DNA of 32,014 bases from a virus. The position numbers and the translations under genes are program-made. Each line of letters begins with the position of its first letter. Within the stretch, counting starts at the first letter, position 1. The notes under the pieces were generated by a model, which had not been told where the DNA came from, did no database searches, and was given only the letters and a program-made list of their open reading frames with translations. Below are positions 1 to 32,014 of the stretch, piece by piece. Location: IMG/VR virus record IMGVR_UViG_3300027779_002373, positions 1-32,014 of that record, one strand, 5' to 3'.

Positions 1-788
1 TCACCAGTACTCTCCTCGATATTACCGACGAACTCTGGGGAACTATCATGATCCACTCGTGCAATTACTGTATTGAATCGAGCTTCAAGTTCTGCATAGT
101 TCTTGAAGTTCTTCTCTTCAATAATCTCATTGAGTGAATACTGAGCATTCCAGATTTCTTCTAACTTAGCTTCATCACCTGCTAGAGGACATACATCTGT
201 AAATTCAGATTTGTCGTAGTTTGGAAAACCTTCTACTTGACGCATCTTCAATTTAAAGTTTGCACCTTCCCATAGATCAAATGGATTGAGTGGAGTTTCA
301 TCAGCAAACTCTGGATTCATAACACCAGTAATCTTCTCAAAGATTTTCTTTCCATAACGATATAGAAATACTTTACCTTCGTTCTCTGGATTCATGCTAT
401 CCTCTACTACATAGATATTACTGTAGTAACTAAGTTTACGTCTGCGATCTCTAGCTATGTTCTTATCAGAATCAACACCAGAGTTCCACAATGCTGTGTT
501 TGCTTTTGATACAGGATCATCTTTACCAATTGTGGTTAAAGAGTTTTCGATATACCATCCACCGGGACCTTTGAAGCCGTGTGTCCAAATACGAACCCAT
601 GGTACATCTTCATTTACTGCAGCTGGAAGAAAACGAATTACTGCGTAACCATTACCAGACTTATCTCGTACTGGTTTCCAGATTCTATCATCTTCGTAGG
701 AAGGTTTCTCTGCTAGTTTAGAGACCTGTTTGGAAAGGGATTCCAAATTAGTCATGCGATTCTTTTTCATTTCTTTAAAACTTGCCAT
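1..788 (-). CDS. 32: Single-stranded DNA-binding protein gp32 (T4 type), C-terminus cut by window edge
   Basis: Reading frame of 262 codons, open to the left edge, so the acidic C-terminal tail is missing. Start is ATG at 788 with AAGGAG eight bases upstream. The protein matches T4 gp32 along its core: a basic N-terminus (KKNRMT), GNGYAVIRFLP, a LAST-type basic motif RRRKLS at residues 115-120 (KRKTS in T4), then NIYVVED, NEGKVFLYRYGKKI and WEGANFKLK. Known role: cooperative binding of ssDNA during replication, recombination and repair. The zinc-ligand cysteines of T4 gp32 are absent; the only cysteine seen is near residue 200. The gene has its own sigma70-like promoter (877-905) and an AT-rich leader of roughly 80 bases. 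It follows gp33 in the T4 order. Confidence 0.95.
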   Translation of the reverse strand, partial: MASFKEMKKNRMTNLESLSKQVSKLAEKPSYEDDRIWKPVRDKSGNGYAVIRFLPAAVNEDVPWVRIWTHGFKGPGGWYIENSLTTIGKDDPVSKANTALWNSGVDSDKNIARDRRRKLSYYSNIYVVEDSMNPENEGKVFLYRYGKKIFEKITGVMNPEFADETPLNPFDLWEGANFKLKMRQVEGFPNYDKSEFTDVCPLAGDEAKLEEIWNAQYSLNEIIEEKNFKNYAELEARFNTVIARVDHDSSPEFVGNIEESTG

Positions 789-876
789 CTTATTACTCCT
801 TATTACGTTATATTATTATATTACTTTGTATCATCATATATTTTTTTTCTAAATCAATCCTCCTTTCACTTGATAC

Positions 877-905
877 ATTGTATCAAATATTAAATGGTAA
901 TGCAA
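877..905 (-). promoter_or_regulatory. Extended -10 sigma70-type promoter upstream of gp32
   Basis: On the minus strand CCTTGCAT (-35) is followed after 17 bases by TGATACAAT, an extended -10. It is one of six copies of the same promoter design in the window. Predicted start is near 870, giving gp32 a leader of about 80 bases. The leader contains a strong but orphan AAAGGAGG followed by no nearby start codon. Confidence 0.7.
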
Positions 906-921
906 GGAAAAAAGTTACTTC

Positions 922-1146
922 TTATATTGGAAGCTTCCCAGTTTTTTTTAACATATTGAGGTTCTGGGCCTCAACTTCAATCTTGTCTTTTATAGATTGG
1001 TTTAACATCTTTGCCATAGTCTCAGGTTCAATATCAGAGTCATCTGCGTAATATAAAACTGTATCCATATAAGACATTTTTTTATCTTTTACAATCTTTT
1101 CAATCATTAAATTCAAATCAATAGTCATATCAGTTATTAGACTCAT
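922..1146 (-). CDS. 33: Late transcription co-activator gp33 (T4 type)
   Basis: 74 residues. Alignment by eye to T4 gp33 is good: IEKIV...MSY, then IEPETMAKML, IKDKIEVEA and N.L occur in the same order and spacing. T4 gp33 bridges RNA polymerase and the sliding clamp to activate late TATAAATA promoters; such motifs occur in this window. The T4 protein is longer (112 residues), with an extra N-terminus and a C-terminal clamp-binding LDFLL; here the protein ends in KTGKLPI. The start is uncertain: neither ATG at 1146 nor ATG at 1128 has a good ribosome-binding site, and the small upstream gene ends at 1130, so coupling is likely. It sits directly before gp32, as expected for this phage group. 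Confidence 0.82.
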   Translation of the reverse strand: MSLITDMTIDLNLMIEKIVKDKKMSYMDTVLYYADDSDIEPETMAKMLNQSIKDKIEVEAQNLNMLKKTGKLPI

Positions 1147-1300
1147 TATATTCTGGGTTCCTTACCCATACACCATTCTCATCTTGAATCAACATTGGAA
1201 TAGTATTTGATATTATTGTTGGATGTTTAACTTCTTTTTTGTTCTTTATAGTTATAATCTCACCATTTCGTAAAACTGTTTCAGGAATTGTAATCTTCAT
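1130..1300 (-). CDS. Small hypothetical protein, 56 aa
   Basis: ATG at 1300 is preceded by AGGAGAAGTT, an excellent ribosome-binding site. The frame runs 56 codons to TGA at 1130 and overlaps the start of gp33. The sequence is MKITIPETVLRNGE, then a lysine-rich middle and IQDENGVWVRNPEY near the end; no membrane segment or cysteines. I do not recognise a family. The good ribosome-binding site, the tight fit between ClpP-like protease and gp33, and the overlap with gp33 make it a likely real gene that couples translation into gp33. Confidence 0.6.
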   Translation of the reverse strand: MKITIPETVLRNGEIITIKNKKEVKHPTIISNTIPMLIQDENGVWVRNPEYNESNN

Positions 1301-1310
1301 AACTTCTCCT

Positions 1311-1895
1311 TTAGTAAACTGTTTTCACACTATCACATAATCCAAGTTTCTTAGCCTGAGTTGCACTTAACCAAACATCTTCTGCTGGTAATAAAAAATC
1401 ACGAATCTTTTTCTCAGTAAGTCCTGTACACTTTTTATAATGTGTTAACATTCTTTGTGTAGTTAATTCGTACTCTTTAACTGTTGCAAATAAATCGTGT
1501 TCTTTTCCATAAACACCCCACGAATATTGATGAGAAAGTACAGAAGTATTAGGAGTTAAAACCCGTTTACCCTTTTCACCAGCCATGAATATTAATACTG
1601 CAGCTGATGCTATACATCCAAGTCCTACTGTATAGATTGGTATTGCACTCCCCTTCATTGTATCAATAACGGCAAAAGCAGAGTTCAAATCACCTCCAGT
1701 TGAATTAATAACTAACTGTAAATACTTTGGATATGGTTTTGTTATATTCTTTGATATGATAAAAGATATAACATCTTTACAACTAGTATCAGATATCTCA
1801 TCCATCAGAAGAAAAATACCACATTCTTCAACTCCTGCAGGAGACTCTGTTTTTTTATCTTTTGTCATTAATTTATTTCCTCTTCGATCAATCAT
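1311..1895 (-). CDS. ClpP-like serine protease
   Basis: 194 residues, the usual ClpP length. The ClpP fold signature is clear: VINSTGGDLNSAFAVID (substrate groove), GCIASAAV with the nucleophile Ser97, LSHQ with His122, and AEDVWLSATQA with the probable Asp173, followed by LGLCD. ClpP forms tetradecameric peptidase barrels that need a ClpA/X-type ATPase to unfold substrates; none is encoded here, so the phage protein would use or compete for host ATPases, or act alone as in some T4-like marine phages that carry similar genes. Two starts are possible: ATG 1895 (AAGGA eight bases upstream, overlapping the SleB gene) or ATG 1868 (AGAGGAA upstream). No propeptide is obvious. Confidence 0.88.
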   Translation of the reverse strand: MIDRRGNKLMTKDKKTESPAGVEECGIFLLMDEISDTSCKDVISFIISKNITKPYPKYLQLVINSTGGDLNSAFAVIDTMKGSAIPIYTVGLGCIASAAVLIFMAGEKGKRVLTPNTSVLSHQYSWGVYGKEHDLFATVKEYELTTQRMLTHYKKCTGLTEKKIRDFLLPAEDVWLSATQAKKLGLCDSVKTVY

Positions 1896-2427
1896 TTAAG
1901 TAATCCTTCCAAAAAATATGATCACCAATTTGCAATACCTTAATCATCTTACTATTCCAATAGGGATCGACATCTATTCTGTGATAAAATGTTGCACCAT
2001 TAAGAAAATCTTCCATGTTCCAATTCTTACCAAAGTGTTTAATAATAACACCAGGTTGTTTTAACATAGCTCGTGAAATAGTTTTCGACACTTTCCATGC
2101 TATTCTATCTCTAGGAATGTCCGATAGTCCATCACAATACCAAGAAAACTGACACATATGTTTTTTTATCTTACCATTATTATATCGTCTTGCTTGATGA
2201 ACAACTTTACATATAGTATTGGGAAATTTCTTACTCTCTACACGATTTATCGTAACAAGTGCGACAGCAATTTGACCCTTAGTCTTTTGATCTCTAGCTT
2301 CAAAATAAATATTCTTAGCCAAGCAATCAATTTCATCTTGATATTCATAAGATGTTGGTACATATATTATCCTCTTAAATGCTGTACAAGCCACCAAAAT
2401 AATACATAACAAAATAAACTTCTTCAT
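1888..2427 (-). CDS. SleB/CwlJ-type cell wall hydrolase, probable lipoprotein
   Basis: 179 residues. The N-terminus is a short basic/hydrophobic signal ending in LVAC, a likely lipobox (Cys14), so the enzyme may be anchored in the envelope. The rest matches the Hydrolase_2 family (PF07486): CLAKNIYFEARDQ...GQIAVALVTINRV, FPNTICKVV, and CQFSWYCDG. Members cleave peptidoglycan as amidases or transglycosylases. In phage the role is probably host lysis or wall opening at entry. Two very small hydrophobic frames lie immediately upstream, the nearer one stopping two bases before this ATG. Confidence in family is high; in lysis role moderate. Confidence 0.88.
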   Translation of the reverse strand: MKKFILLCIILVACTAFKRIIYVPTSYEYQDEIDCLAKNIYFEARDQKTKGQIAVALVTINRVESKKFPNTICKVVHQARRYNNGKIKKHMCQFSWYCDGLSDIPRDRIAWKVSKTISRAMLKQPGVIIKHFGKNWNMEDFLNGATFYHRIDVDPYWNSKMIKVLQIGDHIFWKDYLND

Positions 2428-2428
2428 A

Positions 2429-2503
2429 TCAATTTGCTAACAAATAAACTATTCCACCCACTATATAAACTACTACTGGATATATAACCAATATTTCAAT
2501 CAT
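2429..2503 (-). CDS. Tiny membrane peptide, 24 aa
   Basis: ATG at 2503 reads 24 codons to TGA at 2429, one base before the SleB start. Nearly the whole peptide is hydrophobic (MIEILVIYPVVVYIV then GGIVYLLAN), one transmembrane segment. The ribosome-binding site (GGTGA) is weak. Its place just ahead of a wall hydrolase fits a small holin-like or regulatory peptide, but this is inference from position and hydrophobicity only. Confidence 0.4.
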   Translation of the reverse strand: MIEILVIYPVVVYIVGGIVYLLAN

Positions 2504-2507
2504 AATT

Positions 2508-2597
2508 TCACCAAAAATATATAAGTCCCCAAATAATTCCACTTAGTAATAATACATCAGCACAAATAGACCATGTGATATATAACTTAAAAATCAA
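2508..2597 (-). CDS. Possible second tiny membrane peptide, 29 aa
   Basis: A hydrophobic frame (TWSICADVLLLSGIIWGL) ends with TGA at 2508. The only start I find is TTG at 2597, which overlaps the end of the preceding gene and lacks a ribosome-binding site. It fills an otherwise empty interval before the 24-aa peptide and the SleB gene. Support is weak. Confidence 0.22.
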   Translation of the reverse strand: MIFKLYITWSICADVLLLSGIIWGLIYFW

Positions 2598-2874
2598 CTT
2601 TGAGTGTTTGCTGTTCTTTATTCTTAGAAGGAGGTTCCGCATTTGCATCCTCCTCTATCCCATTACCAGCCACATTTAATAAAAATTCTTTTTCCATTGA
2701 TTCTATCTTTCTTCTCAATGATCTTTGTATTCTTTCAAACATTACCTTTTTATGATAAGTTGATCTATCTTTTGAATAAGTTTCCCACTTATGTTCTATC
2801 ACAGCTAGTTGAGATTTCATTCTCACTAATGATAAAGATGTTTCTATAAGTTGATTTTTAGTCCAAGTAGTCAT
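2587..2874 (-). CDS. Hypothetical charged helical protein, 95 aa
   Basis: 95 residues, mostly charged and predicted helical: an N-terminal amphipathic part (NQLIETSLSLVRMKSQLAVI), a basic middle (RIQRSLRRKIESMEKE) and a polar tail ending TLKVDF. No known family recognised. ATG at 2874 has no ribosome-binding site, and the late-promoter motif TATAAATA ends two bases before it. A transcript from that promoter would begin inside the gene, so either another promoter reads through or translation begins at an inner codon (Met19 at 2820). The upstream terminator separates it from the gene before it. Confidence 0.6.
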   Translation of the reverse strand: MTTWTKNQLIETSLSLVRMKSQLAVIEHKWETYSKDRSTYHKKVMFERIQRSLRRKIESMEKEFLLNVAGNGIEEDANAEPPSKNKEQQTLKVDF

Positions 2875-2876
2875 AA

Positions 2877-2884
2877 TATTTATA
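2877..2884 (-). promoter_or_regulatory. T4-type late promoter motif TATAAATA
   Basis: Exact TATAAATA on the minus strand, located between a strong terminator (2889-2918) and the start of the 95-aa gene. T4-like late promoters consist of this octamer alone and start about 12 bases downstream. That start would fall inside the 95-aa frame, which is odd. The terminator-promoter arrangement argues for function. Confidence 0.5.
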
Positions 2885-2888
2885 AAAG

Positions 2889-2918
2889 AAAAAAAGCAGA
2901 GGCCCGAAGACCTCTGCT
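2889..2918 (-). terminator. Rho-independent terminator with UUCG tetraloop
   Basis: On the minus strand AGCAGAGGTC-TTCG-GGCCTCTGCT forms a 10-bp stem (one G-U pair) with the very stable C(UUCG)G loop, followed directly by a run of seven T. It lies 16 bases past the stop of the 82-aa gene and is the clearest terminator in the window. Confidence 0.93.
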
Positions 2919-2933
2919 GTAATCAATTGATGC

Positions 2934-3182
2934 TTATCCCCAAAACGTATTAAGTTGCTTACGAATTGCATAAACAGTTTTTGCACCACCCGTAATGTCT
3001 GCATTTTTGAATGCAGTCTCACCAGTTGCAGGACTCGTATAAATCTGAACCCATCGTGGCAAATCAGTTAACTCACACTCAGCTCGTGTCATCAATCGAG
3101 CATTCTTCTGACCAACCTTAGGTTGACCATGTTTTGTGGTCGTGTTAACTTTTTTGGTCTTCTTAGTCATTACTGTCATCAT
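2934..3182 (-). CDS. Hypothetical basic protein, 82 aa
   Basis: The frame is open from a TTG at 3212, but ATG 3182 is preferred: AAGGAG lies nine bases upstream, and nearby ATG codons at 3179 and 3170 are alternatives. The N-terminal third is strongly basic (MTKKTKKVNTTTKHGQPKVG), the remainder contains TRAECELTDLPRWVQIY and KTVYAIRKQLNTFWG. I do not recognise it. It is a single-gene unit: a sigma70-type promoter and a TATAAATA motif precede it and a strong terminator follows, so it may be expressed both early and late. A basic small protein under a late promoter could be DNA-binding or virion-associated, but that is inference. Confidence 0.7.
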   Translation of the reverse strand: MMTVMTKKTKKVNTTTKHGQPKVGQKNARLMTRAECELTDLPRWVQIYTSPATGETAFKNADITGGAKTVYAIRKQLNTFWG

Positions 3183-3248
3183 ACTGTACATCTCCTTATA
3201 AGGAATTAACAAAAATTAATGAAGATAATCTCTTCATTCAATACAACC

Positions 3249-3277
3249 ATTATACCATAATGGTATTCAATATACAA
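3249..3277 (-). promoter_or_regulatory. Extended -10 sigma70-type promoter for the 82-aa gene
   Basis: CCTTGTAT, 17-base spacer, then TGGTATAAT on the minus strand. Predicted start is near 3242, leaving a leader of about 60 bases with AAGGAG before ATG 3182. A late-promoter octamer lies nine bases upstream of the -35, making a tandem pair. Confidence 0.75.
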
Positions 3278-3286
3278 GGTATAAGT

Positions 3287-3294
3287 TATTTATA
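3287..3294 (-). promoter_or_regulatory. T4-type late promoter motif TATAAATA
   Basis: Exact TATAAATA on the minus strand overlapping the last codons of the dNMP kinase gene, immediately upstream of the sigma70-type promoter at 3249-3277. A transcript from about 3282 would carry the 82-aa gene and end at the UUCG terminator. Confidence 0.6.
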
Positions 3295-3856
3295 CAGTAA
3301 TCTCTTTCTGTATCATATACTGAACCTCATTACACATATCCTCTATCGAACCGTTGTTATAGACAGTCAAATCAATATTACTTGGTTTTAAACCACCCTC
3401 ACTTGAGTGACTATTCTCAGCAATATCATCTTTATTTCTAACTATATTAATAACAACTCCCCCACGATTACGAATCCAAAAAGCTTCGTTATCAAATCGT
3501 ACATCCGTAACAACAACTGTTCTGCCAGGGACACTATTAACAAACATCTCAGCATTCTTTACCCAAATATTAACATCAATGCCTCGTCCAACTTCAGTAC
3601 CAAGTAACTGATAGATTTTCCTTGGGGAGATACCCCAAGGCTCAATCACTTTTTCTTTATTTGCAATCTGTTCATCAGTCAATGCAAACATAATCTTTGC
3701 TCCCTCTTTAAGAGGCTTAGCAAAATAGTAATGCAGACAATGGTATTCATCACATAAAAATTTACCAAGTGTATCTTTACCAGCACCAGCTTTACCAGAC
3801 AACCCAATCAACATTGGTTCACCATCTTTATTTGTTAGACCTAAAATTGGAAACAT
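3290..3856 (-). CDS. Deoxynucleoside monophosphate kinase (T4 gp1-like)
   Basis: 188 residues with a P-loop GKAGAGKDT at 21-29 and the pattern of phage dNMP kinases: YYFAKPLKEGAK, QLLGTEVGR...IWV, VVVTDVRFDNEA and a late HSSEGGL, matching T4 gp1 (LGTD, VPDTRQDHE, HITEAGL). It phosphorylates dNMPs to dNDPs, feeding DNA synthesis with the ribonucleotide reductase and ThyX encoded elsewhere in the window. It is shorter than T4 gp1 (241 residues), lacking an internal insertion. ATG 3856 follows AAAAGGAG, which itself overlaps the end of the preceding lipoprotein gene, so translation is probably coupled. Confidence 0.85.
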   Translation of the reverse strand: MFPILGLTNKDGEPMLIGLSGKAGAGKDTLGKFLCDEYHCLHYYFAKPLKEGAKIMFALTDEQIANKEKVIEPWGISPRKIYQLLGTEVGRGIDVNIWVKNAEMFVNSVPGRTVVVTDVRFDNEAFWIRNRGGVVINIVRNKDDIAENSHSSEGGLKPSNIDLTVYNNGSIEDMCNEVQYMIQKEITV

Positions 3857-3857
3857 T

Positions 3858-5204
3858 CTATTCTCCTTTTACAATATCATAGTTGACTGTATACTCACCA
3901 ATAATGGTTTTCAAACTTGCATCTTTATACAAAATAGCAGTAACCGACTCAGGACCTAATGGTGGTGATACTAAAAACTTAAACTCATATCCAGTACCAC
4001 CTATATTATACATCTTATTTTTCTGGATATAATTATCACGCATCATATAATTAGGAAATATCTTATCAGTCAAAGACTTAATAACTAAGTAACCAGACAT
4101 ATCAGATTCTACAAAAAATATAATATTCTTTCCTACTTCAACATTTGTATCTTTAATAGAGAACTTAAACTCAACTGGTTTGAATCTCTTAAAAGTAACA
4201 TCTAATGTCTCTAGTCTCCCAAACAAATCTTTCTTCAACTTATGATTGAACTGTTTGGATAATTGAAGTAAATCAATCTCAGCTTTCACAATAGCAATGT
4301 TATCTTCATCAAGAACAGTTGAACCATTTGTTGTAACTCGACATATACCATTACTATCACTTACAACTCTATTAATAAAGTTAAATGAGTTGCCGTGAAA
4401 CTTAATGGGTAAATTTGATATCGGATTTCCATTATATGAAATTTTAATAGAAAATGAAATATCTTTACTTGTTGATATTGGTTTATAATTGTCATCTAAT
4501 TTTTCCACATTAATATTACTAATAATAGACTGAACCTTTTGTTTAAAATCAATTGCTGATGGAATATTACTAGGTAATGCTGGGACCTCTGGGAAACGAT
4601 TCACACTTTTATATGTTCTTAACAGAGGTAACAACTTAGAGCTCTCATTATAACCATCATAATAATGCACAAGAGATTTTAAAAGTTTACCACTATCATA
4701 AAAAGTATTAGCCTGATTCATAATCAAAACAGAACTAGCAGCCAAGTCATCAAGTTGATCTTGTATCATAGACAAAACATCTTGTCGTTTAACTACTGCA
4801 AAAGAGTAATAAACTTTCTGCAAGGGATCATACCAGCCATCTTTTATTTGTACACCCTCTAAAAGAAAGTCTGTTTCAGTCTTAACAAACGATTCAACAA
4901 AAGATCCATCATTACTATTATAGTCCTTCATCAAAGAATGAATTTTGAATCTAATATTCTTTGTCAATTCAGCTCTTGCTGATTCACTTGCTGAAACAGT
5001 ATTCTTTTCAGAAAAACCAATACCAACCAGATACTTAGTATTACTGAACTTGAAATGTTCTTTACCAAGTACCCAGTTAGGTGGTTTTGGAGTTTTTTCT
5101 GGTTGTGTGACTAGTTTAACTTCTGGAATAGTACCAATCGTTGAACCAGTTGTTACACAACCAGAAAACATTATCAAACAAAACAATAACATTATATAAT
5201 GCAT
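3858..5204 (-). CDS. LPP20-type lipoprotein with C-terminal DUF4384-like domain
   Basis: 448 residues. Signal peptide with lipobox (MFSGC, Cys16) predicts an envelope lipoprotein. Residues about 40-150 match the LPP20/FlgP pattern: PPNWVLG, a glycine-rich YLVGIGFS, a helix SASESARAELTKNI and the strand YYSFAVVKR. The middle (about 230-330) looks like an Ig-like or carboxypeptidase-regulatory fold (GNPISNLPIKFHGN). The end (about 340-445) resembles DUF4384: VEFKFSIKD...FFVESDMSGYLVIKS...IFPN...Y, then SPPLGPESVTAILYK. Such lipoproteins are bacterial envelope components and unusual on a phage. GAGGAG precedes ATG 5204. A second LPP20 gene lies just upstream, so the two probably act together, for example altering the host outer membrane during infection; this role is inferred. 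Confidence 0.75.
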   Translation of the reverse strand: MHYIMLLFCLIMFSGCVTTGSTIGTIPEVKLVTQPEKTPKPPNWVLGKEHFKFSNTKYLVGIGFSEKNTVSASESARAELTKNIRFKIHSLMKDYNSNDGSFVESFVKTETDFLLEGVQIKDGWYDPLQKVYYSFAVVKRQDVLSMIQDQLDDLAASSVLIMNQANTFYDSGKLLKSLVHYYDGYNESSKLLPLLRTYKSVNRFPEVPALPSNIPSAIDFKQKVQSIISNINVEKLDDNYKPISTSKDISFSIKISYNGNPISNLPIKFHGNSFNFINRVVSDSNGICRVTTNGSTVLDEDNIAIVKAEIDLLQLSKQFNHKLKKDLFGRLETLDVTFKRFKPVEFKFSIKDTNVEVGKNIIFFVESDMSGYLVIKSLTDKIFPNYMMRDNYIQKNKMYNIGGTGYEFKFLVSPPLGPESVTAILYKDASLKTIIGEYTVNYDIVKGE

Positions 5205-5223
5205 AATAAAAACTCCTCAAATA

Positions 5224-5826
5224 TTATTCAAAAAACGATTGTTCTTCTATAACATTAGTTGATTCTTTCTGTAACTCTTTATGCAAGGCATCTGCACGTT
5301 CTTTGATACCTTCTCGTACTTTAGATGGTAACTGTTTAAATTCTTCAGTTTTCTCTAAGTTTTGTTTGAAGGCATCATAATCTAAACGTGCAAGAGATAA
5401 CAATTCACGCCTTGCTGGTATCTCAAAATGATCTATAATCATCACACCTCTAAGTGTAGAAGAAACTATAACTTTAACAGCCGATTCAGAGTTCTGCTCT
5501 TCAGAGGATGTTTCAAAATTACCAGCAGTCGTATGTGCCTGATAATCTTTTGTTAATGTTTGAGTATAATACTTAAACACTTTTGCAAGATCAGCTCTTG
5601 CTCGATCATCTGCTACCTGTCGTTGTAGTGAAAAGTTCTTAATACCTGTTGCAGAACCAACACCATAAAATGCTTTACCCTTAACATCCGTAAATGCACC
5701 GCCACCAGTCATAACCCATTTTGGAGGGTTGTACTCTACCATAGCTTTTGGGGGTTCTGGTATTGATGGAATAGAACTACAAGCACTTACCAATAAAACT
5801 AAACTTACCATAATAAAATGTTTCAT
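5224..5826 (-). CDS. LPP20-type lipoprotein
   Basis: 200 residues from ATG 5826, chosen because AAAGGAG stands five bases upstream; an upstream TTG at 5841 is in frame but lies on that ribosome-binding site. Signal peptide ends LLVSAC (Cys16 lipobox). The mature part has the LPP20 pattern: PPKWVMTGGG, KAFYGVGSATG, then VADDRARADLAKVFKYY, and a later strand ELLSLARLDYDAFK. The C-terminus is helical and charged (EGIKERADALHKELQKE), fitting LPP20 proteins of envelope or flagellar-sheath type. It shares family with the next gene but has no DUF4384 region. Function in phage infection unknown; envelope modification or superinfection exclusion are reasonable guesses. Confidence 0.78.
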   Translation of the reverse strand: MKHFIMVSLVLLVSACSSIPSIPEPPKAMVEYNPPKWVMTGGGAFTDVKGKAFYGVGSATGIKNFSLQRQVADDRARADLAKVFKYYTQTLTKDYQAHTTAGNFETSSEEQNSESAVKVIVSSTLRGVMIIDHFEIPARRELLSLARLDYDAFKQNLEKTEEFKQLPSKVREGIKERADALHKELQKESTNVIEEQSFFE

Positions 5827-5837
5827 AACTTCTCCTT

Positions 5838-6188
5838 TCAAAATTTTCGTGGGTGACCATCGCCAGCCGTTGGTGAATCATTTTCATACCAAGAATCAGT
5901 ACCTTTATTCATACTAGAACAATCTAATCTTACAGTAAAAACTTCATAATTATTTACATGATTTTTTCTTTCAATTATATTAGTATTTCCACATCTTTTA
6001 CAATAAACTTTATAGTTTTCTAGTTTATAAGCAAATTTTTGTGGAATACTAACCAGTTGAAATTGATTATTCGTTGCATCTTTGTGAGTAATAGGCACAT
6101 CCATTCTTTCCTGACATGCCTGACAATATACTAAAATAGTATCGTATATCGAAGGCTCCAACTTATCGGGACAATTTGAATCAAACAT
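5838..6188 (-). CDS. Zinc-ribbon protein, 116 aa
   Basis: Two CxxC pairs, CQAC near residue 22 and CKRC near 63, about 40 residues apart, form a probable zinc ribbon. The C-terminal part carries an isolated Cys and a polar tail (GDGHPRKF). No enzyme motif seen. ATG 6188 follows GAGG and a predicted leader of about 30 bases from the promoter at 6224-6252, so it is the first gene of the unit that continues into the two LPP20 lipoproteins. DNA/RNA binding or a regulator role is possible but not shown. Confidence 0.72.
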   Translation of the reverse strand: MFDSNCPDKLEPSIYDTILVYCQACQERMDVPITHKDATNNQFQLVSIPQKFAYKLENYKVYCKRCGNTNIIERKNHVNNYEVFTVRLDCSSMNKGTDSWYENDSPTAGDGHPRKF

Positions 6189-6223
6189 ATTAGTTACCTC
6201 AATTAATCATTTAATATACTACT

Positions 6224-6252
6224 ATTATATCAAACAGGGGCGTATATTGCAA
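6224..6252 (-). promoter_or_regulatory. Extended -10 sigma70-type promoter for the zinc-ribbon/LPP20 unit
   Basis: CCTTGCAA, 17-base spacer, TGATATAAT on the minus strand; predicted start near 6217. It lies in the gap between the aldehyde dehydrogenase stop (6296) and ATG 6188. No convincing terminator is seen after the dehydrogenase gene. Confidence 0.75.
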
Positions 6253-6295
6253 GGTAAAACATGAACCACAAACCATTGTTTTATAAAGGATTATA

Positions 6296-7765
6296 CTAAT
6301 CAATCTGAGCTTTCTGTATTTTACCATGAAAATCTATAGTAACAGTTTTCCATTCAGTACAACTATCAAACATAGTTTGTCCTGCGTCTCTGTGACCATT
6401 ACCTGTCGATTTTAGACCACCAAAGGGTGAATGCACTTGAGCACCAATACAACTCGTATTAACGTAAAAAAGACCAACTTCAACATCTTTTGCAGCCTGC
6501 ATCGCAAAATTAATATCACTAGTATAGATAGCTGCACTCAATCCATAACACGTATTATTGATTTGCCAGATTGCTTCATTTGGATTTGTGAAAGTAGTCA
6601 TAGCAACTACAGGTCCGAAGATTTCTTCTTGCATTAATGGATCATTAATATCAACACTATCAAAAATAGTTGGTTCAAAAAAGTATCCATTAGGAAGATT
6701 TATATTAACAAACCCACCACAAACCAAATTCGTTCCTCTCTCTAATGCTTCTACAACAAACTTCTCTACTTTCTTCAAAGCTTTCTCATTAATAAGAGGT
6801 CCTACATCAACACCATTATCAAGACCATTACCAAGTGTTAACAATTTTGTTTTTTCTACTAACTTTACTATAAACTCTTCTTTAACATCTTCATGAACAA
6901 ATACTCTTGAACATGCGGTACATCTTTGTCCGGCTGTTCCAAACGCACCAAAAACAATTCCTTCGACTGCAAGATCAAGATCAGCATCTTTATCTACAAT
7001 GATACCATTCTTACCACCCATCTCTAATGAATATTGTTTACCATGTTCAGCACATGCGGTTGCAATCACTTTACCTGTTGTTGTCGAACCTGTAAAAGAT
7101 ATCATGTTAACATCTTTATTATAAACAAGTGGTAATCCTGCTGTTGGGCCATAACCAGTTACAACATTAAATACACCAGCTGGTAGACCTGCTTCAATAA
7201 AAGCTTCTGTCAACTTAATAACAGACCACGAAGTATCTTCTGCTGGTTTAATAACCATTGTATTACCTGCAACCAATGCTGGGAATGTTTTCCATGATGG
7301 GATTGCCATTGGAAAATTCCAAGGAGTAATTGCACCAATAACTCCAATTGGTTGTCTAATGGTCATTATCATTTGATCTTTTAATTCAGAAGGATTTGTT
7401 TCACCAGATAAACGTCTACCCTCACCGGCTGCATAATATGCCATATCTATTGCTTCTTGAACATCACCTCTAGTTTCAGCAAGAATCTTACCCATCTCTT
7501 GGGTCATACCTTTAGCAATACATTCTTTATCACGTTCAAGAATCTGTGCTGCTCTAAAAAGAATCTCTGCACGTTTAGGTGCAGGAGTATTCTTCCACAT
7601 CTTAAATGCATCTTTAGCAAAACCAACAGCTAAATCCACATCTTCTTGACTACTATCCTGAAACTCACCAACAAATTCCCTAAAATCTGCAGGATTATAA
7701 GATTTGAATGTTCTAGCCTGTGAACATTCCATCCACATACCACCAATGTAGTTTTTGTAAATCAT
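6296..7765 (-). CDS. NAD(P)+-dependent aldehyde dehydrogenase
   Basis: 489 residues, full length for the ALDH superfamily. Key residues are present: ITPWNFP with Asn150, KPAEDTS for cofactor binding, [15 protein letters not shown] with general-base Glu248, GQRCTACS with nucleophile Cys282, and EEIFGPV. The enzyme oxidises an aldehyde to an acid with reduction of NAD(P)+. Substrate cannot be read from sequence; semialdehyde dehydrogenases are the nearest look-alikes. A saccharopine/lysine-dehydrogenase-like gene at 29495-30619 would produce aminoadipate semialdehyde, one possible substrate. ATG 7765 follows AAGGAGTGATGAT, with the ribosome-binding site overlapping the previous stop. A complete aldehyde dehydrogenase is an unusual auxiliary gene for a T4-like phage. 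Confidence 0.93.
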
Positions 7766-7769
7766 ATCA

Positions 7770-8045
7770 TCACTCCTTTATATAACAACCAAAAGGTGCA
7801 TCACAATCAACGTAAACATAATTAAGTTTGCCGTCTGATTTTCCCTTAACAGTTTTGTCTATAGCATATGATGTAAACTTAATTCCACCACCAACACAAA
7901 TATCTTTTGTTCCATTTGTATCAACCTGACATTCTTCTAACGATGAATAATGATTTTTCTCTACATAAGGTCCATCTTCAAACCAAGCAGGTTGTGCAAT
8001 ATAGCTTCCCCAAACGACACTCAAAATTGCTATGATACCAGACAT
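7770..8045 (-). CDS. Small exported or membrane-anchored cysteine protein, 91 aa
   Basis: 91 residues, with an N-terminal hydrophobic stretch (GIIAILSVVWGSYIA) that is a signal peptide or anchor. Four cysteines follow (ECQVD, DICVG, VDCDA, FGCYI), enough for two disulfides, suggesting a periplasmic domain. AAAGGAG precedes ATG 8045. Its last codons carry the ribosome-binding site of the aldehyde dehydrogenase gene, so the two are co-translated. No family recognised. Confidence 0.65.
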   Translation of the reverse strand: MSGIIAILSVVWGSYIAQPAWFEDGPYVEKNHYSSLEECQVDTNGTKDICVGGGIKFTSYAIDKTVKGKSDGKLNYVYVDCDAPFGCYIKE

Positions 8046-8093
8046 AATAAATCTCCTTTAATAATAATATTTAAATAACTTCCACTCTCCCTA

Positions 8094-8495
8094 TCATGCT
8101 CCTCTAGTAATTGCAACTATTTTGTTAATTTGTTTCTGAACAATAGTTGTTCTATTGGGCCACTTAATATATTCATTCTCTGGATTCTTCATCAAGTTAT
8201 GTAACAGAGGCAATACTAGTTTTTCTAATTTCTTCATCTGATCTTTATAAACCTCTTCTAGTTCTGCTTTTCTTTTTTCAAAAAGAACCTCGTATGATGA
8301 ATCATCTTCTCTCAACTTAAGCAACTTATCAATCTTAGTTTCCAATGCACCAGTTTCTTGTTGAGTTGCTTTTGCTACTTTCTCTTGTACAGCTGTCTCA
8401 AACTCTTGTACTTCATCCTCATCTACTGTTGTAAATCCGAAATCATAATTTAATTCTATATCATCTATACTGTCTAAATCAAAATCTCCTGCCAT
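8094..8495 (-). CDS. Hypothetical acidic coiled-coil protein, 133 aa
   Basis: The first 35 residues are very acidic (DFDLDSIDDIELNYDFGF), followed by long charged helices with heptad-like spacing (KLLKLREDDSS, KAELEEVYKDQMKKLEKLV) and a basic end (WPNRTTIVQKQINKIVAITRG). Proteins of this style occur in marine T4-like phages, but I cannot name a function. ATG 8495 is preceded by AGGAGAAACAAA, and the gene directly follows the exonuclease gene, so it may belong to the replication/recombination set. Confidence 0.65.
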   Translation of the reverse strand: MAGDFDLDSIDDIELNYDFGFTTVDEDEVQEFETAVQEKVAKATQQETGALETKIDKLLKLREDDSSYEVLFEKRKAELEEVYKDQMKKLEKLVLPLLHNLMKNPENEYIKWPNRTTIVQKQINKIVAITRGA

Positions 8496-8505
8496 TTTGT
8501 TTCTC

Positions 8506-9204
8506 CTATAAGGGTTGATGTGACATACTGGCTACATGTGGATTTGTTTTCATAATATCCAGTAACTTCCCCAACCACTCGTCCGCATCTTTTGCTGGTT
8601 TCTTGAACACTTGTACATCAAATGATTCCACACAAGCAATTAAGATAACAATTTGTTCTACCTCTAATCCTGTCATTTCTTCAAAGGCTTGTTTGTAGAA
8701 AAATGTCTGCATATAATAATTATCGATCCACGATTCTTTTTTTGGTTTACGTGATGTCTTGAAATCTATTATACTCAATTTTCCATTATAATCTGCAATA
8801 CAATCACAAGTTCCTGCAACACGTAATGAATCAGAAAATAATGGAATTTCTAATCCTACTATATTATTTAAGTTACTAAGTAAAAAACGTAGACGATTGA
8901 ATGTATCTACAATCTTCTTGTCCTCATTCTCTAATTTAATAATATAATTAGACAAGTAAAACTCAGCCAGTTGATGAACTGAAGTCCCGATATGTGCAGA
9001 CTCTTTAGAAATACGTTTGGCCTCTTTCTCACCAACTTTTTCTTTCCAAGCTTTAAGACCTAAATTTTCTTGTTGAGATAATACTGATGTTATACTTGGA
9101 TAATGATTACCATCAGGGGTCAAATAATATCTAATACCATTTTTTTCTACACGTTCTGGGATTTCAAAATCACCAACATCATTTCTATGTATAAACTTCT
9201 TCAT
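8506..9204 (-). CDS. PD-(D/E)XK exonuclease, RecB/Cas4-like
   Basis: 232 residues. The nuclease core is readable: HIGTSVHQLAE with His77, GLEIPL with Glu119, GTCDCIADY with Asp134, LSIIDFKTS with Asp147 and Lys149, and a later YYMQTFFYKQ with Gln166, the classic RecB-nuclease arrangement. YPSITSVLSQ near the N-terminus is typical of this phage family. Likely role is resection of DNA ends or degradation during phage replication/recombination. No iron-sulfur cysteine set of the Cas4 kind is seen. The gene overlaps the cyclic-nucleotide-binding gene by four bases. Confidence 0.85.
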   Translation of the reverse strand: MKKFIHRNDVGDFEIPERVEKNGIRYYLTPDGNHYPSITSVLSQQENLGLKAWKEKVGEKEAKRISKESAHIGTSVHQLAEFYLSNYIIKLENEDKKIVDTFNRLRFLLSNLNNIVGLEIPLFSDSLRVAGTCDCIADYNGKLSIIDFKTSRKPKKESWIDNYYMQTFFYKQAFEEMTGLEVEQIVILIACVESFDVQVFKKPAKDADEWLGKLLDIMKTNPHVASMSHQPL

Positions 9205-9536
9205 TTATTATTACTCATTTTATCAAGCAACTGACCCATCCGAATACAAACAATTTTCAATATGGGTATCAATGCTTTTGGGTTATGTTCCATAAACAAT
9301 GCAGCCTCATGTTCTTTAATAACACGAAGTGTACAATCAGTTACAGCTTTAACTGAAGCACTTCTCGGTATATGCTGTAACCAACCAAGTTCGCCAAAGA
9401 TTTCATTTTTACCAAGTATAGCAAGTACTTCATCATTCTTTGTTACTTCACATTGACCACTTTCTATTATATATGCATCACGATCAGTATTGCCTTCCTT
9501 GAGAACTAATTGTCCTTTCTTGAAATATTTTATCAT
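9201..9536 (-). CDS. Single-domain cyclic-nucleotide-binding-like protein
   Basis: 111 residues that form one CNB domain: KKGQLVLKEGN, AYIIESGQCEV, the phosphate-binding-cassette region FGELGWLQHIPRSASVKA, and a C-terminal helix. The FGE...RSASV signature that binds the cyclic-nucleotide phosphate is intact, so ligand binding is plausible. There is no DNA-binding or kinase domain, unlike CRP or PKA; it may sequester a cyclic nucleotide or act as a regulatory subunit of a host or phage partner. ATG 9536 has no ribosome-binding site and lies exactly where the promoter at 9543-9571 should start transcription, so the mRNA is probably leaderless. Confidence 0.82.
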   Translation of the reverse strand: MIKYFKKGQLVLKEGNTDRDAYIIESGQCEVTKNDEVLAILGKNEIFGELGWLQHIPRSASVKAVTDCTLRVIKEHEAALFMEHNPKALIPILKIVCIRMGQLLDKMSNNK

Positions 9537-9542
9537 GATGTA

Positions 9543-9571
9543 ATTATATCAAAATAAAGTTAATAATACAA
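9543..9571 (-). promoter_or_regulatory. Extended -10 sigma70-type promoter, leaderless start
   Basis: CCTTGTAT, 17-base spacer, TGATATAAT on the minus strand. Six bases separate the -10 from ATG 9536, so the predicted first transcribed base is the A of the start codon. Confidence 0.8.
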
Positions 9572-9588
9572 GGAAAACCTTCTGGTAT

Positions 9589-9663
9589 CTATATCAAGGA
9601 TAACAGGTAAATAGATCCCAGGAGTATCCCTATCCATAGTATTAACATTAATGCTGTCTTCAT
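9589..9663 (-). CDS. Tiny membrane peptide, 24 aa
   Basis: ATG 9663 overlaps the PurM stop as ATGA and has GGAGAG nine bases upstream; 24 codons run to TAG at 9589. The peptide MKTALMLILWIGILL plus GSIYLLSLI is a single hydrophobic segment. Coupled translation and a good ribosome-binding site support it; function unknown. Confidence 0.5.
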   Translation of the reverse strand: MKTALMLILWIGILLGSIYLLSLI

Positions 9664-10610
9664 GTTATGTTCTCTCCATTTACAATAACTGATGATTCAA
9701 ATAAACTCTCTCTTACATCACCAATTACTTTAGAACCACTCATCACACTAAGGGCCACATTACGATCTTTTGGTTTAACAATGACCATCATCCCAATTCC
9801 CATATTAAATGTTGTATACATTTCTTGATGGGAGAAACATGTTTCGATGTCTGTAAAAACTTCCTGTGTAACCTCATGCTTAATATTATAAGTTAAATTC
9901 TTATGTGGTATTCTCTCCAAATTTCTAAATCCACCACCAGTAATATTAATGATAGCAGAAGGTCTAATTCTTGTCATCAATGAGTTAATATCATTACAAT
10001 AAATTTTGGTTGGAAGTAAGATACTTTCACCCATGGCAATATTATCATTACGATATTCTAGTCTATCATATAATGCTGTCCAACCATTTGCATGAAGTCC
10101 ATTAGATTCTAAACCAATAATAACATCACCATCTTCAACTCTACTACCATCTACAATAAAACTATCATTTGGAATAATACCATAAGCTGAACCAGAGATG
10201 TGAAATTTAGTTTCAGTCAATACTTCTGTTTCACCACCAGAAAGAATAACAAAATTATCATTACAAGATTTGATTATACCATCAATAACCTCAGGAACAA
10301 TATGAGCATGATCTTTATCTGTTGTAATGTGATTTTGGAATCCAACAGGATTTGCACCAACACATAACAAATCATTAATGTTCATAGCAAAACAATCAAC
10401 TCCTATAATATCACATGATGAATGGTTTATTATATGTTCTACTTTACTACCAACACCATCTGTTGTTGATGCAAGATATTGTCCATTATGAATGTCAATA
10501 ATACTTGCAAAATAATTTGGTGTTCCAACCGATTGAAAAAAACTAGAACTATTTGAAAATGAATTAACATTTATTCTATCCACGACACTTTGTGTAATTT
10601 CATCTAACAT
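9660..10610 (-). CDS. purM: Phosphoribosylformylglycinamidine cyclo-ligase (AIR synthetase, PurM)
   Basis: 316 residues, slightly shorter than bacterial PurM (about 345). Family motifs: TTDGVGSK at 49-56, VDCFAMNINDLLCVGANP, ILSGGETEVLTE, SNGLHANGW and ITGGGFRNLERIP. The enzyme converts FGAM to AIR with ATP in purine synthesis. PurM is a known auxiliary gene of marine T4-like phages and would raise purine supply for genome replication. AAAGGAG... precedes ATG 10610. It follows the coiled-coil membrane protein gene and ends in an ATGA overlap with a tiny membrane peptide. The GGETA motif of cellular enzymes reads GGETE here, a small change near the active site. Confidence 0.95.
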   Translation of the reverse strand: MLDEITQSVVDRINVNSFSNSSSFFQSVGTPNYFASIIDIHNGQYLASTTDGVGSKVEHIINHSSCDIIGVDCFAMNINDLLCVGANPVGFQNHITTDKDHAHIVPEVIDGIIKSCNDNFVILSGGETEVLTETKFHISGSAYGIIPNDSFIVDGSRVEDGDVIIGLESNGLHANGWTALYDRLEYRNDNIAMGESILLPTKIYCNDINSLMTRIRPSAIINITGGGFRNLERIPHKNLTYNIKHEVTQEVFTDIETCFSHQEMYTTFNMGIGMMVIVKPKDRNVALSVMSGSKVIGDVRESLFESSVIVNGENIT

Positions 10611-10624
10611 TATAAAAACTCCTT

Positions 10625-11212
10625 TTATTTTGTTTTACTCATAGCAGCTAGAGGATTCTCTAATGCTTTTGTAATCTTCCTATCAATTTTTTTCTCTAAA
10701 GTCTCAATCTGAGAATCAACTTTAGTCAACTTATCATCCCATCTTTTTCCTGTTGATGTAATCAGTTCACGAATATCTTTATTAGTAGATGTAATCAACT
10801 GTCTTATCTCACTCTCAGCAGTTCTCATAGCTTGTCGAGTTTCCAAACCATCTGATCTTGATCGTTTATCTATTGCAGAGATTTGATCCATAACTTCCCC
10901 GACATCTCCCTTGATATCTGTCCGAATATCTCTTGCAGTTTCTTGAGCATCAGATACAAGTTCTTTTAATGCACCAAGTTCAGTATTAATTGTAGTTCGT
11001 TGTTCTTTAATTAATGTTTTCATAACTTCTATGCGTTTATCAAATCCAGATAAATCAGGTGCCACATACTTAGATATCTTTGCCTCCATATCTTCGTATC
11101 TTTTGAACAATTCAAACCCACCCCATAATCCACCACCCATAGTTCCTAACAACGAAATTATAATGAAAAGCTTACCACCTGTTGCTTTTATTCCTCCGTA
11201 TTCAACTTGCAT
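10625..11212 (-). CDS. Membrane-anchored coiled-coil protein
   Basis: 195 residues: short polar N-terminus, one membrane segment at about 14-35 (KLFIIISLLGTMGGGLWGGF), then about 150 residues of charged helix with internal repetition (ELITSTGKRWDDKL versus QLITSTNKDIRELI) and a basic end. The topology resembles N-anchored coiled-coil proteins such as inner-membrane spanins or holin-associated proteins, but a spanin assignment is unsupported. It directly follows the IscA-like gene with no strong ribosome-binding site of its own, so it is probably translationally coupled. Similar anchored coiled-coils are common in marine T4-like phages. Confidence 0.7.
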   Translation of the reverse strand: MQVEYGGIKATGGKLFIIISLLGTMGGGLWGGFELFKRYEDMEAKISKYVAPDLSGFDKRIEVMKTLIKEQRTTINTELGALKELVSDAQETARDIRTDIKGDVGEVMDQISAIDKRSRSDGLETRQAMRTAESEIRQLITSTNKDIRELITSTGKRWDDKLTKVDSQIETLEKKIDRKITKALENPLAAMSKTK

Positions 11213-11213
11213 T

Positions 11214-11546
11214 TTACGTCACCGAGAATGATTCGCCACATCCACAAGTAGATGTTGCCATAGGATTTGAAAATTTAAATCCAGTACCACCAAGACCACC
11301 TGAATAATCAAGTTCCATTCCCTTGAGATAAATGATAGCTTTTCTATCTATTATTATATCAAAGGTATCATATGGTATAACAGTATCATCATCACTTTTC
11401 TTTTCTTGTTCCTCTGCTTCACATACATATGACATCCCAGAACATCCTCCACCTTTTACTGCTAGACGAAGATGAAATCCTGTTGGTAAACTTTCTCTTA
11501 TATGTCGATGAGCTGGATTTGTTAAATATATTATATCTTCTGTCAT
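11214..11546 (-). CDS. A-type iron-sulfur carrier (IscA/HesB/ErpA family)
   Basis: 110 residues, normal for the family. All three conserved cysteines are present: GGGCSGMSY with Cys35 and TCGCGESF with Cys101 and Cys103. The GTGFKFSNP stretch is also typical. A-type carriers receive Fe-S clusters from a scaffold and pass them to apo-proteins, especially 4Fe-4S enzymes. Here the gene overlaps the ferredoxin stop by four bases and closes the block of OFOR subunits, NifU-type scaffold and ferredoxin; the natural clients are those phage proteins. IscA-like genes occur in other T4-like marine phages, but not usually with such clients beside them. Confidence 0.93.
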   Translation of the reverse strand: MTEDIIYLTNPAHRHIRESLPTGFHLRLAVKGGGCSGMSYVCEAEEQEKKSDDDTVIPYDTFDIIIDRKAIIYLKGMELDYSGGLGGTGFKFSNPMATSTCGCGESFSVT

Positions 11547-11881
11547 AGATTTGCGTTCTTTCTATCAGGGTTTCTAAAGAGTGAAGTCATATTTGTTAAA
11601 TCATCCAATACTGGAAAATCACTATCAGGATGTAGAGTGACTGCTCTTGCTAATAACACTTCTTCCGTCTCAACTATATCTTCATCTGGAATACAACAAT
11701 CTACGGGACAGACTTCTTGACAAGCTTCTTCTCCATGAAAACCTACACATTCTGTACACAACTCTGGATCAATATAATAGAAATCAAGGTTTTCACCTGA
11801 GCCATCATCTATTGCATCGTTGGGGCATTCTGGTTCACAAACACCACAATTGATACATTCATCAGTTATTATTGTTGCCAT
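11543..11881 (-). CDS. 2[4Fe-4S] ferredoxin, Alvin/YfhL type
   Basis: 112 residues from ATG 11881, preferred over TTG 11887 because AAGGAG lies nine bases before it. Cluster I ligands: CINCGVCEPECP (Cys9, 12, 15, 19). Cluster II has the eight-residue insertion of Alvin-type ferredoxins: CTEC at 42-45, then Cys54 and Cys58 before VCPVDC. Two extra cysteines follow. These ferredoxins work at very low potential. It is the obvious electron partner of the OFOR encoded just upstream. Downstream it overlaps the A-type carrier. The C-terminal 50 residues beyond the fold (EEVLLARAVTLHPDSDF) match bacterial relatives. Confidence 0.95.
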   Translation of the reverse strand: MATIITDECINCGVCEPECPNDAIDDGSGENLDFYYIDPELCTECVGFHGEEACQEVCPVDCCIPDEDIVETEEVLLARAVTLHPDSDFPVLDDLTNMTSLFRNPDRKNANL

Positions 11882-11887
11882 ATTCAA

Positions 11888-12058
11888 TTACTCCTTTTTA
11901 AATTTTCGATTTTTAATCTTCATTAGTGTTCCTTCTTTACAATATTGACATCTACCAAGTTTGTCTGACCCACATTCTGTTAGTAGACAAATAATAATTT
12001 TATTACATTTTATATTATTGCATTTAAAAGTAAATACATATGGAGGACCTTTCAGCAT
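11888..12058 (-). CDS. Small zinc-ribbon-like protein, 56 aa
   Basis: ATG 12058 to TAA 11888 gives 56 residues that fill the interval between the NifU-type gene and ferredoxin. Cysteines are arranged CNNIKC, then C and C, then CQYC, a plausible zinc or metal-binding ribbon; the tail is basic (KIKNRKFKKE). A ribosome-binding site AAAAGG lies eight bases upstream, but both it and the AUG fall inside a perfect 7-bp hairpin, so expression may be controlled by RNA folding. Its last codons form the ribosome-binding site (AAGGAG) of the ferredoxin. No family recognised; a role with the neighbouring Fe-S proteins is inferred from position. Confidence 0.6.
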   Translation of the reverse strand: MLKGPPYVFTFKCNNIKCNKIIICLLTECGSDKLGRCQYCKEGTLMKIKNRKFKKE

Positions 12059-12125
12059 GCTAAAGGCCTTTTAGCAGGTGGTGGGATTCCAAACCGTTTC
12101 TGCCACGTGTAGAAGGGTCCTCCAT
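12040..12125. repeat. 10-bp perfect inverted repeat closing an 86-base structured element
   Basis: ATGGAGGACC (12040-12049) and GGTCCTCCAT (12116-12125) are perfect complements. Between them lies a 7-bp perfect hairpin (TGCTAAA/TTTAGCA at 12058-12076) and a weaker TTCT/AGAA hairpin. The minus-strand RNA can therefore fold into a multi-branch, cloverleaf-like shape just after the NifU stop and over the start of the 56-aa gene. It lacks tRNA consensus bases. It may act as a translational control, processing or partial termination element. Confidence 0.6.
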
Positions 12126-12136
12126 CATTTCATATA

Positions 12137-12577
12137 TTATTTCCTTCTTTCAGCCATTTGTTGTTCATAAGTAAGACCACCAAACGGATGTATTTGTTGA
12201 GTTTGTGACGGGGTATCAGCATAGGCATTAGTAGGTATAACCACAGCCTCTGGAAATACATTCTGTCGTATTGCACGTTCTATCCCTGATAGTGTTGCCC
12301 CTGCTGATGAAGGACAACTACCACATGCTCCTTGATATGAAATAATAACTTCATTACCTCTAACCAAGTCTAATTCCAAATCTCCCCCATCTCCTTGAAG
12401 TGCTGGCCTAATTGCTTTATCAAATAGGGCATCAATAGCTTCGTATTTTTCAACGTCCGACATTACATTATCCATTTTAGTTTCTCCAAATTTTGGAAAT
12501 GGTTTATTATTACCATCTGGTACAAGAACTGGTTTGTGAGTATATCCAACAGGATTGCCCATAGAGTCTTTAATCAT
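12137..12577 (-). CDS. NifU C-terminal-domain Fe-S scaffold (Nfu type)
   Basis: 146 residues. The Nfu domain occupies about 45-115: IRPALQGDGGDLELDLV, then the cluster-binding ACGSCPSSAGATLSGIE with Cys85 and Cys88. Dimeric Nfu proteins hold a 4Fe-4S cluster and deliver it to clients. The first 40 residues (NPVGYTHKPVLVPDG...) and the last 30 are extra and unrecognised. ATG overlaps the stop of the second beta-subunit gene (ATGA), so it is made with the OFOR. With the A-type carrier it gives the block its own late-stage 4Fe-4S assembly, sensible for a cluster-dependent, oxygen-sensitive enzyme. Confidence 0.92.
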   Translation of the reverse strand: MIKDSMGNPVGYTHKPVLVPDGNNKPFPKFGETKMDNVMSDVEKYEAIDALFDKAIRPALQGDGGDLELDLVRGNEVIISYQGACGSCPSSAGATLSGIERAIRQNVFPEAVVIPTNAYADTPSQTQQIHPFGGLTYEQQMAERRK

Positions 12578-13461
12578 ATCTTTGCCAGCTTTGCCTTTTT
12601 CCTATCTGCCTTTTCTTTTGCTTCAATCTCATCTAGGTATGCTTTTGCTCGATCTGAAAAATGTTCTTCAAAACCATAGTTCTTCTTCTCCATATCAAAT
12701 GCATCCTGCATTACATCAGGAGTAGGAATTGAATACTCAATATTGCATGATGTATAAGCTTGAACATAAGTAGAACCAAATTCTCTTGCTATGAGTATTG
12801 CTCGTCTAGTGGTTCTAACTACTCGTGCAGGGTTAGTAGGAACAACTCTAGCGATATAGTCCAATTTAGCAACTTTGGCCAATCCCATCATATCCATTTT
12901 TTCATCTATCTTACCTCTAGGAGACATCTTCATTACTTGTCCCTGTTGAGTCATACCACTTTCCTGTCCACCAGTATTTCCATAAGTTTCATTATCTAAC
13001 ATAATAGTTGCAAACTTTTCGTGTCGAAACCAACTATGCATAAGACCTTGAAAACCAATATCAACTAATCCACCATCACCACACATTACAATAACGTCTT
13101 TCTTTTGATCTGGAAATCTTAATTCTAAACCTCTCTTCAAACCAGATGCAACAGCATTCGTATCACCATAGTTACCATAGATGAATGGAACATTACCTTG
13201 TGATATTGCTAGTCTACCACATCCTGCTGTTCCAACAAAAATGGTATGCTCTGGTTGTGGTAATGCAAGAAACACAAGTCTAATAAATAAAGTCATCGCA
13301 CATCCTGCACACATAGGATGCTCTTCTATTAACTCCTTGAATTTACCCATGTCCGCAACTTTTTTCTTTTTACCGTATTGACCATGTTCAATTAAATCAC
13401 GATATTCAATAGGCAAATGTTTAAAAAATCCAGGTGCTGGTTTTACAGTATCTAAGGACAT
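12574..13461 (-). CDS. 2-oxoacid:ferredoxin oxidoreductase, beta-type subunit (second copy)
   Basis: 295 residues, typical beta length. TPP/Mg motif GDGG at 128-131 with the following DN at 156-157 (LDNETYGNTGGQ). Cluster ligands are in place: CAGC (Cys51, Cys54), TAGCGR (Cys81) and YTSC (Cys239). These features match pyruvate or 2-oxoglutarate:ferredoxin oxidoreductase beta subunits, which carry the thiamine diphosphate and proximal 4Fe-4S cluster. It starts one base inside the end of a related but clearly different beta gene. The C-terminus is lysine-rich (KEKADRKKAKLAK). Intact motifs argue against a decaying duplicate; it may be an alternative specificity subunit or pair with the other beta. 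Confidence 0.93.
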   Translation of the reverse strand: MSLDTVKPAPGFFKHLPIEYRDLIEHGQYGKKKKVADMGKFKELIEEHPMCAGCAMTLFIRLVFLALPQPEHTIFVGTAGCGRLAISQGNVPFIYGNYGDTNAVASGLKRGLELRFPDQKKDVIVMCGDGGLVDIGFQGLMHSWFRHEKFATIMLDNETYGNTGGQESGMTQQGQVMKMSPRGKIDEKMDMMGLAKVAKLDYIARVVPTNPARVVRTTRRAILIAREFGSTYVQAYTSCNIEYSIPTPDVMQDAFDMEKKNYGFEEHFSDRAKAYLDEIEAKEKADRKKAKLAKI

Positions 13462-14393
13462 TAGGCCACCGCCTTTGAAGGATTCTTAAAATTTATACTT
13501 TTCGCAAGTTCTTTTGCAGCTTTCTTCCTTTCTTTCTTATCTGCTTTCAATCTATCTATAACAACTTGTGCTGCATCTGTTATATATTGTCGTTGCACAA
13601 ATCGTCCACCAATTTGTTCTGAATCTTTCATCTCATCTAATCCTTCCATAGATTGTTTACCAATCTCAAGAATACATGGAGTATAGAGTTGAACAAATGT
13701 AGGTCCGACTTCTCTTGCAATCATCACAGCATTCTGAATAACTTCTTCTACTCTGTTTGGTTTACTTACAGTTAACATAACTGCATATGCACACCCAGCT
13801 TCTCTTGCAATCTCAACCAATCTTACTTTTTCAAACTGTTTGCCCATAGGTGCCATCTTTGCAACGAAACCTTTTTGCATCAAACCAGATTCTTGTCCAC
13901 CTGTATTTGCATAGAGTTCATTATCAAAACAAATAGTAGTAAACTTTTCTTGACGAAACCAAGATTGCATGGTCATATCTAAACCAATATCAACCGTCGC
14001 ACCATCCCCTGCTAAAACTATAACATCCTTTTCAACATCAGGAAATCGTTTCTTCAATGTTCGTTTTAATCCAGATGCAATTGCATTTTGATTACCAAAC
14101 AATGAATGAATATTTTGAACAGCTACATGTGGAAACACTAAACTAGTACAACCTGTAGAACCAACAAACACGGTATCTTCAGGTGCAGGTATTGATGCAA
14201 GAATATATCGAAACGCAATAGACTCTGGACATCCTGCACATAATGAATGTTGTTCGATTAATTCTTTAGACGAACCAATATCTTTCCAACCTCTATCCTG
14301 TTTACCATAAGTTGCACTTTCAACTAACTCATGATATTCAGGAGGCATAATACTTGCAAATTCTTCACACAATTCAATCTTTGCTTTGCTCAT
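13461..14393 (-). CDS. 2-oxoacid:ferredoxin oxidoreductase, beta-type subunit (first copy)
   Basis: 310 residues. TPP motif GDGA at 129-132 with DN at 157-158 (FDNELYANTGGQ); cluster ligands CAGC (Cys52, Cys55), STGC (Cys82) and YTPC (Cys240). The ends are charged and lysine-rich. It resembles the following beta gene in order and motifs (for example IASGLKR, QSWFR.EKF and NTGGQESG) but differs at most positions, so duplication is old or each was acquired separately. In the enzyme the beta subunit binds TPP and joins alpha to cleave a 2-oxoacid, handing electrons to ferredoxin. The start codon overlaps the alpha stop by four bases; AAAGGAG precedes it. Confidence 0.93.
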   Translation of the reverse strand: MSKAKIELCEEFASIMPPEYHELVESATYGKQDRGWKDIGSSKELIEQHSLCAGCPESIAFRYILASIPAPEDTVFVGSTGCTSLVFPHVAVQNIHSLFGNQNAIASGLKRTLKKRFPDVEKDVIVLAGDGATVDIGLDMTMQSWFRQEKFTTICFDNELYANTGGQESGLMQKGFVAKMAPMGKQFEKVRLVEIAREAGCAYAVMLTVSKPNRVEEVIQNAVMIAREVGPTFVQLYTPCILEIGKQSMEGLDEMKDSEQIGGRFVQRQYITDAAQVVIDRLKADKKERKKAAKELAKSINFKNPSKAVA

Positions 14394-15655
14394 TTTTTTT
14401 CTCCTTTAAACCCATCTATAAAGACTGCTGTTCTGTGACCAATAACTTTTTTAATTTCATCTCTAATAACCTCAGAGGGCATAGTCATTCCACCTGCAAC
14501 ATGAGGTCCTGCATAAACCCTCTCGTTATTAGGAAGTATAGCTTTTACCTCTCTTGCCATCCATCCAGCAATGTTAAACTCTGGAACAAATATATGGTCT
14601 GCATTTGCTGTTGCTTCTCTAATTTCTTCAGTTGGAAATGGTCTAATAGTTTTAATCTTAACCAAACCAACCTCAATACCTTCCTGTTCTAACAATCGTA
14701 TTGCTTCTCTGCTTTGTGAAACAGCCGTTCCTGATGTAACAATTAATATTTTTCTATCAGTATTAATCTTATCTATCAAACCACCAAGTAATCCTATAGT
14801 ATGTTTTCGTGACCGTTCAACTGCAGCTTTAACCTCTTGTTGCCAAGATGCATGAGTAGCATAACTTATGTAATTAGATTTCATAACAAACGGATCACGC
14901 ATCATTCTTATTGGTGCTGATTCCATATCCATACAAGTAACAGGTGATTTATAAGGATCATATTGTGTTAACGTCAAATTTTCACTTGGTAACTCAACAG
15001 TATCTTTTGTATGTGTTACAAAGAATCCATCACAAACAGTTGCTATTGGAACATGAACATCTGGTTGCTCAGCAACAATAAAACCTTTCAATATAAAATC
15101 AAATAAATCTTGTGCTGTCTCAGCATGCCATATCAACATACCAGTTTCTAACAGATAATGTATTTCTAATGTGTCTGGTTGAATACTTAACGGAGAGTTA
15201 ATACCTCTACAAGTTACACAAACTTGAATTGGTAATCGTGACCCTGCCCACATTGGAAAGTTTTCCATTGCTCTAAGAGTTCCGGGACCTGCTGTAGTAG
15301 TAAACACTCTATGCCCACCAAAAGATGCACCGGCACATTGTCCCATTACTGCAAATTCACTTTCACCTCTAAAGTATTCGTCCAAGTATCCTTCTGCATA
15401 TAATTCACCAATCAATGCAGCTGCTTCACTCTGTGGTGTAATTGGATATGCAACAGATGTTCCAACACTTGCTCGTCTAATAGCTTCTTTGATAACTTCA
15501 CTACCCGTAAAGAAAACAGGTTTTTGTTCTGAATCATAAAACATATCATTTATATCAGTATAAGTTTGACCCTTCGCATTTACTTTTCCAAGATTTTCGT
15601 GAGTCGATCTTATAATCTTTTTTATTTTTTCTTTTTCGGCTTGTGCGTTAGTCAT
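14390..15655 (-). CDS. 2-oxoacid:ferredoxin oxidoreductase, alpha subunit
   Basis: 421 residues. Domain I (about 45-230) has the signature YPITPQS at 70-76 and Arg150 in VTCRGINSP, the position that contacts the 2-oxoacid carboxylate in pyruvate:ferredoxin oxidoreductases. Domain II (about 300-400) carries ILIVTSGTAVSQSREAI and VGLVKIKTIRPFP. Together with the beta genes this forms the catalytic core: pyruvate (or 2-oxoglutarate) + CoA + 2 oxidised Fd = acyl-CoA + CO2 + 2 reduced Fd, reversible. A CoA-binding gamma domain is neither fused here nor encoded nearby. The N-terminal 40 residues are an extension. AGGGGATCGT precedes ATG. First gene of the overlapping OFOR/Fe-S block. Confidence 0.95.
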   Translation of the reverse strand: MTNAQAEKEKIKKIIRSTHENLGKVNAKGQTYTDINDMFYDSEQKPVFFTGSEVIKEAIRRASVGTSVAYPITPQSEAAALIGELYAEGYLDEYFRGESEFAVMGQCAGASFGGHRVFTTTAGPGTLRAMENFPMWAGSRLPIQVCVTCRGINSPLSIQPDTLEIHYLLETGMLIWHAETAQDLFDFILKGFIVAEQPDVHVPIATVCDGFFVTHTKDTVELPSENLTLTQYDPYKSPVTCMDMESAPIRMMRDPFVMKSNYISYATHASWQQEVKAAVERSRKHTIGLLGGLIDKINTDRKILIVTSGTAVSQSREAIRLLEQEGIEVGLVKIKTIRPFPTEEIREATANADHIFVPEFNIAGWMAREVKAILPNNERVYAGPHVAGGMTMPSEVIRDEIKKVIGHRTAVFIDGFKGEKK

Positions 15656-15665
15656 ACGATCCCCT

Positions 15666-16868
15666 TTAATATTGAGAGTTTATCATATCATCCATTGAAC
15701 GATCCGATCCCAAATTAAATATACTACCAAGAGGATCTTCGTAAGAAGGTGACACATATTCTACACTAGTATCATAAAATGCAACATCAGGAACAAATGC
15801 TTCTTGATATGAACTAAAACCTGCATTACCCATAATACCCATCAATGCTAATTTTGTTCCGTCTGTATCTCCACCGGCCATCTGAACTGCTTGTAAAACT
15901 CTTGTGACTATTACTTGTACTGCTTTTGATTTTGCAACTTTAGTTTCTTTTGAATCTTCTTTTTCTTCGGATTCTGATTCAGATTCTTGTTCTTCTACAG
16001 CTGATTCTACTTCAGCAACTGCTGTTTTTACTTCTGCTACTTGTTCTGGTTGACTTGAACTTGATGCCATTCCCGTATTAATTTGTATTTTTTCTATCTT
16101 ACCTGTAACAGTAGGAACCGACATTGTTACTACACCAGCACTAACACTAACAGGTATATTAATATTAGTAACACCTGAAGGTGATGACACATTAACTTGC
16201 ATTGTAGTATCCATTGTATTATCCATTGTATTATCCATTATAGATGTATCAAGTATATCATTAACAGCATTAGCTACTAAATCTAATACAGTATCTTGTA
16301 CTGTATTATTGATCAATTCATAAGTCGCAGTCAACCCGATATTATTTGTTTGGGGACCTCTATATCCACCAGTTAAACTAGTACCCTCAAGAATCAATCC
16401 AAATGTTGCAAGAGAGTATGCCAATGTATTCTCTGGAACAATCAATTGACTAGTTATAGTTTCATATGACTGACCAGCAGATGTGGTAAAATTTTGTGTG
16501 TCTGAATATGTAGTCGTTCCATCTGTTACTTTAATTTGTACTGTAAATGCATCACCACCTACATAATTTCTATCTCTCAATCCAATAGAACTATCCATCG
16601 TAAAACCTTGAAGCATTTGAGCCTCAGTCATAAATGTACTAATATCATTTGTAATATTAAATTTCTTACCATGACTGTCCCAATAAACTATATCGTCATC
16701 ACTACCACCATCTGACCATATATCTGTTCGTGGGTCATAACCACAAGACCCACCAGTTCTTGCACATTCATGTGTTGCTCCTGCATCTTTCTCTGTTACA
16801 TCTTCAGTTGTTTTTGTTTCTGCAAATGCATTAGTAGATAATAAAAGTATAAGTAATAGTTGTAACAT
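15666..16868 (-). CDS. Probable exported/virion protein with signal peptide and repeats, 400 aa
   Basis: Signal peptide LQLLLILLLSTNAFA with an AxA cleavage site. After a cysteine-containing segment (ECARTGGSCGYD) come beta-rich, threonine/serine-rich regions that look like adhesin or fibre folds. A short repeat DNTM-DNTM-DTTM sits near 208-220, followed by a Glu/Ser-rich low-complexity linker (SAVEEQESESESEEKED) near 280-300 and a helical part (TRVLQAVQMAGGD). C-terminal tail is acidic and tyrosine-rich. No family recognised. It overlaps the gene before it by one base (TAATG), and similar secreted proteins occur in marine phage structural gene clusters. Function unknown; surface or virion decoration is a guess. 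Confidence 0.7.
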   Translation of the reverse strand: MLQLLLILLLSTNAFAETKTTEDVTEKDAGATHECARTGGSCGYDPRTDIWSDGGSDDDIVYWDSHGKKFNITNDISTFMTEAQMLQGFTMDSSIGLRDRNYVGGDAFTVQIKVTDGTTTYSDTQNFTTSAGQSYETITSQLIVPENTLAYSLATFGLILEGTSLTGGYRGPQTNNIGLTATYELINNTVQDTVLDLVANAVNDILDTSIMDNTMDNTMDTTMQVNVSSPSGVTNINIPVSVSAGVVTMSVPTVTGKIEKIQINTGMASSSSQPEQVAEVKTAVAEVESAVEEQESESESEEKEDSKETKVAKSKAVQVIVTRVLQAVQMAGGDTDGTKLALMGIMGNAGFSSYQEAFVPDVAFYDTSVEYVSPSYEDPLGSIFNLGSDRSMDDMINSQY

Positions 16869-17635
16869 TATATTTTCTCTACCTCTGCTGCATCTATTAC
16901 AGCAAAACTTGTCATACCAGCAGCTTCTGCATTACTCCACATTTTCTCTGCCTTATCAGGATCACTAGATCGTATGAGTTTTGAGTTTGTTATCTTGAAA
17001 TCATGTATTAGTATCTCGTTATGATTATGACCCATTATATCATTATACGAAATATCATTCTGCATTGCTTTAATAAGAGAACTATTGATTATCTTCTTAG
17101 CTTCTTGATGATAAAACTTAATAAACTCCTTTTTAGTCTTACCATCTTTATCATGTATCCAATTACCTACATCATGCGTAAACATTGATTTAGTTCCATT
17201 CGATAGTATATCAAAATGTTTTATTATCTTTGGGAATATCTTTTGACCAAATTGAAATATTCTTGCATTGAGTCTTGATGATACATTACCATTAGGTGAT
17301 AACCATCTGATACCATTTCTATCTGTCCTAGTATTCACATCATTCTCAAATTCAACAGAACTCTTACCATCTAGTTTGACTAATATTTCACCATCATTAA
17401 GTAGTCCTTTAGCAACACCCTTTGAACCTTTAGTGAAGCCAGAGACATCTACACGTTTACCTTGTAATCGTGCAAGTTTTTTCAATCCCTTGATAGTGGT
17501 AACATGATATACATTTTTTACATCCACTTCAAATTCTTTAAGAATAGCTGGTGATAGTGGTAAATAACCATCAGCCATAAACTGCCACTCTTTATTACGA
17601 TATCTTACATTAACGTATTCTAAAAATGAAATCAT
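16868..17635 (-). CDS. Hypothetical protein with N-terminal YHVTT motif and capsid-targeting-like leader
   Basis: 255 residues. The first residues MISFLEYVN resemble the N-terminal leader of T4 internal head proteins (M-x-x-aromatic-x-x-F/Y). Next, VYHVTTIKGLKKLARLQGKRV followed by VSGFTKGS recalls the first strand and nearby Ser/Thr motif of H-Y-E ADP-ribosyltransferases, though no catalytic Glu is identified with confidence. The C-terminal half has GHNHNEILIHDFKI and ends with SFAVIDAAEVEKI. Related frames are frequent in marine T4-like phages but lack assigned function. AAGGAACAGT precedes ATG 17635. T4 packages its ADP-ribosyltransferase Alt in the head, which would make this an intriguing parallel, but evidence is weak. 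Confidence 0.65.
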   Translation of the reverse strand: MISFLEYVNVRYRNKEWQFMADGYLPLSPAILKEFEVDVKNVYHVTTIKGLKKLARLQGKRVDVSGFTKGSKGVAKGLLNDGEILVKLDGKSSVEFENDVNTRTDRNGIRWLSPNGNVSSRLNARIFQFGQKIFPKIIKHFDILSNGTKSMFTHDVGNWIHDKDGKTKKEFIKFYHQEAKKIINSSLIKAMQNDISYNDIMGHNHNEILIHDFKITNSKLIRSSDPDKAEKMWSNAEAAGMTSFAVIDAAEVEKI

Positions 17636-17652
17636 ACTGTTCCTTTTGATTT

Positions 17653-17735
17653 AAAAATTGGGCAACTCCATACACCACTAAGGGTGCATTGGTGTATGGA
17701 GTCTCCGCTGGATGGACTAGGAATGCCTCACCAGC
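17653..17735 (-). terminator. Strong hairpin with trailing T-run, probable terminator
   Basis: ACTCCATACACCA and TGGTGTATGGAGT (17665-17702) form a perfect 13-bp stem with a 12-base loop. On the minus strand TTTTT follows seven bases later (17653-17657). A second, 5-bp hairpin GCTGG/CCAGC (17707-17735) precedes it directly after the stop of the 180-aa gene. The distance to the T-run is longer than usual, so partial termination or mRNA 3-prime protection is possible. Confidence 0.6.
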
Positions 17736-17738
17736 TTT

Positions 17739-18281
17739 TTAAAAGTTATCATCATCCCAACTACCTGCATTGTACTCGTTTGTTTTGAAAGAATCTAATT
17801 CTTTTACTGCTTCTTTATTCTTGTCTCTTTCTCGCCATTCGTGATAGTCTGGTCTACGTTTTGGTTCTTTCTCCCATATTTGTTTTGCAGCTTCTCCAAT
17901 CTTTCCATCTATAGGACATGGAGTACCTGCCATTTCCATAGCTTTAAAAACTCTGACATCTTGACATAATAAACTAACTGAAGCCACCTTCATCCCCATT
18001 CCATAAAGTGATCTAGCAAGTTTTAATCTTTCACAATTTAAGTCTTCAATTGTCTTACCAAAAGAAAGACCAAACCATGCAGATTGAGCTGCACCACTAA
18101 TCCCTGTTACACATACGTCCTGATTATTTATAACTATGGTAGGAGAGACAGCTGTGCTTGGTGTTCGGTCAACTGTTGTTGTTCCTGTAACAGTTGAACT
18201 GCTGACTGTATTACTATCTGCTCCATATAATAATGTAGGTATCATCAAAAACATAACAAGGGGAAGTATATAATATCTCAC
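17739..18281 (-). CDS. Exported hypothetical protein, 180 aa
   Basis: GTG start at 18281, supported by AAGGAG seven bases upstream. Signal peptide RYYILPLVMFLMIPTLLYG with cleavage after YGA. A threonine/serine-rich linker follows, then a compact cysteine-containing helical domain (DVCVTGISGAAQSAWFGLSFG, EDLNCERLKLARSLYG, SLLCQDVRVFKAME, GTPCPIDG) with four cysteines, and a charged tail. Proteins with this domain recur in marine phage genomes as uncharacterised exported or virion proteins; I know of no function. The strong hairpin after the stop isolates its transcript from the next gene. Confidence 0.72.
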   Translation of the reverse strand: MRYYILPLVMFLMIPTLLYGADSNTVSSSTVTGTTTVDRTPSTAVSPTIVINNQDVCVTGISGAAQSAWFGLSFGKTIEDLNCERLKLARSLYGMGMKVASVSLLCQDVRVFKAMEMAGTPCPIDGKIGEAAKQIWEKEPKRRPDYHEWRERDKNKEAVKELDSFKTNEYNAGSWDDDNF

Positions 18282-18296
18282 CCCGTTGCTCCTTAT

Positions 18297-18800
18297 TTAG
18301 TAAAAAAATGTACCCTTCTTTTGAATAACCCTCTTCTCTGTTATAATATAATCCATCTTTATATCATGACTCTTCAATCCCAATCTCCATTTTCTTGTTA
18401 TCACTTGAAAATCATATCCAACAGCAATCACAATTGTCTTCTTTGGCAACCTACAAAGAAATCTATCATAATAACCTTGACCTCTACCATATCTTGCAAG
18501 TTTTTCATCAAACACCACACCTGGGACAATGACTAAATCTACTTCAATAATATTATCCTCTGGTTCTTTTGTTGGATGATAAATAATTTTATTTGACTTA
18601 GAAGCTTCATTGATTATTTTTTCTGTAGAAACTTCATTACCAACACTCTTGTATATATTTATATTTCCTGTCTGCTTCCATTCATCTATATCCAGTAAAT
18701 TATTATATATTCTTGTAGAAAGATCAACACAATCTTGTAATAACATACGATTACGTTTGTACATCATCACACTTCTAAACATCATTTTAATTGGTGACAT
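18297..18800 (-). CDS. 5-formyltetrahydrofolate cyclo-ligase
   Basis: 167 residues, a little short for the family (180-200). The C-terminal signature is clear: DLVIVPGVVFDEKLARYGRGQGYYDRFL, then VIAVGYDFQ and the HDIKMDYIITE end. The N-terminal substrate-binding half is diverged. The enzyme turns 5-formyl-THF into 5,10-methenyl-THF using ATP, returning stored folate to the one-carbon pool. That pool feeds ThyX (27446-28330) and purine synthesis (PurM). The glycine-rich RGQGYYDR loop that binds ATP is nearly perfect (RGGGYYDR in cellular forms). The start codon follows the protease stop closely; ribosome-binding site is weak. Confidence 0.88.
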   Translation of the reverse strand: MSPIKMMFRSVMMYKRNRMLLQDCVDLSTRIYNNLLDIDEWKQTGNINIYKSVGNEVSTEKIINEASKSNKIIYHPTKEPEDNIIEVDLVIVPGVVFDEKLARYGRGQGYYDRFLCRLPKKTIVIAVGYDFQVITRKWRLGLKSHDIKMDYIITEKRVIQKKGTFFY

Positions 18801-18801
18801 A

Positions 18802-19947
18802 TTACTCAGGTCTTTGTGTTAGAATCAATTTTAAAGTTTCTTCTTTACCACCTCGTAAAACTATCAATTCGATAGTAGTACCAGGTTTTGACTTAGCAAT
18901 CATTGGTGCAAAGTTTTTATGTGTAACAACTACTCCATCCAGTTTTTGAATAATATCATTTTTTTTCAATATATTATAAGCTGAACCATTATTCAAAACA
19001 TCGTTAATAATAACATTACGTCCAAATTGTAAATTGTTACTTTCGGTTTCTTCCATATCTAACAAACGATAACGAATCCCCATGTAACTCCATTTTATTT
19101 TATTACCACCCTCTAATCGTTTTATGATATTCTGTGCATACTGACCGTCAATAGCAAATCCTAGTCCAACACTACCAGTATCAACACCTGATGATGGTGA
19201 TAATATTAAAGTGTTAATACCAATAACACCTCCATCTGCATCAAACAACGGACCTCCAGAGTTACCACGATTCATCGCTGCATCTGTTTGAACATATGGA
19301 ACAAATGGAGGAGAAGCATCTGGAACAATCCTGCCAATAGCAGAAACGATCCCAAAAGACACACTAAAGTCCATGCCAATAGGCGAACCAATAATGATTG
19401 CATGACTTCCAAGTTTCGCCTTATCACCCCAAGTAATTGCTGGAAATTTTTTATTTTCATTATTAACAATCTTTAAAATAGCTATATCTGATAGTTTATC
19501 ATAATTAAAAATCTTTGCTTTATAAACAGAATCATTACTAAAAAGAACACGAAGCATAGCATTTGGTTTACCTATACTATTTGCTACGACATGATAATTG
19601 GTAATAACTGTACCATCTTCTTTGATAACAAAACCAGTACCAGATTGAAATTCATTATTGTTTGGTCGTGGTAATGTTGGTGCTGCACCCGGATTATTAA
19701 ATCTTTGACGAGGTGGCAAGTTTCTTGAAGTATGTGATTCAGAAACAATTGTTACTACAGAAGGCATCACCTGTTCTATAATCGTATAAGGTGTCCTAAT
19801 CCGATAACCAACTTGATGTTCAATAACTCTACTTGCGGCCGCACCTCCAACTGTGCTTAAAGCGGTAACAGTAGTTATAGAACCACAACTATTAAATATT
19901 AAAATACTACCAATAACAATTAAAATACTGATACTTTTTTGTAACAA
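18802..19947 (-). CDS. HtrA/DegP-type trypsin-like protease with PDZ, lipoprotein
   Basis: 381 residues. TTG start at 19947 with AGGAG six bases upstream; no in-frame ATG fits. A lipobox (IFNSC, Cys21) predicts membrane anchoring on the periplasmic side. Catalytic triad: TNYHVVA with His119, SDIAILK with Asp154, RGNSGGPL with Ser230. A PDZ domain follows at about 290-375 (NDVLNNGSAYNILKKNDII...IELIVLRGG). Linker 75-100 is proline/arginine rich. HtrA proteases degrade misfolded envelope proteins; a phage copy might cope with envelope stress, process exported phage proteins such as the adjacent ones, or remove receptors. Overlaps none of its neighbours but is tightly spaced in the operon. Confidence 0.93.
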   Translation of the reverse strand: MLQKSISILIVIGSILIFNSCGSITTVTALSTVGGAAASRVIEHQVGYRIRTPYTIIEQVMPSVVTIVSESHTSRNLPPRQRFNNPGAAPTLPRPNNNEFQSGTGFVIKEDGTVITNYHVVANSIGKPNAMLRVLFSNDSVYKAKIFNYDKLSDIAILKIVNNENKKFPAITWGDKAKLGSHAIIIGSPIGMDFSVSFGIVSAIGRIVPDASPPFVPYVQTDAAMNRGNSGGPLFDADGGVIGINTLILSPSSGVDTGSVGLGFAIDGQYAQNIIKRLEGGNKIKWSYMGIRYRLLDMEETESNNLQFGRNVIINDVLNNGSAYNILKKNDIIQKLDGVVVTHKNFAPMIAKSKPGTTIELIVLRGGKEETLKLILTQRPE

Positions 19948-19956
19948 TTTAATCTC

Positions 19957-20214
19957 CTAATCTCTTAACTCTATCGTATTACCTGGGTTGTTCTTTTGTA
20001 TATTTCTAATAACCTCATTATATCCAGCTGGAACTTTTTTTACTCCAAGAGAAACTGGATCACATATATCTGCACCAGAAATTAACCTCTGTACGTGTCC
20101 AGCTTTCTTACAAGAAGGACATGGTTGTTTTAAAGGAACATCAATATTTGCTAATGTTTGAAAATCTTCAAACTCGTGAGAACATTTTTCACATTCAAAT
20201 TCATAGTATGGCAT
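19957..20214 (-). CDS. FmdB-family zinc-ribbon protein
   Basis: 85 residues. N-terminal FmdB/CxxC_CxxC pattern: MPYYEFECEKCSHEFE with Cys8 and Cys11, then CPSC with Cys32 and Cys35. The tail SLGVKKVPAGYNEVIRNI is also seen in marine phage homologues. Cellular FmdB proteins are small, possibly regulatory, zinc-binding proteins. Its start overlaps the SprT-like gene by one base. The precise role is unknown. Confidence 0.85.
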   Translation of the reverse strand: MPYYEFECEKCSHEFEDFQTLANIDVPLKQPCPSCKKAGHVQRLISGADICDPVSLGVKKVPAGYNEVIRNIQKNNPGNTIELRD

Positions 20215-20660
20215 TAAATACTTTCTCCTAATGGAATTTCAAATTGTGCCAATCGATTCTTCCATTTCCAAAACGATTGACCATGATCCGATCTATACAA
20301 TTGCATCCATTGCCATTGATGAACCATCTCATGTGCTAGTGTAAACAAAAACTCATTCTTATTGATAAACCGATCTGCTATAGATAAAATAGCATAGATT
20401 TTTCCACCATGTTCTAATGGAATATGTTCTGCATGACATCCCTTCTTTTGTATAATCTCAATGTCATAGAATGGATAAATCTTATTATTAAATATTTCCT
20501 CATTCAGTATATTAAACCATCTTGTAATCAAATGTTTGGTTGGAAAAAATGATTTTAAATATCTAGTATTACCAATTCTATTTTCTTTATAAGCTCTACA
20601 CATGTTTGTTTCATAGTTACGGATTTCTTGTGTGACCGGATTTTCTACTGAAACATACAT
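20214..20660 (-). CDS. SprT-like zinc metalloprotease
   Basis: 148 residues. HEMVHQW at 110-116 gives the zinc ligands His110 and His114 and the catalytic Glu111; HGQSFWKW with His126 supplies the third ligand, as in SprT/SPRTN domains. The upstream helix ITRWFNILNEEIFNN is also typical. Eukaryotic relatives cleave DNA-protein crosslinks; bacterial and phage forms are uncharacterised. The place among RNase H, DUF6433-like and replication genes fits a role on DNA. ATG 20660 follows AGGAG. No C-terminal zinc finger is fused, but the FmdB-type zinc ribbon is encoded directly after and may serve in its place. Confidence 0.85.
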   Translation of the reverse strand: MYVSVENPVTQEIRNYETNMCRAYKENRIGNTRYLKSFFPTKHLITRWFNILNEEIFNNKIYPFYDIEIIQKKGCHAEHIPLEHGGKIYAILSIADRFINKNEFLFTLAHEMVHQWQWMQLYRSDHGQSFWKWKNRLAQFEIPLGESI

Positions 20661-20669
20661 ATATATCTC

Positions 20670-21008
20670 CTATACCTGATAACGATTAGGTCTGCCTCCA
20701 TTAGAGCGTTTTGCATAAACAGTAGGACCCGACTCGTTTCTTTCTGGTGCAGAAATATCTGCTTTAAAATCTCTAATCACATCATACTCACAAGTTAATG
20801 TAGTACCAAAAAAGTTACCTTCATATTTTTCTCCATCCCAATTCAATTTAAAATGATGATCTTCTTCATCAACTAAATCTACCTTGATATACTTTTCTTT
20901 GAAAGCTTCAACTACTAATGCTTGGTTATCATATAATTTCTTTCTACCAGATTTCACACTAACATTAGTTTTTAAACTTTCACCATCTGTTGTAACACCT
21001 ATTGCCAT
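20670..21008 (-). CDS. Hypothetical protein, 112 aa
   Basis: Mixed charge, beta-rich protein without signal or membrane segment: YDNQALVVEAFKEKYIKVDLVDEEDHHF, then LNWDGEKYEGNFFGTTLTCEYDV and a basic C-terminus (RSNGGRPNRYQV). AAGGAG precedes ATG 21008. It lies between the DUF6433-like and SprT-like genes in the replication region. No family recognised. Confidence 0.68.
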   Translation of the reverse strand: MAIGVTTDGESLKTNVSVKSGRKKLYDNQALVVEAFKEKYIKVDLVDEEDHHFKLNWDGEKYEGNFFGTTLTCEYDVIRDFKADISAPERNESGPTVYAKRSNGGRPNRYQV

Positions 21009-21010
21009 TT

Positions 21011-21460
21011 TTATACTCCTTCTTTATACATACCTGGGAAGACTTCTAACACTAATTTAGATGTTAGACCTTTTACCTTAGTTTTCTTTTTCAACATTTG
21101 CATATACAAAGATGCTTCTGATGGATGTAAACTTTCCAACACCTGAACTAAAATTTGTTTAAGTCTTATTAGTTTTACACCTTTTGCTTTTGGATGATCT
21201 TTTACAAAAAGAGAACACTTTGGTATTTCAATATACAAAGAATTTGCTTCTTCTCCTTCTGGTGTGATATCATCTTCTGCATAATCTGGTGTTTCTGTTA
21301 TTGCCCATTTAATTTTTGGATCAAATAATCCTCTTAAAAAATGTTGAAGAACTGGAATACTTTTATACTGTTCCAATATTTTTATTTTTGCTTGTTTAGA
21401 TCTAGCTGAATCAACTTTGGCAAGTATTTCACCAATCATCAATGTTTCATTATCTGGCAT
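21011..21460 (-). CDS. DUF6433-like protein of T4-like marine phages
   Basis: 149 residues. The order of motifs matches, from memory, the uncharacterised DUF6433 family of cyanophage-type myoviruses: LEQYKSIPVLQHFLRGLFDPKIKW, EYPAGTE-like ITPEGEEANSL, LKQILVQVLESLHPSEA and the end KVKGLTSKLVLEVFPG. The start overlaps the RNase H stop by one base (TAATG), and GGAG lies just upstream. In T4 the gene after rnh is dsbA, but this protein is larger and not obviously related. A replication or DNA-binding role is suggested only by position. Confidence 0.7.
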   Translation of the reverse strand: MPDNETLMIGEILAKVDSARSKQAKIKILEQYKSIPVLQHFLRGLFDPKIKWAITETPDYAEDDITPEGEEANSLYIEIPKCSLFVKDHPKAKGVKLIRLKQILVQVLESLHPSEASLYMQMLKKKTKVKGLTSKLVLEVFPGMYKEGV

Positions 21461-22314
21461 TAAAAATCTCCTATATTATCAATTAATAATTTTAACTTAT
21501 GTTTAATAAAATAATTTAACAACCCACTACGTTTTGCTGGTACTTGTTTATTATATGAGTCTAATATAGCAAGAACAATTGTAGGTGGAATATAATCAAA
21601 ATCAATTACTTCTTGGTTTCGATTCCATCCATCTAACATCCCGTTGTTACAAAAATCCTCAGGTTTTTGTTGTAACCAATTTAAAACTTTCTTTTTTGAA
21701 ATTGGTTTTTGCCTTACTCCAGAAACAATACAATCACCAGCTGATAAGATATTTGGAATACCATCTCCCTTATCACCACGAATAATGTGTTCTTTCAAAT
21801 AAGCATCTGCATCAATTCCCTTTATCATCTTCTGCTTCATAGGTGAGAACTGTCTAACTGTCTTATATTTATACAACTGATTGAAGTCTTTATCACTAGA
21901 AACAACTAAACAAGGTTCTTTTATATGCTTTGCAAGCACTCCTATCACATCATCTCCCTCAGCATGTGGTATTCTTATCACTTTATATGGAAAGAATGTC
22001 TGTAACTCTTCTATTATCTTGTTAATGGTATCAAATAATGCAGACCAATCAACACCTTCTTTTGCTGACTGTTTTGCTCTCTGTATTTTCCTATGAGCCT
22101 TGTAGTATGGAAATGCAACTTTCCTCCAACTAGAATCACAATCTGTACAGATAACCATCTCACCATACTTACCACTATATTTTTTACGATAAGACCTAAT
22201 ACTATTCAACACTAGATGACGGATAAAATCCTCCGAAAATCTTTGCTCATTTGGTATTTTAGCTGATACCATTATACTGCCTATAATTATGTTACTGAAA
22301 TCAAGTAAAATCAT
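21460..22314 (-). CDS. rnh: RNase H / 5-prime nuclease (T4 Rnh type)
   Basis: 284 residues, against 305 in T4. FEN-type acidic residues appear in order: LLDFSN, VICTDCDSSWRK, HAEGDDVIG, VVSSDKDFNQL; the helix-hairpin region reads RGDKGDGIPN. The C-terminal part matches T4 RNase H closely (VIDFDYIPPTIVLAILDSYN, then LLNYFIKHKLKLLID). It removes RNA primers and trims flaps during lagging-strand synthesis with gp32. In T4 rnh lies about two kilobases upstream of 33-59-32 in the same direction; here gp33 is about 20 kb away. Confidence 0.96.
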   Translation of the reverse strand: MILLDFSNIIIGSIMVSAKIPNEQRFSEDFIRHLVLNSIRSYRKKYSGKYGEMVICTDCDSSWRKVAFPYYKAHRKIQRAKQSAKEGVDWSALFDTINKIIEELQTFFPYKVIRIPHAEGDDVIGVLAKHIKEPCLVVSSDKDFNQLYKYKTVRQFSPMKQKMIKGIDADAYLKEHIIRGDKGDGIPNILSAGDCIVSGVRQKPISKKKVLNWLQQKPEDFCNNGMLDGWNRNQEVIDFDYIPPTIVLAILDSYNKQVPAKRSGLLNYFIKHKLKLLIDNIGDF

Positions 22315-22315
22315 G

Positions 22316-22573
22316 TCAAAGTACCCCGTTATCTTGATATTGTAATATTTCTAATTTAATAATAGAATCCATACGAAACGATCTCCACTCACCTTTATTA
22401 ATATCCCAAACTGGTAAAACCTCTTCATTCTCTTTACGTTTATTTGGATCTGTTGGAGGAATCATATGTTCCTGTAAAGTACAATCCATTACTCGTTCTT
22501 CTCCATTTACTTTCGTAAACTTAATTCTCATAGCCTTCTTTCTTAAGCTCTTAATCAAAGTTTCTCTATTCAT
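22316..22573 (-). CDS. WYL_2 / Sm-like SH3-fold protein (DUF2693 type)
   Basis: 85 residues: KAMRIKFTKVNGEERVMDCTL, MIPPTDP, EEVLPVWDINKGEWRSFRMDSI. This is the recognisable pattern of a small family common in T4-like phages (PF10902 from memory), with a predicted Sm-like beta barrel. No function is established; nucleic-acid binding is plausible from the fold. It is sandwiched between RNase H and another small gene, with a one-base overlap upstream. Confidence 0.8.
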   Translation of the reverse strand: MNRETLIKSLRKKAMRIKFTKVNGEERVMDCTLQEHMIPPTDPNKRKENEEVLPVWDINKGEWRSFRMDSIIKLEILQYQDNGVL

Positions 22574-22791
22574 TAATATACCCTCTCCACTCTAGTTACA
22601 AAATTATTCGATGCAAGTAACACATCAACTAACATATCATTCTCAATATGACCAAATACAGCATCCACAGAAAAGTGATAAAGTTTTTTCTTTGATACAA
22701 CCTGTCCATTCTTTTCTGTTAATTTTTTAACAACACCTCTAGTTATTTTTTGTGTGGTGTCTCCTGCTAAATCATCATTACCCTTATTCAT
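22573..22791 (-). CDS. Hypothetical protein, 72 aa
   Basis: Small soluble protein: basic first half (ITRGVVKKLTEKNGQVVSKKK), then hydrophobic-polar beta-like end (FSVDAVFGHIENDMLVDVLLA). ATG overlaps the end of the gene before (ATGA-type), so translation is coupled. No family recognised. Confidence 0.6.
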   Translation of the reverse strand: MNKGNDDLAGDTTQKITRGVVKKLTEKNGQVVSKKKLYHFSVDAVFGHIENDMLVDVLLASNNFVTRVERVY

Positions 22792-23021
22792 TTAACCTCC
22801 TCCTCATCCTCTGGATGTAAAGATGGTATCTCTATACCAACAACAAATTCCTCAACAGAAAATTCATCTTCAAAAGTTTTCGCAACATAATCTTTTGTTT
22901 CACTAACCAGTTTTTTTGTTTCAGCTAAGTTATGTATAATAATTTTTATGTTTTGTTTATTCTGAAACATCAAAGAACATAACATAAATACAAGAAAAAT
23001 AATAATAATATTTTTATACAT
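22788..23021 (-). CDS. Small N-anchored membrane protein, 77 aa
   Basis: N-terminal membrane segment (KNIIIIFLVFMLCSLMF) and a short acidic domain ending HPEDEEEV. It overlaps genes on both sides by one and four bases. The acidic outer part and the anchor are all that can be described; function unknown. Confidence 0.6.
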   Translation of the reverse strand: MYKNIIIIFLVFMLCSLMFQNKQNIKIIIHNLAETKKLVSETKDYVAKTFEDEFSVEEFVVGIEIPSLHPEDEEEVK

Positions 23022-23872
23022 TAGAATACCCCCAATAATATAGTTTGAGCATTAATCCTGCCCGTTAGTTGACTTTCTTTAGTTGTCATGTTTTGCAACA
23101 CATTCTTCAAAGATCGTTTCTTCAAAATGCTTACTGCCTCTTGTGGTTTTCTTGCCGTCTTCTCGACCGACTCTGATTCATCAAAATGTTGTATTGTACA
23201 ACCTTTAACAGAGAAACCTCTTATTGTATTAACTGCCTTATAAACACCTAACTTATTGTTCTTTGTATTAAATACCCACAGCTCATTTGCACCAATTATC
23301 TTCTCTGGATTAATACTAACTAATTTGAGATCAGAAAATTCTTGTTGATACTTTAACTTGTTAATAAGTCTTGAAGCTGATAATGTTTTCTTCTTGCGTG
23401 GTTTTCGTTGTGCTGTAGAGTTCTTTATTATACGTTCCAAATCATCTACAATAACTCCATAAAAATCCATCAACATTTTTTGATGTTTTGGTCTAAGACT
23501 GCTCCACGCCTCTATGTAATATTCATCTTCCTGATTATACAGATCAACCAACTCATTAAAACAATCAACATAAAAAGGTCTCATCTTTCGTGCGTGAGCT
23601 GCTTTACATCCAAGTTCTAACAGATGATTATATACATCATATTTCATCTTATAACCACTATCTATATAATCATCAACTCGTTCCTCAATTGATGAAATAT
23701 AGTCTTCCACTTTACTATGTAATCGATCCTGTATAGAAACAATTGGTTTTGTGGATTTTTCTTCTACCTCAACAAATGATTCATCTACTACAGAAGGATC
23801 TATTTTTACACCATTAACCATTTTGACTGCTCTAGTCACACCATCATTACATTTCATAATCTCGTAAATCAT
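23021..23872 (-). CDS. Hypothetical protein, 283 aa
   Basis: Soluble protein with a helical N-terminal half (QDRLHSKVEDYISSIEERVDD, GCKAAHARKMRPFY, ...AWSSLRPKHQKMLMDFYG) containing a basic linker RKPRKKKTLSA near 158-168, and a beta-rich second half (GANELWVFNTKNNKLGVYKA, RGFSVKGCTIQHF) ending in basic KKRSLKNVL. Long homologues with similar layout exist in T4-like marine phages, so it is probably part of the lineage core. The basic tracts suggest nucleic-acid contact. No enzymatic motif. Overlaps the next membrane protein gene by four bases. Confidence 0.72.
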   Translation of the reverse strand: MIYEIMKCNDGVTRAVKMVNGVKIDPSVVDESFVEVEEKSTKPIVSIQDRLHSKVEDYISSIEERVDDYIDSGYKMKYDVYNHLLELGCKAAHARKMRPFYVDCFNELVDLYNQEDEYYIEAWSSLRPKHQKMLMDFYGVIVDDLERIIKNSTAQRKPRKKKTLSASRLINKLKYQQEFSDLKLVSINPEKIIGANELWVFNTKNNKLGVYKAVNTIRGFSVKGCTIQHFDESESVEKTARKPQEAVSILKKRSLKNVLQNMTTKESQLTGRINAQTILLGVF

Positions 23873-24135
23873 AAAAACATCCTCCCAATTCCAAAAATTG
23901 CTATTGCTATTACTACTACATTCAATACAATTAAACTAACACTACTTCTCATATATCCATTAATGATATGTAATGATGAACCAACTATCTGCACAAGAAA
24001 TACCGTGAGAATAGAAACTGTATCACCATACCAAGCCATCATCAACATAATACTAATAAAACATAAAGAACCGATTGTTTCACAAAATAATCGAAAACGA
24101 TTATTCTTCCAATCATCAATAAGCCATTTCTTCAT
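23869..24135 (-). CDS. Three-segment membrane protein, 88 aa
   Basis: After a positively charged start (KKWLIDDWKNNRFRLF) come about three hydrophobic segments: SLCFISIMLMMAWYG, SILTVFLVQIVGSSL and VSLIVLNVVVIAIAIFGIG. Small multi-span proteins with W...NRFRLF...E are seen in marine phages and resemble trimmed PnuC-like or holin-like proteins, but neither can be confirmed. Adjacent to an acidic protein gene, with one-base spacing. Confidence 0.65.
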   Translation of the reverse strand: MKKWLIDDWKNNRFRLFCETIGSLCFISIMLMMAWYGDTVSILTVFLVQIVGSSLHIINGYMRSSVSLIVLNVVVIAIAIFGIGRMFL

Positions 24136-24136
24136 T

Positions 24137-24400
24137 TCAATTGACCGAGTATGTACATATATAATCAGTTCCCTTTGCTCTAAATTCTGGAAATTGTACT
24201 AGTTCCATTAGTTCTTCTTCTGACTCCATATTTTCACCAATTTCTTGTGAAAAGGTTTCTTTATTTATTCTATCCATCTCATTATAATAACACTCCTCAT
24301 CTCTTTCTGGATCACCAGATTCATTTATAGAATCCAACCAGATTTCAAATTCATGTTCATCTAAATCCTCATCGTCAAACATCTCATCAAATATACTCAT
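24137..24400 (-). CDS. Acidic hypothetical protein, 87 aa
   Basis: Very acidic throughout: EMFDDEDLDEHEFEIWLD, GDPERDEECYYNEMD, ENMESEEELMELV. One might suspect a DNA mimic on charge alone, but no known anti-restriction or DNA-mimic family is recognised. Its ATG overlaps the preceding stop by one base. Confidence 0.62.
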   Translation of the reverse strand: MSIFDEMFDDEDLDEHEFEIWLDSINESGDPERDEECYYNEMDRINKETFSQEIGENMESEEELMELVQFPEFRAKGTDYICTYSVN

Positions 24401-24630
24401 TATAAGCTCCTTTTTTTTGGTAAATTACTATTCTTATCATTCTTTTCACAATTACCTTCATAATTAATATTGCTCTTATTTGCTAAACGAAAAAATGATA
24501 CACCTACATCAAAAACTTTTTTCATCTCAACACAATGTTTAGCCTCATCAAAAGACAATTTAAATTCGTGTTTTGCTGGTTCTCCGTTTTCCAGAAAAAC
24601 CGTTAATACTACATACAGAATATAATTCAT
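24400..24630 (-). CDS. Small hypothetical protein, 76 aa
   Basis: The frame is open from 24684, but the start is set at ATG 24630 because AAAGGAAACC lies just upstream and the earlier part lies within the promoter at 24658-24686. N-terminal hydrophobic strand (NYILYVVLTVFLENG), then KHEFKLSFDEAKHC and a basic end (NLPKKRS). No family recognised. It is the first gene of the unit running toward RNase H. Confidence 0.65.
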   Translation of the reverse strand: MNYILYVVLTVFLENGEPAKHEFKLSFDEAKHCVEMKKVFDVGVSFFRLANKSNINYEGNCEKNDKNSNLPKKRSL

Positions 24631-24657
24631 ATGGTTTCCTTTCTCATTTATAGTACT

Positions 24658-24686
24658 ATTATAGCAAACTATAGTATCAAACACAA
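24658..24686 (-). promoter_or_regulatory. Extended -10 sigma70-type promoter for the RNase H unit
   Basis: CCTTGTGT, 17-base spacer, TGCTATAAT on the minus strand. Predicted start near 24651, leaving about 20 bases before ATG 24630 with a good ribosome-binding site. It likely drives the small genes, the RNase H gene and everything downstream without a nearby terminator. Confidence 0.78.
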
Positions 24687-24715
24687 GGAAAAAGGTATAA
24701 GGTAAGTTGTTGGTT

Positions 24716-24794
24716 CTAATAGGATTACATCGTTATCATGTAAGGCCTTGTAAAATAAGGACTTATAAACCCTTTGTATGTAAGGGTTTATTAG
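24716..24794. other. Three-hairpin structured intergenic element
   Basis: The only sizeable gap in this part holds three consecutive hairpins, each with a seven-base loop: TTACAT/ATGTAA (24725-24743), CCTT/AAGG (24746-24760) and a perfect 10-bp ATAAACCCTT/AAGGGTTTAT (24765-24791). CTAAT (24716-24720) can pair with ATTAG (24790-24794) around them. The last hairpin touches the stop codon of the nuclease gene, so it may terminate or protect that mRNA. Canonical tRNA loop sequences are missing. Confidence 0.5.
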
Positions 24795-25315
24795 GAGCTA
24801 CTGTTAATAGTCCATTTATATCTAATTTCATCTTTATAACATTCAAAAAAATAGTCCATTTCACAGAACCAATACTTTTTATATTTTACACCATATGGTA
24901 AAGGAAATAACTGATCCCCCAAATGCTGCGGATTAAAAAGTACAAACTGTCCCTTTCTGGTTATCTTAATAAATAACAACCATACATCTTCGTTACAAGT
25001 TACATCATGCTCTACTTGTTCTATCCACGAATCTAAAAGAGCAATACTATTCATCAACACCAATTGATGAAATGGAAAATCAGCATAATTTTTACACTCA
25101 GCTAAGAAATATGGATAGTGTTCAGGTGAAATGATATCACCACGTGATAACTTTATCTGCTCATCCGAAAGTGTTTCTTTTCTGAATTGATTTGAACCAC
25201 CGATGAAAGCTCCAGAGCCAGGAACCCTAATAAAAGATTCACCATATAGTTTAGATAGAAACAGGCAAACATCTCGTTCCCAGCTCTTACCTTTTGTTTT
25301 TGATTTACTACTCAT
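24791..25315 (-). CDS. PD-(D/E)XK nuclease, Holliday-junction-resolvase-like
   Basis: 174 residues. Motifs in the right order: KGKSWERDV with Glu13, IRVPGSGAFIGG, RGDII with Asp60, and FLAECKN with Glu73 and Lys75. The set WERD...RVPGSG...GD...ECK matches phage resolvase/endonuclease members of the superfamily, which cut branched DNA or degrade host DNA. The rest is aromatic-rich (VKYKKYWFCEMDYFFECY). ATGA overlap with the preceding zinc-finger gene. Whether it acts on junctions is inferred. Confidence 0.78.
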   Translation of the reverse strand: MSSKSKTKGKSWERDVCLFLSKLYGESFIRVPGSGAFIGGSNQFRKETLSDEQIKLSRGDIISPEHYPYFLAECKNYADFPFHQLVLMNSIALLDSWIEQVEHDVTCNEDVWLLFIKITRKGQFVLFNPQHLGDQLFPLPYGVKYKKYWFCEMDYFFECYKDEIRYKWTINSSS

Positions 25316-25518
25316 AGATGAAAACCATGATCTTCTTCATCATCACAATATTCATCCTCTTCATCAACATCTCTGATATAAACAGGTGATGCACAAAAAG
25401 GGCAAAACTTTGGAATCATGTCTTCCTCACACTCCATACAAAAAGTATGACCACATTCAGCACATCCAAATCTTTTCTCTACATCGTCATCGAATTCCTC
25501 ATCCGTTTCTTCATCCAT
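25312..25518 (-). CDS. Acidic double zinc-finger protein, 68 aa
   Basis: CAECGHTFCMECEEDM then FCPFCASP: three CxxC pairs (Cys near 19/22, 27/30, 40/43) plus a histidine, arranged like a RING-type or double zinc ribbon. Both ends are extremely acidic (DEETDEEFDDDVE, DEEDEYCDDEED). GGAGA precedes ATG 25518. It is placed between ribonucleotide reductase and nuclease genes. The role is unknown. Confidence 0.75.
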   Translation of the reverse strand: MDEETDEEFDDDVEKRFGCAECGHTFCMECEEDMIPKFCPFCASPVYIRDVDEEDEYCDDEEDHGFHL

Positions 25519-25519
25519 A

Positions 25520-27445
25520 TTAATTCTCCGATTGTAAATCTACGACCTCACACTTATCCCCTGTACATGCAAATTCTTGCGAACCTCGTGTGTGGTCTTC
25601 TTGTTCATATTTAGATAGTTCGTCCCAGTCGATTGTTGCAGGCATCTTCTTCAACATTTCCTCATATTCTTCTTCACTACAATCCTGATAAGGTGCCTGT
25701 TGGTAAGAATGATCTATATGTGGTAAAAAAGAAATCCCAGAAATCATATCAAAGTTTTTATAAACCCATGCACCAACATCAAGCCACTCTTCATTTTTAA
25801 CTGTTATAGTAACAGACGGCTTGTGTTCACACCAATGCTCCTGATACAATTTCCAAAAGTTTAATTGTTCAATAGCTGTTCTATCATTTCTACACAATGC
25901 AGCTTTAGAAGTTTTAATTGGAAAAGAAAACACCCATGTATGTTCTGGTTTAGTTACATCTGATTCATGTGGAATACCTTTCTTTACCATAAACTCACAT
26001 AAAGGGTCTTTCTTATCTCCTCTTACAGTTCTAATATAATAAGGTGCATGTCTTGCGTGGATACCAGAAGATGCATCAACCAATTGTGAAACTGTTCCTG
26101 AAGGTTTAACACAAGTAATAGCTGCAGCTGGATTAATACCAAGTTGTTTTGCACTCACTTTGTTTGTTGCAACAGCAATAGCTTTAAGGGACTCTAACAA
26201 AGCTGGTAATCCCTTTTCATTTGTTCCATAATGAGTACCATTAGTATATTCATTATCCATAATACCAGTTAATGATACACCAAGCAATGCTTCTTCCTCA
26301 CAATTCTTTTTCCAAGTTTTAGATAAGTAACGAAAATTAGTTAAAGAAGCCTGCCATGTTCCTAGTATAGATGCAAGTCGAACTTTCTCTTTAAGTGTTG
26401 CTGGTGTATCTTTTGGACGAACCACCACCTCAGTTAAATTACAAAACTCTGCATCTCTCAAGATAATTTCTGAACAAGGATTAGTTCCAAAATTATGATT
26501 AGCATCTCTTCTATCACCAAGTTTCTCTACTTGTTTTTTTGCTGCTAAGCGATTAAAGATTCCACGTTCTCCTGATTTAGATTCAATCAACGACATCCAT
26601 TCTTTAAGAAATATACTTACATCTGGTTTCTCTGTATAAACTACAGAGTTATTAGATAATGATCTTTGGGTTTCATTCAACCACCATTGACCAGACTTTG
26701 CTTTTCTCATTCGTTCATCTGTAAGATTTGAAAGAGAAATCAAAGCAGACCTACGAACACCACCAACCACAACTATCTCTGCTATCTTACACATTAAATC
26801 GTGACACTCAATAGATGATAGTTTTCTCCCAATTGCAGCCTTGAATGTTGATATCGTAAAACGAAAAAGATTATCCAATGGTAAAGGGCCTGATGCTCTT
26901 CCACCAAAAGTTTTCAATCGTTCACCAGCTTTACGAATCTTAGACATATCCCACTTTGGAATCTGTCCTGCATATAACATTGAAATCAATTCTTTGTATG
27001 CCTTTGCCCAACCTATCTTAGAATCAGAAACAACAATAGTTGTATCTGTATCAAAAAGTTCATCTGCTACCAATGGAAGTTTTTCAACCTCTCTACGTTC
27101 TACAGAAAAACCAACACCAGTTCCACACATCAAAATAAAAAGACATTCATCAAATGCTCTCTTTTCATTTACAGCTAAATATGCACAATTATATCCTGCA
27201 ACATTATCTCTATGTAATGCTTCACCAGCAGTCATCAATGCCCTCATTGATGGCATAATGTTTAACTTTAATACTGCATCTTCTAATTCTTTTCTATCTT
27301 TTTTTGCCTTAGTTCCGAGATGTTCTTCAAAAAAATCAAAGTATCTTTTTACTGTTTCTGCCCATGATTCACGTTTGTGTTTGTCTTCTTGCCATCTAGC
27401 ATATCTGCTTTGATGTATGAACTGCTGATACGTTGTTGGTAACAT
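25520..27445 (-). CDS. nrdJ: Adenosylcobalamin-dependent (class II) ribonucleoside-triphosphate reductase
   Basis: 641 residues, close in layout to the monomeric class II enzyme of Lactobacillus (739) but shorter. Diagnostic parts: MPSMRALMTAG, NCAYLAV (active-site disulfide Cys), FILMCGTGVGFSVERR, VGGVRRSALISLS, NPCSEI with the thiyl-radical Cys and a nearby Glu, FCNLTEV (second disulfide Cys), CVKPSGTVSQL and a C-terminal CTGDKC redox pair. It makes deoxynucleotides and uses coenzyme B12, so it works with or without oxygen but needs cobalamin from the host. Most T4-like phages carry class I NrdAB instead. ATG 27445 directly follows the ThyX stop, giving a nucleotide operon. Confidence 0.94.
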   Translation of the reverse strand: MLPTTYQQFIHQSRYARWQEDKHKRESWAETVKRYFDFFEEHLGTKAKKDRKELEDAVLKLNIMPSMRALMTAGEALHRDNVAGYNCAYLAVNEKRAFDECLFILMCGTGVGFSVERREVEKLPLVADELFDTDTTIVVSDSKIGWAKAYKELISMLYAGQIPKWDMSKIRKAGERLKTFGGRASGPLPLDNLFRFTISTFKAAIGRKLSSIECHDLMCKIAEIVVVGGVRRSALISLSNLTDERMRKAKSGQWWLNETQRSLSNNSVVYTEKPDVSIFLKEWMSLIESKSGERGIFNRLAAKKQVEKLGDRRDANHNFGTNPCSEIILRDAEFCNLTEVVVRPKDTPATLKEKVRLASILGTWQASLTNFRYLSKTWKKNCEEEALLGVSLTGIMDNEYTNGTHYGTNEKGLPALLESLKAIAVATNKVSAKQLGINPAAAITCVKPSGTVSQLVDASSGIHARHAPYYIRTVRGDKKDPLCEFMVKKGIPHESDVTKPEHTWVFSFPIKTSKAALCRNDRTAIEQLNFWKLYQEHWCEHKPSVTITVKNEEWLDVGAWVYKNFDMISGISFLPHIDHSYQQAPYQDCSEEEYEEMLKKMPATIDWDELSKYEQEDHTRGSQEFACTGDKCEVVDLQSEN

Positions 27446-28330
27446 TTATTTTAATTTCTCCTCTAATTCTTTCCATTCTCGGTTACTCATACCAAAGTTA
27501 TTATCGTCATTTTTCAATTTAGAAATATAACTTGTTATGTTATGTATAAATCCAGAAGATGACTGCATCTCTGGAAACTTCTTAAATGCATATTGTAATA
27601 CGTCTACTTCCATTCTACTAAGTGATACACTATTTAGACTGTAGTCTTCAAAGGCTTCAGTAGCTATTGGAACCTCTGGTTTAACCATCTCAAACATTAC
27701 TTTAGCATAGTCTCTTATCTCTTGTTGTGCATGACTATCCATTCTCAAACGGCAAAAATGAAAAAAGTTGTGCAAGTCAATCTTCCAGTAACATTCTGTA
27801 TAGTTCGATACTGGTAAAACTGTTCTTGCCAACTCTCTTGATAATCCCAACCCACCCCATGTTGCTGATTCCGTACCAATCAAAAACTTATATGCTATTA
27901 AAGATTTAGTAATTGCACCTTTTATTTTTTGTTTGTAACTGCTCTTCCATACATCTGAAAACTCACCATCTCTCCCTTGTTTATTAGTTTGAGATTGTGG
28001 TTTTAAGTACTCGTCACTAGGTTCATAACAATCATCTGTCATTATCGAATACCTTCCAGAGTATTCATTGAGTGATGCTGTTCTATGTCTGACCAACTGC
28101 CTCATAATAAAGATAGGAAGTTTAAGATGAAACTTTACCTCAACCATTTCAAGTGGTGAAGTATGTTTGTGTCTCACTAAATAACGAATTAGATTCCTAT
28201 TGTCATTTGCAGTCCGGGTTCCTTTTCCGTACGAAACCCGAGCTGCATCAGCAATACAGTTATCATTACCCATTACATCAATTAGTCTTACAAATCCATG
28301 CTCATGTATTTGTTTCTCTTTTGGCTCCAT
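27446..28330 (-). CDS. thyX: FAD-dependent thymidylate synthase ThyX
   Basis: 294 residues from ATG 28330, chosen over ATG 28339 because CGGAG lies nine bases upstream of the later codon. The ThyX motif RHRTASLNEYSGRYS begins at 81 (family RHRxxSxNxxSxRY). Further family parts: HTSPLEMVEVKF, ARTVLPVSNYTECYWKIDLHNFFHF and DSHAQQEIRDYA. It converts dUMP to dTMP using methylene-THF and FAD. The protein is longer than bacterial ThyX (about 220) because of insertions near 100-140 and a C-terminal extension. It is directly upstream of ribonucleotide reductase, completing a pathway from ribonucleotides to dTMP. Confidence 0.95.
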   Translation of the reverse strand: MEPKEKQIHEHGFVRLIDVMGNDNCIADAARVSYGKGTRTANDNRNLIRYLVRHKHTSPLEMVEVKFHLKLPIFIMRQLVRHRTASLNEYSGRYSIMTDDCYEPSDEYLKPQSQTNKQGRDGEFSDVWKSSYKQKIKGAITKSLIAYKFLIGTESATWGGLGLSRELARTVLPVSNYTECYWKIDLHNFFHFCRLRMDSHAQQEIRDYAKVMFEMVKPEVPIATEAFEDYSLNSVSLSRMEVDVLQYAFKKFPEMQSSSGFIHNITSYISKLKNDDNNFGMSNREWKELEEKLK

Positions 28331-28481
28331 TATAATCATCTCCGAATAATACTATTCTCATATCTTCAAAAGCTTTTTGTTTATACTCTGCTTCACTAGT
28401 TATTGCGTCTTGTCTTATTTCTCCGTAATGGTTAATCAAATCTGTTAAATAATATTTGGTTTGTTCTTCCGTTAAAAGCAT
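28302..28481 (-). CDS. Small hypothetical protein, 59 aa
   Basis: ATG 28481 is preceded by GGAGGATAAG, one of the best ribosome-binding sites in the window. The frame runs 59 codons to TGA at 28302, overlapping the start of ThyX by about 30 bases. Helical, soluble: LLTEEQTKYYLTDLINHYGE, then AEYKQKAFEDMRIVLFGDD. No family recognised. It fills the gap between primase and ThyX and likely couples translation into ThyX. Confidence 0.65.
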   Translation of the reverse strand: MLLTEEQTKYYLTDLINHYGEIRQDAITSEAEYKQKAFEDMRIVLFGDDYNGAKRETNT

Positions 28482-28490
28482 CTTATCCTC

Positions 28491-29498
28491 CTAACACCGT
28501 TTCCATTGAGAAAGTTGAAAATCTGCTTGCAAACCTGAATATGTATTATTATCTATAATAGATATAATATCATCTACTGTTTTTCCACTCATAATCATTT
28601 CGTTAATATCCTTCTCATATACACCATCAGGCCAAATGCAAACACTATATCCATTTGCTATTACCTTCTTTAATGCATCGATAATCTGTTTGTTCCTCCT
28701 TTCATTATCTAATACAATAATATTACTGAGTTTTAATTCTTTAAAATTCAAACCAGCTGATGCTATACAGTTTGGTAAAAATAAACTATCAAGAGGTCCT
28801 TCTACACAATAGTTTTTTTTATTGTAATCAATACGTTCTTGACCATAAATTAAATTCTCTACTCCTTTCATTTTTATTGTTATATATTTTGATTGTTCTT
28901 TTGGATCAAAAGAACGACCCTGATAACCAATCACATTTTTACTCTTATCAAAAAATGGTATAACCAATCTAGGTGAATCATATTTTAATGAGCTAAACTT
29001 GTTTGGTATAACAGTATTTGTCCATTTCTTAAATTCGTTACATAAGTACAGATATCTAAAATGTTTTTCTGGTATTAATCTTTTTTGTAAATATTGTCGT
29101 GCTGGATGTTCTTTCGCAAGAGATGATATTGGTATCATACCTTCCAACACATTATTAAATTCAGGAACAAAATTAAATTTTGGTAATACTTTTATATCAT
29201 TTTTATTTTTTCCTGCGTCCTCTTTATAATTTTCTGTTATATAATCTCTATGTAATGTTGGATTAATTTGTTCTAAAAACTTATTGAAGCTTGTACCAAC
29301 ATTACAATTATGACATCTATAAAAATATTTATTCCTCCGTTCATAGATAAATCCACGACACTTGTTCTTATGCTTCTCTGAATCACCACATATAGGACAT
29401 CTAAAATTCCACAAATTGTTGGTTTTCTGTTTAAATCTTTCGAGAATGCTCGAACACAAATTTATATATTTTACGTCTATCCAGGTGGTGCTGCTCAT
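28491..29498 (-). CDS. 61: DNA primase gp61 (T4 type)
   Basis: 335 residues, matching T4 gp61 (342). N-terminal zinc finger: CPICGDS (Cys34, Cys37) and RCHNCN (Cys62, Cys65). Then a TOPRIM-like core with NYCVEGPLDSLFL (Glu) and NIIVLDNERRN (Asp), in the order of bacteriophage primases. ATG 29498 is preferred over ATG 29507: it overlaps the preceding stop as ATGA and has AAGGAG at normal distance. The protein makes RNA primers for lagging-strand synthesis together with the gp41 helicase (not in this window). Product of the same transcript as the dehydrogenase gene before it. Confidence 0.9.
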   Translation of the reverse strand: MSSTTWIDVKYINLCSSILERFKQKTNNLWNFRCPICGDSEKHKNKCRGFIYERRNKYFYRCHNCNVGTSFNKFLEQINPTLHRDYITENYKEDAGKNKNDIKVLPKFNFVPEFNNVLEGMIPISSLAKEHPARQYLQKRLIPEKHFRYLYLCNEFKKWTNTVIPNKFSSLKYDSPRLVIPFFDKSKNVIGYQGRSFDPKEQSKYITIKMKGVENLIYGQERIDYNKKNYCVEGPLDSLFLPNCIASAGLNFKELKLSNIIVLDNERRNKQIIDALKKVIANGYSVCIWPDGVYEKDINEMIMSGKTVDDIISIIDNNTYSGLQADFQLSQWKRC

Positions 29499-30619
29499 GA
29501 AACACATCTCTCCTTATAAAATTTTCCAAATTTTGTACTCAATATATCTTTCCAATCTACCGACTCCTGTGTAACATATCCTTCTTTTGGTAGTTTACCA
29601 TCCAAAAACAATTCAACCATAGATAATACACCACATGCTGTCGTGTATTCGATTGCTGTGTATGATCTTCCTTGTATGAGTTCTGGTTTAAATATTTTAT
29701 AATAGATATTAGTAGTATAATTTATATTAGATGCATTATAACCACTTGATGATACAAAAATTATAACTTCATCTTTTGTTGTTGTTGGGATGTATTTTTT
29801 AAATATGTCTGTTAATAAATCTTGTGGTATTTTAAGATCATTAAAAAGAAAATCCACATATTGATGATGACCCACTCTACGAAGTGTTTTATAATCTGCA
29901 TTAACACCAGCATGAAAATTATCAGAAAGTGTGGATGCAAAAGAACCAATACCACCAGACGTATGAAAAGCTTCATAGTCTGTACCATCAATATTTAGTA
30001 TTTCATAACCAGATAAAGCATCTACTTCTTCATAAGAACCATTACGAATCACTTGACATTTACCCATATATTCATTAACTAATCCATCACCACTCCACGA
30101 TGAATGATACTTTAATTTGTTTGTTGAGAATTGTGATAGGGCTCCAACACGAATTTTAATTTCATGTAGATCAGAAAAGTTTTTTGATAGATTGTTTGCT
30201 ATTACTGTGGATATACCCGGAGCCAATCCACAATGAGGCATTGTGAATGGTATTGTGTTTGGATTCTGTTGATTACGATTGTGAATGGCTTCATCTAATG
30301 CATCATCCTCAGAAAGATCAAAATAGGGAACTCTATGTTCATAACAAGCATAATATAAATCTATATTTAAATGAAATGGTAATGCATTAATGATGAGAGT
30401 TTTATCATGTACAAAAGCAGAGAACTGAGCAATACCATTATCAATTCCACTCAACTTAACATAATCACGTTCTGCAATAGAACTAGAAAGAAATGTTGAA
30501 TGAGTAATATCAGCTATGGAGATTTTATAACCAGAACCTTCACCAACCAATAAACTATAGATGGCAGTTCCAATTCTTCCTGCTCCAACGATTCCAATGT
30601 GTATATCTTGATTTTCCAT
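29495..30619 (-). CDS. Saccharopine dehydrogenase / lysine 6-dehydrogenase-like oxidoreductase
   Basis: 374 residues. N-terminal Rossmann fold with IGIVGAGRIGTAI (GxGxxG) and LIINALPFHLN; then PHCGLAPGISTVIANNL, the hallmark of saccharopine dehydrogenase, lysine dehydrogenase and related enzymes, which form or split an amino-acid Schiff base with NAD(P). Substrate is unknown; cellular relatives yield aminoadipate semialdehyde. The C-terminal part (AIEYTTACGVLSMVELFLDG) is conserved in relatives. ATG 30619 has no ribosome-binding site and sits at the predicted +1 of promoter 30626-30654, so the mRNA is probably leaderless. First gene of a long operon leading into primase, ThyX and ribonucleotide reductase. 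Confidence 0.88.
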   Translation of the reverse strand: MENQDIHIGIVGAGRIGTAIYSLLVGEGSGYKISIADITHSTFLSSSIAERDYVKLSGIDNGIAQFSAFVHDKTLIINALPFHLNIDLYYACYEHRVPYFDLSEDDALDEAIHNRNQQNPNTIPFTMPHCGLAPGISTVIANNLSKNFSDLHEIKIRVGALSQFSTNKLKYHSSWSGDGLVNEYMGKCQVIRNGSYEEVDALSGYEILNIDGTDYEAFHTSGGIGSFASTLSDNFHAGVNADYKTLRRVGHHQYVDFLFNDLKIPQDLLTDIFKKYIPTTTKDEVIIFVSSSGYNASNINYTTNIYYKIFKPELIQGRSYTAIEYTTACGVLSMVELFLDGKLPKEGYVTQESVDWKDILSTKFGKFYKERCVS

Positions 30620-30625
30620 AATATA

Positions 30626-30654
30626 ATTATACCAAAGTTAAAGATTAAATACAA
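30626..30654 (-). promoter_or_regulatory. Extended -10 sigma70-type promoter, leaderless start
   Basis: CCTTGTAT, 17-base spacer, TGGTATAAT on the minus strand; exactly six bases separate the -10 from ATG 30619, as in the promoter at 9543-9571, so the first base of the transcript should be the start codon. Confidence 0.8.
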
Positions 30655-30665
30655 GGAAGAACTAG

Positions 30666-31040
30666 CTACAACAAACTAAGTCCGGGACCTTTTACACCCG
30701 GTACAAAATAACCAATCATACATCCAAATACCACCAAACCACCCCAAACTGCCCACTTCCATCTTTCTATCTTACGAATCCTACAATCTAGGATATCAAA
30801 TTTCAATGAAATCTTTTTACGAACATTTTCGTGAAATTCTAAATCTATTTTTTGATGTGAATCTATTCTTTCGTGTGTTTCTTTAAGATCATTAACTCGT
30901 TCACTATTCTTTGTTGTAAAATGTTCTTTAACAAACATACATTCCTTTTCCAGCTCATCAACAACATATGTTAAATGTTCAATATCTTTTTGTAAGGAAA
31001 CTATTTGTTTTTCTGATTCTCTGGATTGACTATCGGACAT
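30666..31040 (-). CDS. Coiled-coil protein with C-terminal membrane anchor, 124 aa
   Basis: First 90 residues are charged helix with heptad spacing (SLQKDIEHLTYVVDELEKE, HERIDSHQKIDLEFHENV). A transmembrane segment follows (WKWAVWGGLVVFGCMIGYFV) and a short glycine/proline tail. The layout recalls XhlA-type phage holin-associated proteins. It starts just after the stop of a small lipoprotein gene, so a lysis pair is conceivable, though a true inner-membrane spanin would have the anchor at the other end. Last gene before the promoter at 30626-30654. Confidence 0.7.
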   Translation of the reverse strand: MSDSQSRESEKQIVSLQKDIEHLTYVVDELEKECMFVKEHFTTKNSERVNDLKETHERIDSHQKIDLEFHENVRKKISLKFDILDCRIRKIERWKWAVWGGLVVFGCMIGYFVPGVKGPGLSLL

Positions 31041-31256
31041 TTACTTATTTTCCCTACAGTCCTCTAACTGTTTCACCATAGAATTTTCTGCATTAAAACG
31101 ATCTTTAATCCATCTAGGTGTAACTTCATAATTACCATTAGGTAACTTAGTCATCTGAGCTTCACCAACTATTCTAACAGTAGGTCTTTCATAGGCATTA
31201 CTATTAGCACAACCAACAAACAACAATAGAGATATTCCAATCAATATATTTTTCAT
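31041..31256 (-). CDS. Small lipoprotein, 71 aa
   Basis: Start set at ATG 31256, which overlaps the preceding stop as ATGA and has GGGAGA upstream; a longer frame from 31271 lacks this. Signal LIGISLLLFVGC with lipobox Cys near 16, then about 55 residues (YERPTVRIVGEAQMTKLPNG, ENSMVKQLEDCREN). Small outer-membrane spanins (Rz1-like) are such lipoproteins, and a coiled-coil membrane protein is encoded next to it, but low proline content makes this only a possibility. Confidence 0.68.
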   Translation of the reverse strand: MKNILIGISLLLFVGCANSNAYERPTVRIVGEAQMTKLPNGNYEVTPRWIKDRFNAENSMVKQLEDCRENK

Positions 31257-31498
31257 TTGATTTTCTCCCAACCCTTTTTCAAATATCCAGCTAACTTATC
31301 TTTCTCTATGCGTATTACACCATCACCATCATCAGACAGTTTGACAAGGATAAGATCATCAGATTTTTCTCTCTTGATCTCTTTGGTCATTATCCTGATA
31401 GATTTACTGGTATTACTTCCAGAGTGACTACTCTCTTTCTCTCTCTTGATAATATCCTTTAACGTCTTGTCTTCTGTAAAACTTTTAAAGTTTTTCAT
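31253..31498 (-). CDS. Hypothetical protein with capsid-targeting-like N-terminus, 81 aa
   Basis: Start at ATG 31498 because AAAGGA lies about seven bases upstream; the longer frame from 31528 has no such site. N-terminus MKNFKSFTED resembles the head-targeting leaders of T4 internal proteins (M-K-x-aromatic-x-x-F-x-x-E). The rest is strongly charged (KDIIKREKESSHSGSNTSKSI, IRIMTKEIKREKSDDLILVKL, RIEKDKLAGYLKKGW). No family recognised. If the leader is real, the protein would be packed with the genome and clipped by the prohead protease. Confidence 0.6.
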   Translation of the reverse strand: MKNFKSFTEDKTLKDIIKREKESSHSGSNTSKSIRIMTKEIKREKSDDLILVKLSDDGDGVIRIEKDKLAGYLKKGWEKIK

Positions 31499-31499
31499 A

Positions 31500-31715
31500 T
31501 TATTCCTTTCGACCAGTATTACCACCACGAGCTCGATCAGCTAGATACTCAAACATAGAATCAATACCTTCTACATCTGCATCTACCAATGAATTATCCA
31601 TTTCTTTTTTTCGTGCTTTGAATTCCTCAAAGCTTGCTTTATCAGAATTTTTTTCAATCTTATCCATAATCTTTAAACCAAGTTTTAGTGAACTTCCAAT
31701 TATTGATCCGATCAT
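31500..31715 (-). CDS. Hypothetical protein with amphipathic N-terminal helix, 71 aa
   Basis: N-terminal part MIGSIIGSSLKLGLKIMDKI is amphipathic or weakly membrane-seeking, the rest charged and helical (KASFEEFKARKKEMDNSL) with a basic tail RARGGNTGRK. GGGAGGAG precedes ATG 31715, which overlaps the previous stop (ATGA). No family recognised. Confidence 0.62.
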   Translation of the reverse strand: MIGSIIGSSLKLGLKIMDKIEKNSDKASFEEFKARKKEMDNSLVDADVEGIDSMFEYLADRARGGNTGRKE

Positions 31716-32014
31716 GACTCTCCTCCCATATCGTATTTCTTTAAGTATAACATATGACCTGTCTTGTCGTGCTGTACAATTATAGATTTATTAGGATTCT
31801 TCTTTGCATATCCATAAATCCTTTTACCTGCATCAGAATCTACATCAACATATTTACTCCACCTTTCGTGTTTCTTTTTTCCAAACTTACAATCATTATA
31901 TGAAGAATCATTAACATTAAACACATCAACTCCTGCAAATTGACTATCAGGTGTAATATTTGGTGCAACTGCATCCACACTTTCTTCCATTAATGCGTTA
32001 ATAGCATCGACATC
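31712..32014 (-). CDS. Hypothetical protein, N-terminus beyond window edge
   Basis: The frame stays open to the right edge; the first ATG inside the window (31990) has no ribosome-binding site, so the true start probably lies beyond 32014. The visible 100 residues have an acidic start (DVDAINALMEESVDAVAPN) and a compact charged domain (FGKKKHERWSKYVDVDSDAGK, IYGYAKKNPNKSIIVQHDKTG, MLYLKKYDMGG). It looks like the end of a larger protein with a basic, possibly substrate- or DNA-contacting C-terminus. No family recognised. Confidence 0.6.
   Translation of the reverse strand, partial: DVDAINALMEESVDAVAPNITPDSQFAGVDVFNVNDSSYNDCKFGKKKHERWSKYVDVDSDAGKRIYGYAKKNPNKSIIVQHDKTGHMLYLKKYDMGGES

Follow-up and report, generated by a model that had tools for sequence, protein, structure and literature searches.

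Phage-encoded relatives of the catalytic subunits of POR and OGOR: a candidate subunit-replacement module in probable phages of nitrite-oxidising bacteria

The phage contig IMGVR_UViG_3300027779_002373 is a genome fragment of 32,014 bases, here called the window. It carries one gene for an OFOR alpha subunit followed by genes for two different beta subunits. Why would a phage need two betas, and with what do they work? A preliminary description of the sequence had proposed that either two beta types give two substrate specificities with one alpha, or they form one unusual complex, with the CoA-binding function coming from the host or from another phage gene.

Gene content of the module

The module is located on the minus strand (Table 1) and is transcribed in the order alpha, beta-A, beta-B, NifU, ferredoxin, IscA/HesB, a 195-aa protein, and PurM. 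The genes of alpha and beta-A overlap by four bases, those of beta-A and beta-B by one, and those of beta-B and NifU by four; because of these overlaps, the four genes look like one operon. Genes encoding a head-maturation-type protease, endolysin, and dNMP kinase form one flank of the module, and genes encoding an exonuclease, RusA, ribonucleotide reductase, thymidylate synthase, and primase form the other. Scans for promoters and terminators yielded no excess over shuffled sequences.

Table 1. Annotated genes of the module in the window
Feature	Coordinates	Strand	Basis
alpha-A: POR-type (pyruvate:ferredoxin oxidoreductase) alpha subunit, 421 aa, domains I and II	14390..15655	(-)	PF01855, PF17147
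beta-A: POR-type beta subunit, 310 aa; TPP site, four [4Fe-4S] cysteines	13461..14393	(-)	PF02775, tree, motifs
beta-B: predicted OGOR-type (2-oxoglutarate:ferredoxin oxidoreductase) beta subunit, 295 aa, intact	12574..13461	(-)	PF02775, host orthology, tree, motifs
NifU-domain protein (Fe-S scaffold/carrier type)	12137..12577	(-)	PF01106
two-[4Fe-4S] ferredoxin	11543..11887	(-)	Fer4 families
A-type Fe-S carrier (IscA/HesB)	11214..11546	(-)	PF01521, phrog_17776
PurM (AIR synthase), phage nucleotide-metabolism gene adjoining the module	9660..10610	(-)	PF00586/PF02769, phrog_1207

Some less well characterized genes accompany the module. The 195-aa protein (window positions 10625-11212, between IscA and PurM) is hydrophobic near its N-terminus and continues as a long charged region that is probably helical; it is conserved in contig L001 (81%). 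The products of two genes upstream of alpha (15666-16868 and 16868-17635) had no match in the family search; the former has a signal-peptide-like start and is found again beside the module in contigs L105, L122, and L169. The latter contig (IMGVR_UViG_3300031143_000041) ends inside alpha-A, being 100% identical to the window over 170 aa. Its neighbouring genes are more than 90% identical to those of the window, while the gene adjoining alpha is only 77% identical, forming a local divergence hotspot.

The two betas are indeed different and intact, as had been noted from the sequence. They are 42% identical across an alignment of 282 residues that contains three gaps, and in the profile search both matched PF02775, while the alpha subunit matched PF01855 and PF17147. 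Both retain CAGC, the third and fourth cysteines, GDG-x4-(V)DIG, DNE-x-Y, and NTGGQES. Beta-A thus combines the PF02775 domain with the TPP-binding motif GDGx4(V/I)D of beta subunits. Its [4Fe-4S] cysteines are C52, C55, C82, and C240, including a CX2C pair, and are conserved in all compared sequences; across nine beta-A and nine beta-B from viruses and the compared host copies, four cysteine columns and no others are invariant. Beta subunits have been described as carrying four cysteines for the proximal [4Fe-4S] cluster (PMC10052474). The residues following the third cysteine are GCTS in beta-A (GCSS in PFOR) and GCGR in beta-B (GCSGR in the OGOR beta of H. pylori), a difference in weak agreement with the former being of the POR type and the latter of the OGOR type.

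The gamma domain PF01558 was found by the profile search neither in the 32-kb window nor in 23 related viral records of 4.5 to 176 kb. In addition, a scan of viral contigs with short exact peptide patterns, two each for gamma and alpha-B (alpha-OGOR), gave no match to gamma-A, gamma-B, or alpha-B; every alpha found in the phages was alpha-A. The phage encodes two of the five POR subunits and one OGOR subunit, and lacks gamma, delta, epsilon, and alpha-OGOR; hence neither enzyme is complete in the viral module, which has neither a gamma subunit nor a fused PF01558 domain. As the contig is a fragment, the rest of this phage genome may still encode gamma or alpha-B. The initial observation of no gamma gene and no fusion in the window is upheld, and so is its corollary that the CoA-binding gamma function comes from outside the module, either from the host or from beyond the contig.

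One could suppose that the module encodes a gamma-less two-subunit enzyme working without host subunits, either similar to KorAB or acting as a CoA-independent 2-oxoacid decarboxylase. However, in KorAB-type enzymes the gamma domain is fused to alpha, and the viral alpha, comprised of PF01855 and PF17147 only, has no such domain, which makes a self-sufficient enzyme unlikely. Moreover, phages with betas only do not even encode the alpha needed for an alpha-beta dimer. Although gamma was found neither in the phages examined nor in the Nitrospira cassettes described below, and two-subunit KorAB enzymes are cited in PMC8115632, we regard this explanation as improbable.

Orthology to two host operons

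We searched for relatives of beta-A in one genome per species from 84,980 species, using a mixed beta alignment. The best ones came from Nitrospinota, with up to 89% identity, followed by Nitrospirota. In Nitrospinota, operon A has five genes in the order delta-alphaA-betaA-gamma-epsilon; here a 213-aa protein is equated with delta, epsilon is small and ferredoxin-like, and the subunit names are as in PMC10052474. The corresponding operon-A genes are orthologous to the viral alpha and beta-A, and in the alpha tree alpha-A branches with the operon-A alpha, L026 being the nearest host. Whole-genome searches revealed a second operon in Nitrospinota, alphaB-betaB-gammaB-epsilonB, with sucC and sucD located a few genes upstream in all six loci that had enough flank. 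The viral beta-B is orthologous to the beta of this operon, with identity of 74-83% for most hosts and 97% for MAG FRAM18_bin349. In the tree, beta-A clusters with the operon-A betas, and beta-B with the operon-B betas.

The published annotation of N. gracilis gives POR five subunits and OGOR no delta (PMC3578206), in keeping with operon A encoding POR and operon B encoding OGOR. The former assignment also fits the peptide TPSFFTGSEVIK of the N. marina POR alpha (PMC8115632), as the same string occurs in Nitrospira alpha-A sequences. All NCBIfam models scored far below the cut-off for both alpha and beta and did not help to tell POR from OGOR. The assignment of beta-B to the OGOR type relies on the operon context and the N. 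gracilis annotation, and the activity towards 2-oxoglutarate is predicted.

Judging by the sequences, the orthology of alpha, beta-A, and beta-B to two separate host operons is near certain. Since beta-A is orthologous to the POR operon and beta-B to the OGOR operon, the pair would represent one beta from each of the two rTCA ferredoxin-dependent carboxylases, rather than two isoforms of one enzyme. Of the two earlier proposals, this makes two substrate specificities from two beta types the most likely one.

Two public MAGs, L041 (Chloroflexi RS820) and L097 (Nitrosospira CMX), contain POR genes of the Nitrospina and the Nitrospira type, respectively, and have probably been misbinned or mislabelled.

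The virus of the window very probably infects ocean nitrite-oxidising bacteria of the phylum Nitrospinota, an assignment based on gene similarity. Apart from the OFOR genes, the viral ferredoxin matches one encoded in Nitrospinota genomes with 73-81% identity. The search for CRISPR spacers or prophages linking the virus to Nitrospinia yielded five weak matches in 77 genomes, the one 30-bp match of 93% identity lying outside any repeat array, and revealed neither a spacer nor a prophage. Isolate phages gave only distant matches of 24-33% identity. Direct phrase searches of the literature covered, which excludes most subscription journals and preprints, returned no paper naming phages or viruses that infect Nitrospina or Nitrospinota.

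Distribution and selection in phages

Three scans of viral sequences with short exact peptide patterns yielded relatives in about twenty further contigs, and a fourth scan yielded relatives of alpha-A. The window and L105 share the set alphaA-betaA-betaB accompanied by ferredoxin, NifU, and IscA, and a 126-kb viral record has betaA-betaB-alphaA followed by ferredoxin. Other phages carry smaller sets: betaA-betaB without alpha in a 24-kb record, betaA with only ferredoxin in a 108-kb record, and betaA as the sole module gene in records of 176 and 89 kb, whereas in L114 and L115 betaB is the only OFOR gene. In L111, a T4-like contig with a baseplate-wedge gene, the order is betaA-IscA...alphaA; IscA adjoins the betas in this contig, in the window-type phages, and in the Nitrospira chromosomal cassettes. 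Another contig with T4-like baseplate genes, L123 (IMGVR_UViG_2786546475_000027), has a truncated beta-A at its end; its record number points to a genome or single-cell project.

This distribution is difficult to reconcile with the other earlier proposal, a single unusual complex of alpha and both betas, as the betas occur singly in several of these contigs and without alpha in the 24-kb record. As the general case across phages, an alpha-beta-beta complex is rejected.

Viral alpha-A, beta-A, and beta-B all sit inside host clades. The viral betas are found at several places in the Nitrospinota and Nitrospira clades, and the tree forces at least seven label changes. Among the Nitrospira sequences are the beta-A of L112 and L113 and the beta-B of L017 and L019. 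Hence, the viral copies were acquired repeatedly, in phages of Nitrospinota and apparently also in phages of Nitrospira. L112 (176 kb) and L113 (89 kb) come from large phages that also encode an RtcB RNA ligase; as their single beta-A branches with Nitrospira, they are probably Nitrospira phages.

The genes are under purifying selection. In comparisons of viral pairs, the betas have dN/dS values of about 0.05-0.11, and alpha has values of 0.12-0.15. The window beta-B and its 97%-identical host counterpart have DNA identity of 86% and pS of 0.58, that is, more than half of the synonymous sites differ. Because the synonymous sites are heavily changed while the protein is 97% identical, the beta-B protein is strongly conserved. 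The close similarity of beta-B to the protein of one host might have indicated recently captured host passengers without selected function, or mis-assembled host DNA. This is hardly credible, as the module has phage genes on both sides, recurs in many phage contigs with the above low dN/dS, and has diverged from that host at the DNA level. The module genes derive from hosts, are surrounded by phage genes, and are maintained by selection, and can therefore be considered auxiliary metabolic genes.

Possible function and related systems

The explanation we favour, with a probability of about 0.62, is that the genes form a subunit-replacement module, whose catalytic subunits would swap into the host POR and OGOR during infection. 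Beta-A, together with alpha-A, would provide the catalytic part of the Nitrospinota POR, with TPP and the proximal [4Fe-4S] cluster, and beta-B that of OGOR. The phage would have taken only catalytic subunits and would rely on the host for gamma with its CoA domain, delta, and epsilon. The phage NifU and IscA could load clusters into the new betas, and the phage ferredoxin could serve them. The newly made betas would replace or supplement host subunits that may be oxygen-labile; in A. aeolicus, both POR and OGOR lose nearly all activity in air (PMC10052474). The conversions of acetyl-CoA to pyruvate and of succinyl-CoA to 2-oxoglutarate would thereby be kept running for phage DNA synthesis, with 2-oxoglutarate leading to glutamate, glutamine, and nucleotides. 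This supply would feed a phage that itself encodes PurM, ribonucleotide reductase, thymidylate synthase, and dNMP kinase. We infer the incorporation of the viral betas into host complexes, their replacement role, and the direction of flux. Replacement of subunits alone does not account for the fact that alpha-A but never alpha-B is carried.

The viral betas might also alter the host metabolism, for example, by running POR and OGOR oxidatively and so producing reduced ferredoxin for phage needs. OFORs are reversible enzymes, and a phage ferredoxin is encoded beside the betas. Still, the shared catalytic motifs of the viral betas are unchanged and we saw no virus-specific change of the active site, so that such a shift has very little likelihood.

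A similar set of genes is found in bacterial chromosomes. Nitrospira CG24D has an IscA-betaA'-betaB' cassette (L099:5623-7843) without alpha or gamma, and a normal POR operon (L085) in the same MAG. Genes encoding peroxiredoxin and thioredoxin are located about 2 kb upstream of this cassette. A second copy of beta-B is present in roughly a quarter of 118 genomes from the family of CG24D. In the 22 cassette loci examined, among them L163:290-2864 and L215-L234, IscA is always upstream and gamma was never found; beta-B is constant by construction, as it was the search query. Four loci have the composition IscA-alphaA'-betaA'-betaB', eight have IscA-alphaA'-betaB', and the rest have IscA-betaA'-betaB', some of these being degenerate. 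Short alphaA' remnants (L227, L232) and a broken betaA' (L233) show gene loss inside the cassette. Several cassettes are on multi-megabase contigs, and the Nitrospira chromosomes carry them alongside complete operons for POR and OGOR. NifU and the window-type ferredoxin were not detected beside them.

In the trees, the cassette alpha and beta-B form one clade each inside Nitrospira, separate from the sequences of Nitrospinota phages. The trees thus reject the chromosomal cassette as the ancestor of the phage module, and chromosomes and phages appear to have assembled the same subunit subset independently. It is possible, though doubtful, that this gamma-less, independently assembled cassette is a real functional unit with one alpha shared by two betas, or else a dedicated repair kit for oxygen-damaged rTCA carboxylases, the principle of which the phages would copy.

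A shared alpha could likewise be proposed for the phages. The module would then encode a compact set of two specificities, alphaA-betaA for pyruvate and a hybrid alphaA-betaB for 2-oxoglutarate or a broader range, both using the host gamma. Two facts agree with this, alpha-A being the only alpha in phages and the Nitrospira cassettes holding the same subset, with alphaA' paired only with betaB' in 8 of 22. However, some phages carry betas without any alpha, and the viral beta-B is 97% identical to a host OGOR beta whose partner is alphaB. Furthermore, the cassette alphaA' retains 51-53 of 53 diagnostic alpha-A residues and has gained none of those of alpha-B, even where it is paired only with betaB' (0 of 53). 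A shared alpha therefore seems unlikely, and we retain subunit replacement as the preferred explanation. The cassette, present in roughly a quarter of the sampled Nitrospira genomes, provides a non-viral system for testing the idea.

If subunit replacement is correct, phages of the ocean's main nitrite oxidisers act on dark carbon fixation, at both ferredoxin-dependent carboxylations of the rTCA cycle, using only catalytic subunits. This would mark the TPP- and [4Fe-4S]-binding beta subunit as the most vulnerable part of both enzymes in aerobic cells, and the old question of how aerobes run an oxygen-sensitive rTCA cycle would become testable. This would be a chemolithoautotrophic parallel to the photosynthesis genes of cyanophages. 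Cyanophage psbA (D1) provides a large host complex with its damage-prone catalytic subunit. The module would resemble psbA in function by supplying catalytic subunits of large host complexes, but here the presumed hosts are dark chemolithoautotrophs, the enzyme is different, two enzymes would be served, and Fe-S carriers are added.

The multi-subunit anabolic POR and OGOR of the rTCA cycle in Hydrogenobacter/Aquifex, Nitrospira, and Nitrospina contain clear orthologues of alpha-A, beta-A, and beta-B, with the same GDGx4(V/I)DIG motif and four cysteines as in the viral betas. Unlike these enzymes, the phage set has no gamma, delta, epsilon, or alpha-OGOR. Among viruses, korB has been listed with viral carbon-fixation genes from contaminated soils, with transfer from Elusimicrobiota to Mesyanzhinovviridae (PMC12615777). 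Similar to the window, this is an OFOR beta on a viral contig, but the available part of that report does not mention a pair of POR and OGOR betas, nitrite oxidisers, or Fe-S carriers. Viromes of oxygen-minimum zones contain viral nifU, ferredoxin-like domains, and other Fe-S assembly genes (PMC8940887); unlike in the window, the nifU is not tied to an OFOR or a host in the portion of the text available. A further close counterpart is the Nitrospira cassette, with the same subunits, the same alpha-betaA-betaB order, an adjoining IscA, and no gamma; yet it is cellular, comes from Nitrospira's own POR and OGOR genes, and is unrelated to the phage module by descent.
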